Assembly (NCBI RefSeq): GCF_014284235.1
Contig: NZ_JACOGD010000001.1
Location: 248,001-312,000, forward strand
DNA from: Cognatundibacterium curvum
GTDB taxonomy: Bacteria; Pseudomonadota; Gammaproteobacteria; Burkholderiales; Burkholderiaceae_D
DNA: 64,000 nucleotides
Reading direction: 5' to 3'
The notes under the pieces were generated by a model, which saw nothing but the letters and a program-made list of their open reading frames with translations, was not told the DNA's origin and ran no database searches. This document shows positions 1-64,000 of the stretch, piece after piece. The position numbers and the translations under genes were made by a program. How positions within the stretch are numbered: position 1 is the first letter of the stretch; each line of letters begins with the position of its first letter.

Positions 1-1736
1 CACAATACATACGACTCTTTACTATCGCTGAGCACCAGATTGATTTTCAAATTTTTGTTTTCAGCAGACTCGCCATTCAAACTGGCTGCCATCGCTTCCA
101 GAAATTTTTCTGTCGGCGTCTGCGCCAGCATATCGATCAGAAATGCACGGTTAATGCCCTTTTTCGGCGGGCCATTTCTTAACTCGTCGACGGCAGTCAG
201 ATAGCTGTTACGCCAGGTTGCCGATTCTGCTGCATAGCCCATTTGTTCATAGGTTTTTGCCAGCAGTTCTTTCGCTGCCTGATTGCCGCTATCGGCAAAT
301 ACCAGATGATTCAAGAGTTCTGCCACCCAACGATAATCCCCCTTATCGTAAGCTGCCTGCGCATTGGCGAGCGCCTTGTCTGCACCGCCAGCGAGTTCAA
401 TAATACGTTTGGCCGAGTCTTGCGGTGCGAGCGGGTTCAGGTGTGCCGGGTTGCCATCGTAAGCGCCGAGGTAAAACTGATAGATCGCTTTGACATTGTG
501 GCGCAGGTCGCCGTAATAGCCACGTGCTGCAAAAAAATTGGCCAGTGTCTTTGGCAATTTGATCTGATCGGCGATCTCATATGGTGTCAGTCCGGCATTC
601 ATCAGGCGAACGGTTTGATCATGCATGTATTGATAGCTGTCACGTTGTTTGCTAATGAACTCAGCAATGCGGGCATGCCCCCAGACCGGCCAGTTATGCT
701 GGCCAAAATACACCTCTGCACTGGCACTGTGTTCCAGCGCCTGATCGAGATAGGCAGACCAATGCTGGGCGTCGCGCACCTTTGCACCGCGGATAGGCAG
801 CAGGTTATGCATGGTTTGCGCGAGAATTTCGGCGCCGGCATAGGCCTTCTTTTCCGGAAGTAAAAACGTCAATTCTGCTGGCGCCTCCGCCCCGGGCACA
901 TTATAAAAAACGAAGCGTAAACCATCGATGCTGAGTTCCTGGCTTGCCTGCGTGATCTGCTGAGTTGGCGCGAGTATGCCTATGCTGCCGTAGACAACGC
1001 CTTTGCCAAGTCCGGTATCGACATTGCCTTTGACTGAGCGTGCTAAGTCTTTCCCAAACTGGTAAGCTGAACGACGTGCCATTGCGGTGCCGACCAGAAT
1101 ATTTTCGCTGGTGGCTTCTTCCATAAAACCGTCAGGCGCAATCACAGGGATTTTTCTTGCCAAGGCATCTTCGGAACTCACTACCCCCAGCACGCCTCCA
1201 AAATGGTCAGCATGGCTGTGCGTGAAAATCACCGCAGATACGGGCTTATTGCCCAGATGCTCGCGAGCGAAAGCAATCGCAGCTGCCGCGCTTTCTTTGG
1301 CAGTCAGCGGATCGACGACGATAAACCCGGTTTTACCTTCAATCAGCGTCATATTGGCAATATCGAAGCCGCGTAGCTGGTAAATTCCATCGGTAACTTT
1401 AAACAAGCCGATTTGCGCATTCAGCCTGGCATGTCGCCACAGACTGGGATTGACCGTAGCCGGTGCCGGGCCATCGACGAAGCGAAACGCATCAAAATCA
1501 ACCAGTACATCGCCAGCCGTGTTTGTAATTTTGCCGGTGGGACGTGCAATCCAGCCCCGCTTAGCATCCTCAAAGTCTTGCTGATCATCGAGCGCGAGAC
1601 TGGCTGCCATGTCAGCATTCGCTTTGATCGTGGTTGCGCTGACCTCGCCGTTGCTGTCGGCCGGAACCGGTTTTCCACACGCAGCCAACAACATACAGGC
1701 ACTGACGATAAGGCTAGAGGAAGCAAGCTGACGCAT
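1..1736 (-). CDS. Alkyl/aryl-sulfatase (SdsA/BDS1 family), lipoprotein, 3' end outside window
   Basis: Predicted to hydrolyse alkyl sulfate esters such as dodecyl sulfate to alcohol and sulfate with a binuclear zinc centre. About 578 codons are open to the left edge, so the C-terminus is missing. The N-terminus has a lipoprotein signal (LLAACGK), so the enzyme is probably membrane-anchored outside the cytoplasm. The metallo-beta-lactamase motif THSHADHFGG is near residue 180. The family-typical RGYYGDLRHNVKA stretch of the dimerisation region follows, and the start of the SCP2-like C-terminal domain is at the edge. The ATG at 1736 gives a full signal peptide. The gene diverges from a LysR gene, as in Pseudomonas sdsA/sdsB, which suggests induction by sulfate esters. 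The substrate is inferred from the family. Confidence 0.9.
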   Translation of the reverse strand, partial: MRQLASSSLIVSACMLLAACGKPVPADSNGEVSATTIKANADMAASLALDDQQDFEDAKRGWIARPTGKITNTAGDVLVDFDAFRFVDGPAPATVNPSLWRHARLNAQIGLFKVTDGIYQLRGFDIANMTLIEGKTGFIVVDPLTAKESAAAAIAFAREHLGNKPVSAVIFTHSHADHFGGVLGVVSSEDALARKIPVIAPDGFMEEATSENILVGTAMARRSAYQFGKDLARSVKGNVDTGLGKGVVYGSIGILAPTQQITQASQELSIDGLRFVFYNVPGAEAPAELTFLLPEKKAYAGAEILAQTMHNLLPIRGAKVRDAQHWSAYLDQALEHSASAEVYFGQHNWPVWGHARIAEFISKQRDSYQYMHDQTVRLMNAGLTPYEIADQIKLPKTLANFFAARGYYGDLRHNVKAIYQFYLGAYDGNPAHLNPLAPQDSAKRIIELAGGADKALANAQAAYDKGDYRWVAELLNHLVFADSGNQAAKELLAKTYEQMGYAAESATWRNSYLTAVDELRNGPPKKGINRAFLIDMLAQTPTEKFLEAMAASLNGESAENKNLKINLVLSDSKESYVL

Positions 1737-1936
1737 GGTGACTCCTAAAGGAAAAGATCAATGGATTTATGGATTTGATAAGGCCATGACAGAGACGATC
1801 AGATAGCCGGGCAAAATAATTTTCGGTATGGATAAAAAAAGCAAAAAAATAAAACCGAAGTAAAGCGGTGAAACCATGCTGCTAAGTGTAGGAGCGAGTT
1901 CCTTATGCAGTCCAATGCAAATTTAAGATAAGATCA

Positions 1937-1951
1937 ATGCATTCAATGCAT
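1937..1951. promoter_or_regulatory. LysR-type T-N11-A box in the alkyl sulfatase/lysR divergent region
   Basis: ATGCATTCAATGCAT is a perfect palindrome around a central C and fits the LysR T-N11-A rule. It lies 20 bp before the lysR start and about 200 bp upstream of the sulfatase start. A half copy (CAATGCA) is at 1913-1919, and the 11-bp core recurs at 2929-2939. It is probably the autoregulatory and activation site of the LysR protein; this is inference. The 234-bp divergent region holds no other gene. Confidence 0.6.
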
Positions 1952-1970
1952 AGCCTGATGGACGGAACTC

Positions 1971-2885
1971 ATGGAATTAAAACGACTGCGACACCTGATT
2001 GCACTGGCCGATGAACGCAACTTCATCCGTGCTGCACAGCGCGTCCATTTATCGCAATCCGCATTGAGCCGCAGCATACAGGCAGCAGAAAACGAATTTG
2101 GTGTGCGCCTGTTCGACCGTGGCACGACAGACGTCAGTACTACACGTGCCGGTGAGTTTGTGATTGAGCGCGCCCGTAAATTGTTATTCGACAGCCGTTG
2201 TCTTGATCGTGATATGGATTTGTTTCGACAAAAACAAATCGGGGAGCTGGCTTTTGGCAGCGGACCGTTTCCTGCAGCGACTATGCTACCCAGGTTGATA
2301 CCGGAATTACGACAACATCATCCTGAGGTGCGCTTGCGTGTTGAAGTGAATAATTGGGCCTATCTGACACAACATTTACGGGCTGAAGAGCTGGACTTTT
2401 TTATTGCGGACATCCGTGATTTGCCAGCGGAAAAAGACTTGGAAATACGGCGATTCACCCAACAACCCGGCGGATTTTATGTGCGGGCCCAACACCCGCT
2501 TGCTGGCTCAAAAACAATCACGGCAGCGCAGATCCGGGAATATGGAATTGCCAGTGTCAGATTGCCGCAGTCAATACGTGAACAGCTTGCCAGGCTATTA
2601 GGCATTGCTGATCCGGCACAGCTTCCGCTTGCATTGGAATGTGATGACGTCGCGATTCTCAAGCGCACAGTGCTGTGGTCGGATACCGTACTGGCGGCGA
2701 TAGCCGCTGCCGTCAGCGATGAGCTGCAGAACAGCCAATTACGCGCCATCCAATTGCGCGATGCACCAGTCCTGTATTCAGAGGTAGGCATTGTATCGCT
2801 TGCAGGGCGCAGTCACTCCCCGTTTGCTACCTTGGTCATTCAACGCTTAAAGGACATTGCCCTGGAGTTGGTGGTATTGGAGTAG
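1971..2885 (+). CDS. LysR-family transcriptional regulator (SdsB-like position)
   Basis: A 304-residue regulator of usual LysR length. The N-terminal winged helix-turn-helix is clear (residues 1-60, with LSQSALSRSIQAAENEFGV), and a periplasmic-binding-like co-inducer domain follows from about residue 90. It is divergent from the alkyl sulfatase gene, the same arrangement as the activator SdsB with its target in Pseudomonas. It most likely senses the sulfate ester or its alcohol product and activates the neighbour. The inducer cannot be read from the sequence. Confidence 0.9.
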   Translation: MELKRLRHLIALADERNFIRAAQRVHLSQSALSRSIQAAENEFGVRLFDRGTTDVSTTRAGEFVIERARKLLFDSRCLDRDMDLFRQKQIGELAFGSGPFPAATMLPRLIPELRQHHPEVRLRVEVNNWAYLTQHLRAEELDFFIADIRDLPAEKDLEIRRFTQQPGGFYVRAQHPLAGSKTITAAQIREYGIASVRLPQSIREQLARLLGIADPAQLPLALECDDVAILKRTVLWSDTVLAAIAAAVSDELQNSQLRAIQLRDAPVLYSEVGIVSLAGRSHSPFATLVIQRLKDIALELVVLE

Positions 2886-2928
2886 ATCATCCCGGAATGC
2901 GCGCCTAGGGAGCGTATTGTCGGTCTTA

Positions 2929-2939
2929 GCATTCAATGC
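2929..2939. promoter_or_regulatory. Second copy of the LysR palindrome core
   Basis: GCATTCAATGC repeats exactly the core of the box at 1937-1951. It lies 44 bp behind the lysR stop codon and about 430 bp upstream of the chemoreceptor start. It could be an auxiliary operator, or could bring the chemoreceptor gene into the same regulon. The 484-bp stretch 2886-3369 otherwise contains only a probable terminator and no gene. Confidence 0.4.
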
Positions 2940-2998
2940 GCCGCTCGTCAGCATGTTAAATAAATCGCAGTAGCCGGGTCGTTTAACTGTACGACGTG

Positions 2999-3033
2999 AA
3001 GCGGGATGCATGCGCAAGCATCACGCTTTGTTT
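2999..3033 (+). terminator. Probable rho-independent terminator of lysR
   Basis: The arms 2999-3009 and 3018-3029 pair with one mismatch around an eight-base loop. A T-rich tail (TTTGTTTT) follows. Confidence 0.5.
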
Positions 3034-3369
3034 TCTGTCCAGTATTCTTTGTGAGGCAAATTGTCAACTCTGTTGAAATTCCAACCAATTAACAAAAATC
3101 AACTTTTTATCTGTGATATCTGCTGATATTGTTTCTTCATGGAAAGTAATAAGTCACATCGCGCCAGTTCAAGCAATTCTTTACCCGGGATTCTTGAACT
3201 TAACTTGCTTTATATCGGATGCTTACCTACTCTGTAACACTGTGTAATGCAAAGTTTTCGATATGAAAAAGACATTGAGCAGTATCTGATTTGTGTTGCT
3301 TTCCCCGTGTCAGCGTCATTTTGGTCGTTTCTGGCATTGCGGTTTATCTGTCATGTGAGGAGTCTGCAA

Positions 3370-5028
3370 ATGAAGATCTCAAACCTTAAAATTGGCCCAC
3401 GTCTGGGGCTAGGCTTTGGATTCATCCTGTTGCTGCTGGTTAGTGTCGCTGCAATGGGCATCTACAGCATGGCAAAAAGCGATGCCGCTCTGCACCACAT
3501 TGTCGAGGTGAATGTCAAAAAATTGGCTTATCTGGAAAAAATGGAGAACTCTGTGCATGTGGTGTCGCGCGTGATACGGACCATCGCTTTGTTATCTGAT
3601 GAGAATGCCGCCAATGTACAGCGACAAAAAATTCTCGACGTACGCAAGACTTACAATGAGGCTTTCGACGCCCTGGAAAAAATGCCCTTAGACGAGGCTG
3701 GCAAGGGGCACGTCGCCAGGATCAAAGAGTTCCAGCTTGCGGCACGCGCGCTGAACGAAAAATTCATCGAATTAGCGAAGACGGATAAAGACGCTGCAGT
3801 GCAGTTTCTGTTGAAGGAGGTGGTGCCAGCCAATAATCACTGGCAGGAAGCGATGCACCAATTCGGCGAATTACAGCGACAAAAAAATAAGCAAGACGAA
3901 GAGTCGGCAGTAGAAAATTATAAGGCTGCACGGCTTGTCATGCTGGTGCTCACCACGCTCGCTGTGCTGACGGGTGGCCTGTTTGGCTGGTTAATTTCCC
4001 GCTCAATCACACAGCCAATTGGCGCTGCAGTCAAGATTGCACAGACCGTCGCTGTGGGTGATTTGACCGGCCAGATTGAGGTCAATTCCCAGGATGAAGT
4101 TGGTGAGTTGTTGCAGGCATTGAAAGAGATGACGGTTTCGTTGCAAAGCATAGTCAGTCAGGTGCGTGCCGGGACGGAATCGATCTCTGCTGCTTCAACC
4201 CAAATCGCCAGCGGAAATATGGACTTGTCTTCGCGTACAGAACAGCAGGCCGGCTCACTGGAGGAAACTGCCTCGTCGATGGAGGAACTGACTTCTACAG
4301 TTGAGCAAAATGCGGATAATGCGCGTCAAGCCAGTAGCCTGGCGAAAACTGCATCGGAAGTGGCTGGCAGGGGTGGTGCGGTGGTGTCGGAAGTAGTCGA
4401 TACCATGACGTCAATCAATGAATCCTCACGCAAAATTGTGGACATCATCAGTGTGATAGATGGCATCGCCTTTCAAACCAATATCCTGGCCTTGAATGCG
4501 GCAGTCGAAGCAGCGCGCGCTGGTGAGCAGGGCCGCGGCTTTGCTGTGGTTGCTTCAGAAGTGCGTAATCTCGCACAGCGCAGTGCCAGTGCGGCCAAGG
4601 AAATCAAAGCCTTAATCAGTGATTCTGTGGAAAAAGTGGATGCTGGCAGCCGCCTGGTGGAGCGCGCTGGTAGCACCATGAATGAGGTCGTAGTCAGCGT
4701 CAAGCGTATGACGGATGTGGTGGCTGAAATTGCAGCCGCAACACAAGAGCAAACGACAGGTATTTCTCAGATTAATATCGCTGTCACTGAAATGGATAAT
4801 GTGACACAAAAGAACGCCGCCCTGGTGGAAGAGGCTGCGGCTGCGGCAGGTGCGATGCAGGAACAGGCCAGCGCTTTGGCTCGGGTTGTGAGCACATTTA
4901 TCATCGATGGCGCACAGAATCTGGCTGCTGCACCTGTGGCGACTGCCCGTTCTGCCACACGTATTCACGCCACTCAGGCTAAGCCTTCTCTGCGAAAAGC
5001 CGGTGCGCAACTCAGGCTGTCGACCTGA
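3370..5028 (+). CDS. Methyl-accepting chemotaxis protein
   Basis: An inner-membrane chemoreceptor that would signal through CheA/CheW; the flagellar and Che genes are not in this window. The start at 3370 is preceded by AGGAG (3358-3362). A longer frame opens at 3247, but its extra 41 residues do not look like family sequence. Domains in the 552-residue product are TM1 (about 10-32), a four-helix-bundle periplasmic sensor, TM2 (about 190-212), HAMP, and a long cytoplasmic coiled coil with the hairpin tip around [20 protein letters not shown]. There is no C-terminal NWETF-type pentapeptide, so CheR tethering is unlikely. The ligand is unknown. The nearby alkyl sulfatase cluster makes an amphiphile possible, but this is speculation. 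Confidence 0.95.
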
Positions 5029-5101
5029 GGCATTCCCAGGACGGATTTGTCCCGCAGCTAGGGCTGGGCGATTCGGCTAACCCTTAACGGCAGTTGATAT
5101 C

Positions 5102-5126
5102 AGCCCCGCTATCAGCGGGGCTTTTT
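5102..5126 (+). terminator. Rho-independent terminator after the chemoreceptor gene
   Basis: The GC-rich stem AGCCCCGCT / AGCGGGGCT with a three-base loop is followed at once by a run of T. It lies between the chemoreceptor and the convergent histidine kinase. Confidence 0.85.
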
Positions 5127-5183
5127 CATGCGCTGCTGGTCTGATGCAGATGGCGTCGCCGTTCGGTCTGAGCAGTTGTCGTG

Positions 5184-6803
5184 TTAACCCTCAGCTTTTC
5201 TTGCGTGCTCAGGCGCGCGCAGTGGGATCAGGATGTCGAAACGTGCACCTTGTCCTGGTTCAGAGAACACACTTAGCCTGCCGCCCAAAATCGCCTCCAC
5301 CAAATTGTGGCAGATATGCAAACCCAGACCTGAGCCGCCTTGCCCGAATTTAGTGGTGAAAAATGGGTCAAAAATTTTGCTCAGATGTTGCGCCGGTATG
5401 CCAGATCCATTGTCAGAAAAGCTGATTAAGACATGGCTTTGTGTGGCCCCGTGTAAGCTTGCGCTGATACGTATCACGCCGGGCTTGCCGTCTTCAAATG
5501 CATGTAACAGCGCATTGTTGAACAGATTGAAGATGACTTGGGTCAGTGGCCCGGGAAAGCTGTCCAGCTGTATCTGATCTGCGACCTCAGTGTCCAGGCT
5601 GACTTTGCTGTGTTTGAGTTGCACACGTAAAGTCAGCTCCAGTTCCGCTATCAGTTTTTTTAAATCGAATTTTCTGCGTAATTCGCTGGTCTGATCAACC
5701 GCAATGGTCTTAAAGCTCATGATCAGATCGGATGCACGCAAAATATTTGTGGTCAGTAAATAGCCCGCTTCATTGAGGGTATTGAAGTGGCTTTCCAGTA
5801 AAGATTTTTTGAGTTGTCCCGCTTCGAAGGCTTGTTGGGTTAGCTGTACCTTATCCGTCATCGCTGTTGCCACGGTTAAGGCATTGCCTATCGGCGTGTT
5901 AAGTTCATGCGCAACGCCCGCCACCAGTGAGCCTAAGCTCGATAATTTTTCTGAATTCACCAGCTGTGTCTGGGTGTTTTTCAAATGCTGTAAATTATCC
6001 GACAGCAGGCGATTCGATGATTCCAGTTCCGCCGTACGTTGTGCCACCCTGAGTTCCAGGGTTTGATTTAAGACGGTGATCTCTTTGATTTTTTTATTAA
6101 TCTCAAATGCCATGAGATTAAAGTCATTACCCAACGCGGCTAACTCATCCCGTCCTGAAATATCGATTTTCTGTTCATAGTTACCGGCGACGATAGCCTG
6201 ACTGGCCAGCGCCATCTCTTTGAGACGGTGCGAAATACGCCAGCCCAGCAGTAAGATCACCAGCAAGGTGGCCAGCATGATGGCACTGGTGCGTAACAAA
6301 GACTGTTGTTGTTCCCTGGCGGTAGCATCGATCAGGCTTTTGGTGGAAATGCCATATTGCAGGAAACCGATTTCCCTGTGCGCCAGGAGCAAGGGATTGC
6401 GTACATGGACTTCGCCTGTTTTCAGCGCAGCCTGTTCGAAGCCGGTTTCTGATGTGGGCTCTGCTAACTTTTCACCCGCAGCCAGTGTGCTGAGTAATAA
6501 AGTGCCATGTGCGTCCCCAATGACGACATAGATCAAACCATTTTCCGCATGTTCATTGAGCATTTCACTGAAAAAGATCTTCACGGTATTCAGATCGTTT
6601 TTGAGTACATAGGTCGATACTGTCATATTCAGTATCTGTGAAGTCTGGCTGATACCGGAGAGTACGTTTTCCAAAACGGCTGTTTTCAGGGTGCGGTTGC
6701 CGTCGTAAAAGACGCCCGCTATCAGCAAAGAAAAGGATAAGGCTGCAGTTATCGCAAAATAACCGATCAGGGAGTGGAAGAAGCGACTCAGTTTGATAAT
6801 CAT
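5184..6803 (-). CDS. Membrane sensor histidine kinase, orphan
   Basis: Autophosphorylating sensor of a two-component system, 539 residues. In order it has TM1 (about 10-32), a periplasmic sensor of about 135 residues, TM2 (about 171-189), HAMP (190-242) and a coiled coil (240-285). The phosphoacceptor H299 lies in GVAHELNTPIGNA. The ATPase domain follows, with the N box FNLFNNALLHAF, the G1 box DNGSGIP and the G2 box GQGGSGLGL. The HELNTP variant of the H box is common in kinases of this architecture. No response regulator lies next to it, so its partner must be elsewhere. The gene converges with the chemoreceptor. The 214 bp upstream (6804-7017) show no further gene. Confidence 0.93.
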   Translation of the reverse strand: MIIKLSRFFHSLIGYFAITAALSFSLLIAGVFYDGNRTLKTAVLENVLSGISQTSQILNMTVSTYVLKNDLNTVKIFFSEMLNEHAENGLIYVVIGDAHGTLLLSTLAAGEKLAEPTSETGFEQAALKTGEVHVRNPLLLAHREIGFLQYGISTKSLIDATAREQQQSLLRTSAIMLATLLVILLLGWRISHRLKEMALASQAIVAGNYEQKIDISGRDELAALGNDFNLMAFEINKKIKEITVLNQTLELRVAQRTAELESSNRLLSDNLQHLKNTQTQLVNSEKLSSLGSLVAGVAHELNTPIGNALTVATAMTDKVQLTQQAFEAGQLKKSLLESHFNTLNEAGYLLTTNILRASDLIMSFKTIAVDQTSELRRKFDLKKLIAELELTLRVQLKHSKVSLDTEVADQIQLDSFPGPLTQVIFNLFNNALLHAFEDGKPGVIRISASLHGATQSHVLISFSDNGSGIPAQHLSKIFDPFFTTKFGQGGSGLGLHICHNLVEAILGGRLSVFSEPGQGARFDILIPLRAPEHARKAEG

Positions 6804-7017
6804 GTATCAAGAGGTAGTAAGAAATGTAGAACATTCCTAGATGCAATTACTTGGTACAGTATAGTGCAGACTTGCAATCTTCTGTTTGAGCAAGGTCGAA
6901 AGCATGCATGTTAAGTTGTGCCTGTACCACCAGTTCAGGCGCGCTTGGGCGTATGGGTGCAGAGGCAGAGCTGAGCAACTCGGGCCTATGCAGATATGTT
7001 GAAACAGGGTGGATTAG

Positions 7018-8796
<1,779 letters not shown>

Positions 8797-8830
8797 CTAA
8801 AAACGCTGGAAAAGACTGGGAAAATGGTGA

Positions 8831-9109
8831 TCAGAGATCGCCGATTACGCCTTTTTTGTCGAAGCAAGCTTTAGCGCTGACCGCTTTAAAGCCATGACCT
8901 TTGCATTCATTTTGACCCTTGCACGCATGTTCAGCAGTTTTACAATCGCTGTTTCCTTTGCAGTCGTGGATGTTGTAGCAATGCACGGTGTCGTTGGCAG
9001 CTATAGCTTTGCCTGATGCGCCCTTAGGTGCATCAGCGGCGCCGGCAACACCGGCTAAAGCGAAGGCAGTGGCAGCGAGCAAGAAAGCGGAAGAGGTCTT
9101 AACGGACAT
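8831..9109 (-). CDS. Bufferin-type (BufA2-like) periplasmic copper RiPP precursor
   Basis: A 92-residue secreted peptide. Residues 1 to about 24 are a Sec signal peptide (LAGVAGA before the cleavage site). The mature part has six cysteines (44, 50, 56, 63, 69, 82) in CKG/CK-spaced repeats: HDCKGNSDCKTAEHACKGQ, then NECKGHGF and KACFDKKG. This pattern is that of bufferins, whose Cys residues are converted by a DUF692/DUF2063 enzyme pair and which bind copper in the periplasm. The downstream gene encodes both enzyme parts fused, which supports the call. A good AGGAGA site precedes the ATG. The DoxX-like BufD gene often found in such loci is absent. Copper as the ligand is inferred from the family. 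Confidence 0.85.
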   Translation of the reverse strand: MSVKTSSAFLLAATAFALAGVAGAADAPKGASGKAIAANDTVHCYNIHDCKGNSDCKTAEHACKGQNECKGHGFKAVSAKACFDKKGVIGDL

Positions 9110-9166
9110 GTGAGTCTCCTAAAATAGTCAGTAGCAACGGCACCATGCCATCACTTACTGCTTCTT

Positions 9167-9193
9167 TAGTCGCGCCAGGCGGCAGTTACTTAC
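9167..9193 (-). promoter_or_regulatory. Possible ECF-sigma-type promoter for the bufferin locus
   Basis: Reading leftward, GTAAGT (9188-9193) and CGACTA (9167-9172) are 15 bp apart, about 60 bp before the precursor start. The shape resembles ECF sigma promoters (GTAA-type -35, CGA-type -10), which drive some bufferin operons. No sigma factor gene is in the window. Weak evidence. Confidence 0.25.
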
Positions 9194-9357
9194 ACCCAAA
9201 ATAAAAATATGTGAGAAAAATTTCAAATAAGATTTTTAAAGCATTTTTCCGGATATGGAACACAAACCTTTCTTTGGAGAAGTTGAGAAGTCCAGAGGTG
9301 GCCTTGATAGTAACAGCACAGGAACAAGTCCACCTCAAACAGCTGAGCGATCAAAAA

Positions 9358-9933
9358 TTAGCGCGAGTAGGGCAAATTGATATTCAAAGGAGTTGCTTTG
9401 ATTTTGCTTACGATGCCCAGGAATTTGCGATCCATAGAGGTGTAAATCAAGGTGTAGATGCTGAGTGCCGATCCGTCCGCAAATGTGCAAAGATCGTTCT
9501 GCGCGCCATGCTTGCTGGTCACCCAGCCGCCACTTGCACTCATTTCTATACCGTTCAGCAAGGCGCAGAATTGATGGCTGGGCGTTGCCCATTTGTTTGG
9601 ATCAAAGGGCGGCAATTTCTCTACTGCGACACCACGCGATAAGTAGGTTGCGGCTATCGACGGATCCTTGGAAAAGAATATCCCGGCATCGACCAAACCC
9701 ATGTTATCTCCATTAGTGATTTGGCACATGCGTCTTGGTACACCATTCATGAGTGTGCCTTCTGCATATTCGAACCATAAATTCTTGACGATACCTTTGT
9801 TCGTTCTGTCCTTGATGCAGTAGCTGCCGATTCCAGAGCCAGCGCTGGTCTCGTCTGTAGTAGTTTGCGCGTATGCGCAGGAAAATGCGGTCGAAGTAAT
9901 CAGCAACAGAGCGGCGTTTTGCAGGATATTCAT
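9358..9933 (-). CDS. Secreted protein of unknown function, DUF333-like C-terminal part
   Basis: I do not recognise this 191-residue protein with certainty. It has a clear Sec signal peptide (residues 1-22, SCAYA cut before QTTTDE), so it is periplasmic or secreted. Four Cys lie in the mature part. The segment from ATPSHQFCALLNG to NDLCTFADGSALSIYTLIY resembles the DUF333 pattern of a Cys, a variable loop, then a C-x-F-x-DGS motif; this likeness is by eye only. A strong AGGAGA site precedes the ATG, similar to that of the bufferin precursor, and both genes point the same way with 248 bp between. It may be co-expressed with that locus or independent. Confidence 0.7.
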   Translation of the reverse strand: MNILQNAALLLITSTAFSCAYAQTTTDETSAGSGIGSYCIKDRTNKGIVKNLWFEYAEGTLMNGVPRRMCQITNGDNMGLVDAGIFFSKDPSIAATYLSRGVAVEKLPPFDPNKWATPSHQFCALLNGIEMSASGGWVTSKHGAQNDLCTFADGSALSIYTLIYTSMDRKFLGIVSKIKATPLNINLPYSR

Positions 9934-10478
9934 TTCATGTCTCCTAAAGAATTTCTGTTATGAGTTGCAACCTTAACTGGAGAGAGGCTGCCGCTTTAGA
10001 AGCTAACCTGATCGTATGTGCAAGTCAAAGGGTAAACCGCGTTATGTTGTTTATTGGATTAAGTTTAAAGTAACAGTGTTTCCGTATAAAATTTATTTAT
10101 GTATGCCAACGGTAAAGCGTGTGCGCCTGGCAGGATGAAGGCAATTAGAAATCTGTGTTGTTTGTTTTCAGTCAGACAGAAAAGAGATCGCCTGCATAGT
10201 TTGTGTTGGCATAAGCCTTCAGAGCGAAAGCCGGCCTTTCCATTCTGGTTATAAGAAAAAGGCAGCTTGAAGGCCGGGCGTTTGCCAACCTGCTTCATCA
10301 GCATAAGTTTGCAGCGCACTGCCAGATCCGAGCGTATTTGTTTTAGCTGAACTGGAAATGCAAGAGGGAAAAGGCTGGCAAGCGACGTAGGCCTGGCAGC
10401 CGGATAGTCTCTGGGAATCTGCATGCCTGGCACCAAGCTTGCGTGTTACCCATACGAGTTTTTTATACATAAAGCAGC
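9934..10478. other. Intergenic stretch without a supported gene
   Basis: Open frames exist on the minus strand (10065-10436 and 10249-10485), but they overlap each other, lack ribosome binding sites and match no family I know. The stretch is the shared upstream region of the secreted protein gene and the DJ-1 operon. Confidence 0.5.
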
Positions 10479-10507
10479 TTGACAAGCATAAATTCCGGGA
10501 TTATTAT
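10479..10507 (+). promoter_or_regulatory. Strong sigma-70 promoter P1 upstream of the DJ-1/tehA operon
   Basis: A consensus TTGACA (10479-10484), a spacer of exactly 17 bp, then TATTAT (10502-10507). The predicted start of transcription falls inside the operator 10511-10526. No convincing gene lies in the 363 bp before the DJ-1 gene, so P1 makes either a long leader or an untranslated RNA. Confidence 0.75.
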
Positions 10508-10510
10508 GCC

Positions 10511-10526
10511 TACCAACTAGTCGGAC
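10511..10526 (+). promoter_or_regulatory. TetR-type operator copy 1
   Basis: TACCAACTAGTCGGAC, three bases after the P1 -10 element. It belongs to a set of four sites (10511, 10785, 15174, 17159) that share 11 of 16 positions when put in one orientation. A repressor bound here would cover the transcription start. Confidence 0.7.
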
Positions 10527-10750
10527 GAATGGCTAATGAAAAGTAATGCGTATTAAAGAAATGCATATTGCTTAGATGTGGGCTGCACTCTGGCTGTCAT
10601 CGGGCTGTATTTGTACTGTGTTTGTGTTGTGTATCGCCTGTCCTTCTGGGCAAATCCTGCGCTGTTTAGCCGTTCTGTCAGACAAATTGATAGTCTGAAT
10701 CGGGTGATAGTTCAGGCTCAAGCTCAGATTAGCTTGCGGTGAAACAAGTA

Positions 10751-10778
10751 TTTCGATAACGCGAAATTTTTTTATTAT
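10751..10778 (+). promoter_or_regulatory. Candidate second promoter P2 of the DJ-1/tehA operon
   Basis: TATTAT (10773-10778) with a weak -35 (TTTCGA, 10751-10756, 16-bp spacer). It is followed six bases later by operator copy 2. It would give a leader of about 85 nt for the DJ-1 gene. Confidence 0.45.
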
Positions 10779-10784
10779 AGAATC

Positions 10785-10800
10785 GACCGATTAGTTGGTA
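10785..10800 (-). promoter_or_regulatory. TetR-type operator copy 2
   Basis: Read on the minus strand the site is TACCAACTAATCGGTC, differing from copy 1 at two positions. It lies directly behind the P2 -10 element and 70 bp before the DJ-1 start codon. Confidence 0.7.
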
Positions 10801-10870
10801 AAGCAAGGTCTTGTGGCGAGCTGTTACTGACTTCTGCTCTTAATTATTTCAATTTTCAAAAGGAAATACC

Positions 10871-11575
10871 ATGAAAGCAACTGGAAACAAACAAAAGCGT
10901 GTACTGCTGGTGATGAGCTCACTCGACGAAATGGGCATCAGCGGTAAGCATACCGGTACCTGGTTCACTGAACTGGCCGCACCTTATTACATCCTGACAG
11001 AAGCTGGCTATGAAGTGGTGCTGGCATCTCCTGAAGGTGGCGAAGCGCCTATCGATCTGCTCAGCCATAAGGTTCCTTTCACCACGGAATACACAGAACG
11101 CTTCCTGAAAGATCCGGTCGCGCTGTATGCCGCCCGCAATACCCGCAAATTGCGCAATATCGATTACGACGGCTTCGATGCGCTGTTTGTTCCGGGTGGT
11201 TATGGCCTGCTGTGGGATCTGGCATCGGATTCGCATTTGATCAAGATGATCAAGGAATTCCATGCTGAACAACGTCCTATCGCGATGGTCTGCCACGCAC
11301 CGGCGATTCTGCGTGATGTGAAGAAAGACAATGGCGAGTACCTGGTGAAGGGTGTGAGTCTGACTGGCTTCAAAAACGCCGAAGATGCGGAAATTGAGCT
11401 CGACAAGCACTTGCTGTTCTCGCTGGAAGATGAGCTGAAAAACCGTGGTGCGAACTATGTGAGCAAGGCGAACTGGGAGCCTAACGTGGTAGTGGATGGC
11501 CCGTTGATGACTGGCCAGAGCCCGGCTTCTGCGGCACCTTTGGCACAGGCACTGGCTGAGCGTCTGAAAGCTTAA
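10871..11575 (+). CDS. DJ-1/PfpI family protein, Hsp31/glyoxalase III-like
   Basis: A 234-residue cytoplasmic protein of the type 1 glutamine amidotransferase-like fold. The nucleophile elbow AMVCHAPAIL carries the reactive Cys141, and the partner Glu34 is in TGTWFTELAAPY, as in the Hsp31/HchA branch. Such proteins detoxify methylglyoxal as glutathione-independent glyoxalases or act as deglycase/chaperone-type stress proteins. It is first in an operon with tehA, a secreted cupin, an SDR and a flavoprotein, under two operator-bearing promoters. This suggests a reactive-carbonyl or electrophile stress role. AAAGGAAA precedes the ATG. Confidence 0.88.
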   Translation: MKATGNKQKRVLLVMSSLDEMGISGKHTGTWFTELAAPYYILTEAGYEVVLASPEGGEAPIDLLSHKVPFTTEYTERFLKDPVALYAARNTRKLRNIDYDGFDALFVPGGYGLLWDLASDSHLIKMIKEFHAEQRPIAMVCHAPAILRDVKKDNGEYLVKGVSLTGFKNAEDAEIELDKHLLFSLEDELKNRGANYVSKANWEPNVVVDGPLMTGQSPASAAPLAQALAERLKA

Positions 11576-11602
11576 GCGCATCACTGACTCACAGTAAGAC
11601 TG

Positions 11603-11636
11603 ATCCCGGATCTTGGTTTCGACCATGTTCCGGGAT
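11603..11636 (+). other. Intercistronic hairpin with UUCG-type loop
   Basis: ATCCCGGA / TCCGGGAT enclose an inner TGGT-TTCG-ACCA stem-loop between the DJ-1 and tehA genes. No T tract follows directly, so it more likely stabilises or processes mRNA than ends transcription. Confidence 0.5.
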
Positions 11637-11681
11637 TCGGGCAGATACCACAATCCAGATTGATCTGACAGAGGACGCATC

Positions 11682-12722
11682 ATGCATACCAGCCAGCAGC
11701 CTGAACAGCACAAGCAGACTTCGCTGAACATCCGTGTTGAAACAAGTGAGCAGGTTCCTACTTTACCGGTCGCATATTTCGGTATGGCGGTGGGTACTTT
11801 GGCATTTAGCCAGACCTGGCGTGTCGCTGAGCGCGGAATCCGCTTTCCTTGGGCGTTCTCTGCCTATCTGGGTGCAATCGGGCTTGCTATCTGGTCCGTG
11901 CTGTTGCTCGCATATGTCGGTAAATGGCTGTTCCGTACCGATTTGGCTAAACAGGAAATGCAGCATCCTTTGCAATCTTCTTTAGCAGCACTGGGGCCAA
12001 TTTCCAGTCTGCTGGCAGCCATCGTGGTGCAACCGTGGTCCAGAACGCTGGGTTTGCCGATTCTGTTGTTTGCATTGGCATGGCAAACCTTGTTGGGTTT
12101 CTGGATTTATGGACGATTCTGGAAGGGCGGCAGGGTGCCAGACAGTATCTCTGCTGCCATTTATCTGCCAGCGGTTGCGCAGAATTTCGTGGCGGACTTA
12201 GCGGTAACTGCATACGGATGGCAAGAGTTAGGCAGTCTGTTGTTCGGGGCCGGTTTTTTCTCCTGGCTGGCATTGGAATCCATGATAGTCAGCCGGGCCG
12301 CACTGCATGCACCTATCGCGAGTGAACAACGGCCATTGCTGGGCATACAGATGGCACCGGCGGTCGTGGCAGGGTTGACGTACACCAGCCTGCGCCCGGA
12401 AAACGCAGACATGTTCGCGCTGATGTTACTGGGCTATGGCTTATATCAGTTTGCTTTGTTACTGCGGCTGCTGCCTTGGGTTTTGCACCAGGCGTTTGCT
12501 CTGTCTTACTGGTCATTCAGCTTTGGTATTGCAGCCTTGGCCAATCTCGCTTTACGTATCGCAGAACATACACAAACTGAGCTGATGCGCATGTTGTCGT
12601 ATGGATTGCTCACGATAGCAAGCGTGGTGATTCTGAGCCTCTTATCCGGCACGGCCTGCCTGATCTGGCAGCGCAAATTTGTGGTGTTCGTGCACTACGT
12701 TCCTCAACAAAAATCTCATTAA
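11682..12722 (+). CDS. tehA: TehA-family dicarboxylate/tellurite-resistance anion channel
   Basis: A 346-residue inner-membrane protein of about ten helices, homologous to E. coli TehA and the plant SLAC1 anion channel. Characteristic stretches are LPVAYFGMAVGTLAFSQTWR near the N-terminus, IYLPAVAQNFVADLAV, LFGAGFFSWLALE and GIQMAPAVVAGLTY. About 33 extra hydrophilic residues precede the usual start; an internal start is possible, but the first ATG has a GAGG site 11 bp upstream. No tehB methyltransferase gene is adjacent. Family members export anions; the link to tellurite comes from overexpression, so the real substrate here is open. It sits second in the DJ-1 operon. Confidence 0.9.
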   Translation: MHTSQQPEQHKQTSLNIRVETSEQVPTLPVAYFGMAVGTLAFSQTWRVAERGIRFPWAFSAYLGAIGLAIWSVLLLAYVGKWLFRTDLAKQEMQHPLQSSLAALGPISSLLAAIVVQPWSRTLGLPILLFALAWQTLLGFWIYGRFWKGGRVPDSISAAIYLPAVAQNFVADLAVTAYGWQELGSLLFGAGFFSWLALESMIVSRAALHAPIASEQRPLLGIQMAPAVVAGLTYTSLRPENADMFALMLLGYGLYQFALLLRLLPWVLHQAFALSYWSFSFGIAALANLALRIAEHTQTELMRMLSYGLLTIASVVILSLLSGTACLIWQRKFVVFVHYVPQQKSH

Positions 12723-12746
12723 ATTTGTATCTTCTTAAAGGAGTAA

Positions 12747-13214
12747 ATGATGTCGGTCTTAACTAGAGTTACAACAACTTCAGCAGCCAAAAAATTAGTC
12801 ACTGCACTCATGGGTGCCTTAGTCATGACAACAGCCAGTGCCGCAACTGCTGCATCCGGCGACATGTTGATCAAGCCGTTTGAGCAATTGCAATTCTCTG
12901 AAAAAGTGCCAGGCAATCCGCAGATTTCACCGGTCAAGGGCATTCCCGAAACCCAGCCGTCTTCGATCGTAATGAAAATGGGGCGTGGTGCTTTTCCTCT
13001 GCATACGCATACTGCGAATTATCAGCTGGTCGTGATTAAAGGCATCATGAAACACTGGGATGAAAAAGGCAGTCAGAAATCTGCACCGAAAATGGGGCCG
13101 GGCAGTTACTGGTACCAGCCGGCGGGTCAGGTGCATGGTGATGCATGTGAGAGTAACGAGTGCGTCTGGTTTATTACATTTGACGGACCAAGGGACTTCG
13201 CTGTTCAGCAGTAA
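12747..13214 (+). CDS. Secreted single-domain cupin (DUF4437-like)
   Basis: A 155-residue protein with a long signal peptide (residues about 15-36, cut near ATAAS). A cupin barrel follows: metal-type motif FPLHTHTANYQLVVIKG in motif 1 and GPGSYWYQPAGQVHGDAC in motif 2. Two Cys (DACESNEC) sit next to the second motif. Likely periplasmic; function unknown. Either ATG at 12747 or 12750 could be used, with AAAGGAG just upstream. It lies 24 bp behind tehA, so co-transcription is expected. Confidence 0.82.
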   Translation: MMSVLTRVTTTSAAKKLVTALMGALVMTTASAATAASGDMLIKPFEQLQFSEKVPGNPQISPVKGIPETQPSSIVMKMGRGAFPLHTHTANYQLVVIKGIMKHWDEKGSQKSAPKMGPGSYWYQPAGQVHGDACESNECVWFITFDGPRDFAVQQ

Positions 13215-13224
13215 CTATCAGTCA

Positions 13225-13261
13225 GGATGTCGGGAAGAATGCAGCAGATTTCCCGACATCC
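13225..13261 (+). other. Strong hairpin between cupin and SDR genes
   Basis: A perfect 12-bp stem (GGATGTCGGGAA / TTCCCGACATCC) with a 13-base loop lies in the 79-bp gap. There is no T tract behind it. It could attenuate or protect the upstream mRNA part. Confidence 0.6.
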
Positions 13262-13293
13262 GGATACCAATCTTCATTGATGGCAGACATATC

Positions 13294-14010
13294 ATGGACA
13301 CAAAAAAAACTGAGCAGACGCTTGCCGATAAGCCGCGCAGTATCCTGATCGCAGGTTACAGCGCAGGCTTAGGCAGCGCTCTGGAACGCCGCTTTGCACA
13401 AGCGGGTTATGAAATCATTACCGTAGCACGTCAGCATGGGGCAACAATACATTGCGATCTGACTGATGCCGAAGCAAGTGCAGAATTATTTGCCAGACTG
13501 GATCAGACATCCGCGCCTTTAGCCGGTGTGATCCATAATGCGATGGAATTTTTACGCCTGCCATTGCTGGAGACTTCAACACAGCAGATGGAGTCGGTCT
13601 GGCGTTCCATGGTCTTGACTGCTTTTAATCTGACACAACAGGCGGTACCCCGTCTGATACAGCAAGGTGGTGGCAGTATGCTGTTTTCAGGAGCCTCCGG
13701 AAGCTTGCGTGCTGGAGCAGGATTTGCCGCATTCAGTTCAGCTAAATTTGCCTTACGCGGCCTGGTGCAGGCCTTGGCGCGCGAACATGGACAGGACGGC
13801 ATACATGCAGCCCATATCGTGATCGATGGCCTGATACGGACAGAAAAAACAGCGATCCGGTTTGCTGATGCCAGGCCCGCCAGCATGATAGATCCGGATG
13901 CACTGGCAGACCAGTATTTTCAACTGTTTCATCAGGCGCCCAGTGTGTGGTCTCAGGAAATTGATATACGGCCACAAGACACAAGACAGCAACAGGGAGT
14001 ACGGTCATGA
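13294..14010 (+). CDS. Atypical short-chain dehydrogenase/reductase (Tyr replaced by Phe)
   Basis: A 238-residue SDR with an N-terminal Rossmann fold (LIAGYSAGLGSALERRF, an altered TGxxxGxG motif) and HNAMEF in place of NNAG. The active-site region reads GFAAFSSAKFALRGL. The normal YxxxK tetrad Tyr is Phe147 while Lys151 is kept. A subgroup of SDRs with GFAAF...AK and HVVIDG-like ends shares this change, so it is a family trait rather than decay. Activity is uncertain. The start at 13294 gives the usual length; longer frames upstream are not SDR-like. It overlaps the next gene by 4 bp (ATGA), so translation is coupled to the flavoprotein. Confidence 0.85.
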   Translation: MDTKKTEQTLADKPRSILIAGYSAGLGSALERRFAQAGYEIITVARQHGATIHCDLTDAEASAELFARLDQTSAPLAGVIHNAMEFLRLPLLETSTQQMESVWRSMVLTAFNLTQQAVPRLIQQGGGSMLFSGASGSLRAGAGFAAFSSAKFALRGLVQALAREHGQDGIHAAHIVIDGLIRTEKTAIRFADARPASMIDPDALADQYFQLFHQAPSVWSQEIDIRPQDTRQQQGVRS

Positions 14011-15113
14011 ATCAGCCTGTCGTGATTATTGGTGCTGGCCTTAGTGGCTTATACGCAGCACGCCAGCTCTCTGCAGCAGGGCGAGAAGTGATCCTGGTCG
14101 AAGCGCGTGACCGTCTTGGCGGGCGTGTGCTATCAGGGAAAAGTGATGAGTCAGCAGCATGCTGTGATCTTGGGCCGACCTGGTTCTGGCCACAATGGAA
14201 TCCCCGTATCAATGCTTTGATACGGGAATCGGGTATCGCGACTTTTCCGCAATATCAGACGGGTGCCGATACGATAGAGTTGCGTAACGGTGAGGTATTT
14301 CAGCAAAAAAAAGATCCGCGTTATGCCGTCGACTCGAAGCGCGTGCGCGGAGGGATGGCAGCCTTGATTCAATACCTGAGCAGCGGCTTGCATGATGTCT
14401 CTGTGTTGCTCAACTCCTCTGTCACTGCCATGCACTTGCAAGAGGATGCCAGCATTGTTCTGACACTGGATCAACACGGAATTTCTGCTCAGCTGACTGC
14501 TGCGGAGGTAATCAGTACCATACCGCCAAGGTTGTTGGCACAATCTGTCAATGCTGACCCACCCTGGCCAGCCACGACGGTCAGCGCCTGGAAACATACG
14601 CCAACCTGGATGGCGCCGCATGCTAAATTTGTCGCTTGCTATGCGCAGCCATTTTGGCGTGAGGCCGGATTGTCAGGCGATGCGATGAGTGAAATCGGGC
14701 CGCTGAGCGAGATGCATGATGCTTCTGACAGCACTTATGCCTTATTTGGTTTTATCGGCTTGTCCATTTTTCAGCGCGCCAGACTGGGTGAGCAACAACT
14801 GAGCAATCTGGCTTTACAGCAACTGGCACGCATTTATGGTGAGGCAGCCTTAAAGCCAAGCGCCACCTACCTTAAGGATTGGACAGCGGATGTATGGACG
14901 GCGACGCCATTAGATGCCACGGCTTTGCGTTCACATCCGGTCTACCAGAGCCCGGAATTGCCGGCTCCCTGGCAAAATCGCTTATTCCTGGCGGGTGCAG
15001 AATTTGCGCCTACCCATGGTGGATTTTTGGAGGGAGCGCTGGAATCGGCCGAAAATGCAGTCGCTCAACTGCTCATCAAAAACATGAACTATACCCAGAC
15101 CGTGATCGTTTAA
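14007..15113 (+). CDS. FAD-dependent amine oxidase-like protein
   Basis: A 368-residue flavoprotein of the monoamine oxidase/phytoene desaturase superfamily. The N-terminal dinucleotide fold is VVIIGAGLSGLYAARQL, followed by the GG motif LVEARDRLGGRV. The C-terminal FAD motif is LFLAGAEFAPTHGGFLEGALESAENA. It is somewhat short for the family (usually 420-500). The substrate is unknown. It is last in the DJ-1/tehA operon and translationally coupled to the SDR, so the two may act on the same compound. There is no signal peptide, so it is cytoplasmic. Confidence 0.87.
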   Translation: MNQPVVIIGAGLSGLYAARQLSAAGREVILVEARDRLGGRVLSGKSDESAACCDLGPTWFWPQWNPRINALIRESGIATFPQYQTGADTIELRNGEVFQQKKDPRYAVDSKRVRGGMAALIQYLSSGLHDVSVLLNSSVTAMHLQEDASIVLTLDQHGISAQLTAAEVISTIPPRLLAQSVNADPPWPATTVSAWKHTPTWMAPHAKFVACYAQPFWREAGLSGDAMSEIGPLSEMHDASDSTYALFGFIGLSIFQRARLGEQQLSNLALQQLARIYGEAALKPSATYLKDWTADVWTATPLDATALRSHPVYQSPELPAPWQNRLFLAGAEFAPTHGGFLEGALESAENAVAQLLIKNMNYTQTVIV

Positions 15114-15173
15114 AACTGTCGATGAAGAGTTGTCCGGGTGCAAAAAGCGCCGTTTTTTTTTAATCTATATAAC

Positions 15174-15193
15174 TACCGATTACTTGGTATAAT
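15174..15193 (+). promoter_or_regulatory. TetR-type operator copy 3 overlapping a perfect -10 element
   Basis: The 16-bp operator (15174-15189) reads TACCAAGTAATCGGTA on the minus strand and runs into a perfect TATAAT (15188-15193). The predicted transcript starts near 15200, only about three bases before the ATG of the cupin gene. The mRNA would therefore be practically leaderless. The -35 region is poor. Confidence 0.65.
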
Positions 15194-15202
15194 TGACTTA
15201 TT

Positions 15203-15871
15203 ATGAAATTACATGCTGATCTTTCTATTCGTGCAGTAGTGCAAACTGCGCTTCTGCCCTGGGTCGACTCCCCGGTCAACGGCGTACAGCGTAAGCTGAT
15301 TGAACGTGACGGGGAAGAGGTCGCACGTGCCACCAGCCTGGTCAGATACGCCGCTGGTATGCAGTTTTTCAGCCACGACCATGAGCTGGGCGAGGAGTTT
15401 CTGGTGCTGGAAGGCGACTTTAACGATGAATACGGCAGCTACGGGCCAGGTACCTACGTTAAGAATCCTCCTGGCTCCAGACACACGCCGTACACGGTGA
15501 ATGGCTGCACTATTCTGGTTAAATTGCGTCATATGGATAAGCGGGACTTGATACGTACCGTGATCGATACCACGACCGCTGCCTGGCATGCTGGTACTGT
15601 CCCCGGTCTGTCGGTCTTGCCTTTGTCTGAATTTGAAACGACGCATACTGCCTTGGTACGTTGGGCACCTGGCACCCAATTCAAACCACACCGTCATTTC
15701 GGTGGGGAAGAGATCTTCGTACTGGAAGGCGTATTTCAGGATGAGTCCGGAGATTATCCGGCCGGAACCTGGATCAGAAGTCCTCATTTAAGTACACACA
15801 CACCTTACAGCGAACAAGGTTGTCTGATTCTGGTTAAAATCGGACACTTGTCAGCGACAGATAACCCTTAA
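15203..15871 (+). CDS. Tandem-cupin protein (ChrR-cupin-like)
   Basis: A 222-residue cytoplasmic protein made of two similar cupin domains (about 10-112 and 118-218). Each has the metal-binding pattern: FSHDHELGEEFLVLEG and later GSRHTPY in the first, FKPHRHFGGEEIFVLEG and STHTPY in the second. This matches the cupin module of ChrR-type anti-sigma factors but without their zinc-binding N-terminal domain, so it is not an anti-sigma factor. The start agrees with the family (MKLHADLS then LPWVDSPVNGVQRK). No Shine-Dalgarno sequence is present, which fits the leaderless promoter. Six bases separate it from the TetR gene. The ligand or reaction is unknown. Confidence 0.85.
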   Translation: MKLHADLSIRAVVQTALLPWVDSPVNGVQRKLIERDGEEVARATSLVRYAAGMQFFSHDHELGEEFLVLEGDFNDEYGSYGPGTYVKNPPGSRHTPYTVNGCTILVKLRHMDKRDLIRTVIDTTTAAWHAGTVPGLSVLPLSEFETTHTALVRWAPGTQFKPHRHFGGEEIFVLEGVFQDESGDYPAGTWIRSPHLSTHTPYSEQGCLILVKIGHLSATDNP

Positions 15872-15877
15872 AATTCT

Positions 15878-16465
15878 ATGAAACATTTTTCAGAAATTTC
15901 GGCGACTGCCGAGCGTGTGGTGGATGCAGCCGAAGGGCTGATCCAGGCACGTGGCTATAACGGATTTTCTTATGACGACGTAGCCCGGCTGGTCGGTATT
16001 AAAAAGCCCAGCATACATCATCACTTTGCAACCAAAAGCGAGCTGGCAGCCGTCGTCGCACAACGTTATACACATCGGTTTAAAGAGCTATTGCTGCAGA
16101 TAGAAGGGAGCAGCGTCAAGGCTGCTGAACGCTTGTCCGCCTATGCCGCATTGTTTGAAAAAACGTTTAGCACAGACAAGCATTTATGCGTTTGTGGCAT
16201 GCTGGGCGCCGAGTCCAGTTCTTTGCCCGAGATTGTGAATCATGAGGTGCAACGGTTTTTCGATGCGAATCTGGACTGGCTGACGCAGATTGCTGATGAT
16301 GGTCAGCGTGCCGGTCAACTGACGTCTAAGCTCAGCCCGCAAAGCATTGCTGAGACTTATCTCTCATTGCTCGAAGGGGCGATGGTGGTCGGCCGTGGCA
16401 TGCAAAAAGCAAGTGGGCCCGCCATTGTTGCCGATCATTTCCTGAAAACTCTGACCGTCAATTAA
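15878..16465 (+). CDS. TetR/AcrR-family transcriptional repressor
   Basis: A 195-residue regulator. The N-terminal helix-turn-helix spans residues about 10-58 (FSYDDVARLVGIKKPSIHHHFATKSEL). The ligand domain has a CVCGMLGAE motif with Cys104 and Cys106. Many TetR proteins with this motif sit near oxidoreductase genes; NemR of E. coli senses electrophiles through a Cys, so thiol sensing is plausible but unproven here. It is co-transcribed with the tandem cupin from a promoter carrying operator copy 3. It is the best candidate to bind all four sites and to repress itself, the DJ-1/tehA operon and the gene at 16563-17105. Confidence 0.92.
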   Translation: MKHFSEISATAERVVDAAEGLIQARGYNGFSYDDVARLVGIKKPSIHHHFATKSELAAVVAQRYTHRFKELLLQIEGSSVKAAERLSAYAALFEKTFSTDKHLCVCGMLGAESSSLPEIVNHEVQRFFDANLDWLTQIADDGQRAGQLTSKLSPQSIAETYLSLLEGAMVVGRGMQKASGPAIVADHFLKTLTVN

Positions 16466-16492
16466 TTACGCAGTGAATCGTCACATAAGTTT

Positions 16493-16559
16493 GTAGGGAT
16501 TTGTATAGGCGACTATACAGACCCTACGCAAAGCCGGGTATCTGAGTGATGCCCGACTT
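16493..16559. terminator. Paired hairpins between convergent genes
   Basis: The first hairpin (16493-16527) has outer GTAGGG / CCCTAC and inner TGTATAG / CTATACA stems. The second (16531-16559) pairs AAGCCGGGTAT with ATGCCCGACTT with G-T pairs. They separate the TetR gene from the convergent gene and probably end transcription in both directions, although neither has a long T tract. Confidence 0.6.
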
Positions 16560-16562
16560 CGC

Positions 16563-17105
16563 TTATGGCGCAACAGCTGAATTTGTAAATATGTGGATGC
16601 TGTCAAATTGCAGATGGTGCATGAATTCGCGCAGTATCAGCAAACGCATGGCAAAGGCATTGCCTTCAGGTATACCCTCAGCACTGGCCGGTTTTCCTTG
16701 TATTACTGCAGCCAAGCGGCTGAATACACGCTCCATCACATCGATAGGCAACAGCATGTGTTTGCTGTCCGGAATACCTGCAAGCAGTGCAATAGCTTTC
16801 AATTCAGGATTATCAGTGACTAACACACTGTTCTTGTCGATCAAACGGTGCTTACTTATGATTTCGTCCTCGATAGGTTCTATCGCCATTTCAAATTCAC
16901 TGCGTCGTGGCGGCGTATGGCGTAGCAGTTCCCGGGCGGAACGTTCTGCACCGATCTCCAGCTGCAAGAGCATTGTTTCCGGCTTTGCAGTCGCGACCAG
17001 CGTTTGTTCCGCTTGTATGTCGAGCAAAGTCAGTGCAGCAACTTGTTGCAATTGCGTGTGAATTGCCGTGATACGTGTGCGGTAGCTTTCCATTAAATTG
17101 TTCAT
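16563..17105 (-). CDS. Conserved-looking protein of unknown function, probable TetR target
   Basis: I do not recognise this 180-residue soluble protein. It is acidic and mostly helical by composition, with no signal peptide or membrane segment. Possible fingerprints are ERSARELLRHTPPRRSEFEMA, PIEDEIISKHRLI and the C-terminal REFMHHLQFDSIHIF. Its promoter (17174-17202) is a near-consensus sigma-70 element with operator copy 4 over the start point. It therefore belongs to the same regulon as the DJ-1/tehA operon and the cupin-TetR pair. That makes a stress role likely, but no reaction can be assigned. Confidence 0.75.
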   Translation of the reverse strand: MNNLMESYRTRITAIHTQLQQVAALTLLDIQAEQTLVATAKPETMLLQLEIGAERSARELLRHTPPRRSEFEMAIEPIEDEIISKHRLIDKNSVLVTDNPELKAIALLAGIPDSKHMLLPIDVMERVFSRLAAVIQGKPASAEGIPEGNAFAMRLLILREFMHHLQFDSIHIFTNSAVAP

Positions 17106-17158
17106 AAATATCCCATTCTTCGTTCAGCTTAGTGTACTGTTCAGGGTGAATTGATGCA

Positions 17159-17202
17159 GCCCGACTAGTAGGTAGGATAACTTCGGTGGGTACCGCTGTC
17201 AA
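17159..17202 (-). promoter_or_regulatory. Sigma-70 promoter with TetR-type operator copy 4
   Basis: Reading leftward: TTGACA (17197-17202), a 17-bp spacer, TATCCT (17174-17179), then the operator TACCTACTAGTCGGGC (17159-17174). The layout is the same as at promoter P1 (10479). The leader to the ATG at 17105 is about 60 nt. Confidence 0.72.
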
Positions 17203-17290
17203 GGTTTTTTTGGCTAAGCCTAAATGCCAGCTTTACTCAGGTAGTCGTTTGTGCTTTCAAGTTAAGACGGCATAAGCAAAGCAGGGTGGT

Positions 17291-18010
17291 TCAGGTAGCG
17301 ATCCGGCGTGGCAGTAGCCGCTCATATTCTTTTTTGACGACCATATAGCATTCACAGGTACGCTTTTCTAAGCCCGGACGGTCAATTACGGTGATGTGGC
17401 CACGGCTATAGCGTATCAGGCCTGCAGTCTGTAATTTCAATGCAGCTTCAGTCACCCCCTCACGCCTGACGCCCAGCATGTTGGCAATCAGTTCTTGCGT
17501 CATATTCAGATTCACGCTGGACAAGCGATCCAGACTGAGTAATAGCCAGCGGCATAATTGCTTATCCAATGTGTGGTGACGGTTGCAGACAGCAGTCTGT
17601 GCCATCTGCGTAATCAGGGCTTGCGTATACCTTAACAACAGATGTTGCACCGGACCCGCTTTATTGAATGCTTCTTTGATACAACTGGCTGGCAAACGAT
17701 AACCATAGCCTGCACTTTGGACCACGGCACGGCTGGGCGTGGTCTCTCCCCCCATAAATAAAGAGATGCCCACCACGCCTTCATTACCGACCACGGCTAT
17801 TTCTGCTGAGCCGCCGTCCTCCAGTACATACAACAGCGAAACGATAGAAGTAATGGGAAAATACACAAAATTCTGAGTTCCCCCAGATTCGTAGAGCACC
17901 CGCCCCAGCGTCATGTCAAAGTAATCCAGCTTCGGCAGCAAGGTTTCCAATATGGCTGTAGGTATGCAAGCCAATAAGTGATTTTTTTGGATGTCACTCA
18001 GTGTTTTCAT
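17291..18010 (-). CDS. Crp/Fnr-family transcriptional regulator (copy 1)
   Basis: A 239-residue protein with an N-terminal cyclic-nucleotide-binding-like beta barrel (about 15-130; VLYESGGTQNFVYFP) and a C-terminal winged helix (about 155-215; MTQELIANMLGVRREGVTEAA). It lacks the Cys set of FNR, so it is not an oxygen-sensing iron-sulfur protein. The residues that bind cAMP in Crp are not evident. A CECY motif closes the protein. It is a paralog of the next gene upstream, with which it shares length, layout and many residues. Its target genes are unknown; the surrounding genes are general-stress types. Confidence 0.9.
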   Translation of the reverse strand: MKTLSDIQKNHLLACIPTAILETLLPKLDYFDMTLGRVLYESGGTQNFVYFPITSIVSLLYVLEDGGSAEIAVVGNEGVVGISLFMGGETTPSRAVVQSAGYGYRLPASCIKEAFNKAGPVQHLLLRYTQALITQMAQTAVCNRHHTLDKQLCRWLLLSLDRLSSVNLNMTQELIANMLGVRREGVTEAALKLQTAGLIRYSRGHITVIDRPGLEKRTCECYMVVKKEYERLLPRRIAT

Positions 18011-18212
18011 GGTTTTCCTCAGGCTCAGGCTAGCTTCTGATTTAAAGTGAACGCCTCCATGAAATCAGAAAATGAACGGAAAGGAGCCTGTCGTATTATG
18101 CAACTAACCTGGCGATTTATATGTTGGTTAACGCACATAGGACAAGAATTTCATGTGTACTCAGCTTATTCACAATGCCGGTTGCGCTCGGCCTGGGCCT
18201 GGGATTCAGAGC

Positions 18213-18941
18213 TTAGCTCCTATGCCTGATGGCTATCGTTAAGCGTTCATATTCATTTTGGATGATACGATGGCAATCACAGGCTAGTTTTTCCAAACCA
18301 GGCTGATCGGTGATGGTCAGTTTGCCACGGCTGTATTCGATTAGCCCTGAGCGCTGTAAATACCCGGCGATGGCAGTCACCCGCTCCCGCCGTGTGCCCA
18401 GGGTAGTGGCCATGTATTGTTGCGTCACTAATTGTTCTGAAGATCCGCTGTGGCGGCTGTTTTCCAGCAGATAGCGGCATAATTGCTGAAGTAAACTGTG
18501 ATGGATAGTGCAGATGGAGAGTTGTGCCAGCTGCATAATCAGGGTTTGTGTGTAGTGCAATAGTAAGTGCATCAAAGCACCTTGACGATGGAATTCATGC
18601 TTCAGCCGGTCGCCGGGAATACGGTAGGCATAGCCGCAGCATTGCACCTGGGCCGAACACGGAGCGATGTTATCGGCCAGTACCAGTGAGATACCCAGCA
18701 TGCCTTCGGCCCCGATAGTGATGACTTCAGAAAACGCTGGCCCTTTGTTGCTATACATCAAAGCAATGATCGCTGTTGTTGGAAAGTAGGCATAACGTTC
18801 CATTTGACCGCTTTCATAAATCATTTCACCGGGCTCCAGTTTTTTCAGTTCAGCCTGCGCGGTGATACGTATTAACTCATGTTGGGGAAGCGTCTTCAGT
18901 AGCCGGTTTTTGATGGAGGATTGCATAGCTGTGACCCACAT
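18213..18941 (-). CDS. Crp/Fnr-family transcriptional regulator (copy 2)
   Basis: A 242-residue paralog of the regulator at 17291-18010. The sensor barrel includes EMIYESGQMERYAYFP and GAEGMLGISLVLA. The DNA-binding domain includes VTQQYMATTLGTRRERVTAIA, so the recognition helix differs from copy 1 (GTRRERVTA against GVRREGVTE) while the scaffold is alike. The C-terminus has CDCH where copy 1 has CECY. The two genes are separated by 202 bp without a gene. A tandem duplication followed by divergence of DNA specificity is the simplest reading. Confidence 0.9.
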   Translation of the reverse strand: MWVTAMQSSIKNRLLKTLPQHELIRITAQAELKKLEPGEMIYESGQMERYAYFPTTAIIALMYSNKGPAFSEVITIGAEGMLGISLVLADNIAPCSAQVQCCGYAYRIPGDRLKHEFHRQGALMHLLLHYTQTLIMQLAQLSICTIHHSLLQQLCRYLLENSRHSGSSEQLVTQQYMATTLGTRRERVTAIAGYLQRSGLIEYSRGKLTITDQPGLEKLACDCHRIIQNEYERLTIAIRHRS

Positions 18942-18962
18942 GAGTAAGGATGTGCTGGCGAA

Positions 18963-19115
18963 CTACAGACGATCGCTGAGTGCCATGAAAATCAGAATAA
19001 TTAAAATGACGCTCACGAGCCCACTGGGCCGATAACCCCATTGGCGGCTGTGAGGCCAGATCGGGACTGTGCCCAGAAGCAGCAGCAATAAGACCAGTAG
19101 CAGGATGCCCATCAT
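18963..19115 (-). CDS. DUF3309 small membrane protein
   Basis: A 50-residue protein. It starts MMGILLLVLLLLLLGTVPIW, continues PHSRQWGYRPSGLVSVILII and ends LIFMALSDRL. Two hydrophobic helices flank the WPHSR-WGY-PSG centre that defines DUF3309. Function is unknown; it is common near stress genes in Proteobacteria. The start codon overlaps the stop of the coiled-coil gene by 3 bases (ATGA), and AGAGGA lies just upstream, so the two are coupled. Confidence 0.85.
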   Translation of the reverse strand: MMGILLLVLLLLLLGTVPIWPHSRQWGYRPSGLVSVILIILIFMALSDRL

Positions 19116-19426
19116 TTTTCCTCTTTCGTTGCTTGGTGAGATTTTAATTCCGTTTTGAAGTAGTGCAGTGAAGCCACCAAGGCATGGTGCAGCGCCTCTG
19201 TGCCATCTGCCAATTGCTCCCAGCCTGCTTCGGTTGCGACGCGCATTTCATTGAGCTTGTCATGTATCTGCTCAGCTTGTGCGTTCAGTTTGCTTTTTTC
19301 TTCGAGGAATTTGACTTGCACCAGTTGCGCTTTCTTTTCGGCCTGATCTTCGAATTCAGTGATCATTTGGTTGAGATGGTCCAGTTTTTCCTGCATCTTT
19401 AATACATATTCGTCGCGGCGTTTCAT
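19112..19426 (-). CDS. Small coiled-coil stress protein (sll1863-like)
   Basis: A 104-residue, strongly charged helical protein. Almost the whole length reads as a coiled coil (MKRRDEYVLKMQEKLDHLNQ onward), without Cys, signal peptide or membrane helix. Similar short proteins beginning with MKRRDEYV are annotated as an sll1863-type stress response family. Its exact role is unknown. It is coupled to the DUF3309 gene by an ATGA overlap. Confidence 0.75.
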   Translation of the reverse strand: MKRRDEYVLKMQEKLDHLNQMITEFEDQAEKKAQLVQVKFLEEKSKLNAQAEQIHDKLNEMRVATEAGWEQLADGTEALHHALVASLHYFKTELKSHQATKEEK

Positions 19427-19513
19427 GGCTTTCTCCTGGTGCTCTGGCCTGAGCTAGTGGGTGGCTAAAAGTGTTGCCTTAGGTTGGATTTCGGTGCTCA
19501 TGACTACGCTGTA

Positions 19514-20008
19514 TCAGATCTGGCTATATTGCCCTTGCGCTCGTTTCCATTGCTGTATCTGATCCACCGAACCGAATTCCCTACTGAAGCTGTCGTCTTC
19601 GTTCTTGCACCCGGTTTCGCTGCTCAGCGTGTATTCAAAGCGGCGCATTGCCAGACTATGCAGTGCAAGTCCCAGCGAGCCGCCGGTCAGCATGCCGGTG
19701 ATCGCGCCGGACAGCACACCAAAGACAGCCGCATGCAGCACTGGCAGAACTAAGTCCGTTGCGTTGAAATACATCCTGGCTAGCGCTGAAAGTACCAGGC
19801 CGGAGCAGGCGCCGACCGCGCATGCGCTGAGCACGATCAGATGTTTTGCCGGGTAATCCGACATCTCAAATTGACTTAATGCAGTGATCTCTTGCTGCAA
19901 TTCATCAGGTGATTCCGACTGCTGAATACCATCAGGGTATTCAACGCTTGCCTGCTGCACAGTGAATTTACACAGAGCTTGCTGTTTTGCTTGAGGGATG
20001 GTTTTCAT
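19514..20008 (-). CDS. Small inner-membrane protein of unknown function
   Basis: A 164-residue protein. The N-terminal 55 residues are hydrophilic. Two or three hydrophobic segments follow (about 56-80 HLIVLSACAVGACSGLVLSA and 88-115 VLPVLHAAVFGVLSGAITGM), the second with a Gly-rich GMLTGGSLGLAL stretch, then a hydrophilic tail. No family is recognised. It reads in the same direction as the coiled-coil and DUF3309 genes 87 bp further on and probably belongs to the same stress cluster. Confidence 0.65.
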   Translation of the reverse strand: MKTIPQAKQQALCKFTVQQASVEYPDGIQQSESPDELQQEITALSQFEMSDYPAKHLIVLSACAVGACSGLVLSALARMYFNATDLVLPVLHAAVFGVLSGAITGMLTGGSLGLALHSLAMRRFEYTLSSETGCKNEDDSFSREFGSVDQIQQWKRAQGQYSQI

Positions 20009-20259
20009 TTCGGCCTTTCTTCGTTAAGACCGTGCAGAGTGTGCGGACAAGTAGCATCCCAGACTGTGCGCCGCCACACATGGAACACAATTTAGTCATC
20101 AGAAAATCTGACGTCATCCCCTTGTTTTGTTCGTTATCGGACAGATTCAATTTCTGTAAAAGATAAAGCTGGTGCTTCGCGGCCAGTTGGTATTGACTGT
20201 GCTGACCGCATAAAGACGCAGGAAAGTTGCTGCGTTGTCGAAAACGAGGAGTCTGAAAA

Positions 20260-20919
20260 ATGAGTAGTAAAAAACATATTGATGCCGAGGGCAAACACGT
20301 GATCATATCCGCCTCCATCACTACAGAAGACGTGCTGGTCCGGTCTAAGACTGGATATATCCCTCAATACCTGACAGATACTTACGGTAAAACCGACAGG
20401 GTTTGCAAAGATGTGACGCTGCTAAAGCTGGTTAATCTTTCATTGAAAGACTTTCCCGGCTATGAATTGGTCAGTTTGGGAACACCAGTCAACTTTGATG
20501 TGGCACCCACTCATCTGACACGTGTTGAAATGCATTTCAATGACAAAGATCAAGTGGAAAAGTGTCTTAAGGAGATCAATACCTCCGACATGATGATACG
20601 TTTGCGTGTACAACCAGCCTGGGATTGGCAAGCCATTATTCGCAATGGACATGATGATGTCGTGCTGCATGTAGGCTGGTATGACACCGTCTATTTTTTG
20701 CAATTTAAAGATGTATTTCTTGGCGACTTGCATTGCCGTTATTCCGCCAAATTTGGCTTCGATCCCAAGGATGCAAAAATCACCCATTTCCGTTATGACG
20801 AGCGCGGACATCTGGATATGATTGAATCGCTTAATGAAAATGAGCGTAAGGCCGATGCGATGAAAGATCAGGTTGAATTCTTGCGTGTTTTCCGTGATGG
20901 CTCGGTTGAAACCACCTGA
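20260..20919 (+). CDS. Cytoplasmic protein of unknown function
   Basis: A 219-residue soluble protein without signal peptide, membrane segment or recognised motif. A GAGGAG site lies about 10 bp before the ATG. Base composition and codon use look like those of its neighbours, and the frame is intact, so it is probably real. It is divergent from the membrane protein gene across 251 bp that show no other gene. I cannot assign a family. Confidence 0.65.
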   Translation: MSSKKHIDAEGKHVIISASITTEDVLVRSKTGYIPQYLTDTYGKTDRVCKDVTLLKLVNLSLKDFPGYELVSLGTPVNFDVAPTHLTRVEMHFNDKDQVEKCLKEINTSDMMIRLRVQPAWDWQAIIRNGHDDVVLHVGWYDTVYFLQFKDVFLGDLHCRYSAKFGFDPKDAKITHFRYDERGHLDMIESLNENERKADAMKDQVEFLRVFRDGSVETT

Positions 20920-20968
20920 TCACTTAATCCCCCGTTTCGAATATCCAAGCTTTATCTGGGAGCCCATC

Positions 20969-21268
20969 ATGCAAAATCACATGCAGGCAGCGGTGGCAGA
21001 ACAATTTAGTCAACCACTGGTGATACAACAATTACCGATACCCGTACCTGGCGCGGGTCAGATATTGGTCAAAACAGAGGCCTGCGGTGTTGGTCACACT
21101 GACCTGCATGCGGCGCATGGTGACTGGGCTATCAAGCCTGATATCGCAATGGCTGTGGCAGGCATAAGTTTGATCTGGTTTGAATTGATCAAAAATCTAC
21201 GTGTGCATTACCTGGTGGAGAGCCAGCAAGGCATGCAAGAAGGATGTTCCTGCTCTAAGCCAGCGTAG
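20969..21268 (+). pseudogene. Truncated zinc alcohol dehydrogenase (AdhP-like) remnant
   Basis: The first 60 or so residues match the N-terminus of AdhP-type zinc alcohol dehydrogenases (MQAAVAEQFSQPLVI, VPGAGQILVKTEACGV, HTDLHAAHGDW). The family then continues for nearly 300 residues, but here the similarity stops at about residue 68 and about 30 unrelated residues follow. The first catalytic zinc ligand is lost: CGVCHTDLH has become CGVGHTDLH. An ATG at 20969 follows a weak GGGAG. It is a non-functional remnant of a deletion. The missing remainder is not found downstream. Confidence 0.8.
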
Positions 21269-21293
21269 CTGGCTGCCTTAGAGAACGATTAGA

Positions 21294-21327
21294 ATGGCGC
21301 TGTTATTAGTCTTTATAACAGCGCCAT
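21294..21327. terminator. Strong bidirectional terminator-like hairpin
   Basis: A perfect 13-bp stem (ATGGCGCTGTTAT / ATAACAGCGCCAT) with an eight-base loop stands between the adh remnant and the convergent gene. A smaller hairpin lies just before it (21253-21283, CTCTAAG / CTTAGAG with inner CCAGC / GCTGG). Confidence 0.7.
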
Positions 21328-21333
21328 CGTGTT

Positions 21334-21591
21334 TTATGTCAATAAGTGAAAGTGTCTGACCAGAAACAATAAGATCATGGCACCGATCACAGACATGATC
21401 AGACCGGCAGGATGCAGTAAGCTGCCATCTGCTGGCTTACTGAACAGGCCGCTGATCATGCCACCGATGAATGAACCTGCGATACCGATCAGTCCAGTCA
21501 TGAGTAACCCCATGTGATCCGCACCCGGCATCAGAAAACGAGCCAGCAGTCCGGTAAAAATACCAACGATAAACATCCAGATATATTGCAT
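21334..21591 (-). CDS. GlsB/YeaQ/YmgE family stress membrane protein
   Basis: An 85-residue protein with three predicted membrane helices and the Gly-rich family pattern (GIFTGLLARFLMPGADHMGL, GIAGSFIGGMISGLF, GLIMSVIGAMILLFLV). Family members are induced in stationary phase or stress in enterobacteria; the molecular function is not known. A good GGGAG precedes the ATG. The 281-bp stretch 21592-21872 upstream shows no gene. Confidence 0.88.
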   Translation of the reverse strand: MQYIWMFIVGIFTGLLARFLMPGADHMGLLMTGLIGIAGSFIGGMISGLFSKPADGSLLHPAGLIMSVIGAMILLFLVRHFHLLT

Positions 21592-21872
21592 AGCGACTCC
21601 CTAAATTTTTCCGGCACCATTGCCGGAAGCTGAGCGGGAAGAATAGCTATTTTTGGGGTGCTTGAATGCGGAGCGTCTGGGCGATTTTGTGAAAAATTGT
21701 TTTATTTTTATGTGAATTTACAAAATGTAATGCAATTAGTTTTGTATGGAAACTTTGTGTCTGTTTGCGCTATAAATTATCCAGATTTTTTTGGGAGGGG
21801 CAGCACCGGCTTGCTGCTCAGAGAGAGAAAAGTGCGGGCTTGTCGGGGACTGATCGGAGGCTGGCTGGAGGT

Positions 21873-22613
21873 TTATTGCGAACGATTCCAGCGCAGCAGG
21901 CGTTCGTCTGAGGCTTCTTTTAATAAATGACGGGCACGCTGGCGGTCGGTATGCTGAGTATTGTCGGTTTCTAACAGCAGGGCCAGTGCATGGATAGCCG
22001 GGGGAAATTCACCTTCGGCGGATTGTTCCAGCCAGTCGCGGGCTTTTTCTTTATCTTGTTTGACGCCATCACCGCTTTCGTAGGCATTGGATAGCAAGAA
22101 CATCGCTTGCGCATGGCCGAGTTCACTGGCTTTCAATAGCCAGGCAACTGAGCCTTCTGCACTGGCCCGTGTGCCTTCGCCATATTTCGACATACGAGCC
22201 AGCATGAATGCGGCTTTGGCATTGTTTTGCAGTGCTGCTGCCTGATACCAGACTTTTGCTTCTGCATTATTCTTCTCGATTCCAAGCTGGGCTTTGTAGT
22301 TAGCTTCCGCCAGCGCAAACTGCGCTTCAATGTCGCCGGCCTGTGCAGCAGCTTTCAGCCATTTCAGCGCTTCTGCATAGCTTGCCGGATCAGCAGAACG
22401 CGCCAGGGCCAGCTCACGCTGGGCTTTGACGACGCCAGCTTGGGCCCATTTTTCTAAATAACGAAACGCTTCAGCCTGCTTTCCCTGCAAAGCTTGCATG
22501 CCGGCCATTTCTATTTCCGCCGCGGCTGGAATTTTGCTCTGACTGACGGAACACGCAGCTAAGCTTGTCACCAGGCTTGCCGATAAAACTGTCATCGCGA
22601 ATCTACGCATCAT
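21873..22613 (-). CDS. SEL1-repeat (TPR-like) lipoprotein
   Basis: A 246-residue protein. The N-terminus has a lipoprotein signal (VTSLAACSVS). Four to five SEL1-like repeats follow from about residue 45, with the A-x-x-W-x-x-A-A pattern (EALKWLKAAAQAGDIEAQFALA, EAKVWYQAAALQNNAKAAFM, SVAWLLKASELGHAQAMFLL, KARDWLEQSAEGEFPPAIHA). Such proteins are protein-interaction scaffolds in the periplasm. No partner can be named from the context. Confidence 0.85.
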   Translation of the reverse strand: MMRRFAMTVLSASLVTSLAACSVSQSKIPAAAEIEMAGMQALQGKQAEAFRYLEKWAQAGVVKAQRELALARSADPASYAEALKWLKAAAQAGDIEAQFALAEANYKAQLGIEKNNAEAKVWYQAAALQNNAKAAFMLARMSKYGEGTRASAEGSVAWLLKASELGHAQAMFLLSNAYESGDGVKQDKEKARDWLEQSAEGEFPPAIHALALLLETDNTQHTDRQRARHLLKEASDERLLRWNRSQ

Positions 22614-22631
22614 TCATCATCCATCTATTGT

Positions 22632-22683
22632 GCCAGTGGATCTGCGCATAAAAAGATTGCACAGAGTTGGCAGACCCACTGGC
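22632..22683 (-). terminator. Inverted repeat behind the CpdB-like gene
   Basis: GCCAGTGG plus TCTG pairs with CAGA plus CCACTGGC (22632-22644 with 22671-22683) around a 26-base loop, between the CpdB-like and SEL1 genes. It may end or attenuate transcription of the CpdB-like gene. Confidence 0.4.
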
Positions 22684-22740
22684 GAATTACTTAGTTTTTT
22701 AGGTTTTACTCAGCCGTCAACAGCGCTGCTGTGGCTGAAA

Positions 22741-24843
22741 TTACTTCGACAAGTCGATTGCATACTTTGCGTAGCCCGATGCATCCAGTGCACCTTCGCT
22801 CACAACCTGTGGCAGACCCAGGTTAGCGGCAACAGAGAATTTACCAGGTGCTGAGCGCAGAATGACCGGACCTTGTGTGCTGACTTTGACAAAGCTCCAG
22901 CTACGGCCTGAGCCATTCTTGGCGAATGTCACAGTGCCTTGCTTTTTCACGAAATCACTGACCACAGCCTGATTAGCATCCGGGGATTTGATGATGGTTT
23001 TACTGCCATCGATGCCCGGCACACTGCCACCGCCACTGGCGCGGTAATCATTAGTCGCGACAATGAAATCATCACTATCTGCCACTGCTTTACCCGCATA
23101 TTGCAGATTGCTGATGCGGCTGCCAACAGGCTTGGTTACATCGATCTGATAACGCAGTGCGTTATTGTCTGCATAGAAAACGTCATAGTTGTAGATGGTC
23201 GAGTAATCCGGTACCAGGTCTTGTTCAGTCTTTAATGCAGGATTGATTTGTGCGAATTGCTTAGCCGCGGTTTCCAGCCAGTTTTTCAAATCACTGCCCT
23301 TGATTTTGACTGCCTGTACATTGTTATTGCCGTACAGGTAAAGATCGCCAGGGTTTCTGACTTGTAAAGTCACTGGATTGGCAACAGTAGCAGTTGGTGC
23401 GACATCGGTAAAATCGGTAGCGCCATTACGGCCTGCCTTAAACGGCGCGCTGCATGAAATAACCGGGATAGCTTTGTAACTGGCGATGACGGGATCCGTT
23501 GAATTGGCAATGAAGTTTTTGACATACTCGATTTGTGCCTGATTCACGATCTGAATCGCGCTGACATCGCCGACCAGAGAGAAAAAGGCGGACATGCCGA
23601 AATCGGTGCTGGTACCCAGGGATTGTGCCGCATAGGCGAGGGTTGCTTTATGCTCGGTATCAACCAGCGGTGCGATCGACGCGTCGGCATCAATATTCGT
23701 GACGCCGTCCTTATACTTAAATCCACGCGCTTCCACGTTTGTCAGATCTTTTTGCACTACCCATTTGCCCGACTGGTATTTGAGCGTGAGCTGAATGATG
23801 CCGAGGCGGCGGCCCCAGCTTTGTGCCATGACCGCAGGTACACCATTGACTAAACCCTTGATTGTATCGACTTTATCGGCCGGCAATGCTGCCAGGGAAG
23901 CATCAAGTTTAGGGCCATTTTTTTCTTTGGCTGCCGGGAAAATTAAATGAGAATGGCCTAACATCAGCGCATCGATGCCGGTGGTGGTCAGATGATAGCT
24001 GCCGTTTTCCATTTTTGGGCTGTAGGGTGATGCATCCAGACCACCATGTGACAAGGCAACCACCAGATCCGCACCTTTGGAACGCATTTCCGGCACGTAT
24101 TTCTGAGCGGATTCGACTACGCCATTGACCATCACTTTACCAGCCAGGTTTTTTTGATCCCAATCCATAATCTGTGGCGGTACAAAGCCAATGATGCCGA
24201 CATTAACCGGAACCACCATGCTGCTGCCATCGGGTTTAGTGCCGACAAAACGTTTATAGATGATGGAGTAGGGATTGAAGATAGGCTGCTGGCTGGCGAC
24301 GCCAACGACGTTGGACAGCACGACCGGGAAGCCCGGCGAGCCACAGTTATTTGGTTTATTTACACCAGCAATGCCAAAATCTTTATTAGTGATCTGGCTC
24401 AGAAAATTCAAGCCATAATTGAATTCATGGTTGCCAACACCGGCGCCATCGAATTTCAAGGCATTCATTGCTTTGTGTATCGCCAGTGTACCGGCGCAGG
24501 TGACAGGGGCGGCGACAGCTTGCTGGTCACCCAGTAAAGTACCCTGAATCACATCGCCATCATCCAGCAATACTGTATTCGGATTTTCAGCACGTGCTGA
24601 CTGAATCAGGGCGGCGGTACGTTCCAGTCCTATGCTGGTGTCGGCTTTCAAGCCGTAGTAATCATAGCTCAGGATATTCTGGTGTAAGTCTGTAGTTTCC
24701 AGCAAAGAAACCTTCACGATCGTTCCTTCAGGAATCGTTTCAGCCTCAGTAGTAGCTGAGCTGGAATTATTGTTGGCACAGCCACTCAGGATCAGGCCAG
24801 GAAACAGGGCAGGGATCAATGTGGCCCAATAAGTTTTTTTCAT
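22741..24843 (-). CDS. CpdB-like 2',3'-cyclic-nucleotide phosphodiesterase/3'-nucleotidase lipoprotein
   Basis: A 700-residue secreted metallophosphatase. A lipoprotein signal (ILSGCAN, Cys22) is followed by a Ser/Thr linker. The calcineurin-like domain has ETTDLHQN, DDGDVIQG, GVGNHEFNYG, ALSHGG and GHSHLIFP. The 5'-nucleotidase C-terminal domain extends to the end (TNDYRASGGGSVPG near 640). The order ETTDLH...FDYY-like...GLxRTAxLI is closest to CpdB. It should release nucleosides and phosphate from extracellular nucleotides. The start at 24843 has GGAG just upstream; an in-frame ATG at 24942 would add 33 non-signal residues and run through the regulatory repeats. Confidence 0.9.
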   Translation of the reverse strand: MKKTYWATLIPALFPGLILSGCANNNSSSATTEAETIPEGTIVKVSLLETTDLHQNILSYDYYGLKADTSIGLERTAALIQSARAENPNTVLLDDGDVIQGTLLGDQQAVAAPVTCAGTLAIHKAMNALKFDGAGVGNHEFNYGLNFLSQITNKDFGIAGVNKPNNCGSPGFPVVLSNVVGVASQQPIFNPYSIIYKRFVGTKPDGSSMVVPVNVGIIGFVPPQIMDWDQKNLAGKVMVNGVVESAQKYVPEMRSKGADLVVALSHGGLDASPYSPKMENGSYHLTTTGIDALMLGHSHLIFPAAKEKNGPKLDASLAALPADKVDTIKGLVNGVPAVMAQSWGRRLGIIQLTLKYQSGKWVVQKDLTNVEARGFKYKDGVTNIDADASIAPLVDTEHKATLAYAAQSLGTSTDFGMSAFFSLVGDVSAIQIVNQAQIEYVKNFIANSTDPVIASYKAIPVISCSAPFKAGRNGATDFTDVAPTATVANPVTLQVRNPGDLYLYGNNNVQAVKIKGSDLKNWLETAAKQFAQINPALKTEQDLVPDYSTIYNYDVFYADNNALRYQIDVTKPVGSRISNLQYAGKAVADSDDFIVATNDYRASGGGSVPGIDGSKTIIKSPDANQAVVSDFVKKQGTVTFAKNGSGRSWSFVKVSTQGPVILRSAPGKFSVAANLGLPQVVSEGALDASGYAKYAIDLSK

Positions 24844-24861
24844 ATTTTCTCCGGAGTAGGG

Positions 24862-24908
24862 AAGCAAACGATTGCGTTTTAAATTTTTTAAGACGCAATC
24901 GTTTGCTA
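24862..24908. promoter_or_regulatory. Two LacI/PurR-type boxes in inverted orientation before the CpdB-like gene
   Basis: The box at 24862-24877 matches the E. coli PurR consensus (ANGCAANCGNTTNCNT) at all defined positions. The box at 24893-24908 matches at all but the last. The 14-bp sequences 24864-24877 and 24893-24906 are exact inverted copies with a 15-bp AT-rich spacer; the centres are 31 bp apart, about three helical turns. As RNA they would form a 14-bp hairpin in the leader. Control by a LacI-family purine-type regulator would suit a nucleotidase gene. No such regulator gene is in the window. Confidence 0.6.
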
Positions 24909-25149
24909 AATTATTTTCACTTTGATGCAAATATTGCCTCACGCGCAGTCGGCGGCCAGATTATCTGTGAATATTGTGTCAGTAGCATGACTTCTTGTAA
25001 TGCATTTTGCTACTTTTCAAGCGAGTCTGCCACACTGAGAGTCGGGGATGTTGATGTCTTTGTTGTCAGCATACTCGTATAATTGCCGTTTCGGCTGAGG
25101 TCATGTGTCGTGCAGATCACCGGAATCATGTTTATTTTTTGAAGATGAG

Positions 25150-26094
25150 ATGAAATTGAATTTTTCCATACAAAGTAAAACGGTTGTTTCAGGTCTGGGC
25201 TGCGCGATGCTGGCATTTGCATTGAGTGCCTGCGTCACCTCTGCTCCAGTGCAAACGCCTGTTGTACCAGCAGTCGCCACAGTGACAACACCGAAAGTGG
25301 TACGTCCGGTCAAAATTGGCCTGGCCCTTGGTGGTGGTGCGGCCCGCGGATTCGCGCATATTGGTGTGATTAAGGCTTTAGAGTCACAAGGCATCGTTGC
25401 TGATGTTGTGGTGGGTACCAGCGCGGGTAGTGTCGTAGGTGCGATGTATGCAGCCGGGAATAATGGATTCACTTTGCAAAAGATGGCGCTGGAAATGGAT
25501 GAGGCAACGATCTCTGACTGGTCGCTGCCTTTGTTTTCCAAATCCAGTGGCGTACTCAAAGGAGACGCGCTGCAAGCCTATGTGAATCGCATGGTCGGAC
25601 AAACGCCGATTGAGCGTTTGAAAAAGCCCTTCGGTGCGGTCGCAACTGACCTTGCAACCGGTCAGGCTGTGTTATTTCAGCGCGGTAATACCGGTACGGC
25701 GGTACGCGCATCGTCTGCTGTGCCGGCGGTGTTCCAGCCTGTGCGCATCAATGACAAGCAATATGTGGATGGCGGTCTGGTGGCGCCGGTGCCGGTTCGG
25801 TTTGCGCGTGACATGGGTGCCGATCTGGTGATTGCTGTGAATATTTCTCAGGCAGTCGATGGGCAAAGCGGCACTGGAACGATAGACATCTTGCTTCAAA
25901 CGGTCAGTATCATGGGGCAAAGCATTAATCAGTTTGAGTTGAAACAGGCGGATGTAGTGATACGTCCGGATTTGCCATCGATGAAAGGCAGTGATTTCGC
26001 GGGCCGCAATCTGGCGATACTGGCGGGCGAAAAAGCGGCGATGTTAGCCATGCCAGAAATCAAGCAAAAACTCAAAGCCATGCAGGAACGCTGA
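25150..26094 (+). CDS. Patatin-like phospholipase lipoprotein (RssA-like)
   Basis: A 314-residue protein. Its lipoprotein signal (FALSACVTS, Cys28) places it in the envelope. The patatin domain starts at about residue 54 with the oxyanion motif LALGGGAARGFAHIGV. The catalytic Ser91 is in VGTSAGSVVGAM, and the dyad Asp is in VDGGLVAPVP (about 205). It should hydrolyse acyl esters of phospholipids; the real substrate is unknown. The start was set at 25150 because an earlier ATG at 25105 would put 15 polar residues before the signal peptide. It is divergent from the CpdB-like gene. Confidence 0.9.
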   Translation: MKLNFSIQSKTVVSGLGCAMLAFALSACVTSAPVQTPVVPAVATVTTPKVVRPVKIGLALGGGAARGFAHIGVIKALESQGIVADVVVGTSAGSVVGAMYAAGNNGFTLQKMALEMDEATISDWSLPLFSKSSGVLKGDALQAYVNRMVGQTPIERLKKPFGAVATDLATGQAVLFQRGNTGTAVRASSAVPAVFQPVRINDKQYVDGGLVAPVPVRFARDMGADLVIAVNISQAVDGQSGTGTIDILLQTVSIMGQSINQFELKQADVVIRPDLPSMKGSDFAGRNLAILAGEKAAMLAMPEIKQKLKAMQER

Positions 26095-26152
26095 GTTGAC
26101 TGAACTTTACATAACCGTCGGAGCAAGTCGTTTGTGCAGAGAGGTACAATGA

Positions 26153-26179
26153 AAAAAGGGAGCGCAGGCTCCCTTTTCT
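26153..26179. terminator. Bidirectional rho-independent terminator
   Basis: AAAAGGGAGC / GCTCCCTTTT with a four-base loop, with A run on one side and T run on the other. It serves the patatin gene and possibly the convergent NlpC gene. Confidence 0.85.
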
Positions 26180-26247
26180 TTTGTATGCTTCATTAAGTTT
26201 TCTAAACACATTTCTGCGCTGAACTGAGTTGAGCTTAGTCAGCTGTG

Positions 26248-26787
26248 TTACTTCGCTTCATCTTCATTGATGCGGCGCGCGCCATTGAAGCGCTTTTTCC
26301 AGTAAGCCAAATCCATACTTTCTATCCTGACCTGACCACCTGCCGAAGGCGAGTGGATGAATTTATTGTCACCCAGGTAAATGCCTACATGCGAAAAACC
26401 ACGACGCAGGGTATTGTAAAAAACAAGATCGCCGGGCTGCAGATCTTTCTGCTCAATTTTTTCGCCGACACGGCTGATTTCTGCGGAGGTGCGAGGCAGT
26501 TCAGCGCCAAGTGCATCCTTAAATACCAGGCGCACAAAACCACTGCAATCCAGGCCATTTTCCGGTGTATTGCCACCGCGCTTGTAGTGGATGCCGATGA
26601 AATCCATGGCCTTGACTGTCAGGTCTGAGGCTCTTTGTTTTAATTCTTGTAATTTGAGGTAGGCGGTGGAGGATTCGGGGAAAGTTGTATCTGCCGCTAT
26701 GGAGGCGTTGATCACACAAGTTTGCAGGCATGCCGCAACGAGCACTAATTTTGCATTTCTGAGTATTCTGGAAACGTTTATTAGCAT
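26248..26787 (-). CDS. NlpC/P60 (C40) peptidoglycan endopeptidase
   Basis: A 179-residue secreted protein with a signal peptide (residues 1-32, ASIAA). One NlpC/P60 domain carries the catalytic Cys81 in GLDCSGFVRLVF, His133 in GFSHVGIYLG and the third polar residue His145 in FIHSPSAGG. It should cut the stem peptides of peptidoglycan, like Spr/NlpC in E. coli. A Cys (20) lies inside the signal but the context is not a clear lipobox, so it is more likely periplasmic than lipid-anchored. Complete and typical. Confidence 0.92.
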   Translation of the reverse strand: MLINVSRILRNAKLVLVAACLQTCVINASIAADTTFPESSTAYLKLQELKQRASDLTVKAMDFIGIHYKRGGNTPENGLDCSGFVRLVFKDALGAELPRTSAEISRVGEKIEQKDLQPGDLVFYNTLRRGFSHVGIYLGDNKFIHSPSAGGQVRIESMDLAYWKKRFNGARRINEDEAK

Positions 26788-27043
26788 CTTTACACCTGTT
26801 GAAAAAAACCGCTCAACTTTAAGTCAGTTTTTGAACAATGTAAACCGTTTGCTGGATTTTTCTGCTCATATCTTGTTAAGGCTTAAATATAAGTTGAGAG
26901 CCTCGGTACCCTTGGGTCTGACATCATGTCCGCTATTTGGGCGGGGTATTTGCGAAAATCAATTTAATTGTTTTCATCGCAAAAACAGTGATGCTGGTTT
27001 GCAACTTGGCTTACAATCAACACATATTTTTTAGGAGAAATTT

Positions 27044-27454
27044 ATGCAATCCAAGCCTTATCTGGTCTTAGAAGATGTCAAAAAAATCGCAGCTGCTGCG
27101 GAACAGGAAGCCATCTCAAATGGCTGGGCGGTCGTGATCGCTATTGTGGACGATGGCGGACATTTGATCTGGTTGCAGCGTCTGGATGGTGTGGCACCGA
27201 TTTCCACGCATCTGGCGCCTGCTAAGGCAAAGACAGCGGCAATGGGTAAGCGTGATTCAAAAATCTATGAAGACTTAATCAATAATGGACGCTACTCCTT
27301 TTTGAGTGCACCGCTGGTCGAAGGTATGCTTGAGGGTGGGGTGCCGATTATGGTTGATGGTTATTGTGTTGGAGCGGTCGGCGTTTCTGGTGTGAAGTCA
27401 GCGGAAGATGCGCAGGTCGCACGCGCTGGTATTGCTGCGCTGGGTCTGAACTGA
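27044..27454 (+). CDS. GlcG/HbpS-family protein
   Basis: A 136-residue cytoplasmic protein of the GlcG/HbpS fold. Typical stretches are AISNGWAVVIAIVDDGGHLI, RLDGVAPISTHLAPAKAKTA and GGVPIMVDGYCVGAVGVSG. Some members bind haem or cobalamin-like ligands, others sit in glycolate or diol operons; here the gene stands alone, so the ligand is open. A strong AGGAGAAA site lies upstream. There is no signal peptide, unlike secreted HbpS. Confidence 0.9.
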   Translation: MQSKPYLVLEDVKKIAAAAEQEAISNGWAVVIAIVDDGGHLIWLQRLDGVAPISTHLAPAKAKTAAMGKRDSKIYEDLINNGRYSFLSAPLVEGMLEGGVPIMVDGYCVGAVGVSGVKSAEDAQVARAGIAALGLN

Positions 27455-27540
27455 GTGCAGCAGTTCGCCGCGCATCCTTGATGCAGCATCCAGGCAGCGG
27501 TGGATACTGAGGATTTGCCAGTGAATTCGGGGTTTTGGGC

Positions 27541-27569
27541 TTGGCAAAAGGCGGTTTTCGGGCTATAAT
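27541..27569 (+). promoter_or_regulatory. Sigma-70 promoter of carAB
   Basis: TTGGCA (27541-27546), a 17-bp spacer and a perfect TATAAT (27564-27569). The leader to carA is about 145 nt, and I see no clear attenuator with a T tract in it. Confidence 0.75.
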
Positions 27570-27721
27570 TCGAGGGTTTAACTAATCCGAAATCTCGCCG
27601 TAGCGCCTACCCAAATTCACATTGCTCCATACTTATTTTCAGGCCGTACGGATAGATAGTCCGGTCTGGGATAACGTCAATTTGGGGCATCGCAGCGGCG
27701 GTAACAATACAGGAGTTGCCC

Positions 27722-28885
27722 TTGCTGCCCATTCCGCAGTCCCTTCTTCGTTCCGGCCAGGACACCGCAATACTTGCTCTTGCTGATGGAACCATTTTTA
27801 CTGGTTATTCTATTGGTGCTGCAGGTCATACGATAGGTGAAGTTGTTTTCAATACCTCGATGACCGGTTATCAGGAAATCCTCACTGATCCTAGTTACAG
27901 CTCCCAAATAGTCACCCTGACTTACCCCCATATTGGCAATACCGGCGTGAATGCTGAAGACGTCGAGTCTGAAAAAATTCATGCAGCAGGTCTGATCATT
28001 AAAGACCTTCCTATGCTGGTCTCCAATTTCCGCTCTGAATCCTCCCTTTCTGATTACCTCAAATCCCAAAACATAGTCGCTATTGCCGGTATTGATACGC
28101 GCAAGCTGACCCGTATTTTGCGTGAAAAAGGTGCGCAGGGCGGTGCGATACTGGTGGGTGCTGACGCTGAGAAAGCAATCGCACTGGCAAAATCTTTCCC
28201 AGGCTTGTCTGGCATGGATCTGGCGAAAGTCGTTTCAGTCAAACAGTCTTATGTCTGGACTGAGTCTGAATGGGTCCTGGGTCAAGGTTATGGCCAGCAA
28301 AACGCACCGCAATTCCATGTGGTTGCATTTGATTTTGGCGTGAAACGCAATATCCTGCGTATGCTCGCAGAACGTGGTTGTAAGGTCACTGTGCTGCCTG
28401 CGCAGTCCTCCGCTGCTGATGTGCTGGCATTGAATCCGGATGGCGTATTCCTGTCGAATGGTCCTGGCGATCCTGAGCCTTGCGACTATGCGATTGCAGC
28501 AGCCAAAGAACTGATAGAAAAAGGTGTACCAACTTTCGGTATTTGCCTTGGCCATCAAATCATGGCGCTGGCTTCAGGTGCCAAGACCTTGAAGATGAAG
28601 TTTGGTCACCATGGTGCGAATCATCCGGTACAGGATCTCGATAGCAAACAAGTGCTGATTACTTCGCAAAATCATGGTTTTGCTGTGGATGCAGCTTCCT
28701 TGCCTGCAAATTGCCGCGTCACACACGTATCCCTGTTTGACGGCTCCCTGCAAGGTTTTGCCCGTACCGATAAACCCGCATTCTGCTTCCAGGGACATCC
28801 GGAAGCATCACCAGGTCCGCACGATATTGCCTACCTGTTTGATCGCTTCATACAATTGATGGCCACGGCAAAGACAGGAGAATAA
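27722..28885 (+). CDS. carA: Carbamoyl-phosphate synthase small subunit (glutamine amidotransferase)
   Basis: Hydrolyses glutamine and passes ammonia to CarB for carbamoyl phosphate, the precursor of arginine and pyrimidines. The N-terminal CPSase domain begins at about residue 15 ([20 protein letters not shown]). The class I amidotransferase domain has the nucleophile Cys in FGICLGHQ and the His/Glu pair in [12 protein letters not shown] choose the TTG at 27722: AGGAG (27711-27715) is six bases before it, and the protein then begins MLPIPQSLL as expected. The TTG at 27716 touches the ribosome binding site. A rare start codon may hold the small subunit level down. carB follows after 5 bp. Confidence 0.95.
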
Positions 28886-28890
28886 TAAAA

Positions 28891-31800
28891 ATGCCAAAAC
28901 GTACCGACATAAAAAGCATACTGATTATCGGCGCTGGCCCAATTATCATTGGTCAGGCCTGTGAATTCGATTACTCTGGCGCGCAGGCATGTAAGGCTTT
29001 GCGCGAAGAAGGTTATCGCGTCATTCTGGTCAACAGCAATCCTGCGACCATCATGACCGACCCGGAAATGGCTGATGTGACTTATATCGAGCCTATCACC
29101 TGGCAGGTTGTAGAGCGCATCATTGCTAAAGAAAAACCGGACGCGATTCTGCCGACGATGGGTGGACAGACTGCGCTGAACTGCGCACTCGATCTGCATC
29201 GCAATGGTGTTTTGGTCAAATACGGTTGCGAACTGATCGGCGCTTCGCCAGAAGCGATCGACAAGGCCGAAGACCGCTTGAAATTCAAGAACGCCATGAC
29301 CAAGATCGGCCTGGGTTCTGCGCGTTCCGGCGTTGCGCACTCCATGGAAGAAGCCTGGACTGTGCAAAAAGACGTCGGCTTCCCGGTCATTATCCGTCCA
29401 TCGTTCACGATGGGTGGTACCGGTGGCGGTATCGCGTATAACTCCGAAGAATTTGAGACTATCTGTAAGCGTGGTCTGGAAGCTTCACCGACCAATGAAT
29501 TGCTGATTGAAGAATCGCTGATAGGCTGGAAAGAATACGAAATGGAAGTGGTGCGCGACAAAGCGGACAACTGCATTATCGTTTGCTCGATTGAAAATCT
29601 GGACCCTATGGGTGTACATACCGGTGACTCGATCACGGTAGCACCAGCGCAGACACTGACTGACAAAGAATACCAGATCATGCGTAATGCATCGCTGGCA
29701 GTATTGCGTGAAATCGGTGTCGATACCGGTGGCTCTAACGTACAGTTCTCTGTCAATCCAGCCGATGGCCGTATGATCGTCATCGAGATGAATCCGCGCG
29801 TATCCCGTTCTTCTGCGCTGGCTTCAAAAGCAACCGGCTTCCCGATCGCGAAAATCGCTGCAAAGCTTGCGGTTGGTTTCACTTTGGACGAACTGCGCAA
29901 TGAGATTACCGGCGGTGCTACACCGGCATCGTTTGAGCCGTCTATCGATTACGTGGTTACCAAGATTCCACGTTTCGCCTTCGAGAAATTCCCGACTGCC
30001 GACAACCGCCTGACGACACAGATGAAATCTGTGGGTGAAGTGATGGCAATCGGTCGCACCTTCCAGGAATCCTTCCAAAAAGCCCTGCGTGGCCTGGAAG
30101 TGGGCGTGGATGGTATGAATGAAAAAACCCAGGATCGCGAATTGCTGGAAAAAGAACTGGGCGAACCGGGCCCGGATCGTATTTGGTACGTAGGCGATGC
30201 ATTTGCTCAAGGCTTTACGCTGGAAGAAGTGCATCAGCTCACGCATATCGACCCTTGGTTCCTGGTGCAGATTAAGGATATCGTCGACATCGAGCTGTGG
30301 CTGGATGAACAAACGCTCGAAAGTATCGATCAGGCCATGATGCTGAAGCTGAAGCAAAAAGGCTTCTCTGACCGTCGTCTGGCGAAATTACTCAAGACTA
30401 CAGACACTGCTATCCGCGAAAAGCGCCGTGCATTGAATGTGCGTCCGGTCTACAAACGCGTCGATACCTGTGCCGGTGAGTTTGCGACTAACACCGCGTA
30501 TATGTACTCGACCTATGAAGAAGAGTGCGAGTCCAACCCGACGGACAAGAAGAAAATCATGGTGCTCGGCGGTGGTCCTAACCGCATCGGCCAGGGCATA
30601 GAATTCGATTATTGCTGCGTTCATGCTGCATTCGCTATGCGTGAAGATGGTTACGAAACGATTATGGTTAACTGTAATCCGGAAACTGTCTCTACCGATT
30701 ACGACACTTCCGACCGCCTCTACTTTGAGCCATTGACGTTGGAAGACGTATTGGAAATCGTCGATAAAGAAAAACCGGTAGGTGTGATCGTGCAGTATGG
30801 TGGTCAGACACCACTCAAACTGGCATTGGATCTGGAAGCGAATGGTGTGCCTATCGTTGGTACTTCGCCAGACATGATTGATGCAGCAGAAGACCGTGAG
30901 CGCTTCCAGAAAATGTTGCAGGAGCTGGGCTTGCGTCAGCCGCCTAATCGTACAGCACGTACTGAAACTGAAGCTCTGGCGCTGGCACAGGAAATTGGCT
31001 ATCCGCTGGTAGTGCGTCCATCCTATGTCTTAGGTGGCCGTGCGATGGAAATCGTGCATGAACAGCGCGATCTTGAGCGCTATATGCGTGAAGCCGTCAA
31101 GGTGTCGCATGACTCTCCGGTATTGCTGGACCGCTTCCTGAATGATGCGATTGAAGTCGACGTGGATTGCTTGTCAGATGGCGAGCGCACCTTTATCGGC
31201 GGTGTGATGGAGCATATTGAGCAGGCCGGTGTGCACTCGGGTGATTCTGCGTGTTCTTTGCCACCGTACTCCCTGTCGCAGGAAACTATCGCCGAACTCA
31301 AGCGCCAGACTTCGCTGATGGCTAAGGGCTTGAATGTGGTTGGTCTGATGAATGTGCAATTCGCGATTCAGCAAAAAGAGGGACAGGATGTCGTGTTTGT
31401 GCTGGAAGTGAATCCACGCGCATCGCGTACTGTTCCTTATGTGTCGAAAGCGACTGGCTTGCAGCTGGCGAAAATCGCAGCACGTTGCATGGTTGGGCAG
31501 TCGCTGGATTCTCAGGGCATAGGCGCGGAAGTGGTGCCTCCTTACTTCAGCGTTAAAGAAGCGGTCTTCCCATTCGTTAAATTCCCTGGTGTGGATACTA
31601 TCCTGGGACCGGAAATGAAATCGACCGGTGAAGTGATGGGTGTTGGTAAAACCTTCGGTGAAGCTTTCGTCAAATCCCAGCTTGGTGCAGGTGTGAAGCT
31701 GCCAACCTCAGGTAAGGTATTCCTGAGTATCAAAAACAGCGATAAGCCGCGTGCAGTCAAGGTGGCAAAGGATCTGGTTGAGCTGGGCTTCTCGGTGGTT

Positions 31801-32109
31801 GCAACGCGTGGTACTGCGGCTGCGATTACTGAGGCGGGTATTCCGGTTGCTATCGTGAATAAAGTTGTTGAGGGTCGTCCACACGTGGTGGATATGATCA
31901 AGAATAACGAAATTGCGATGGTGATTAATACCGTTGAAGAAAAGCGTAATGCGATTTCTGATTCCCGCGCCATCCGTACCTCAGCGCTGATCGCACGTGC
32001 AACTACGTTCACCACCATCGCCGGTGCGGAAGCAGCAGTTGAAGGTATGCGTCACCTGAATGAATTGCATGTTTATGATTTACAAGGTTTGCATAAGTCA
32101 TTAAACTGA
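28891..32109 (+). CDS. carB: Carbamoyl-phosphate synthase large subunit
   Basis: A 1072-residue enzyme that makes carbamoyl phosphate from bicarbonate, ammonia and two ATP. The two homologous ATP-grasp halves are visible ([20 protein letters not shown] at the start and [19 protein letters not shown] near 555). They are followed by an MGS-like allosteric C-terminal domain from about residue 935 ([20 protein letters not shown]). Length and order are those of the family. It is in an operon with carA. Confidence 0.98.
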
Positions 32110-32151
32110 GCAAAATCCCAGTGCTGCTGAAAAGTTAGCACTGCACCTTTG

Positions 32152-32198
32152 ATACAGAGGTCGCAAAAAACATCGCAGATGTTGCTTGCCCTCTGTAT
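32152..32198 (+). terminator. Structured hairpin between carB and greA
   Basis: The outer stem ATACAGAGG / CCTCTGTAT and the inner stem AACATC / GATGTT are followed by TTTTTA. This is a good terminator for carAB, but it leaves only 26 bp to the greA start. A smaller hairpin (CAGTGCT / AGCACTG) lies just before it, at about 32119-32142. Confidence 0.65.
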
Positions 32199-32223
32199 TT
32201 TTACTTTTATAAGCGTAAATGAC

Positions 32224-32700
32224 ATGAGTACAGTACCTATCACCAAATTCGGCGCAGAATTGTTGAAGCAAGAATTACACACCCTGAAAACAAAAGAGCG
32301 TCCAGCTGTGATTAATGCCATTGCAGAAGCACGTGCTCAGGGTGATCTGTCTGAAAATGCAGAATACGATGCAGCGAAAGAGCGTCAGGCTTTCATTGAG
32401 GGCCGCATTGCAGAATTAGAGGGTAAGCTGGGTTCTGCACAGATCATTGACCCATCCACGCTGGATGCAGAAGGCCGCGTGGTGTTCGGCTCTACCGTGC
32501 ATCTGGAAGATCTGGAAACGTCGCAGAAAGTGACTTACCAGATCGTTGGTGAAGATGAGGCGGATATTAAAGTCAGCAAGGTATCCATTACATCGCCTAT
32601 CGCGCGTGCTTTGATCGGCAAGTATGCGGGTGATGTGGTTGGCGTTCAGGCACCGGCTGGTATCCGTGAATACGAAGTGCTGGACGTGTCTTACGTTTGA
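32224..32700 (+). CDS. greA: Transcription elongation factor GreA
   Basis: A 158-residue factor that rescues backtracked RNA polymerase by stimulating transcript cleavage. The N-terminal coiled coil carries the acidic tip region (ARAQGDLSENAEYDAAKERQ). The C-terminal FKBP-like domain ends with SPIARALIGKYAGDVVGVQA. The start at 32224 (MSTVPITKFG) is the family start; an earlier ATG at 32149 would begin inside the upstream hairpin. No clear Shine-Dalgarno sequence is seen. carAB-greA adjacency is usual in Burkholderiales. Confidence 0.97.
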   Translation: MSTVPITKFGAELLKQELHTLKTKERPAVINAIAEARAQGDLSENAEYDAAKERQAFIEGRIAELEGKLGSAQIIDPSTLDAEGRVVFGSTVHLEDLETSQKVTYQIVGEDEADIKVSKVSITSPIARALIGKYAGDVVGVQAPAGIREYEVLDVSYV

Positions 32701-32769
32701 TTAGTTTTTGTTGTACCAGAGCGCAGCACTTAACTGAGTGCTGCCTGCCGGTTGAGCAGAGCAGTAAAA

Positions 32770-32796
32770 AATAACCCGGCACCAGGCCGGGTTATT
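32770..32796. terminator. Bidirectional terminator between greA and yhbY
   Basis: AATAACCCGGC / GCCGGGTTATT with a five-base loop, with A and T runs outside. It serves the two convergent genes. Confidence 0.85.
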
Positions 32797-32816
32797 TGAT
32801 GCAAAGACCTTGACGA

Positions 32817-33287
32817 TCAGCCAAGTGCATTCTTTTTCTTACTGGACTGACGTGGTTTTGCACGTTTGATATTGCCGCCTTGAGTGACGCGCTCGTTTCC
32901 TTTTACCAGTACTTTGGAAACAGTTGGCTTTTTCGTTCCACTTGGGCTAGGCTTCACGATAGTAACTTCTCTCAGGCCTCTGCCTTTTTTAACCAGTTTA
33001 TTTTCTTTTACACCCTCGAGTTTCGGGCGATAGATCACCAGCAGTTTGCCGATGTGCTGCACAGGCGCTGCATCGAGTTCGCCGCAAATGGTGTCGTACA
33101 TAGCAATACGTGCTTCACGGTCGTCGCCGAAAACGCGTACTTTGATCAGTCCATGTGCATCCAGGCCAGCGTCAATTTCTTTTTTGACGGCTGGAGTCAG
33201 GCCAGCTTCACCGATCAATACGATAGGTTTCAGGCCATGTGCCTCGGATCTGAGTTCGCTTCGTTCAGCGGGTGTGAGTTTTAACAT
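32817..33287 (-). CDS. yhbY: YhbY-family CRM-domain RNA-binding protein
   Basis: A 156-residue protein. Residues 1 to about 92 are a CRM domain (LTPAERSELRSEAHGLKPIV, LIGEAGLTPAVKKEIDAGLD, then HIGKLLVIYRP), which binds the 50S precursor in ribosome assembly. E. coli YhbY is about 97 residues. Here a lysine/arginine-rich tail of about 60 residues follows (VKKGRGLRE to KKKNALG), probably disordered and RNA-binding. AAGGAA precedes the ATG. It is divergent from rlmE with only 32 bp between starts, as is common in Betaproteobacteria. Confidence 0.93.
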   Translation of the reverse strand: MLKLTPAERSELRSEAHGLKPIVLIGEAGLTPAVKKEIDAGLDAHGLIKVRVFGDDREARIAMYDTICGELDAAPVQHIGKLLVIYRPKLEGVKENKLVKKGRGLREVTIVKPSPSGTKKPTVSKVLVKGNERVTQGGNIKRAKPRQSSKKKNALG

Positions 33288-33319
33288 AGTAATTCCTTTA
33301 AAAGCAGTATTTTACGCGA

Positions 33320-33964
33320 ATGGCAAAGAATAAATTCAATCAAAATTGGGTTCACGATCATATAAATGATCCATATGTGAAACTTGCACAAAAAGAAGGC
33401 TATCGTGCGCGTGCCGTCTATAAGTTGAAAGAGATCGATGAGGTTGAGAAATTAATCCGTCCTGGTCAGGTCATTGTTGACCTGGGCGCTACACCTGGCA
33501 GCTGGTCCCAGTATGTACGGAATAAACTGGCAGGCAAAGAAGGCGGCGGCATATTGGGCGAGATTTACGCGCTGGATTTGCTGCCTATGGAGCCGATTGC
33601 AGATGTTCAGTTTATTCAGGGCGATTTCCGTGAGGATGAAGTGCTGGATAAATTAGAAGCATGCCTGTCAGGAAGAAAAGTAGATCTTGTTCTGTCTGAT
33701 ATGGCACCCAATCTCTCCGGCAATTCCACAGTCGATGCCGCAAGGGTGGAGTATATCATTGAGTTAGCTATTTCTTTCGCGAAAGCTCACTTAAAACCTG
33801 GTGGTGCCTTGTTGGTTAAGTGTTTTCACGGGCCGAGTTATAATAATATTGTCAATATGTTCAAGGACGAATTTAAAGTTGTCCAGAACAAGAAGCCGAA
33901 AGCAAGTAAGGATAAATCATCAGAAATCTTCCTTCTGGGTAAAGGATTGAAAAATCCTGAGTAA
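33320..33964 (+). CDS. rlmE: 23S rRNA 2'-O-ribose U2552 methyltransferase RlmE (FtsJ)
   Basis: A 214-residue SAM-dependent methyltransferase. The SAM-binding motif is [18 protein letters not shown]. The catalytic K-D-K-E set is visible: Lys in [12 protein letters not shown], Asp in [13 protein letters not shown], Lys in LLVKCFHG and Glu in [10 protein letters not shown]. It modifies the peptidyl transferase A loop and aids 50S assembly. No Shine-Dalgarno sequence is visible. A TATTTT (33308-33313) just before the ATG would give a leaderless mRNA. It lies upstream of ftsH, as in many Proteobacteria. Confidence 0.96.
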
Positions 33965-34086
33965 TTTTTCTCTTGATTATCGTCAATACAGGCATCATAT
34001 GTTGGCTAGCAAGCTCTGCCTATTGCGGGTAGAATGAACAATTACAGTATCAGAAAAATAGCGCAACCTGCGTTCAAGGAGTTCTC

Positions 34087-35976
34087 GTGAATAATATGTT
34101 TTCAAAAGCAGCGATATGGGTGGTGGTTGCCCTGGTGCTTTTTACCCTGTTCAAACAATTTGAAGGGAAAAGCGGCAGCATTGGCGTTACTTCCGTACCC
34201 TATTCAGAATTTCTGGAAGAGGTGAAGGCTAAGCATATTAAAGAAGCCACCATCGATGATGCGAACCGCACAGTCACAGCGGTGACAACTGATGGTAAGA
34301 AGATTAAGTCGCAACTCACGATTTTTGATCGCGGTCTGGTTGGTGACCTGGTCAATAATGGCATTAAATTTGATAATAAACCGCCGGAAGAGCAATCTTT
34401 CCTGCAGCAGGTATTTATTTCCTGGTTCCCCATGTTGTTGTTGATCGGTGTATGGATCTTCTTCATGCGTCAAATGCAGGGTGGTGGTAAAGGGGGCGCT
34501 TTTTCTTTCGGTAAGTCGAAGGCAAGAATGCTGGATGACACTAACAATAACGTTACATTTGCCGATGTGGCTGGTTGCGACGAAGCAAAAGAAGAAGTCA
34601 CAGAAGTGGTGGACTTCCTCAGAGATCCGACCAAATTCCAAAAGCTGGGTGGTCGTATTCCACGTGGTATCCTGATGGTAGGTCCACCAGGTACCGGTAA
34701 AACTTTGCTGGCACGTGCAATCGCTGGTGAAGCCAAAGTGCCATTTTTTACTATCTCCGGTTCAGATTTCGTAGAAATGTTCGTTGGTGTTGGTGCTTCC
34801 CGCGTACGCGACATGTTCGATACGGCGAAAAAACATGCGCCTTGCATTATTTTCATTGATGAGATTGATGCAGTTGGCCGTCACCGTGGTGCCGGTATGG
34901 GTGGTGGTAATGATGAGCGTGAACAGACACTGAACCAGATGCTGGTTGAGATGGATGGCTTTGAAGCGAACTCTGGTGTGATCGTCATCGCTGCAACTAA
35001 CCGTGCCGATGTATTGGATAAGGCTTTGTTGCGTCCGGGTCGTTTCGATCGTCAGGTTTCCGTAGGCTTGCCGGATATTCGTGGCCGTGAACAGATCTTG
35101 AACGTGCATATGCGTAAAGTACCAGTGTCTTCCGATGTCCGTGCTGATATCCTGGCACGCGGCACACCTGGTTTCTCAGGCGCTGATCTGGCTAACCTGG
35201 TCAATGAAGCTGCATTGTTTGCTGCACGCAGAAATAAACGTCTGGTTGAAATGCTGGATTTCGAGGATGCCAAAGATAAGATTTACATGGGCCCTGAGCG
35301 TAAATCTATGGTCATGCGTGAAGATGAACGTCGCAATACCGCCTACCATGAGTCTGGTCACGCAGTCGTCGCTAAATTGTTGCCTAAGGCTGATCCTGTG
35401 CATAAGGTTACTATCATGCCGCGTGGTTACGCCCTGGGTTTGACCTGGCAGTTACCTGAGCACGATCAGATCAGTGGCTACAAAGATAAAATGCTGGAAG
35501 AGATTTCTATCCTGTTCGGCGGTCGTATTGCTGAAGAAATTTTTGTCGGCCAAATGTCTACCGGCGCATCGAATGATTTCTCACGCGCGACGAAATTGGC
35601 ACGCTCTATGGTGACACGCTTCGGTATGTCGGACAGTATGGGTGTCATGGTCTACGAAGACAGTCAGCAGGAAGGTTATTTCGGTATGTCTTCCAAAACG
35701 ATTTCGGAAGCGACTCAGCAAAAAGTAGATGCTGAAATCCGCTCGATTTTGGATACGCAATATGCTTTGGCGCGTAAGCTGTTAGAAGAAAACCGCGATA
35801 AAGTAGAAGCCATGACTAAGGCCTTGCTCGATTGGGAAACGATCGATGCGGATCAGGTCAACGATATCATGAACGGTGTTGATCCACGCCCACCTAAAGC
35901 AGGTCAGTCTACCGGACGCGGCTCTTCCGGCAATGCATCTGGCGGCGTTTCCCCGAACGCTACTGCACCAGCCTGA
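34087..35976 (+). CDS. ftsH: ATP-dependent zinc metalloprotease FtsH
   Basis: A 629-residue membrane-anchored AAA+ protease that degrades misassembled membrane proteins and short-lived regulators. Two N-terminal helices (about 4-22 and 102-122) flank a periplasmic domain. The AAA domain has [19 protein letters not shown] and the second-region-of-homology RPGRFDRQ. The zinc motif is HESGHA, with the third ligand Asp in the [13 protein letters not shown] region. A Gly/Ser-rich tail ends the protein. Translation starts at a GTG with AAGGAG five bases upstream. It ends at a strong terminator. Confidence 0.98.
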
Positions 35977-35997
35977 TTAACTATTTTTCAGACGGAA

Positions 35998-36023
35998 AGG
36001 TGAGGTCATAACCTCGCCTTTTT
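35998..36023 (+). terminator. ftsH terminator directly before folP
   Basis: AGGTGAGGT / ACCTCGCCT with a four-base loop followed by TTTTTGCTTTT. It ends six bases before the folP start and occupies the place where folP's ribosome binding site should be. Confidence 0.8.
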
Positions 36024-36029
36024 GCTTTT

Positions 36030-36893
36030 ATGAAGAAAAACTTTCAATGTGGCCGTTTTCGCTTTCCTTTGAATGCGAAAGGCTTTCGACCCTTAGTCAT
36101 GGGTATCTTGAATGTCACGCCGGATTCATTTTCTGATGGCGGAAAATTTACTGATCTTGATGCCGCGCTGGCTCAGGTAGATGCCATGCTCAGAGATGGT
36201 GTCGACATCATCGACATCGGTGCAGAATCCAGTCGTCCAGGTGCTACGCCACTCTCCCTGCAGCAGGAGCTCGATAGGCTCATGCCTTTGGTATTTGCCA
36301 TCCGCGATTGCGGTAAGGCCATCTCCGTTGATACCTATAAACCAGCTGTCATGAAGGAAGTGTTACTGGCTGGAGTGGATATGATCAATGACATTTCCGG
36401 CTTCTGCAGCGCTGAGTCTGTCGCAGCGGTGGCATCATCCGATGCGGGCTTGTGTGCCATGCATATGCAACAGCAACCGCAGACTATGCAGCAGGCGCCG
36501 GCCTATGATGATGTAGTCAACGAAGTCGCCAGTTTTTTGCAACACCGTAAGCAAGCACTGATTGCAGCGGGTGTGGAAGAGGAGAGAATTTGCCTGGATC
36601 CGGGATTTGGATTTGGTAAAACATTGGCGCATAATGTGGCATTGTTCAAAAATACACGTCATTTGATTGCTATGCTGGATAGCCCTTTGTTGATTGGCGT
36701 CTCCAGGAAATCGATGATAGGTGCTTTAACTGACAGAGAAATCGAGCACAGGCTGGCGGGAAGCCTGAGTGCAGCGCTCGCAGCAGCGCATCAAGGGGCC
36801 GCGATATTACGTGTTCATGATGTCAAAGAGACCGTGGACGCGCTCAAAGTTTGGAATAATCTTAGTGATACGGAGTGGAATTTCAATGTCTAG
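36030..36893 (+). CDS. folP: Dihydropteroate synthase
   Basis: A 287-residue TIM-barrel enzyme of folate synthesis that joins para-aminobenzoate to the pterin pyrophosphate. Motifs are [15 protein letters not shown] (pterin loop), [22 protein letters not shown] and the C-terminal SRKSMIG. The 5' end is odd: the ATG follows the ftsH terminator by six bases and has no Shine-Dalgarno sequence. The N-terminal [10 protein letters not shown] belongs to the family, so the start cannot lie much further in. It overlaps glmM by 8 bp, so both are co-translated. Confidence 0.97.
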
Positions 36894-38223
36894 AAAATAT
36901 TTTGGTACTGACGGTATACGTGGACGTGTCGGTGTCGCACCGATTACACCTGACTTTGTAATGCGCTTAGGATATGCCGCCGGAAAAGTTTTGGCACAGG
37001 CTGGCCACGTGGGCGAGGGACGTCCCACCGTACTCATCGGTAAAGATACACGTATTTCTGGTTATATGCTCGAAGCCTCTTTAGAAGCAGGCTTTGCAGC
37101 GGCAGGTGTCGATGTCATGTTATCAGGTCCGATGCCGACCCCGGCCGTCGCCTATCTGACACGTGCCTTGCGTCTTGCTGCCGGTGTTGTGATTTCAGCT
37201 TCGCATAATCCTTATGATGACAACGGGATTAAATTTTTCTCGGCACAAGGGAATAAATTGCCGGATGAAGTAGAGCTCGCGATCGAAGCTGAGCTGGAAA
37301 AAGAAATGCTGTGCGTGAGTTCTGAGCACTTAGGTAAAGCACATCGTTTGCGTGATGCGAATGGCCGTTACATCGAATTCTGCAAAGGGACTTTCCCTAC
37401 CGAGCTGGATTTGCGCGGCATGAAAATTGTCGTGGATTGCGCACACGGTGCGGCTTACGATATTGCGCCGCATGTATTCCATGAGCTGGGTGCCGAAGTA
37501 ATCGCGATTGGCAATACGCCGAATGGGCTCAATATCAATGACAAAGTCGGTGCGACAGCGCCCGATGCACTCGCATTAGCAGTACGTGCAAACCATGCAG
37601 ATTTGGGTATTGCCCTTGATGGTGATGCTGATCGCCTGGTCATGGTGGATCGTCACGGGAAAATTTATAACGGCGATCAGTTGTTGTATCTGATGGTATT
37701 GGACCGTCTCGCGACTGGCCCGGTAGCTGGCGTGGTTGGTACTTTGATGACCAATATGGCAGTCGAGGTCGCCCTGCAAAAACTGAATGTTGGCTTTTCA
37801 CGCGCCAAGGTCGGCGATCGCTATGTACTGGAGCAACTACACGAACGTGGCTGGCTACTCGGTGGTGAAGGCTCTGGTCATTTGCTGTGCCTGGATAAGC
37901 ATTCTACGGGCGATGGTATTGTCTCTGCCTTGCAGGTCTTGTCCGCATTAAAACGCAGCGGTAAAACACTGGACGAATGTATTTCTGGTTTAGTGCTGTA
38001 TCCGCAGACCTTATTAAATGTGCGTGTCACACCCGGTTTTAACTGGCAAGACAATGCTGCGCTGGTCGCAGAAAAAGCCAAAGTCGAAGCTGAACTTGGC
38101 AATCGTGGGCGTGTGCTGATACGTGCATCCGGTACTGAACCGCTGATACGCGTGATGGTGGAAGCGGATGATGCAGACTTGGCAGCAAGTTCTGCGCGCC
38201 GTTTGGTGGATTGCATTAAATAA
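36886..38223 (+). CDS. glmM: Phosphoglucosamine mutase
   Basis: A 445-residue enzyme converting glucosamine-6-phosphate to glucosamine-1-phosphate for cell wall and LPS precursors. The active-site phosphoserine is in [14 protein letters not shown], the metal loop is [11 protein letters not shown], the sugar loop is GGEGSGHLL, and the phosphate loop is [12 protein letters not shown]. The start at 36886 ([13 protein letters not shown]) lies inside the end of folP. A short hairpin (about 38228-38251, CAGGCGGC / GCCGTCTG) follows the stop. Confidence 0.98.
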
Positions 38224-38326
38224 TGCCATGCAGGCGGCTTTCGGGCCGTCTGAATATTGAAAGTATTGGCAATTACATGTAGTATTCAGCCTTCAGTTTT
38301 TTAGCGCGATTGTGCTGAAATCTAAA

Positions 38327-38403
38327 CTGTCCATAGCTCAGTTGGATAGAGCACGAGCCTTCTAAGCTCGGGGTCGTAGGTTCGATTCCTACTGGGCAGG
38401 CCA
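38327..38403 (+). tRNA. tRNA-Arg (anticodon UCU)
   Basis: A 77-nt cloverleaf. The acceptor arms are CTGTCCA (38327-38333) and TGGGCAG (38393-38399). The D arm GCTC/GAGC, the anticodon arm CGAGC-CTTCTAA-GCTCG with anticodon TCT (38361-38363), and the T arm GTAGG-TTCGATT-CCTAC are all present. The CCA end is encoded (38401-38403). It reads AGA codons. Confidence 0.97.
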
Positions 38404-38410
38404 GAATATA

Positions 38411-38437
38411 AAGCCCAGCTTGTAGCTGGGCTTTTTT
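38411..38437 (+). terminator. tRNA-Arg terminator
   Basis: AAGCCCAGCT / AGCTGGGCTT with a three-base loop and a run of T, eight bases behind the tRNA. Confidence 0.88.
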
Positions 38438-38498
38438 GTTTCTGATTGCGCAGAATTCGTAGGCGGGGCAGGGGCTGTTTTTTTCAGCCCCTGTCTGC

Positions 38499-40559
38499 TT
38501 ACCAGATCGTGACGCGCTCTGCCGGTGGCAGATACATCTTGTTGGCTTCTTTAACGCCAAATGACTGATAGAACGGTGTCATATTGCGCAGCGTGCCGTT
38601 AGCACGGAATTCGCCAGGGGAGTGCGGATCCGTTTTTATACGGATAATCGCTTCCTGTTCACGCAACTTACCACGCCAAACCTGAGCAAAGCCCATGAAG
38701 AAACGCTGATCACCAGTGAGGCCTCCAATCACAGGAGCAGGTTTGCCGCCCAGCGATAATTTATAGGCTTTGTAAGCGATGGCCAGACCGGAATTATCAG
38801 CAATGTTTTCGCCCAGAGTCAGCTCACCATTCACGTGATAGCCGGACACGGGTGAAAACGCATTGTATTGCTTTACCAGCGCAGCAGTTTTTGCCGCAAA
38901 TTTTTCGTGGTCTTCTTTCGTCCACCAGTCACGCAGATTACCCAAGCCGTCATACTGTGCGCCCTGATCATCGAAACCATGGCTGATTTCATGGCCAATC
39001 ACCGCGCCTATGCCGCCGTAGTTAACCGCATCATCGGCTTTCGGATTGAAGAATGGTGCCTGCAAAATAGCTGCCGGGAACACGATTTCATTCATCTCCG
39101 GATTGTAGTAAGCATTGACCGTTTGTGGTGTCATGCCCCACTCATCACGATCGATGGGCTTACCTAATTTATTCAGTTCAGTTTGTGCTGCAAACTGGCG
39201 AATCGCACGCAGATTACCTACTGCATCACCTTTGACTATCTTCAGCTCAGAATAATCTTTCCATTTATTTGGATAGCCGATCTTAGGCATAAAGGTAGCG
39301 AGCTTAGCCTGCGCTTCTTTTTTGGTCGCATCACTCATCCAGTCCAGCGTGTCCACGCTTTGCTTGTAAGCGAGCAGCAGATTATTCACGAGTTGCTCCA
39401 TCTTGGCTTTGCTATCAGCAGGGAAGTGCTTTTCAACGTAGAGTTTGCCCAGACTTTCACCCATGCCGCTGTCGACCAGACGTACGCCACGTTTCCAGCG
39501 CACTTCCTGACTAGGAACGCCACGCAGGGTTTTGCTGAAGAAGGCAAAGCTTTCATCCGCAAACTGTTTTGGTAATTGCGATGCAGCAGAGCTGAAGGTG
39601 TGCCATTTCAGGTAAGCCTTGATGGTGTCCAGCGGTGTTTCTGCCAACACTTTGCTCATTCCTGAGATATAGCTAGGCTGGGCCACGATCACATAGTCTA
39701 TCTTACCGCTCACGCCCAATTCTTTCAGGTAGGCATTCCAGTCATTGCCTGCACCCAGCTTGCCGAGTTCATTCAAAGGAATTTTGTTGTAGGCTTTGAT
39801 CGGATCGCGCAATTCAACTTTGGTCCATTGCACCTTGGCCAGCTCGGTTTCCAGCGCCAGAATCGCGGCTGCTTTTTTAGCGGCGTCTTTATCACCCGCC
39901 AGGCTCAGCATTTTCTCTATATGCTGCAGGTATTTTTCGCGGGTAGCTTTGAGTTTGGCGTCGTCATCTTTCAGATAGTAATCACGATCTGGCAGTGCCA
40001 GGCCGGATTGACCGATGTCGAGTACGTATTTGGTGGAGTCTTTATTGTCCTGATGTACCTGCACATCAAAAGGTGCGGTAACGCTGATACGGTTCAGCCA
40101 TGCAAAAGTAGCTGGTAACTGATTTTTGTCGGAGATAGCATCAATCTTCGCAAAGTCGGCTTGCAAAGGCTTGAGGCCTGCGGCTTCGATGGCCTTGGTG
40201 TCCATGAAGCTGGCAAATAAATCGGCGATCTTTTGCGCATCGCTGCCTTGTGCATTCTGGCCTTTGGACAGGCCTTGAATAATTGTGTGCAAACGTGGCA
40301 CTACAGCTTCACGCAAATCCATAAACGCACCAGCTGAAGAGCGGTCAGACGGGATCTGTGCATTTTTGAGCCAGGCGCCATTCACATGGCGATAAAAATC
40401 TTCTTGTGGCGCAACAGATTTGTCCTGGAATTTGGTGTCTATACCGGACAGCAATACGGAGGGCGACGCCGCTTTGGCAGGTTCCGCGGCATAACTGGTG
40501 GCAGTGCTGGTTGTGCCAGCGATGAGCAGCGCGATAACGCTGATAACTTGGGCTTTCAC
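38499..40559 (-). CDS. M13-family zinc metallopeptidase (PepO/neprilysin-like)
   Basis: A 686-residue secreted peptidase with a signal peptide (about 1-24, TSYAA). The zinc motif VIGHEISHGFDDQG is near residue 520, with the third ligand and Asp in GENIADNSGLA further on. The substrate-binding motif NAYYNPEMNEIVFPAAI and the C-terminal end typical of M13 peptidases are present (the last residue is Trp, in PAERVTIW). It cuts peptides in the periplasm; the substrate is unknown. Full length. Confidence 0.93.
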   Translation of the reverse strand: MKAQVISVIALLIAGTTSTATSYAAEPAKAASPSVLLSGIDTKFQDKSVAPQEDFYRHVNGAWLKNAQIPSDRSSAGAFMDLREAVVPRLHTIIQGLSKGQNAQGSDAQKIADLFASFMDTKAIEAAGLKPLQADFAKIDAISDKNQLPATFAWLNRISVTAPFDVQVHQDNKDSTKYVLDIGQSGLALPDRDYYLKDDDAKLKATREKYLQHIEKMLSLAGDKDAAKKAAAILALETELAKVQWTKVELRDPIKAYNKIPLNELGKLGAGNDWNAYLKELGVSGKIDYVIVAQPSYISGMSKVLAETPLDTIKAYLKWHTFSSAASQLPKQFADESFAFFSKTLRGVPSQEVRWKRGVRLVDSGMGESLGKLYVEKHFPADSKAKMEQLVNNLLLAYKQSVDTLDWMSDATKKEAQAKLATFMPKIGYPNKWKDYSELKIVKGDAVGNLRAIRQFAAQTELNKLGKPIDRDEWGMTPQTVNAYYNPEMNEIVFPAAILQAPFFNPKADDAVNYGGIGAVIGHEISHGFDDQGAQYDGLGNLRDWWTKEDHEKFAAKTAALVKQYNAFSPVSGYHVNGELTLGENIADNSGLAIAYKAYKLSLGGKPAPVIGGLTGDQRFFMGFAQVWRGKLREQEAIIRIKTDPHSPGEFRANGTLRNMTPFYQSFGVKEANKMYLPPAERVTIW

Positions 40560-40713
40560 GTAAGGTTACTCCTCTTTAGTAGCGGGTCACAGATCTGGCT
40601 TTGTTGTATTCGTGACCTGATTATCGATATGGGTATGACAAAGTACGGCTGAAGTGTTTACTTCGACGTCAGAAAACACGTAAAGTTCAGCGTCAGCCTG
40701 ATATTGACTGCAC

Positions 40714-40729
40714 GCGCAAGCGTTTGCCA
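40714..40729. promoter_or_regulatory. Third LacI/PurR-type box
   Basis: GCGCAAGCGTTTGCCA contains the core GCAANCGNTTGC seen twice before the CpdB-like gene. It fits the PurR consensus except for the two outermost bases. It lies 48 bp before the alpha/beta hydrolase start, in the divergent region with the M13 peptidase gene. No other element is clear in this 217-bp region. Confidence 0.4.
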
Positions 40730-40776
40730 AATTGCAGGCATATTCACTGACGCACAGCAGTGTAACTGTATTGAGC

Positions 40777-41484
40777 ATGAACACAATAAGCAAGGTGTCT
40801 GGTTTGGAAAAAAATGAGATAAAGCGTGCATATACGCTCGATTTGCCAGCAGGAAGCGGCCCCTTTCCCTGTCTGGTGTTGGCTCCCGGTTTGCGTTATG
40901 GGATGCAAAGAGAACTTTTCCTGGCTATCTCAACCGGGTTAACCCGCGCTGGGATAGCGGTCGCCAGATTTGACTGGGATTTTTTTCAAAAAAATCCTAA
41001 AGAAGGCCAACCTTCAGCAGATCTTTCAGCTGAAAGCAGGCAGCTACGCGAAGTAGTGCGCCAATTGCGGCTGGATGACAATATCCATTTTCAGCAGATT
41101 GCTCTGGCCGGGAAGTCTTTTGGTTCCGTGGTGGCCTGGCGTGTTTTATGTGAAGACGCCAAGTTTAAAGCAGGCATTTTTCTGACGCCCTTATTTGATG
41201 AAAAAAAAGATGGGCCAGAAGCCAGCTATGTCGCAGCGCGCTATTATCCGTATGCGTCTTCTTTGCGCTTGCCGCTCATGATGATTACCGGTGATCAGGA
41301 TGCGCATTGTTCAGCGCGTAGTTTATATCGCTTTGCATTTGAAAATACCAGCGCGATCCGTATCGCCGTCGTTAGCGGCGACCATGGATTTAGTCAGGCT
41401 GCAGATGCGAAAATAAGTGAGAACAGCCATCCATTGGTGGCTGCCCATATACTGGATTTTCTGCGTCACACCGCTTTTGCCTGA
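40777..41484 (+). CDS. Alpha/beta-hydrolase family protein (KANL3/Tex30-like)
   Basis: A 235-residue cytoplasmic hydrolase. The nucleophile Ser is in LAGKSFGSVVA, the acid Asp is near ITGDQDAHC, and the His is in SGDHGFSQ, a complete triad in the right order. The closest group by eye is the KANL3/Tex30-like hydrolases. The substrate is unknown. An ATG at 40732 would add 15 residues without family character, so 40777 is preferred, although no good ribosome binding site is seen for either. It converges with recJ. Confidence 0.82.
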   Translation: MNTISKVSGLEKNEIKRAYTLDLPAGSGPFPCLVLAPGLRYGMQRELFLAISTGLTRAGIAVARFDWDFFQKNPKEGQPSADLSAESRQLREVVRQLRLDDNIHFQQIALAGKSFGSVVAWRVLCEDAKFKAGIFLTPLFDEKKDGPEASYVAARYYPYASSLRLPLMMITGDQDAHCSARSLYRFAFENTSAIRIAVVSGDHGFSQAADAKISENSHPLVAAHILDFLRHTAFA

Positions 41485-41496
41485 ACACAGCCAAAC

Positions 41497-43188
41497 TTAG
41501 GTATCGATGTGTTCAACCAAGAGCTGTACCTTGGTCACGCCATTGTATTCATTCGCATCCAGGCGGAAAGCGACATTGACGACTTCATCCAATTCATCGG
41601 TATGTCCGAACCAGATCGCATCAAAACGCTGGCCATTTTTTTCCAGCACCAGCTTCAGATGACGTTCTTTCAGTATGCGTTGAGAAATCAGCCGGAACTG
41701 ATCGCAAAACACGGGAGGAGGGAAGTGCTGCCCCCAGACTTGCTGGTCCAGTAGCTGAATAAAATCAATGCTGAAATACGCATCCTCCAGTGCGCCATCG
41801 GTTTCTATGATGCGCTCCAGCTGGTGCTTTTCCAGCCAGGATTGCCCGACTGCCTCAAAGGCTGCCTGAAACACGGCTAAGTCCTCATGCGCCAGACTGA
41901 GTCCTGCTGCCATCGCGTGGCCACCAAATTTGTGTATGACGCCGGGGATTTGCTTAGACACCAAATCTAATGCATCGCGCAAATGAAAGCCAGGGATAGA
42001 ACGGCCTGAACCTTTGATCAGGCCATCGCCAGCCGGGGCAAAGGTAATGGTAGGGCGGTAAAATTTATCCTTGAGGCGGGAAGCCACTATCCCGATCACG
42101 CCCTGGTGCCAGCTCTCATCATAGACGCTGATGGTGTGGCTGTCTGCCACCTGCAAGTCATCCAGATGCAGTAGCGCGATGTCCTGCATCTCGCGCTCTA
42201 TATCTTTACGATCGCTGTTGATCGCCTGCAGTTGCTGCGCAATGTGCCAGGCATGGGCCTCATCATCGGTCGTCAGGCAAGCGATGCCGAGTGCCATGTC
42301 CGCCAGTCTGCCTGCGGCATTCAGACGTGGCCCCAGGGCAAAGCCCAGATCAAATGGACTGGCTTTCTGCGCCTCACGTCCGGCGACACGAAACAGCGCG
42401 GCAATACCGGCACACATGCGCCCAGCACGCATACGTTTCAGGCCTTGCGCCACCAATACCCGGTTATTCGCATCCAGACTCACCACGTCTGCCACGGTGC
42501 CGAGTGCAACCAGATCCAGCAAGCTATCCAGCTTAGGCTGGGTTTGCTGATCAAACAGTCCGCGCTGGCGCATCTCAGCGCGCAAGGCCAGCAAGACATA
42601 AAACATCACACCTACACCGGCCAGGTTTTTACTTAAAAAGGTGCAGCCCGGCTGATTCGGGTTGACGATCACCGCGGCGTCCGGTAATTCTTGTCCGGGC
42701 AAATGGTGATCCGTGACCACCACCTCCACCCCCAGCTCTTTCGCACGTTTGACGCCATCGACACTGGCGATGCCATTGTCAACCGTGATAATGATGTCGG
42801 GTTGTTTTTCCCTGACCGTCAGTTCCACGATTTCCGGCGTCAGGCCATAGCCATATTCAAAGCGATTCGGCACGATGAAATCGACTCGCGCACCCAGCAT
42901 ACGTAAGCCACGGATACCAACTGCGCAAGCGGTGGCGCCGTCGCAATCGTAATCTGCCACAATAGTCATGATTTTGTGGCTGGCGATTGCATCGGCCAAA
43001 AAGCAGGCGGCTTCTTTGATGCCCTTCATTTCTGCCGGAGCATGCAGTCCAGACAGTTCAGTCGATAAATCTTTTTCAGTCGTCGCATGGCGTGCCGCAT
43101 ACAGTCGGGCTAACACCGGATGCATGCCGCGCTGACGCAAGAGTTCGGCTTCACGGAAGGCGTAGGGACGGGTCGCAATTCTGGTCAT
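41497..43188 (-). CDS. recJ: Single-stranded-DNA-specific exonuclease RecJ
   Basis: A 563-residue 5'-3' exonuclease acting in recombination and mismatch repair. The DHH-family motifs are present (TIVADYDCDGATA, TVDNGIA, VVTDHHLPG), followed by the DHHA1 part (GIVASRLKDKFYRPTI, GSGRSIPGFHLRDAL, HKFGGHAMAAGLSL) and the C-terminal OB fold. Typical length. Its start overlaps the stop of the upstream gene by 4 bp (ATGA), so the two are translationally coupled. Confidence 0.97.
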   Translation of the reverse strand: MTRIATRPYAFREAELLRQRGMHPVLARLYAARHATTEKDLSTELSGLHAPAEMKGIKEAACFLADAIASHKIMTIVADYDCDGATACAVGIRGLRMLGARVDFIVPNRFEYGYGLTPEIVELTVREKQPDIIITVDNGIASVDGVKRAKELGVEVVVTDHHLPGQELPDAAVIVNPNQPGCTFLSKNLAGVGVMFYVLLALRAEMRQRGLFDQQTQPKLDSLLDLVALGTVADVVSLDANNRVLVAQGLKRMRAGRMCAGIAALFRVAGREAQKASPFDLGFALGPRLNAAGRLADMALGIACLTTDDEAHAWHIAQQLQAINSDRKDIEREMQDIALLHLDDLQVADSHTISVYDESWHQGVIGIVASRLKDKFYRPTITFAPAGDGLIKGSGRSIPGFHLRDALDLVSKQIPGVIHKFGGHAMAAGLSLAHEDLAVFQAAFEAVGQSWLEKHQLERIIETDGALEDAYFSIDFIQLLDQQVWGQHFPPPVFCDQFRLISQRILKERHLKLVLEKNGQRFDAIWFGHTDELDEVVNVAFRLDANEYNGVTKVQLLVEHIDT

Positions 43189-44183
43189 GCTGCGAGCCCT
43201 TCAAACAGAGGTGACAAGCTGGGCTTTTTCCAGAATTTCCACTTGCTGCTGCGCCGGATATGAAATTCAACGCAGCGCCGTGTATCTGTGCAAATTAAAC
43301 GCAGGCTGTCGATTTCGCCGCTATTCAGGGCATCCAATGCAGGCTGCATAAGGTGCTGTTCCATTGCGTGGAAATGATCCAGCCAGCTGGCCCAGTCGCT
43401 ATTGAGTGCGGTACTGATCAGCGCATCGTAATGCCACAATCCACTTTGCGTGGGCTGGCAGTGCGCACTCAGCCAGTGCGGCACATCCGTCTCTGTCACT
43501 GTGGATGCATTCAGATTTTCCGGCGTCGTGCCGCCATATAACCAAAGTGAGTTAACCGGCTTCAGGCCGCTCAGCTCGCGGCGTTGGTTGACTTCGTGCT
43601 CAAACCATTGCATCTGTACTTCATTTTGAAATTTGCGCCAGGCGCGCGCTGACTCGCCTTGCGGCATCCAGACGTCAATATTGTGACCGCAAGCCGCATC
43701 CGGCGTCGCCGTTTTCAGGTCGCGCCATTGATCGGCACGCAAAAACCAGTGGCTGCTATCATGCGCCAGCAATTCCAGCCCATATTCTTGCGCGGTCTTA
43801 CTGGCGATTGCAAACAGTTGCGATGAATGCTCATCTGTCAGTGCCAGCTGGCGAAGATCGGTCAGTACCAGATGATCACGTGCGATATGGATGTGTACCG
43901 GTTGAAGGCTAAACCAGTAGCCCTCACGCAGAGCAGAGTGGGCTTGCAAGTGTTGAGGTGTAATGTAAGAAGGGCTCTGCAGCGTGCTTTCAGGCGGAAA
44001 ACGGCCTGTCAGCCAGTATTCATGCGGTAAAGCACGCGCAAATGCATCCAGATCCGGGTGGCGCTGGCGCTCTGCCCAGCCTAGCAAGCTTGCTGTCGCG
44101 GGGGTGTTCAGATTGCGCAGCAAGTCTTTTTCAAGTCCGGAAGGCGGTATGCTGAAGGGAATAATCAATGCTAAATTTTTCAT
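43185..44183 (-). CDS. Conserved betaproteobacterial protein upstream of recJ, function unknown
   Basis: A 332-residue soluble protein coupled to recJ by an ATGA overlap. The start at 44183 (MKNLALIIPFSIPP) is preferred over an ATG ten codons earlier, since the family-like N-terminus begins here. Proteins of this kind next to recJ in Burkholderiales are often labelled phosphoglycerate mutase-like or regulatory, as I recall, but I see no metal-binding or phosphate-binding motif that would support this. Visible features are a Trp/His-rich body and the C-terminal CVEFHIRRSSKWKFWKKPSL. A role linked to recJ is a guess from position only. Confidence 0.75.
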   Translation of the reverse strand: MKNLALIIPFSIPPSGLEKDLLRNLNTPATASLLGWAERQRHPDLDAFARALPHEYWLTGRFPPESTLQSPSYITPQHLQAHSALREGYWFSLQPVHIHIARDHLVLTDLRQLALTDEHSSQLFAIASKTAQEYGLELLAHDSSHWFLRADQWRDLKTATPDAACGHNIDVWMPQGESARAWRKFQNEVQMQWFEHEVNQRRELSGLKPVNSLWLYGGTTPENLNASTVTETDVPHWLSAHCQPTQSGLWHYDALISTALNSDWASWLDHFHAMEQHLMQPALDALNSGEIDSLRLICTDTRRCVEFHIRRSSKWKFWKKPSLSPLFEGLAA

Positions 44184-44238
44184 ATTGAGTATTGTATGGC
44201 AAACTGACGCCACCTTAATTGATAACCCCAGATTTGCA

Positions 44239-45495
44239 GTGAAAAATCTCTCTTTTGAATGGCTGGTCGGACTACGCTATACCCGTGCCGGTAAACGCAG
44301 TGGCCGCAATGGCTTTATTTCCTTTATTTCTATGATTTCCATGTTTGGCATCGGTCTCGGGGTAGCAGCCCTGATCATCGTGCTGTCTGTGATGAATGGT
44401 TTTCAAAAAGAAGTACGCGACCGCATGTTGTCGGTGATCGCGCATGTGGAAATTTTTGATGCCACCGGCGCAATCCCCGATTGGCAGCAAACTGCTGCTG
44501 AAGTGCAGAAAAATCCGGCTGTGCTGGCTACGGCACCCTATGTAGACGGGCAATCCATGATCATCCATGACGAGGTGATGCGCGGCGTGATTATCCGTGG
44601 CGTATTGCCGGAACTGGAGCCTAAAGTCTCGGAAGTGGCTGACAAAATGAAAAGCGGCCATTGGCAGGATTTACGCTCAGGAGAATTCAATATCATTCTG
44701 GGCTCCGCACTGGCTGCCGGTTTGCGGGTGCAAGTCGGCGATAAAGTCACGCTGGCTGCGCCGGAAGGGCAAATGACGCCAGCCGGCATGGTGCCACGTC
44801 TGAAGGCTTATACGGTAGTGGGTATTTTTGAGGCTGGCCATTATGAATATGATTCTGGTATGGCTTTCATGCATGTCGATGACGCACAAAAGTTTTTCCG
44901 CCTCGCCAGTCCTTCTGGCCTGCGTGTCAAAATCAAGGATATGTTAAAAGCACCGCTGATTGCGCTGGAATTGTCGCGCAGTCTGAGCGGTGACTTGCTG
45001 ATCCGCGATTGGTCACAACAAAATAAAAACTACTTCGCTGCGGTAAAGACAGAAAAAACCATGATGTTCATCATCCTGACGTTAATCGTAGCGGTGGCAG
45101 CATTTAATCTGGTCTCCACGCTGGTGATGACGGTGACGGATAAGCAGGCGGATATCGCGATTTTGCGTACTCTGGGTGCTTCTCCGGCTTCAATTATGAA
45201 GATTTTTATGATACAGGGCGGTATTACCGGCCTGGTTGGTACCGGGCTCGGTGTCTTGTTCGGGGTGCTGGTTGCGCATAATATCGACGTCATCGTGCCG
45301 TGGATAGAGCATACGATGGGCGTCGCTTTCCTGCCTAAGGAACTGTACTTTATCACCACTTTACCTTCCGATCTGCGTTCTGCCGATGTACTGCAAATCA
45401 GTGCTATCGCTGTCGTTCTGGCCTTCGTTGCCACCCTTTATCCGAGCTGGCGCGCTGCCCGTGTCAAACCAGCTGAGGCTTTACGTTATGAGTAA
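44239..45495 (+). CDS. lolC: Lipoprotein-releasing ABC transporter permease (LolC/E type)
   Basis: A 418-residue inner-membrane protein that extracts outer-membrane lipoproteins and hands them to LolA. Four helices flank a large periplasmic domain: TM1 follows [20 protein letters not shown] and three helices lie in the last 150 residues ([20 protein letters not shown] onward). The C-terminus is [19 protein letters not shown], as in MacB/LolC proteins. Translation starts at a GTG (44239), since the family start is (M)[17 protein letters not shown]; longer frames begin inside the divergent gene. Only one permease gene is present, so the complex is probably a homodimer (LolF type). It overlaps lolD by 8 bp. 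Confidence 0.95.
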
Positions 45496-46186
45496 TCGTT
45501 CTATGGAATCCCCAGTCGTGCTGTCCTGCCATCAGTTGAGCAAAAGCTTTAACGAGGGCAGCGATGCTGTTCATGTATTGAGCAATATTTCCTTTAGTGT
45601 CAGAGCAGGTGAAAGGGTCGCGATTATCGGCGCCTCCGGCTCAGGCAAATCCACGCTGTTGCATTTGCTGGGCGGGCTGGATACACCCAATAGCGGCAGT
45701 GTGAAATTGCTGGATAAAGAGCTGGCGACGCTGAGCGAAGCTGAGCGCGGCAAAATGCGCAATCAGTCGCTGGGTTTTGTGTATCAGTTCCATCATTTGC
45801 TGCCTGAATTTTCTGCACTCGATAATGTCGCCATGCCACTCATGATCAGACGCGTGCCACGCGCTGAGGCACAGCAAGCCGCGCAGCGCATACTGGAGCG
45901 TGTCGGTCTGGGAGAGCGCGTTAAGCATGTGCCGGGTGAGTTGTCCGGTGGTGAGCGGCAGCGGGTGGCACTGGCGCGTGCGCTGGTGGCGAATCCGGCC
46001 TGTGTACTGGCTGATGAACCAACCGGCAACTTGGACAGCGATACCGCGCAAAAGATATTTGCCCTCATGCTGGAGTTATCGCAAACCCTGGGCACTGCTT
46101 TTGTGATCGTGACCCATGATGCAGAACTGGCCGGGCGTTGTGACCGGGTTTTACGACTCAACCGGGATGGCTTGCTGCCAGCCTGA
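45488..46186 (+). CDS. lolD: Lipoprotein-releasing ABC transporter ATPase LolD
   Basis: A 232-residue ATPase that powers lipoprotein release. Motifs are Walker [10 protein letters not shown], the Q-loop region [12 protein letters not shown], the signature [15 protein letters not shown], Walker [13 protein letters not shown] and the H-loop VTHD. The start at 45488 lies inside the end of lolC, so the two are coupled. Confidence 0.97.
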
Positions 46187-46190
46187 ACCT

Positions 46191-47492
46191 ATGATGAAGA
46201 CCAACAAATATCTGCCTCAATTAGTCTGTGTGCTGGCCGTATTACCATGTCTGCCTGCCTCTGCGGCCAATGAATTGGTGCTGCAACTGGAGACTGCGCT
46301 GACCCGCGACACCAATCCTTTGCGTTTCACGGATCAGGCAAACACCGACCCTGGTCTTGTCAGCTCTGCGCAAAAACAGGCAGATACTGTGGCTGCTGCG
46401 GATTTGCGCTTTGGTGCTATCGTGCCAGTGCTATCCGATCAAACCAGACTGGTGCTGACCGGCTCGCTTGGTAATCGTCACTATAAAAACTATAGCCAGC
46501 TGGACCACCAGACAGGCGGTGCAGATCTCGCATTTGACTGGGTGGCAGGACACGCACTGTCGGGGCGCATCAGTGCTGGCAAGTCAAAACGCCTGTTCCA
46601 GTACATCAATGGCAGTCTGACTGAGCGTGATTTGTCGCATGAGCAGCGTGCAGGCAGCGATTGGCGACTGAGAATTAATAATGATTTCCTGCTGGCGGCC
46701 AGTCTGAGCCGGTCTGGTCTGGATTATGATTTGCCTGTGAATCAGCTATACAACTTCCGCGAACACAGCAAACAAGCGGGTCTCAGGTACACATCCACCA
46801 CCGGCTCTATGCTGGAAGGCGGGCTGCGCTGGTCGGATACCGAATTCCCACAACGCACTGAGGCACAAATTACCCAGCTGGACCGCGCATACAAAGAGCG
46901 TGAAGCCTATCTGGATGCAGAATGGAATTACAGCGTCAAAACCGTATTCAGTACCCATCTGGGTTTGATCAAACGTAGCTATGAAACCCTGAGCGAGCGC
47001 GATACCAATTTGCTCAACACCATCGTTCGTGGCACCTACCTGTATTCACCGCAGCTTAGATTTGATCTGCAACTGTTTGACCGTCCGTTTTCCATCGTCG
47101 ATCCTGCCATCCTGTATGTGCAGACTAAGGGGATAAGACTCGACAGTAGCTGGAAATACAGCCCTAAGTTGCAATGGAATGCCTCAGTGCTATGGCAGGA
47201 CAGTGATCAAAAACTGATACCGCGTTTTGATACCGCTGCGGCGCTGCAATCGCGTAAAGAGAAGCTGCAACGACTAGGATTCGGTGGCAGCTATCTGATC
47301 GACCGTGGTTTCAGGCTGTTCCTGGACAGTGCTTATGAGCGCACGCAGCGTGAAGCCGATGGTGTGCAGCTAAAGCAGGCCATCATCAAGCTTGGTTTTG
47401 AATATACCTATGAAAACATCGCCGGTTCCGCAGCACGTATGGGCTTGAACCGCTACCAGCAATTCTATAGCGCTACTGAGGCCACTAAATGA
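46191..47492 (+). CDS. Outer-membrane beta-barrel protein, EpsL-like
   Basis: A 433-residue protein with a signal peptide (about 1-24, LPASA). The rest is rich in alternating polar/aromatic strands typical of a 14- to 18-strand barrel (ALSGRISAGKSKRLFQY, KTVFSTHLGLIKRSYETL, FRLFLDSAYERTQREA). It begins with the ALTRDTNPLRF type of strand seen in the exopolysaccharide outer-membrane protein EpsL of PEP-CTERM/exosortase loci. The next gene is a polysaccharide deacetylase and overlaps it by 4 bp, which supports a role in polysaccharide modification or export. No exosortase is in view. The start could also be at 46194. Confidence 0.7.
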   Translation: MMKTNKYLPQLVCVLAVLPCLPASAANELVLQLETALTRDTNPLRFTDQANTDPGLVSSAQKQADTVAAADLRFGAIVPVLSDQTRLVLTGSLGNRHYKNYSQLDHQTGGADLAFDWVAGHALSGRISAGKSKRLFQYINGSLTERDLSHEQRAGSDWRLRINNDFLLAASLSRSGLDYDLPVNQLYNFREHSKQAGLRYTSTTGSMLEGGLRWSDTEFPQRTEAQITQLDRAYKEREAYLDAEWNYSVKTVFSTHLGLIKRSYETLSERDTNLLNTIVRGTYLYSPQLRFDLQLFDRPFSIVDPAILYVQTKGIRLDSSWKYSPKLQWNASVLWQDSDQKLIPRFDTAAALQSRKEKLQRLGFGGSYLIDRGFRLFLDSAYERTQREADGVQLKQAIIKLGFEYTYENIAGSAARMGLNRYQQFYSATEATK

Positions 47493-48244
47493 GTGTCAGG
47501 ACGCATTCCTTGATGCGCAAAGCCAGTCGTTTTGCGGCCAGGCATACGCTGCAGCGCTGGCTGCCACTTAGGCGTCAACGCGCAGTGATCAGCTTTTCAT
47601 TTGATGATGTCGCACTCAGTGCCTGCACCACAGGCGCAGCGCTGCTGCAGGAATATCAGGCCAGAGCAACGTTTTTTGTCTGCGGCGGATTGGAGAATCA
47701 ACTGGAGCAGGGACAACTCTGCCACCATGGCGCACAACTGCAACAACTGCACAGCGACGGACATGAAATCGCCTGTCACACCTATTCGCATTTGAATTGC
47801 GAGCTACAGCCGCTGTCTGTACTGCAGGCTGACTGGGATAGAAACCGCCAGTATTTGGCGGAACTGGGCATACCGGCCTCGGGTTTTGCTTTCCCGTTTG
47901 GTGCCTACGATCTGGGCAGTAAACATGCAGCGGCTCAGCGCTTCAGCTATAGCCGGATTACCGGCGGCGGCATGCAGCAGGGCAGGGCAGATTTGCATGC
48001 TTTGCGCGCGCAGGCTTTATACGCGGGTAAAACCACTGATGAGGAAATTAGTCATTTGATTGCGGAGGCCGCGGCACAAGGTGCCTGGCTGATTTTTTAC
48101 TCACATGAAGTCAGCGATCAGCCTGGCCCCTGGGGGACCACGCCGGCACAGCTGCGTTTCGCGCTGCAGACCGCGCGCGATGCAGGTTGTGAATTGCTGA
48201 ACATCCGCGATGCGATTCAAGCCTATCAGGCTTTTTCTGCGTGA
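47489..48244 (+). CDS. Polysaccharide deacetylase (NodB/CE4 family)
   Basis: A 251-residue enzyme with the CE4 motifs FSFDDVA (metal and catalytic Asp pair), EIACHTYSHLNC (His-x4-His-type zinc ligands) and GFAFPFGAYDLGS. The later motif FYSHEVSDQP supplies a His. No signal peptide is evident, so it may act on a cytoplasmic or membrane-side intermediate. It removes N- or O-acetyl groups from a polysaccharide that cannot be named. It overlaps the barrel gene (ATGA) and is last in the run lolC-lolD-barrel-deacetylase. Confidence 0.88.
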   Translation: MSVRTHSLMRKASRFAARHTLQRWLPLRRQRAVISFSFDDVALSACTTGAALLQEYQARATFFVCGGLENQLEQGQLCHHGAQLQQLHSDGHEIACHTYSHLNCELQPLSVLQADWDRNRQYLAELGIPASGFAFPFGAYDLGSKHAAAQRFSYSRITGGGMQQGRADLHALRAQALYAGKTTDEEISHLIAEAAAQGAWLIFYSHEVSDQPGPWGTTPAQLRFALQTARDAGCELLNIRDAIQAYQAFSA

Positions 48245-48301
48245 AATGACTGCGGATGTTACAGATATTTACTGTATAAAAAAATAATTAAGTTAAACTC
48301 T

Positions 48302-48412
48302 GGGACTTACGAAAAATTGTTCAGGCAAGGCTTGGCGACGCAGGCAGTACGCAGTGTACAGGCTGTGCAACCTGGAGCCATAACGCCGCTGGGGCGTTTT
48401 TGCGTAAGTCCC
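48302..48412 (+). repeat. MITE-like repeat, copy A
   Basis: A 111-bp element bounded by the inverted ends GGGACTTACG and CGTAAGTCCC. It shares with the copy at 61163-61260 the ends, a 16-bp block (48334-48349) and a 23-bp block (48374-48396), in the same orientation. It has no coding capacity. It lies behind the deacetylase gene, in an otherwise empty 200-bp gap, and could fold into a long hairpin that ends transcription. Confidence 0.75.
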
Positions 48413-48444
48413 TAACTCCCATTGTTTCGTAGATAGGATATGTA

Positions 48445-50331
48445 ATGAGTCAACAAAGTCAGTTTGCCCTGATGACCCAGCGTCGCTTTGCGCCGTTTTT
48501 CTGGACTCAGTTTCTCGGCGCTTTTAACGACAATGTATTTAAGACTGCTTTACTGACCATATTGACTTTTGATGCACTCAGCTGGACCACGCTGGATGTT
48601 GGCTTGCTCAATCAGTTGATACCGGGCTTGTTCATCTTGCCGTTTGTGCTGTTTTCTGCGACTTCTGGTCAGTTTGCCGATAAATTTGAAAAAGCCGGGC
48701 TCGCCAGAAAAGTCAAACTGCTGGAAATCGCCATCATGAGCATGGCTGCATTTGGCTGGATGACGCATAACCTGTGGGTCCTGGTCGCTGCAGTCGCTGG
48801 CATGGGTATTCATTCCACTTTATTTGGCCCGGTCAAATACGCTTATCTGCCTCAGCATCTGAAAACCGATGAGCTGGTCGGTGGCAACGGACTGATAGAA
48901 ATGGGTACCTTCGTCGGTATCCTGATCGGTGAAATTCTGGGGGCTATGCTGGTGGTCCATCAGCCTTGGGGGGGACAGCTGGTGGCTTTCGGTGCGATTG
49001 CGATTGCGGTGCTGGGTTATCTGACCAGCCTGAAAATTCCAGTCTCGCCAGCACCTGAGCCTGAACTGAAAATCAACTGGAATCCAGTCAGCGAGACCAT
49101 ACGCAATATCAGTTTCAGTCAGCAAAATCGCCCGGTCTTCCTGTCTTTGCTCGGCAATTCCTGGTTTTGGTTCTATGGTGCGATCGTACTCGCACAGTTC
49201 CCGCTGTATGCCAAGAATTATCTGCATGGTGATCACAGCGTATTTGTGTTGTTACTGACGGTATTCTCGTTCGGCATCGGTGCTGGCTCACTATTGTGTG
49301 AAAAATTATCGGGTCATAAGGTAGAGATAGGCCTGGTTCCTTTCGGTGCCATCGGTCTGTCTTTGTTTGGTCTGGATTTGTATTTTTCCAGTGTGTCTTA
49401 CACCAATACCTTGACGGTTGGCGCGCTGGATTTTGTGCGCCAAACCGGTAGTCTGCGCATATTGGCGGATATCGTTTTACTCGGTATTTTTGGCGGTCTG
49501 TATATCGTGCCGCTGTTCGCCTTGATACAGACCCGTTGCGATCCTAAGCATCTGTCGCGCACCATCGCTGGTATGAACATCCTCAATGCATTGTTCATGG
49601 TGGTGGCTTCACTGGCCGCTTCCGTCATGCTGCTCAAGGGTTTCACTATTCCGCAAATCTTTATGGCGACCGCTATTCTGAATGCACTGGTTGCAGTCTA
49701 CATCTTCAGCCTGGTGCCCGAATTCCTGATGCGCTTTATCGCCTGGTTACTGATACACACCGTTTATAAAGTCAGAACCGTGAATGCAGACAGCCTGCCT
49801 GCTGAAGGTGCAGGGGTGATGGTCTGTAATCATGTCAGCTATATGGATGCGATCGTGATCGTGGCTTGTAGCCCACGTCCTATCCGTTTCGTGATGGATC
49901 ACAGAATATTCAACATACCTTTCCTGTCCTGGGTATTCCGTACAGCGAAAGCAATTCCGATTGCACCTGCCAAAGAAGATCCATGGCTGATGGAAAAAGC
50001 CTATGTCGACATCGCCCAGGCTTTGCACGAAGGTGAGCTGGTCTGTATTTTCCCTGAAGGGAAACTCACAGCGACTGGCGAATTGAATGAGTTCAAAGGC
50101 GGTGTCATGAAGATTCTGGAACGCACCCCGGTGCCGGTCTATCCTATGGCCTTACGCGGCCTGTGGGGCAGCTTTTTCTCACGTGATAAAACCAATCCGT
50201 TTGAGCGCGCGTTCAGACGCGGCCCGTTTTCCAAACTGGAACTGATCGTCGGTGATGTGATGTTGCCGACAGAAGTGACACCGGAAGTATTGCAAAAAGA
50301 AGTCAAATCCCTGCGCGGTGACTGGAGATAA
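48445..50331 (+). CDS. Fusion of lysophospholipid flippase (LplT/MFS) and acyltransferase (PlsC)
   Basis: A 628-residue membrane protein. Residues 1 to about 425 are an MFS transporter of 11-12 helices (FWTQFLGAFNDNVFKTALLT is the LplT N-terminus). Residues about 440-628 are a PlsC-type acyltransferase with NHVSYMD (HX4D, His463) and the glycerol-phosphate motif FPEGKLTATGEL. This joins lysophospholipid import with re-acylation, like LplT plus the N-terminal part of Aas. The acyl-ACP synthetase domain of Aas is missing, so acyl chains must come from acyl-ACP or acyl-CoA made elsewhere. It lies 3 bp before the macroglobulin gene. Confidence 0.93.
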   Translation: MSQQSQFALMTQRRFAPFFWTQFLGAFNDNVFKTALLTILTFDALSWTTLDVGLLNQLIPGLFILPFVLFSATSGQFADKFEKAGLARKVKLLEIAIMSMAAFGWMTHNLWVLVAAVAGMGIHSTLFGPVKYAYLPQHLKTDELVGGNGLIEMGTFVGILIGEILGAMLVVHQPWGGQLVAFGAIAIAVLGYLTSLKIPVSPAPEPELKINWNPVSETIRNISFSQQNRPVFLSLLGNSWFWFYGAIVLAQFPLYAKNYLHGDHSVFVLLLTVFSFGIGAGSLLCEKLSGHKVEIGLVPFGAIGLSLFGLDLYFSSVSYTNTLTVGALDFVRQTGSLRILADIVLLGIFGGLYIVPLFALIQTRCDPKHLSRTIAGMNILNALFMVVASLAASVMLLKGFTIPQIFMATAILNALVAVYIFSLVPEFLMRFIAWLLIHTVYKVRTVNADSLPAEGAGVMVCNHVSYMDAIVIVACSPRPIRFVMDHRIFNIPFLSWVFRTAKAIPIAPAKEDPWLMEKAYVDIAQALHEGELVCIFPEGKLTATGELNEFKGGVMKILERTPVPVYPMALRGLWGSFFSRDKTNPFERAFRRGPFSKLELIVGDVMLPTEVTPEVLQKEVKSLRGDWR

Positions 50332-50334
50332 AAA

Positions 50335-53300
50335 ATGAAGAAGCATGTCGCAACTGTGTTGACCGGACTTACACTCTGTCTGCTGAGTGCCAGCGGGCTT
50401 GCTGCCAGTATTAGCAGCTTTTCGCCGCAGGGGGAAATCGCCAGCGTCCGGCAGGTCAGAGCGACATTTTCTGAGCCAGCGATTGCCTTTGGCGATCCCA
50501 AGGCCGACAGTCCTTTTGAGATTAAGTGCAGTGCGGCAGGCAGTGGTCGCTGGGCCGATGAAAAAAACTGGATCTATGATTTTAATCAGGATCTGGGGCC
50601 GGGCAGCAAATGCAGCTTTCAGCTGAAACCAGGATTCAAACTCAAGTCTGGTGCTGCGGTAACTGGCAAGACCCAGTTTCAATTCAATACCGGTGGCCCT
50701 TCCGTCAGCCGCGTACTGCCTTACACTGGCAGCGGCATCGAAGAAGATCAGGTCTTTATGCTGTTCCAGACCGGTGCCGCAACTGAGGCCAGCATTAAAC
50801 AGCATACGTATTGTGAAATCTCCGGTGTGCAGGAACGCGTGCCGGTCAAGCTGATCAGCGGTGATGTACGTAAAAAACTACTGGAAAATTTCGCCAAAGG
50901 CAGCACGGCTGAGGCCGTCACGACCCTGCAGTGCCAGCAGAAATTTCCCGCTGAAGCGGATGTGAGACTGGTCTGGGACAAAGGTATAGCGACCACCAGC
51001 GGCATAGTCACCTCATCGAAACAGGAATTCAGTTTCAAAGTCAGAAGAGACTTCACTGCCAGCATGTCCTGTCAGCGCGAAAACGCCAATGCAGCGTGTA
51101 CGCCTATTTTGCCGATACAGTTGTATTTCAGTGAAGGCATCAGTCGTAAACTGGCTGAGAAAATCGTACTGAAAAGTTCGAAAGGCAGCGTCAAACCTGA
51201 CTTGCCGAAAGCCGAAGATAATCAACAAATTCAAAGCCTGAGTTTTACCGGTCCTTTCCCGGAAAAAACGGAATTGAGCATAGAGCTGCCTTCTGATCTC
51301 AAAGATGAAAGCGGACGTGCACTCGCGAACGCAGGGCAATTCCCGAAAAAATTCATGACGGCTGATTTCCCGCCACTGGCAAAATTTCCTGCCGCGCCAT
51401 TTGGTATCGTGGAATTGAATGCAGATGCGACGCTGGCCGTCACGCTGCGCAATGTTGAAAACGATATCTTGATGAAGTCAGCCGATGGTAAACAGCCACC
51501 GGTCAAGCTCGCGAATTTGAAACTGGCGGAAGATGCATCCATCATCGAGTGGATCGCGAAACTCAATAATTATCACGAAACCAGTATCTACATTAACAAG
51601 GAAGCGGTTGAAACCCGCAGTCTGTCCTTGCTCAAAAACGAGACTAAGGCAGTCAAGCTGAATTTACCTTCGGTCGAGAAAAAGAGCGAACGCCCGTTTG
51701 AAGTGGTGGGTATACCGTTTAAAGACCCTGGCTTTTATGTGCTGGAACTGGAGTCTCTGAAGCTGGGCAGCTCTTTATTGGGCAAAGCTGCGCCTATGTA
51801 TGTGCGTACCAGCGCCTTAGTCACCAATCTTGCTGTGCATATTAAGACTGGCCGTGAAAATGGCGCGGTCTGGGTTACCCAGCTGGATAACGGCAAAGTT
51901 GTTCCCGATGCGGCGATCCAGGTCTCTGACTGCAGTGGCGAACTGCTGTGGAAGGGTAAAACCGATAGCAAGGGTATCGCCATGCTGCCAGCAGGTTTGA
52001 ATACCCGTTGCGAGGAAAGCAGCGGCCGTGCTGGTAAACGTAAGGTCTCGAAAATTAACGGTTATTTTGTCAGCGCGCGCAAGCAGGATGCGCAAGGCAG
52101 AATGGATATGGCATTTGCCTTATCGTCCTGGAATAATGGCATAGAAAGCTTCCGTTTTAATTTGCCGACTGATTTCAGTCCGGCATCCACGCTTAAGGCG
52201 CACACCATACTCGATCGCAGCCTGTTCCGCGCTGGTGAGACGGTATCGATGAAACACGTATTCCGTGCCGAGAACATGAAGGGCATGGCCTTCGCGAACG
52301 ATACGGATTTACCTAAGCGTGTCAGGATCATACATCAGGGTAGTGGTCAGGAATTTCAGTTCCCGCTGAGCTGGCGCAAAGGTGGCGTGGCGGATAACCG
52401 CTTCGCAATTCCTGCCCAGGCCAAGCTAGGTCAATACGATATTTTGCTCGACCATGGCACGGCAAAAACGAATACGACTGAGAATGAAGGGGGTGAAAAT
52501 GCCCCCATGTATGGCAGCCGCACTTATAGTTCGGGCAGCTTCCGGGTCGAGGAATTCCGCTTGCCACTGATGCAGGGCAAGCTGATACCGCCTAAAGGAC
52601 CACACATCAGCCCGAAAGAATTACCACTCGGATTACAGCTGAATTACATCAATGGCGGCGGCGCTGCTTTACCGGTGCAAGTGACCAGCCTGCTCAGAAA
52701 TAAATTCCTGCAATTTTCAGGCTACGAACAATTCACTTTCAATCATGTTGAGACGGAAGAAGACAGCCAAAAGATCGTGGCTAATAAACTGGCCGTCACA
52801 CTGGATAAAAACGGCAGCGGTAAAACAGTGATAGGCAGTTTGCCTGCGATTACCCAGCCTCAGGAATTGCTGACTGAAATGACTTATGCCGACCCTAACG
52901 GCGAGGTACAGACCATTTCCAATGTGACTGCTCTATGGCCAGCCGGCGTGGTCGTCGGTATTAAGAGTGAAGACTGGGTTTCGGCCAAAAATAAAACCCG
53001 CTTTATTCTGGTGGCGCTGGATACCGCTGGCAAACCCTTAGCGGACGTGCCTTTGCAGGTCAATGGCACGCTGCGTCTGAATAACTCGCACAGAAAACGC
53101 ATAGTCGGTGGTTTTTATGCCTATGAAAATGCAGAGTCGTCCAAAGACTTAGGTCAGTTATGTGCAGGTAAATCGGATCAGCGTGGCTTACTGCTGTGTG
53201 AAATTGAGCTTAAAGAGTCGGGCAATGTTGAGTTACTGGCTAAAGCCAAAGACGCCAACGGCAAAGTTGCGTCTGCCAAAAGCTCGATCTGGGCTACAGG

Positions 53301-56118
53301 TAAAGGCGAAGTCTGGTTCGATGGCGAAAATCAGGACAGAATGGATGTGCTGCCTGAGAAAAAACACTATAAGGCTGGTGAAGTGGCTAAATTCCAGGTG
53401 CGCATGCCTTTCCGCAGCGCGACCGCCCTGGTTGCGATAGAACGTGAAGGCGTGATCGAAACCATCATCGCAGAATTGCGTGGCAGTGATCCAAGTATCT
53501 CGGTGCCGATCAAAGCAGAGTATGGCCCGAATGTGTTTGTATCTGTGCTGGCTGTACGTGGCCGTATGCGTGAAGTGCCTTGGTATTCATTTTTCAGCTG
53601 GGGCTGGAAAGAACCGGTCAACTGGTGGCATGAATTCCGTGAATATCAGGCTCCGACTGCAACTGTCGATCTGGCTAAACCGGCCTATAAATTCGGTATT
53701 GCTGAAATTCAGGTCGGAACCGAAGGCAATCAGCTGAAAGTCAATGTCAGCGCCGATAAACAGCAATATCCTATCCGTGCCGTGTCTAAGGTGAAGGTCT
53801 CAGTCACCTTGCCGGATGGACGGCCAGCCGCAGGTGCAGAGGTCGCCATTGCGGCAGTCGATGAGGCTTTGCTGGAACTGCAGCCTAACGAGAGCTGGAA
53901 TGTATTGAGCGCCATGATACAAAGACGCAGCTATGGCATAGAAACTGCGACTGCACAAATGCAGGTGATCGGTAAGCGCCATTATGGCCGCAAAGCGGTT
54001 GCTGCCGGTGGTGGTGGCGGCAAGGCGCCGACCCGGGAATTGCTCGATACCCTGTTGTTATGGAAGCCGGATCTGGTGCTGGATGCCAATGGCCAGGCCA
54101 GTATCGACGTGCCGCTGAATGATGCCTTGACCAGCTTCCGTATCGTTGCGGTCGCACAGTCTGGTGCTTCGCAATTCGGAACCGGCACCACTGCTATCAA
54201 GGCAACACAGGATTTGCAAATCATTCCAGGTTTGCCACCCGTGGTCAGAGAGGGCGACAGTTACCAGGCGATGGTGACAGTCCGTAACTCCAGTGCACGC
54301 ACGATGGAAGTGCTGGTACAAGGGAAAATCCTGACCGCCAGTTCGCTGCCGGATCAGAAAATTAAACTGGCCGCCGGTGAATCGCGTGAGCTGAGCTGGA
54401 CTGTGCAGGCGCCTGAACTGACGGCAGATGTGCTCAGTCAGCAGTTACAGTGGGAGTTGTCCGCGAAAGAAACGGCGCCACCGCAGGGTCAGGCCGCTGT
54501 GGCAGATGCGATTAAATGGAGCCAGAAATTGCTGCCAGCTACGCCAGTCACGGTGCAGCAGGCGACGATGCTGCAACTGGATCGCAGCATGAGTTTGCCA
54601 GTTGCACAGCCTGCCGACAGTCTGCCTGGTCGTGGTGGTTTGCAATTACATCTGTTGCCGAGTTTGCTCAACAGCGGAGAAGGCTTGAAACGTTATTTTG
54701 AAAGCTATCCTTACAGCTGTCTGGAACAAAAAACCTCCAAGGCGATAGGTTTGCACGACAATTCGATGTGGCAGAAAATCGTGAATGATTTGCCGGCTTA
54801 TCTGGATGCAGATGGGCTTGCTTACTACTATCCACCTTCAGACAGTGCTGCGCGTCTGGGTAGTGATACGCTGACCAGCTATCTGATTTCAGTCACGCAC
54901 GAAGCAGGGCTGAGCCTGCCGGACAGCGCCAGACAAAAAATGCTGGCCGCTTTGTCTGCTTTCGTGGAAGGCAAAATCACGCGTGATTTCTGGTCGCCAC
55001 GCAAAGATCTGGAAACCCGTAAGCTGGCCGCATTGGAAGCCTTGTCACGCTATGGCATGGTACAGCCGCGTATGCTGGGTTCCATACAGATCACCCCAAA
55101 TCTGTGGACGACCAGCGCCATTCTCGATTGGTATGCGATCCTGAAACGTACTGCAGCGATACCGAATCGTGATGCGGCTTTGAAAGAGGCAGATCAGATT
55201 CTGCGCAGCCGCCTGAATTACCAGGGAACACGGCTGGGCTTTTCGACAGAAAAAGACGATTACTGGTGGTGGCTGATGAGTAATACCGACGTCAATGCCA
55301 ATCGCCTGTTACTGACGATGATAGACAATCCAGCCTGGAAAGAAGACTTGCCTAAATTAGTCAACGGCAGCATACAGCGGCAACACAATGGCGTCTGGAT
55401 GACCACGAATGCCAATGTCTGGGGCTTGCTGGCACTGGAAAAATTCGCGCGTCAGTTTGAAACAGAAAAAGTGGCTGGTACATCTAAAGCCATGCTGCTG
55501 CAAACTGCCACAGCGACTCCGGTTCCTCCACTAAGCTTTAACTGGCCAGTCAGTGGCGGTGGCAAGCTGAATCTGCCTTGGCCAGCCAAAGCTGCTGCGG
55601 ATGATAAGCTGAGTCTGAGCCACGAAGGCAAAGGCAAGCCTTGGATAGTGCTGCAAAGTCTGGCTGCAGTACCTTTAAAGACGGCATTCTCCAGTGGCTA
55701 TCGCATCAAAAAAACCATCACGCCGGTAGAGCAAAAAGACAGCAAGCTGATGCAGCGCGGTGATGTCTTCCGGATTACGCTGGAAATTGATGCGCAGACC
55801 GATATGACCTGGGTGGCCTTGACTGATCCGGTACCAGCGGGAGCCAGCGTGCTGGGCTCAGGCTTAGGTCGTGATTCTGCCATCGCTGCCAAAGAGGATA
55901 GCAATGAGCAGGGCGGTGCCTGGCTGGCCTATGAAGAGCGTAGCTTTGAGGCCTATCGTGCGTATTACCAATTTGTCCCGAAAGGCAAATTTGTGAAGTC
56001 TTACACCATACGTCTGAATAATGCAGGCCAGTTTAAGCTGCCACCGACGCGGGTAGAAGCGATGTATGCGCCCGAGATGTTTGGCGAGTCACCTAACGCC
56101 GCAATACAGGTGAAGTAA
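50335..56118 (+). CDS. Bacterial alpha-2-macroglobulin, thioester type
   Basis: A 1927-residue periplasmic protease trap. An N-terminal Sec signal (about 1-23, ASGLAAS) lacks a lipobox Cys, so unlike E. coli ECAM it may be soluble. Macroglobulin-like beta domains fill the first two thirds; an Ala/Gly-rich bait-region candidate is around GGGGGKAPT (about residue 1222-1230). The thioester motif YSCLEQ has Cys1462, so covalent capture should work. The C-terminal receptor-like part ends at LPPTRVEAMYAPEMFGESP. The gene is 3 bp before pbpC, the standard pairing for broken-envelope defence: the trap binds host or rival proteases while PBP1C repairs peptidoglycan. Confidence 0.96.
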   Translation: MKKHVATVLTGLTLCLLSASGLAASISSFSPQGEIASVRQVRATFSEPAIAFGDPKADSPFEIKCSAAGSGRWADEKNWIYDFNQDLGPGSKCSFQLKPGFKLKSGAAVTGKTQFQFNTGGPSVSRVLPYTGSGIEEDQVFMLFQTGAATEASIKQHTYCEISGVQERVPVKLISGDVRKKLLENFAKGSTAEAVTTLQCQQKFPAEADVRLVWDKGIATTSGIVTSSKQEFSFKVRRDFTASMSCQRENANAACTPILPIQLYFSEGISRKLAEKIVLKSSKGSVKPDLPKAEDNQQIQSLSFTGPFPEKTELSIELPSDLKDESGRALANAGQFPKKFMTADFPPLAKFPAAPFGIVELNADATLAVTLRNVENDILMKSADGKQPPVKLANLKLAEDASIIEWIAKLNNYHETSIYINKEAVETRSLSLLKNETKAVKLNLPSVEKKSERPFEVVGIPFKDPGFYVLELESLKLGSSLLGKAAPMYVRTSALVTNLAVHIKTGRENGAVWVTQLDNGKVVPDAAIQVSDCSGELLWKGKTDSKGIAMLPAGLNTRCEESSGRAGKRKVSKINGYFVSARKQDAQGRMDMAFALSSWNNGIESFRFNLPTDFSPASTLKAHTILDRSLFRAGETVSMKHVFRAENMKGMAFANDTDLPKRVRIIHQGSGQEFQFPLSWRKGGVADNRFAIPAQAKLGQYDILLDHGTAKTNTTENEGGENAPMYGSRTYSSGSFRVEEFRLPLMQGKLIPPKGPHISPKELPLGLQLNYINGGGAALPVQVTSLLRNKFLQFSGYEQFTFNHVETEEDSQKIVANKLAVTLDKNGSGKTVIGSLPAITQPQELLTEMTYADPNGEVQTISNVTALWPAGVVVGIKSEDWVSAKNKTRFILVALDTAGKPLADVPLQVNGTLRLNNSHRKRIVGGFYAYENAESSKDLGQLCAGKSDQRGLLLCEIELKESGNVELLAKAKDANGKVASAKSSIWATGKGEVWFDGENQDRMDVLPEKKHYKAGEVAKFQVRMPFRSATALVAIEREGVIETIIAELRGSDPSISVPIKAEYGPNVFVSVLAVRGRMREVPWYSFFSWGWKEPVNWWHEFREYQAPTATVDLAKPAYKFGIAEIQVGTEGNQLKVNVSADKQQYPIRAVSKVKVSVTLPDGRPAAGAEVAIAAVDEALLELQPNESWNVLSAMIQRRSYGIETATAQMQVIGKRHYGRKAVAAGGGGGKAPTRELLDTLLLWKPDLVLDANGQASIDVPLNDALTSFRIVAVAQSGASQFGTGTTAIKATQDLQIIPGLPPVVREGDSYQAMVTVRNSSARTMEVLVQGKILTASSLPDQKIKLAAGESRELSWTVQAPELTADVLSQQLQWELSAKETAPPQGQAAVADAIKWSQKLLPATPVTVQQATMLQLDRSMSLPVAQPADSLPGRGGLQLHLLPSLLNSGEGLKRYFESYPYSCLEQKTSKAIGLHDNSMWQKIVNDLPAYLDADGLAYYYPPSDSAARLGSDTLTSYLISVTHEAGLSLPDSARQKMLAALSAFVEGKITRDFWSPRKDLETRKLAALEALSRYGMVQPRMLGSIQITPNLWTTSAILDWYAILKRTAAIPNRDAALKEADQILRSRLNYQGTRLGFSTEKDDYWWWLMSNTDVNANRLLLTMIDNPAWKEDLPKLVNGSIQRQHNGVWMTTNANVWGLLALEKFARQFETEKVAGTSKAMLLQTATATPVPPLSFNWPVSGGGKLNLPWPAKAAADDKLSLSHEGKGKPWIVLQSLAAVPLKTAFSSGYRIKKTITPVEQKDSKLMQRGDVFRITLEIDAQTDMTWVALTDPVPAGASVLGSGLGRDSAIAAKEDSNEQGGAWLAYEERSFEAYRAYYQFVPKGKFVKSYTIRLNNAGQFKLPPTRVEAMYAPEMFGESPNAAIQVK

Positions 56119-56121
56119 GAC

Positions 56122-58320
56122 GTGATTTCTGCTTTATGGCGGCAAGCGGCGCTTGCCTGTATCTGTAGTCAGCTGTGTAGTCTGCTGCCATATGCCGTCA
56201 ATCCGGCATATGGCAGCGAACTCAGCGATTTTGCACGCTTCAAAGCGGCCTCTTTGTCTTCAGACGCGACGCTATACGATAGAAATGGCCAGGTTTTACA
56301 GCGTCTGCGGGTCGATATGCAGGAACGCAAGCTGGCCTGGGTCCGGCTGGAGGATATCTCTCCGGCCGTCAGAAATGCGCTGATCGCCTCGGAAGATAAG
56401 CGTTTTTATGAGCACTCTGGGGTGGACTGGAGTGCCGTTGCTGCATCGGCCTGGGGGAATCTGTGGAATACCCGCACCCGCGGTGCATCCACCATCACCA
56501 TGCAATTGGCTGGCCTGCTGGAGCAGGATTTACGCCGCAAAGCTGGCAGCCGTAGTCTGGCACAGAAAGTGAATCAGGCCTGGGTCGCACAAACCCTGGA
56601 ACGCAACTGGAAGAAAGACCAGATATTGGAAGCTTATCTGAATCTGGTGCCATTTCGCGGCGAACTGGTGGGTATTCATGCGCTATCTCAAGTCATGTTT
56701 CAGAAGCACCCCAGCGGACTCGACTATATCGAAGCCGCAATCGCCGTAGCCTTATTGCGCGGACCGAACGCAACTGAAGCCAAAGTCACTGAGCGTGCCT
56801 GTCTGATTTTGCGTGAACAAAAACAGCCCGGCTTATGCACCAATCTTGAAGGCCAGATCAGGCTCGCATTTGCTCAGCTGAGTCGTGGGCTTGCGGTAGC
56901 AGGCAACTTCAGCAACGAAACGGCGGTCGCCAATCTGGCGCCGCATTTTGCGCGTAAGGTCTTAAGTCTGCAACAACGCGAATTCCGCTCCAGTTTGTCG
57001 CGTCCTTTGCAGGTTTATGCCAGAGACAGCCTGGTCCGACATTTATCAGCGCTGGTCGAGCGCAATGTCGAAGATGGCGCGGTGCTGGTGCTCGATAATG
57101 CGACCGGAGAAATCCTGGCCTGGGTTGGCTCCAGCGGGCAATTATCGGATGCCAGTCAGGTCGATGGCGTGCAGGCTTTGCGCCAGGCCGGATCGACGCT
57201 GAAACCGTTTTTATTTGAAATGGCGATAGAAAACCGTTTGATTACGGCGGCCTCGGTGCTGGATGACACGCCAGTCAATCTGAGTACCAGTAATGGGCTG
57301 TACATCCCGCAGAATTACGATAAGCATTTCAAGGGCCTGGTCAGTGCGCGTACTGCATTGGCTTCTTCACTGAATATACCCGCAGTGCGCTTATTGGTAT
57401 CGCTGCAGCCGGAAGCTTTTTTCCAGCGTTTGCGTGCGCTGGGCATGGATTTGCGTGAATCTGGAAATTACTATGGCTATAGCCTGGCTTTAGGCAGTGC
57501 TGATATCAGTTTGCTACAACTGACCAATGCCTATCGTGCGCTGGCCAATCAGGGTAGCTATACACCGGTCAAATGGTCAGTCGCAGAGCAGGAGACTACT
57601 GCTAAACAAGTGATGCAGGCCGGAGCCAGTTACATCATCAGCGATATCCTGAGCGACCGGGCAGCACGCTCTGTGACGTTTGGATTGGAGAATGCTCTGT
57701 CTACCCGGATATGGACCGCAGTCAAAACCGGTACCTCCAAGGATATGCGCGACAACTGGTGTATCGGTTATTCCGACCGCTATACAGTCGGCGTCTGGGT
57801 GGGCAATGCATCCGGCGCACCGATGTGGGATGTATCTGGTGTGACCGGTGCGGCACCCGTGTGGCAGGACGTGATGCATTATCTGCACCGCTCACGTCCA
57901 CAGCGCGCCATTGCGCCACCGAATGGCCTGGTCAGACAAACGATACGCTATGACAATGCGCTGGAAGCAGAGCGCAGCGAATGGTTTTTAGCGGGCACTG
58001 CGCAAAGCCAGATACAGTTAGGTACATCAAACCAGATACAGCCACACATCCTGTATCCCAAAGCCGGCATGATCGCCGCGCTGGACCCCGATATCCCGCT
58101 CGAACGCCAGCGCATACGCATCGCTGCCTATAGTGAACGCGGCATGCTGGTATTGGATGGAAAAAAGCTGACTGCCAGCCTGAATCCGAAAAAAGAACTG
58201 AGCTACGACTGGTTCCCATTCCCGGGGCGACATATGTTGAGCCTGCTCGATGCAGAAGGCCATCTGCAAGATCAGATTATGTTTGAAGTGCGTGGCGCGC
58301 AAATGAAGGCGCCACGCTAA
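56122..58320 (+). CDS. pbpC: Penicillin-binding protein 1C
   Basis: A 732-residue bifunctional peptidoglycan synthase. After a short N-terminal hydrophobic segment the glycosyltransferase domain shows ASEDKRFYEHSGVDW and RGASTITMQLAG. The transpeptidase domain has the Ser358 motif GSTLKP, SSLN and KTGTS (Lys535). A PBP1C-type C-terminal beta domain follows (from about 610, QIQPHILYPKAGMIAAL). GTG start at 56122, 3 bp behind the macroglobulin gene, so both are in one transcript, probably together with the flippase-acyltransferase gene. Confidence 0.95.
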   Translation: MISALWRQAALACICSQLCSLLPYAVNPAYGSELSDFARFKAASLSSDATLYDRNGQVLQRLRVDMQERKLAWVRLEDISPAVRNALIASEDKRFYEHSGVDWSAVAASAWGNLWNTRTRGASTITMQLAGLLEQDLRRKAGSRSLAQKVNQAWVAQTLERNWKKDQILEAYLNLVPFRGELVGIHALSQVMFQKHPSGLDYIEAAIAVALLRGPNATEAKVTERACLILREQKQPGLCTNLEGQIRLAFAQLSRGLAVAGNFSNETAVANLAPHFARKVLSLQQREFRSSLSRPLQVYARDSLVRHLSALVERNVEDGAVLVLDNATGEILAWVGSSGQLSDASQVDGVQALRQAGSTLKPFLFEMAIENRLITAASVLDDTPVNLSTSNGLYIPQNYDKHFKGLVSARTALASSLNIPAVRLLVSLQPEAFFQRLRALGMDLRESGNYYGYSLALGSADISLLQLTNAYRALANQGSYTPVKWSVAEQETTAKQVMQAGASYIISDILSDRAARSVTFGLENALSTRIWTAVKTGTSKDMRDNWCIGYSDRYTVGVWVGNASGAPMWDVSGVTGAAPVWQDVMHYLHRSRPQRAIAPPNGLVRQTIRYDNALEAERSEWFLAGTAQSQIQLGTSNQIQPHILYPKAGMIAALDPDIPLERQRIRIAAYSERGMLVLDGKKLTASLNPKKELSYDWFPFPGRHMLSLLDAEGHLQDQIMFEVRGAQMKAPR

Positions 58321-58326
58321 GCACTG

Positions 58327-59880
58327 TTAATGCGCACCACCCGCATCAACCGGCGCAGAAGATTTTTTTGGTCTGGTGAGCCAGACAAAGCCGATCAATA
58401 CCAGGAAAATCATCGCTGCCATATAAAAGATATCGGTTGCCGCCATGGTACTGGCTTGCACGCTGATGCTACGGTCCAGCACGGCATATGCAGCCTGATC
58501 CGGCAATCCCGCTTGCTGCATGGTTTGCATATTCTGCACAAATGCAGGTGAGGCATAACCGGTGGCTTCGGTCAGTCTCGCATGGTGCAGGGTGCTGCGA
58601 TCATCCCACATGGTGGTCATGATAGAGGCCCCCATGCCGCCACACATAATCCTGACAAAATTGGACAGACCCGATGCCGCAGGAATTTTTTCCGGTGCCT
58701 GACCAGACAGAATGATAGAGGTCAGCGGAATAAAGAACATAGACATAGCCGCACCTTGTATCAGGGTGGGGATCAGCAAACTGACGGTATCGACCTCGGT
58801 ATTGAAGCGTGCACGCATAAAGAACACCAGCGCAAAACCGAGGAAGGCAAGCGAGGCGATGCGGCGTGCGTCAACTTTAGGCAGGATCTTGCCTATGATG
58901 GGTGACAAGATAATCGCAAACACACCAACCGGCGCCATCACTTTACCGGCTTCGGTTGCAGTGTAGCCAAGCTGAGTCTGCAGCCACAGAGGCATGATCA
59001 CCAGACTGCCAAAGAACAGGCCATAGCCAACTGAAATCGCAAGCACCCCGGCGGAGAAATTTCTGCCTTTGAACAGCGAGAGATCGACCACAGGATGATC
59101 CTGACCGTTTTCCCAAACAATGAAATAGATCAGACCAACGACAGCGATCACGGTCAGCAGAATAATTTCGCCGGAATTAAACCAGTCCAGTTCCTTTCCT
59201 TTGTCCAGCATCAGCTGCAGGGCACCGACCCAGATTACCAGCAGTACCAGACCGATTTTATCTATCGGAATCGCGCGCGTGACAGATTCCCGTTTTGCAT
59301 AGATGGACCAGGTGGCCCAGGCGGTAAAGAGTCCGACCGGAATATTGATATAAAAAATCCAGGGCCAGGAATAATTATCTGAAATCCAGCCCCCCAGCAG
59401 TGGCCCCATAATCGGTGCCACCAGCGTCGTCATACCCCATAGCGCGAGCGCCATCGAGCTCTTTGCGGGCGGATAGCTGCCCAGCAGCAGGGCCTGGGAT
59501 AAGGGGATCATCGGTCCTGCGACTGCGCCTTGCAAGATACGCGCGGCAATCAGTGTTTCTATATTCGGTGCCATGCCACACAGCCAGGACGACAGTACGA
59601 ACAACAGGATGGATGCCATAAACAGTCTGACCTGACCGAACTGCATGGTCAGCCAGCCTGTCAGCGGTACCGAAATCGCGTTCGCCACCGCGAATGAGGT
59701 AATGACCCAGGTACCCTGTTGTGGCGAGACGCCGAGGTTACCGGAAATGGCTGGAATCGAGACATTCGCAATCGACGAGTCCAGCACATTCATAAACACT
59801 GCCAGTGACAACGCCAGCGTGCCCATGGCCAGCTGGCTGCCTTGCAAAGGCGGATGGGGAATGCGGGCAGCTGCGCTCAT
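58327..59880 (-). CDS. emrB: DHA2-family multidrug efflux MFS transporter (EmrB type)
   Basis: A 517-residue inner-membrane drug/proton antiporter with 14 predicted helices. Family marks are VFMNVLDSSIANVSIPAI in TM1, GTWVITSFAVANAISVPLTG, and the motif C-like LLGGWISDNYSWPWIFYINIPVGL. It forms a three-part pump with the adaptor and the outer-membrane factor of the same operon. Its start overlaps the adaptor stop (TAATG). Substrates are probably hydrophobic toxic compounds. Confidence 0.93.
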   Translation of the reverse strand: MSAAARIPHPPLQGSQLAMGTLALSLAVFMNVLDSSIANVSIPAISGNLGVSPQQGTWVITSFAVANAISVPLTGWLTMQFGQVRLFMASILLFVLSSWLCGMAPNIETLIAARILQGAVAGPMIPLSQALLLGSYPPAKSSMALALWGMTTLVAPIMGPLLGGWISDNYSWPWIFYINIPVGLFTAWATWSIYAKRESVTRAIPIDKIGLVLLVIWVGALQLMLDKGKELDWFNSGEIILLTVIAVVGLIYFIVWENGQDHPVVDLSLFKGRNFSAGVLAISVGYGLFFGSLVIMPLWLQTQLGYTATEAGKVMAPVGVFAIILSPIIGKILPKVDARRIASLAFLGFALVFFMRARFNTEVDTVSLLIPTLIQGAAMSMFFIPLTSIILSGQAPEKIPAASGLSNFVRIMCGGMGASIMTTMWDDRSTLHHARLTEATGYASPAFVQNMQTMQQAGLPDQAAYAVLDRSISVQASTMAATDIFYMAAMIFLVLIGFVWLTRPKKSSAPVDAGGAH

Positions 59881-61094
59881 TACTTCGCCTTTGTGCTATG
59901 GGATGCCAGATTGGCCTGGATGATGTCAGCGATACGGCGATCGGCATCCTGTGCGCTTTGTTCAAAGACGCGGGTCTGGAATGCCGGAATACTGCGTGCA
60001 GCCGGAGCAGCACTCAATGCCTGTCCTTGCTGTTGTGAGATATCGACTTTGACCTGCATAGAGACGCCTACGCGCAAAGGATGGGCAGCCAGTTCTTTCG
60101 GGTCCAATGAAATTCTCACCGGTACACGCTGTACCACTTTGATCCAGTTGCCGGTTGCATTCTGTGCTGGCAATAAGGCGAAGGCGGAACCGGTACCAGC
60201 TGACACACCCACGACCTTACCGTGAAATTCCACGTCGCTGCCATACACATCAGAATGCAGAACCACATCCTGACCGATGCGCATTTTAGCCAGTTGTACT
60301 TCTTTGAAATTGGCATCCACCCACAGACTGTTCAGCGGGACGATAGACATTAAAGGACTGCCAGCTGCGACGCGTTGACCGATCTGCACCGCACGCTTGG
60401 CGACATAACCGGAAATGGGCGCTGGTAAGCTGGTGCGGCTTTCGGCGATCATCGCTTCTTTCAGACGCGCAGCAGCGCGCAGCACGTTAGGATGCTGTTC
60501 TATGCTGGTGTTTTCGGTCAATACTTTATTGGAAGCGAGCTGCTCTTTGGCAGTGTTCAATGCTGCTTCGCTTTGTTTGACTGCATTGCGTGCGTGTTCG
60601 ATTTCTTCGACTGACACCGCGCCGCTGTTACCGGCTGCCATGCGGCGCGCCAGATCTGCTTTTGCACGTTCCAGCTCTACACTGCGCATATCGGCCATTG
60701 CTTGCAGGCTGTTGTTATTGGCAAAGGTCAGACGAACTTCCCTGACGGTTTGCGCCAGTTGAGCTGCAGCCTGAGTGCTGCTGACTTTCGCATCGGTGTT
60801 ATCGAGTGCAATCAGGGTTTTGCCAGCATCCACCAGGTCGGTGTCATCAGCATGGATGGCAACCACGGTACCGGCGACCTGCGAAGTCAGCTGCACCAGA
60901 TTACCCGCCGCATAGGCATCTTCGGTGTGCTCGAAATTCTTCAGCACGGTCAGCCAGTAATAGCCGTAAGCTGCAGCGGCGATGAGCAGGATGATACTGA
61001 TGATGATCAGGCGGGATTTGCGTTTAGCCGGTGCAGCTTCTGGTGCGACAGTCGCATTCTGTGTGTTTGCTGCGTCTTTATTTGTGGTGTTCAT
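59880..61094 (-). CDS. emrA: HlyD-family efflux adaptor (EmrA type)
   Basis: A 404-residue periplasmic adaptor anchored by one N-terminal helix (about 29-50). A biotinyl-lipoyl-like part follows (HTEDAYAAGNLVQLTSQVAG, then DTDLVDAGKTLIALD), then a helical hairpin (about 100-210) and the beta-barrel part (WVDANFKEVQLAKMRIGQDV). It links the EmrB-type transporter to the outer-membrane factor. The upstream 190-bp gap contains the repeat copy B. Confidence 0.94.
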   Translation of the reverse strand: MNTTNKDAANTQNATVAPEAAPAKRKSRLIIISIILLIAAAAYGYYWLTVLKNFEHTEDAYAAGNLVQLTSQVAGTVVAIHADDTDLVDAGKTLIALDNTDAKVSSTQAAAQLAQTVREVRLTFANNNSLQAMADMRSVELERAKADLARRMAAGNSGAVSVEEIEHARNAVKQSEAALNTAKEQLASNKVLTENTSIEQHPNVLRAAARLKEAMIAESRTSLPAPISGYVAKRAVQIGQRVAAGSPLMSIVPLNSLWVDANFKEVQLAKMRIGQDVVLHSDVYGSDVEFHGKVVGVSAGTGSAFALLPAQNATGNWIKVVQRVPVRISLDPKELAAHPLRVGVSMQVKVDISQQQGQALSAAPAARSIPAFQTRVFEQSAQDADRRIADIIQANLASHSTKAK

Positions 61095-61162
61095 GAGGTT
61101 CTGAATTAAAGTTTAATTTGGCCGTTGGCTTGCGCTAACAGCGATTACTTGAATTATTCGCA

Positions 61163-61260
61163 GGACTTACGCAAATTGTCCCAACAAGGCATGGCGACGC
61201 AGGCAGTAGCTGTGTACGACAAGGAGCCATAACGCCGCTGGGGCGGTTTTGCGTAAGTCC
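61163..61260 (+). repeat. MITE-like repeat, copy B, inside the efflux operon
   Basis: A 98-bp element with the ends GGACTTACGCAAA and TTTTGCGTAAGTCC. It shares the 16-bp block (61193-61208) and the 23-bp block (61223-61245) with copy A; the middle is about 13 bp shorter. It lies between the outer-membrane factor and emrA genes, so the operon's mRNA must pass through it and could fold at its ends. There is no clear target duplication; the flanks TTATTCG and TAATTCG are alike. Confidence 0.75.
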
Positions 61261-61284
61261 TAATTCGTTTGAGTCTGGCTGAAT

Positions 61285-62715
61285 TTACTGCTGGGCTGCC
61301 GGGTAAGCGCCACCAAGCGCTTTGATCAGATTCACACGCGCATCAAGCTGACGGGCGCTGAGTTCAGCCATGTTTTTCTGCTGACTGATGAGCGCTAATT
61401 CAGCACTGATGACAGGCAGACGGTTACTGGTGCCGGTCTCGAAGCGCTGACGGTTGATGGTCAGCACTTGTTGCGCAGCCTGTTGCGCCTGCTCCTGTTG
61501 CGCGATCTGTAATGAGGTGCTTTGCAGCGTCTGTAACTGTTCCGCTGCGTCCTTAAGGGCGTTCAGCACAGCCTGGTTATACTGTAAAACTGCGCTGTCA
61601 GTGTCTGCCACTTTGCCTGCTAACTGAGCACGCAGCCTGCCACCTTCGAACAGTGGTAAATGAATGGCTGGTCCGGCACCAATGATGGCGCTGTCGGATT
61701 TGAGTAGTTTATCCAGACCCAGACTGGATAAGCCCGCAAAGCCGACCAGATTGATATTCGGATAAAAACGATTTTTCGCGAGATCAACTTCGCCACGCAA
61801 GGCTTCTATGCGCCATTTTGCAGCGATGATTTCTGGCTTACGGCCTATCAGATCGAGTGGCAATTCGGCAGGTAGATAAAAATCCACTTTACGGGAGGTA
61901 GCAGGCGTCGCAATGCTGTTGGCAAATTCCGGTGTTTGTCCGGCCAGCAAAGCCAGTTGCAGTTTGGTCTGCGCGATGGCTTCGCGCCAGCTCAGCGCTT
62001 CCGCTTGCAGGTTGGCGACCGAAACCAGATTTTGCTGTAACTCAGAACGGTTATCCAAACCTGCTTTCAGACGTTGCTGACTCAGGCTATCCCAGTCTTT
62101 TCTGAGTTTTAGTTGCTGCTCTGTGAGTGCAAGCTGGCCAGCCTGTTTCTGTAACTGCACCCATTGCCGTGCAATCGCATTGGAGAGCAGTAATTTGGCA
62201 CTCTCGGTTTCAGCTCTGGCCGCCTGTTCGGTAGACAGGCCTACGCGAGACTGGGCTTGATGCTTACCCCAGAAGTCGAGTTCATAACTCAGATTTACCG
62301 TCATCTGGTTATTCGATTCAGAACTGCCAGCCAAAGGTGGTGGCACCATGCCATTCTTAGTGAAACGCTGATACGTGCTTTCGGCGTTCCCGGTCAGGCT
62401 CATCTGACTGTCTGCGGCTAACTGATCTTGCAAAGCCCGGGCATTCGCTATACGCGTGGCAGCAATCTGTACGCCGGGATTGTGCGTCAGCGCAGTCTCA
62501 ATTAACTGACTCAGCTGGGTGCCGCCCAGCTCCGCACTCCAGTTGGTATCCGGCCAGCGCACGGTATCTGCCTTGCCCGATTGACTGACTTTGAGTTCTG
62601 TTGCCTGCTCTTTAATGCCTGAGAAGTCAGCGCAGGCGGATAACAGCAATGCCGCGCTCAGGCTGGTCGCGATCAGACTGAGTCTGGCCGGACTGGTATT
62701 GGAAGTTTGCTTCAT
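61285..62715 (-). CDS. Efflux outer-membrane factor (NodT/OprM type lipoprotein)
   Basis: A 476-residue TolC-like channel protein. The signal ends in LLLSACADF, so it is a lipoprotein. Two repeated OEP domains follow, with NLSYELDFWGKHQAQSR near 130, ELPLDLIGRKPEIIAAKWRI and NRFYPNINLVGFAG in the middle. It forms the outer-membrane exit of the EmrAB-type pump. It is second in the marR operon, 19 bp behind marR. Confidence 0.94.
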   Translation of the reverse strand: MKQTSNTSPARLSLIATSLSAALLLSACADFSGIKEQATELKVSQSGKADTVRWPDTNWSAELGGTQLSQLIETALTHNPGVQIAATRIANARALQDQLAADSQMSLTGNAESTYQRFTKNGMVPPPLAGSSESNNQMTVNLSYELDFWGKHQAQSRVGLSTEQAARAETESAKLLLSNAIARQWVQLQKQAGQLALTEQQLKLRKDWDSLSQQRLKAGLDNRSELQQNLVSVANLQAEALSWREAIAQTKLQLALLAGQTPEFANSIATPATSRKVDFYLPAELPLDLIGRKPEIIAAKWRIEALRGEVDLAKNRFYPNINLVGFAGLSSLGLDKLLKSDSAIIGAGPAIHLPLFEGGRLRAQLAGKVADTDSAVLQYNQAVLNALKDAAEQLQTLQSTSLQIAQQEQAQQAAQQVLTINRQRFETGTSNRLPVISAELALISQQKNMAELSARQLDARVNLIKALGGAYPAAQQ

Positions 62716-62734
62716 AGGATAAGTGATATTGAGA

Positions 62735-63229
62735 TTATTGATTGCCTGAGCAATTAATTTGATAGGTATCGAGTTTGTCGCGATTAGCGAGTAATTTGCG
62801 TAGCAGGCACTTTAGAAAGCCCAGCTCTTCCTGCGTAAAGCCAGTCAGGGCCACATCCATCACCTCGCGGAATATCGGCGGCAGCTGTACTGCGAGTTGC
62901 TGACCTGCCTCAGTCAACTCCAGCCGGAACAGACGCTTGTCGGATAGATCTGCAACCCGCGTTATCCAGCCTTTTTCAGCCATCTTATCCAGTGTGCGCT
63001 TCATGGCTGCTGAGTCGATGAACAGGTCGCGTGCTAATTCGGCTGCAGTTGAGCATTTCTGCATATGCAGCATCATGAACACGCTGCCCTGAGCATGGGT
63101 GACGCCGAGGCGACTCAATGCTGCGTCGATAGAGCGCGACACCATGGTGCGTGAACGTGACATTAAATAGCCGACGCTATCCTCAATCTGGGTTACGTCG
63201 AACTGCAAAGGAGTGGGGGTGTCGTGCAT
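62735..63229 (-). CDS. MarR-family transcriptional repressor of the efflux operon
   Basis: A 164-residue winged-helix regulator (AQGSVFMMLHMQKCSTAAEL, IDSAAMKRTLDKMAEKGWIT, wing SDKRLFRLELTEAG). It is first in the operon marR-OMF-emrA-emrB. A perfect palindrome lies in its promoter, so it most likely represses the whole operon and itself until an effector compound binds, as EmrR does for emrAB in E. coli. GAGGAAA precedes the ATG. Confidence 0.94.
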   Translation of the reverse strand: MHDTPTPLQFDVTQIEDSVGYLMSRSRTMVSRSIDAALSRLGVTHAQGSVFMMLHMQKCSTAAELARDLFIDSAAMKRTLDKMAEKGWITRVADLSDKRLFRLELTEAGQQLAVQLPPIFREVMDVALTGFTQEELGFLKCLLRKLLANRDKLDTYQINCSGNQ

Positions 63230-63247
63230 ATTTCCTCAAGTTAAATC

Positions 63248-63267
63248 ATTGCCTAGGCAATAGTATA
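63248..63267 (-). promoter_or_regulatory. MarR operator palindrome and -10 element
   Basis: ATTGCCTAGGCAAT (63248-63261) is a perfect 14-bp palindrome directly behind a TATACT -10 element (63262-63267) on the minus strand, 19 bp before the marR start. Bound repressor would cover the transcription start. The -35 region is weak. Confidence 0.75.
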
Positions 63268-63296
63268 GTGCATCTGAAAATTTTCTGCAGGACATA

Positions 63297-63323
63297 AAAA
63301 AAGCACCGCGTACGGTGCTTTTT
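63297..63323. terminator. Terminator of the PhoH-like gene
   Basis: AAAAAGCACCG / CGGTGCTTTTT with a four-base loop. Runs of A and T on both sides allow use in either direction. Confidence 0.85.
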
Positions 63324-63341
63324 AAAGAGACTGGAAAGTAC

Positions 63342-64000
63342 TCAGAGGATTTCACTAGCATGATCCGCCAGCCTGGAGCGTTCACCCCGGGCCAGCGTGA
63401 CATGGCCGCTATGGGCCCAGCCCTTGAAACGATCTACAACATAAGTCAGACCACTCGAACCTTCGGTCAGGTAAGGCGTATCAATCTGCGCGATATTGCC
63501 GAGGCAAACGATCTTAGTGCCAGGACCGGCACGCGTGACCAGCGTCTTAACCTGTTTTGGGGTCAGATTCTGAGCTTCATCGATAATCAGGAACTTATTG
63601 ACGAAGGTACGGCCACGCATGAAGTTAAGCGATTTGATCTTAATCTTGGAACGGATCAGATCCTGGGTCGCAGCACGGCCCCAGTCGCCGGCATCGTTAT
63701 CGGATTTATTCAATACTTCCAGATTGTCGTCAAATGCGCCCATCCATGGTGACATCTTCTCTTCTTCTGTGCCTGGCAGGAAGCCGATATCTTCACCCAC
63801 CGGTACAGTCACACGGGTCACGATAATCTCGTTATAGGTCTTGGTTTCCAATACCTGCGCCAGGCCAGAAGCCAATGCAAGTAAGGTTTTGCCAGTACCA
63901 GCCTGACCCAGCAGGGTAACAAAATCGCATTCCGGATCCATCAGCAGATTCAGTGCGAAATTCTGTTCACGATTGCGTGAGGTGACACCCCATACGCTGT
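63342..64000 (-). CDS. PhoH-family ATPase, 5' part outside window
   Basis: The C-terminal 219 residues of a PhoH-like P-loop protein; the frame is open to the right edge. Visible are VWGVTSRNREQNFALNLLMD, Walker [15 protein letters not shown], the RVTVPVGEDIGFLPGTEEEK motif, and Walker B FLIIDEAQNLTPKQVKTLVT followed by RAGPGTKIVCLGN. The end of this type normally belongs to PhoH2-like proteins with an N-terminal PIN nuclease domain, which would lie outside the window. It may act as an RNA helicase/nuclease; the role is not established. Confidence 0.93.
   Translation of the reverse strand, partial: SVWGVTSRNREQNFALNLLMDPECDFVTLLGQAGTGKTLLALASGLAQVLETKTYNEIIVTRVTVPVGEDIGFLPGTEEEKMSPWMGAFDDNLEVLNKSDNDAGDWGRAATQDLIRSKIKIKSLNFMRGRTFVNKFLIIDEAQNLTPKQVKTLVTRAGPGTKIVCLGNIAQIDTPYLTEGSSGLTYVVDRFKGWAHSGHVTLARGERSRLADHASEIL

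Follow-up and report, generated by a model that had tools for sequence, protein, structure and literature searches.

We propose that the gene cluster at positions 10479 to 17202 of the window (the whole 64,000-nucleotide stretch of Cognatundibacterium curvum DNA that was analyzed) is, quite probably, a self-contained AltR-like thiol-switch regulon for electrophile and oxidant defense. This reading builds on four operator sites and their conservation, on the gene families of the cluster, on the conservation of cysteines in its TetR repressor, and on an operator core common with AltR. An earlier note had put forward a single TetR regulon in which four operators serve three transcription units, with genes suited to detoxifying a reactive carbonyl or electrophile; our data support this regulon, with a gene mix for electrophile/oxidant defense.

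All four 16-bp sites repeat a single palindrome, TACCNACTAGTNGGTA, centered on ACTAGT. Pattern scans of window and genome recovered them where the earlier note had placed them, namely, operator 1 (TACCAACTAGTCGGAC, 10511-10526, plus strand), operator 2 (TACCAACTAATCGGTC, 10785-10800, minus strand, 5' of the DJ-1 gene), operator 3 (TACCAAGTAATCGGTA, 15174-15189, minus strand, 5' of tandem cupin/TetR), and operator 4 (TACCTACTAGTCGGGC, 17159-17174, minus strand). Operators 1 to 3 are kept in loci L001 and L002, as is the position of operator 4, and a recount reproduced the agreement among the four sites, with 11 of 16 positions invariant. No operator besides these four was detected in the window at up to three mismatches. 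The expected number was 0.39, and 0 of 100 shuffles got to four, this test being post hoc because the consensus was derived from the same four sites. We then scanned the organism's own genome (4,246,954 bases; 4.25 Mb) with the pattern TACCNACTARTCGGTM, which matched nine places at up to two mismatches. The four with zero or one mismatch were exactly the four operators, while the other five had two mismatches each and all lay inside reading frames, so we rejected a regulon reaching beyond the cluster into the rest of the genome. Together with the single TetR of this type found in the genome at an E value of ≤1e-20, these weak intragenic matches bear out the description of the system as self-contained. 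A reversed control pattern gave four matches at up to one mismatch, the same number as TACCNACTARTCGGTM, and 61 strand matches at up to two mismatches, versus 11 for the operator pattern; the raw count of operator matches is therefore unremarkable. What is notable instead is that the four operators lie within 6.7 kb, 5' of genes, and are conserved, the rough chance of all four falling within 6.7 kb being 1.5e-8. We also rejected the idea that the operator is a general repeat, since in 369 genomes drawn from the class the exact palindrome occurred in 2 and the reversed control in 7.

Conservation with TetR relatives is an independent test of the operators. Among the TetR rows with at least 50% identity, 29 of 32 (two pairs overlap) had a site at up to two mismatches nearby, compared to 0 for each of 50 controls (symmetric permuted patterns); the rows without a site under this criterion were L022, L024, and L105. 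Absence of the motif upstream of orthologous operons would have refuted the earlier note, and this check did not refute it. Rows at 25 to 40% identity carried a site in 26 of 41 cases (control mean, 0.10; largest, 2). Within the genus, a match at up to one mismatch was found in 10 of 11 TetR-bearing genomes, in 9 of them beside tetR (genome G589 had no match, and that of G580 was on another contig), and in 6 of 32 genomes without a TetR match at 1e-30. All four operator positions are conserved in Undibacterium crateris and U. jejuense.

Promoter-like matches in the region from 10400 to 17300 numbered nine, which is not above shuffles (mean, 6.5; standard deviation, 2.1), and every one of the best four touches or abuts an operator. 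The earlier note had assigned a -10 element to each operator, and this is borne out for operators 1 and 4 but is less clear for operators 2 and 3. The promoter-like element P1 (TTGACA-N17-TATTAT, 11/12 matches; 10479..10507, plus strand) ends 3 bp 5' of operator 1, and the one of the gene at 16563-17105 (TTGACA-N17-TATCCT, 10/12 matches; 17174..17202, minus strand) reaches into the first base of operator 4; as judged by eye, the same two Undibacterium species keep both elements. Operator 2 is covered by two overlapping minus-strand matches (10/12) that point away from DJ-1. A terminator-like hairpin, called by consensus match only, sits between the two plus-strand operons (15137..15160, plus strand), such hairpins being seen 6 times versus 7.0 in shuffles.

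The first operon, on the plus strand, opens with a DJ-1/PfpI protein (10871..11575; PF01965; PDB 4p5p, 1u9c, and 4lru), which from its similarity to the solved glyoxalase III 4lru (E value, 4e-21) would be of the glutathione-independent glyoxalase III/Hsp31 type. It is followed by a TehA-like anion channel/transporter of the SLAC1 family (11682..12722; PF03595), scoring 320 bits against TehA model NF008032, slightly below the cutoff of 342; a small cupin (12747..13214; DUF4437/Cupin_7 by family scan) with an N terminus that looks like a signal peptide by eye; an SDR oxidoreductase (13294..14010; PF00106); and a flavin amine-oxidase-like protein (14007..15113; PF01593; PDB monoamine and putrescine oxidases). 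The second, also on the plus strand, encodes a tandem ChrR-type cupin (15203..15871; PF12973 in two stretches; PDB 3o14, E value of 1e-40) and the repressor. Used as a query against plasmids, the small cupin retrieved eight distant records. Beside related sites, the genes include those for OsmC, CMD, SDR, and MBL-fold proteins, and the partner genes of the TetR vary, with SDR, OsmC, and DJ-1 recurring.

The third unit consists of a minus-strand gene (16563..17105) whose 180-amino-acid product had been listed as unknown. On the basis of fold and PDB profile match, it is a freestanding second lobe of the Ppx/GppA fold (here half-Ppx): its alignment begins at residue 113 of 2j4r, and the first lobe is absent. 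Against Escherichia coli Ppx, the hhalign match was weak (probability 1), and in a low-identity alignment the catalytic Glu121 is replaced by Ser7, Asp143 corresponds to Asp29, and the GGGSTE phosphate loop is degraded to QAEQTL. Of 43 genomes of the genus, 5 carry the half-Ppx gene; each of these also has the TetR, and the two genes lie less than or about 2 kb apart at most. Outside the genus, none of 17 half-Ppx loci (3.3 to 3.5 kb each) had the operator at up to three mismatches, and the link between half-Ppx and operator is therefore genus-only among the loci examined. In other Burkholderiales, members of the family are present but lack this operator, and one viral contig scan yielded no viral relatives. 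An uncharacterized protein family is hereby identified as solitary second lobes of Ppx/GppA and placed in a regulatory context for the first time. Polyphosphate is a protein-protecting chaperone. A speculative and rather improbable role for half-Ppx would be that of a stress-induced, noncatalytic decoy that blocks hydrolysis by Ppx/GppA: after release of the TetR, the lone lobe would pair with or compete against full-length Ppx or GppA, and polyphosphate or (p)ppGpp would rise while DJ-1, the cupins, and the oxidoreductases clear the electrophile. If true, the turnover of polyphosphate or alarmones would be tied directly, at the level of transcription, to the sensing of electrophiles.

The repressor itself (15878..16465, plus strand; PF00440/PF16925) carries the motif Cys104-x-Cys106 and is, by alignments and tree, a relative of AltR. 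All 19 of the hand-chosen rows, AltR among them, have Cys106; of 78 aligned rows, 64 have Cys106 and 76 have Cys104, and CxC is almost invariant across differing gene contexts. A conserved cysteine is probably the means by which the repressor senses damage. As long as cells are unstressed, a dimer of the TetR would occupy the four copies of TACCNACTAGTNGGTA over or beside promoters and would repress the DJ-1/tehA/cupin/SDR/amine-oxidase unit, the half-Ppx gene, and, by autoregulation, tandem cupin/tetR. Modification of Cys106, perhaps together with Cys104, by a thiol-reactive oxidant or electrophile would release the repressor from the DNA, allowing synthesis of enzymes predicted to remove reactive carbonyls and oxidants. 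DNA binding, the thiol switch, the class of inducer, and the function of each target are all predictions of this model.

We weighed three other explanations. The natural signal of the same thiol-switch regulon could be reactive chlorine (hypochlorite, chlorite, or chloramines), as for NemR, which we regard as possible though doubtful. NemR Cys106 aligns with Cys104 of the window TetR, albeit weakly, at 18.6% identity; DJ-1 would fit as a remover of glyoxal; and the available part of PMC9751292 describes chlorite dismutase neighborhoods with mobile cupins, SDRs, and chlorine-sensing regulators. However, 0 of 10 scanned proteins matched the chlorite dismutase, methionine sulfoxide reductase, or Rcl families, and AltR is closer to the window TetR than NemR is. 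It is unlikely that the TetR is instead a classical ligand-binding repressor of the AcuR or catabolic TetR kind, with an amine- or aldehyde-type metabolite inducing a catabolic operon and the cysteines being structural. Amine oxidase, SDR, and cupins would suit catabolism, relatives reside on catabolic plasmids (a module on pWW0 and a TetR on NAH7), and the acrylate regulator AcuR is the second-best NCBIfam model, but its 51 bits are far below the cutoff of 247, the near invariance of CxC across contexts and the relatedness to AltR-type regulators count against this reading, and, although the partner genes vary, SDR, OsmC, and DJ-1 recur among them. Finally, a different regulator might bind the four sites, such as the Crp/Fnr-type proteins encoded at 17291-18941, with the TetR being incidental. 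Two Crp-type genes do adjoin the cluster, in U. crateris too, but the motif accompanies the TetR into distant genomes and into Pseudomonas plasmids, where no Crp gene is annotated beside it, which makes this explanation very improbable.

Neither this cluster nor half-Ppx was found described in the literature of one open library. Among known regulators, models of the ScbR and CurR types scored far below their cutoffs, and membership in AcuR was rejected (NF051457, 51.3 bits versus a curated cutoff of 247). NemR is presented, in the available part of PMC13178969, as a cysteine-dependent electrophile and bleach sensor. Its E. coli locus, nemR-nemA-gloA, resembles the cluster in combining the regulator with a reductase and a glyoxalase gene, but the window lacks nemA and gloA, and the palindrome 5' of nemR, TAGACCGACTGGTCTA (by eye), is unlike the window 16-mer; given this and the low identity, membership was rejected.

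A sister module, [operator]-cupin-TetR-[operator]-SDR-OsmC, is present on the TOL plasmid pWW0, and a similar cupin-TetR-SDR-OsmC module lies beside Tn3-family transposases on a Pseudomonas aeruginosa plasmid. The pWW0 TetR is 68% identical to that of the window and the tandem cupin, of the same type, 65% (L003); one operator lies 5' of the cupin gene, and another follows tetR. Both modules, whose genes are annotated at family level only, differ from the cluster in being mobile and in lacking DJ-1, TehA, amine oxidase, and half-Ppx. The pWW0 SDR is 62% identical to that of the Pantoea alt cluster, whereas the window SDR had no BLAST match to either at an E value of 1e-3 and, on this comparison, is of another type. 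A TetR relative was also seen on plasmid NAH7. In one pWW0-related paper, osmC is the chromosomal PP0089.

The earlier note had matched the cluster to no described system; from our sequence comparisons, AltR is the best match, with a common operator core and sensor cysteine position. According to the available part of PMC13178969, AltR is a thiosulfinate-released repressor of Pantoea alt clusters for which the box and Cys100 were required experimentally; NEM, diamide, and H2O2 elicited no response from it. The window TetR is 38% identical to Pantoea AltR (and 31% to the TetR of an alt-like cluster on Klebsiella plasmid p1642-2), and the essential Cys100 aligns with its Cys106. In addition, each of two Pantoea clusters contains four sites at up to two mismatches (control mean, 0.04 to 0.05), so that the same ACTAGT-centered core recurs in several copies 5' of several units, in an autoregulatory arrangement. 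However, AltR falls outside the 29-row clade of the window TetR (support, 100/99), it and NemR being only loosely placed on long branches, and this position, together with its unresponsiveness to the three reagents, means that its inducer specificity is not transferable. In addition, none of the eight genes of the cluster is one of those typical of alt (for thioredoxin, alkene reductase, DsbA, AhpD-like protein, and glutathione reductase), and the cluster is therefore not filed as an alt cluster. Conversely, DJ-1, TehA, cupins, amine oxidase, and half-Ppx are unannotated in the two Pantoea regions, and the words "cupin," "DJ-1," "PfpI," "tehA," and "Undibacterium" are absent from the main text of an alt-cluster survey (PMC12306174). 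Singly, ahpD, dsbA, and gor of the alt genes give high allicin resistance. Related allicin-resistance regions exist in Pseudomonas, as reported in the available part of PMC7119367. Taken together, scattered TetR-led stress modules in Undibacterium, on Pseudomonas plasmids, in Tn3-family contexts, in Pantoea alt clusters, and on one Klebsiella plasmid are united by a single operator code and a single cysteine position. Whether the two published AltR box types are one operator was left open in the available part of the 2026 AltR paper (PMC13178969); since each contains the same ACTAGT-centered palindrome, we predict that they are, and that the published "N6" spacer of the AltR box is not random.

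A scan of the window recovered the four 16-bp operators at exactly the positions claimed by the earlier note, namely, 10511-10526 (operator 1, plus strand), 10785-10800, 15174-15189, and 17159-17174 (operators 2 to 4, minus strand), and found no further site within three mismatches in the window. Eight genes lie between or beside them. The first plus-strand unit encodes, in order, a DJ-1/PfpI protein grouped with Hsp31/glyoxalase III (match to solved structure 4lru, E 4e-21), a TehA-like SLAC1 channel, a small cupin (DUF4437/Cupin_7), an SDR, and a flavin amine-oxidase-like protein, whose solved-structure matches by sequence search are monoamine and putrescine oxidases. The second plus-strand operon encodes a tandem ChrR-type cupin (solved-structure match 3o14 by sequence search) and then the TetR (15878..16465), and a minus-strand gene (16563-17105) encodes a 180-aa protein. 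A terminator-like hairpin at 15137-15160 separates the two plus-strand operons, in a scan that overall did not exceed shuffles. Promoter-like matches in the region, nine in total, were not above shuffles either; the best four lie on or right next to operator 1, operator 2 (a pair of overlapping minus-strand matches), and operator 4.

Operators 1 and 2 are 258 bp apart (10527-10784), and this distance is reduced in Undibacterium crateris and U. jejuense. The stretch would be transcribed ahead of the DJ-1 gene from a strong promoter-like element at 10479 and is thus a candidate leader or RNA. Operator 2 is itself covered by promoter-like matches on the minus strand. Two neighboring minus-strand loci were observed. 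At 7018-9109, an MbnB/TglH/ChrH-type RiPP enzyme fused to DUF2063 adjoins a gene whose small Cys-rich product has no Pfam match; the locus resembles a bufferin-type copper RiPP operon. At 17291-18941 lie two adjacent Crp-type regulators, and this pair is kept beside the regulon in U. crateris.

Within its own genome, only the four operators match TACCNACTARTCGGTM with at most one mismatch, and the five further places at two mismatches are all intragenic as judged by reading frames. The number of matches alone is nevertheless no proof of an operator, since the reversed pattern was as frequent at one mismatch or fewer (four matches) and exceeded the operator pattern at two or fewer (61 matches). 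The exact consensus palindrome, TACCNACTAGTNGGTA, is rare among genomes drawn from the class (2 of 369, against 7 for the reversed control). It is the clustering of the sites and their conservation that are more than chance. The nearest named TetR, from U. crateris (L001; L-numbers denote fetched loci), is 97% identical, which suggests that the host is an Undibacterium. At this locus and at that of U. jejuense (L002; TetR 84% identical), each of the four operator positions is retained, two upstream of the DJ-1 gene, one upstream of the tandem cupin, and one upstream of the minus-strand gene. In L002, the tehA, small cupin, SDR, and amine oxidase genes are missing between DJ-1 and the tandem cupin.

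We took 59 loci with TetR relatives from named records, added more from unnamed relatives, and scored 77 distinct TetR rows for sites with at most two mismatches in the 900 bp preceding tetR or the 250 bp following it, alongside 50 symmetric permutations of the pattern as controls. Of the 32 rows with at least 50% identity, 29 had such a site (control mean, 0), as did 3 of 4 rows at 40 to 50% (control mean, 0) and 26 of 41 at 25 to 40% (control mean, 0.10). Two pairs among the 32 (L100/L114 and L102/L132) each show parts of one gene or of nearly identical genes. Among the three near rows without a scored site, L022 has a 3-mismatch site upstream of its DJ-1 gene, L105 has a stretched site upstream of a cupin gene and a 2-mismatch site upstream of an amine oxidase gene, and L024 has no site. 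Among genus genomes, a match with at most one mismatch occurred in 10 of the 11 with the TetR, nine of them beside tetR (in genome G580 it lies on a different contig), and in 6 of the 32 without it. Taken together, these data indicate that the cluster is a real, conserved regulon.

Elsewhere, the operator commonly travels with a core of operator, tandem cupin, tetR, operator, and SDR; some instances add OsmC or lack the cupin. This module is present on the TOL plasmid pWW0 (L090) as cupin, TetR, SDR, and OsmC and adjoins Tn3-family transposase genes on a plasmid of P. aeruginosa AR_0230 (L092), while NAH7 (L091) carries the TetR with no annotated cupin or SDR adjoining. DJ-1, SDR, amine oxidase, cupin, TehA, and TetR occur together on a Polaromonas-labelled MAG contig (L022), as do OsmC, DJ-1, and TetR on a Pseudomonas-labelled one (L023). 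Because these contigs and the core modules combine them, most of the window genes form a recurring set, in varying order. Loci L003/L008 and L004 belong with this group of modules. One P. putida assembly encodes the TetR twice, and the same protein, collapsed as identical, is found in a Thalassospira-labelled contig, through either transfer or contamination.

The 180-aa product, an unknown protein to the earlier note, corresponds by fold to the second lobe of Ppx/GppA standing alone, and its catalytic residues are degraded. Homologues of this half-Ppx (P0001-P0120) are scattered through Burkholderiales (18 of 300 genomes drawn), and their named sources include Yersinia. Within the genus, the gene occurs in 5 of 43 genomes, all five among the 11 that have the TetR and with the two genes at most 2 kb apart; the co-occurrence would have a chance of 5e-4 under independence of the genomes, an assumption that does not hold here. 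At L156 and L151, homologues adjoin an esterase-family gene, resembling that of an S-formylglutathione hydrolase, and a pirin gene (by Pfam), which hints at electrophile contexts elsewhere.

The sites, their conservation, the gene families, the cysteine, and the fold were observed directly in this analysis. From these we infer that a TetR dimer represses the three units and that a thiol-reactive compound would modify Cys106, perhaps together with Cys104, upon which the repressor would leave the DNA. DJ-1 may then clear glyoxals, the oxidoreductases and cupins may act on the oxidant or on products formed from it, and TehA may move an anion. Candidate inducers are organosulfur electrophiles, reactive chlorine, quinones, and carbonyls. 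As regards reactive chlorine, mobile cupins, SDRs, and chlorine sensors are described in the surroundings of chlorite dismutase (PMC9751292).

The closest known system is AltR, the TetR repressor of the Pantoea alt (allicin tolerance) clusters, which is 38% identical to the window TetR. As described for P. ananatis, AltR represses alt promoters, its own among them, depends on its box and on Cys100, and is released by thiosulfinates, not by NEM, diamide, or H2O2 (PMC13178969). Cys100 corresponds to Cys106 of the window TetR, which is invariant in 19 of 19 author-chosen rows and present in 64 of the 78 aligned; Cys104, present in 76 of 78, has no counterpart in AltR and aligns with Cys106 of NemR, at only 18.6% identity. 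In the tree, the window and pWW0 TetRs share a 29-row clade (100/99 support), with AltR outside. A plasmid search with the TetR returned 1656 records, Pantoea and Klebsiella plasmids among them. In the two Pantoea regions examined (L093 and L094), the relative lies inside an alt-type cluster (OsmC, glutathione reductase, thioredoxin, CMD/AhpD-like protein, alkene reductase, DsbA, and SDR), and Klebsiella plasmid p1642-2 (L144) carries an alt-like cluster (OsmC, TetR, CMD, thioredoxin, alkene reductase, DsbA, and SDR) adjoining IS26 and a Tn3-family transposase, with operator-like sites at two to three mismatches. The SDRs of pWW0 and the Pantoea cluster are 62% identical and their OsmC proteins 30%; by BLAST, the window SDR matched neither of these SDRs. 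Pseudomonas allicin-resistance regions also hold osmC, sdr, and tetR, the demonstrated roles described there belonging to other genes (PMC7119367). As a system, the window cluster is AltR-like, but its set of genes differs, the half-Ppx being its one odd member.

The likeness extends to the operator. The altR box is described as CAATCTAC-N6-GTAGATTG and IR2 as TTACCAAC-N6-GTTGGTAA, and that account leaves open whether AltR reads both (PMC13178969). Each of the two Pantoea regions has three matches to the published joint consensus, each holding an ACTAGT-centered 16-mer, the element shared with the window operators, and in total four such 16-mers at two mismatches or fewer plus one at three (control mean, 0.04 to 0.05). 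In the eight outer-repeat matches in the published register, the "N6" reads CTACTA, CAACTA, or CAACCA; in an additional match from each Pantoea region and in both Klebsiella matches, the outer repeat is instead displaced across the core to its opposite side. The Pantoea boxes contain two overlapping palindromes offset by 2 bp from each other, the published outer repeat and the ACTAGT-centered 16-mer. The simplest reading of these sequences is that the AltR sites would be one operator, an ACTAGT-centered palindrome over which an outer repeat lies at a 2-bp offset, and the comparison with the window yields a testable statement on the AltR operator.
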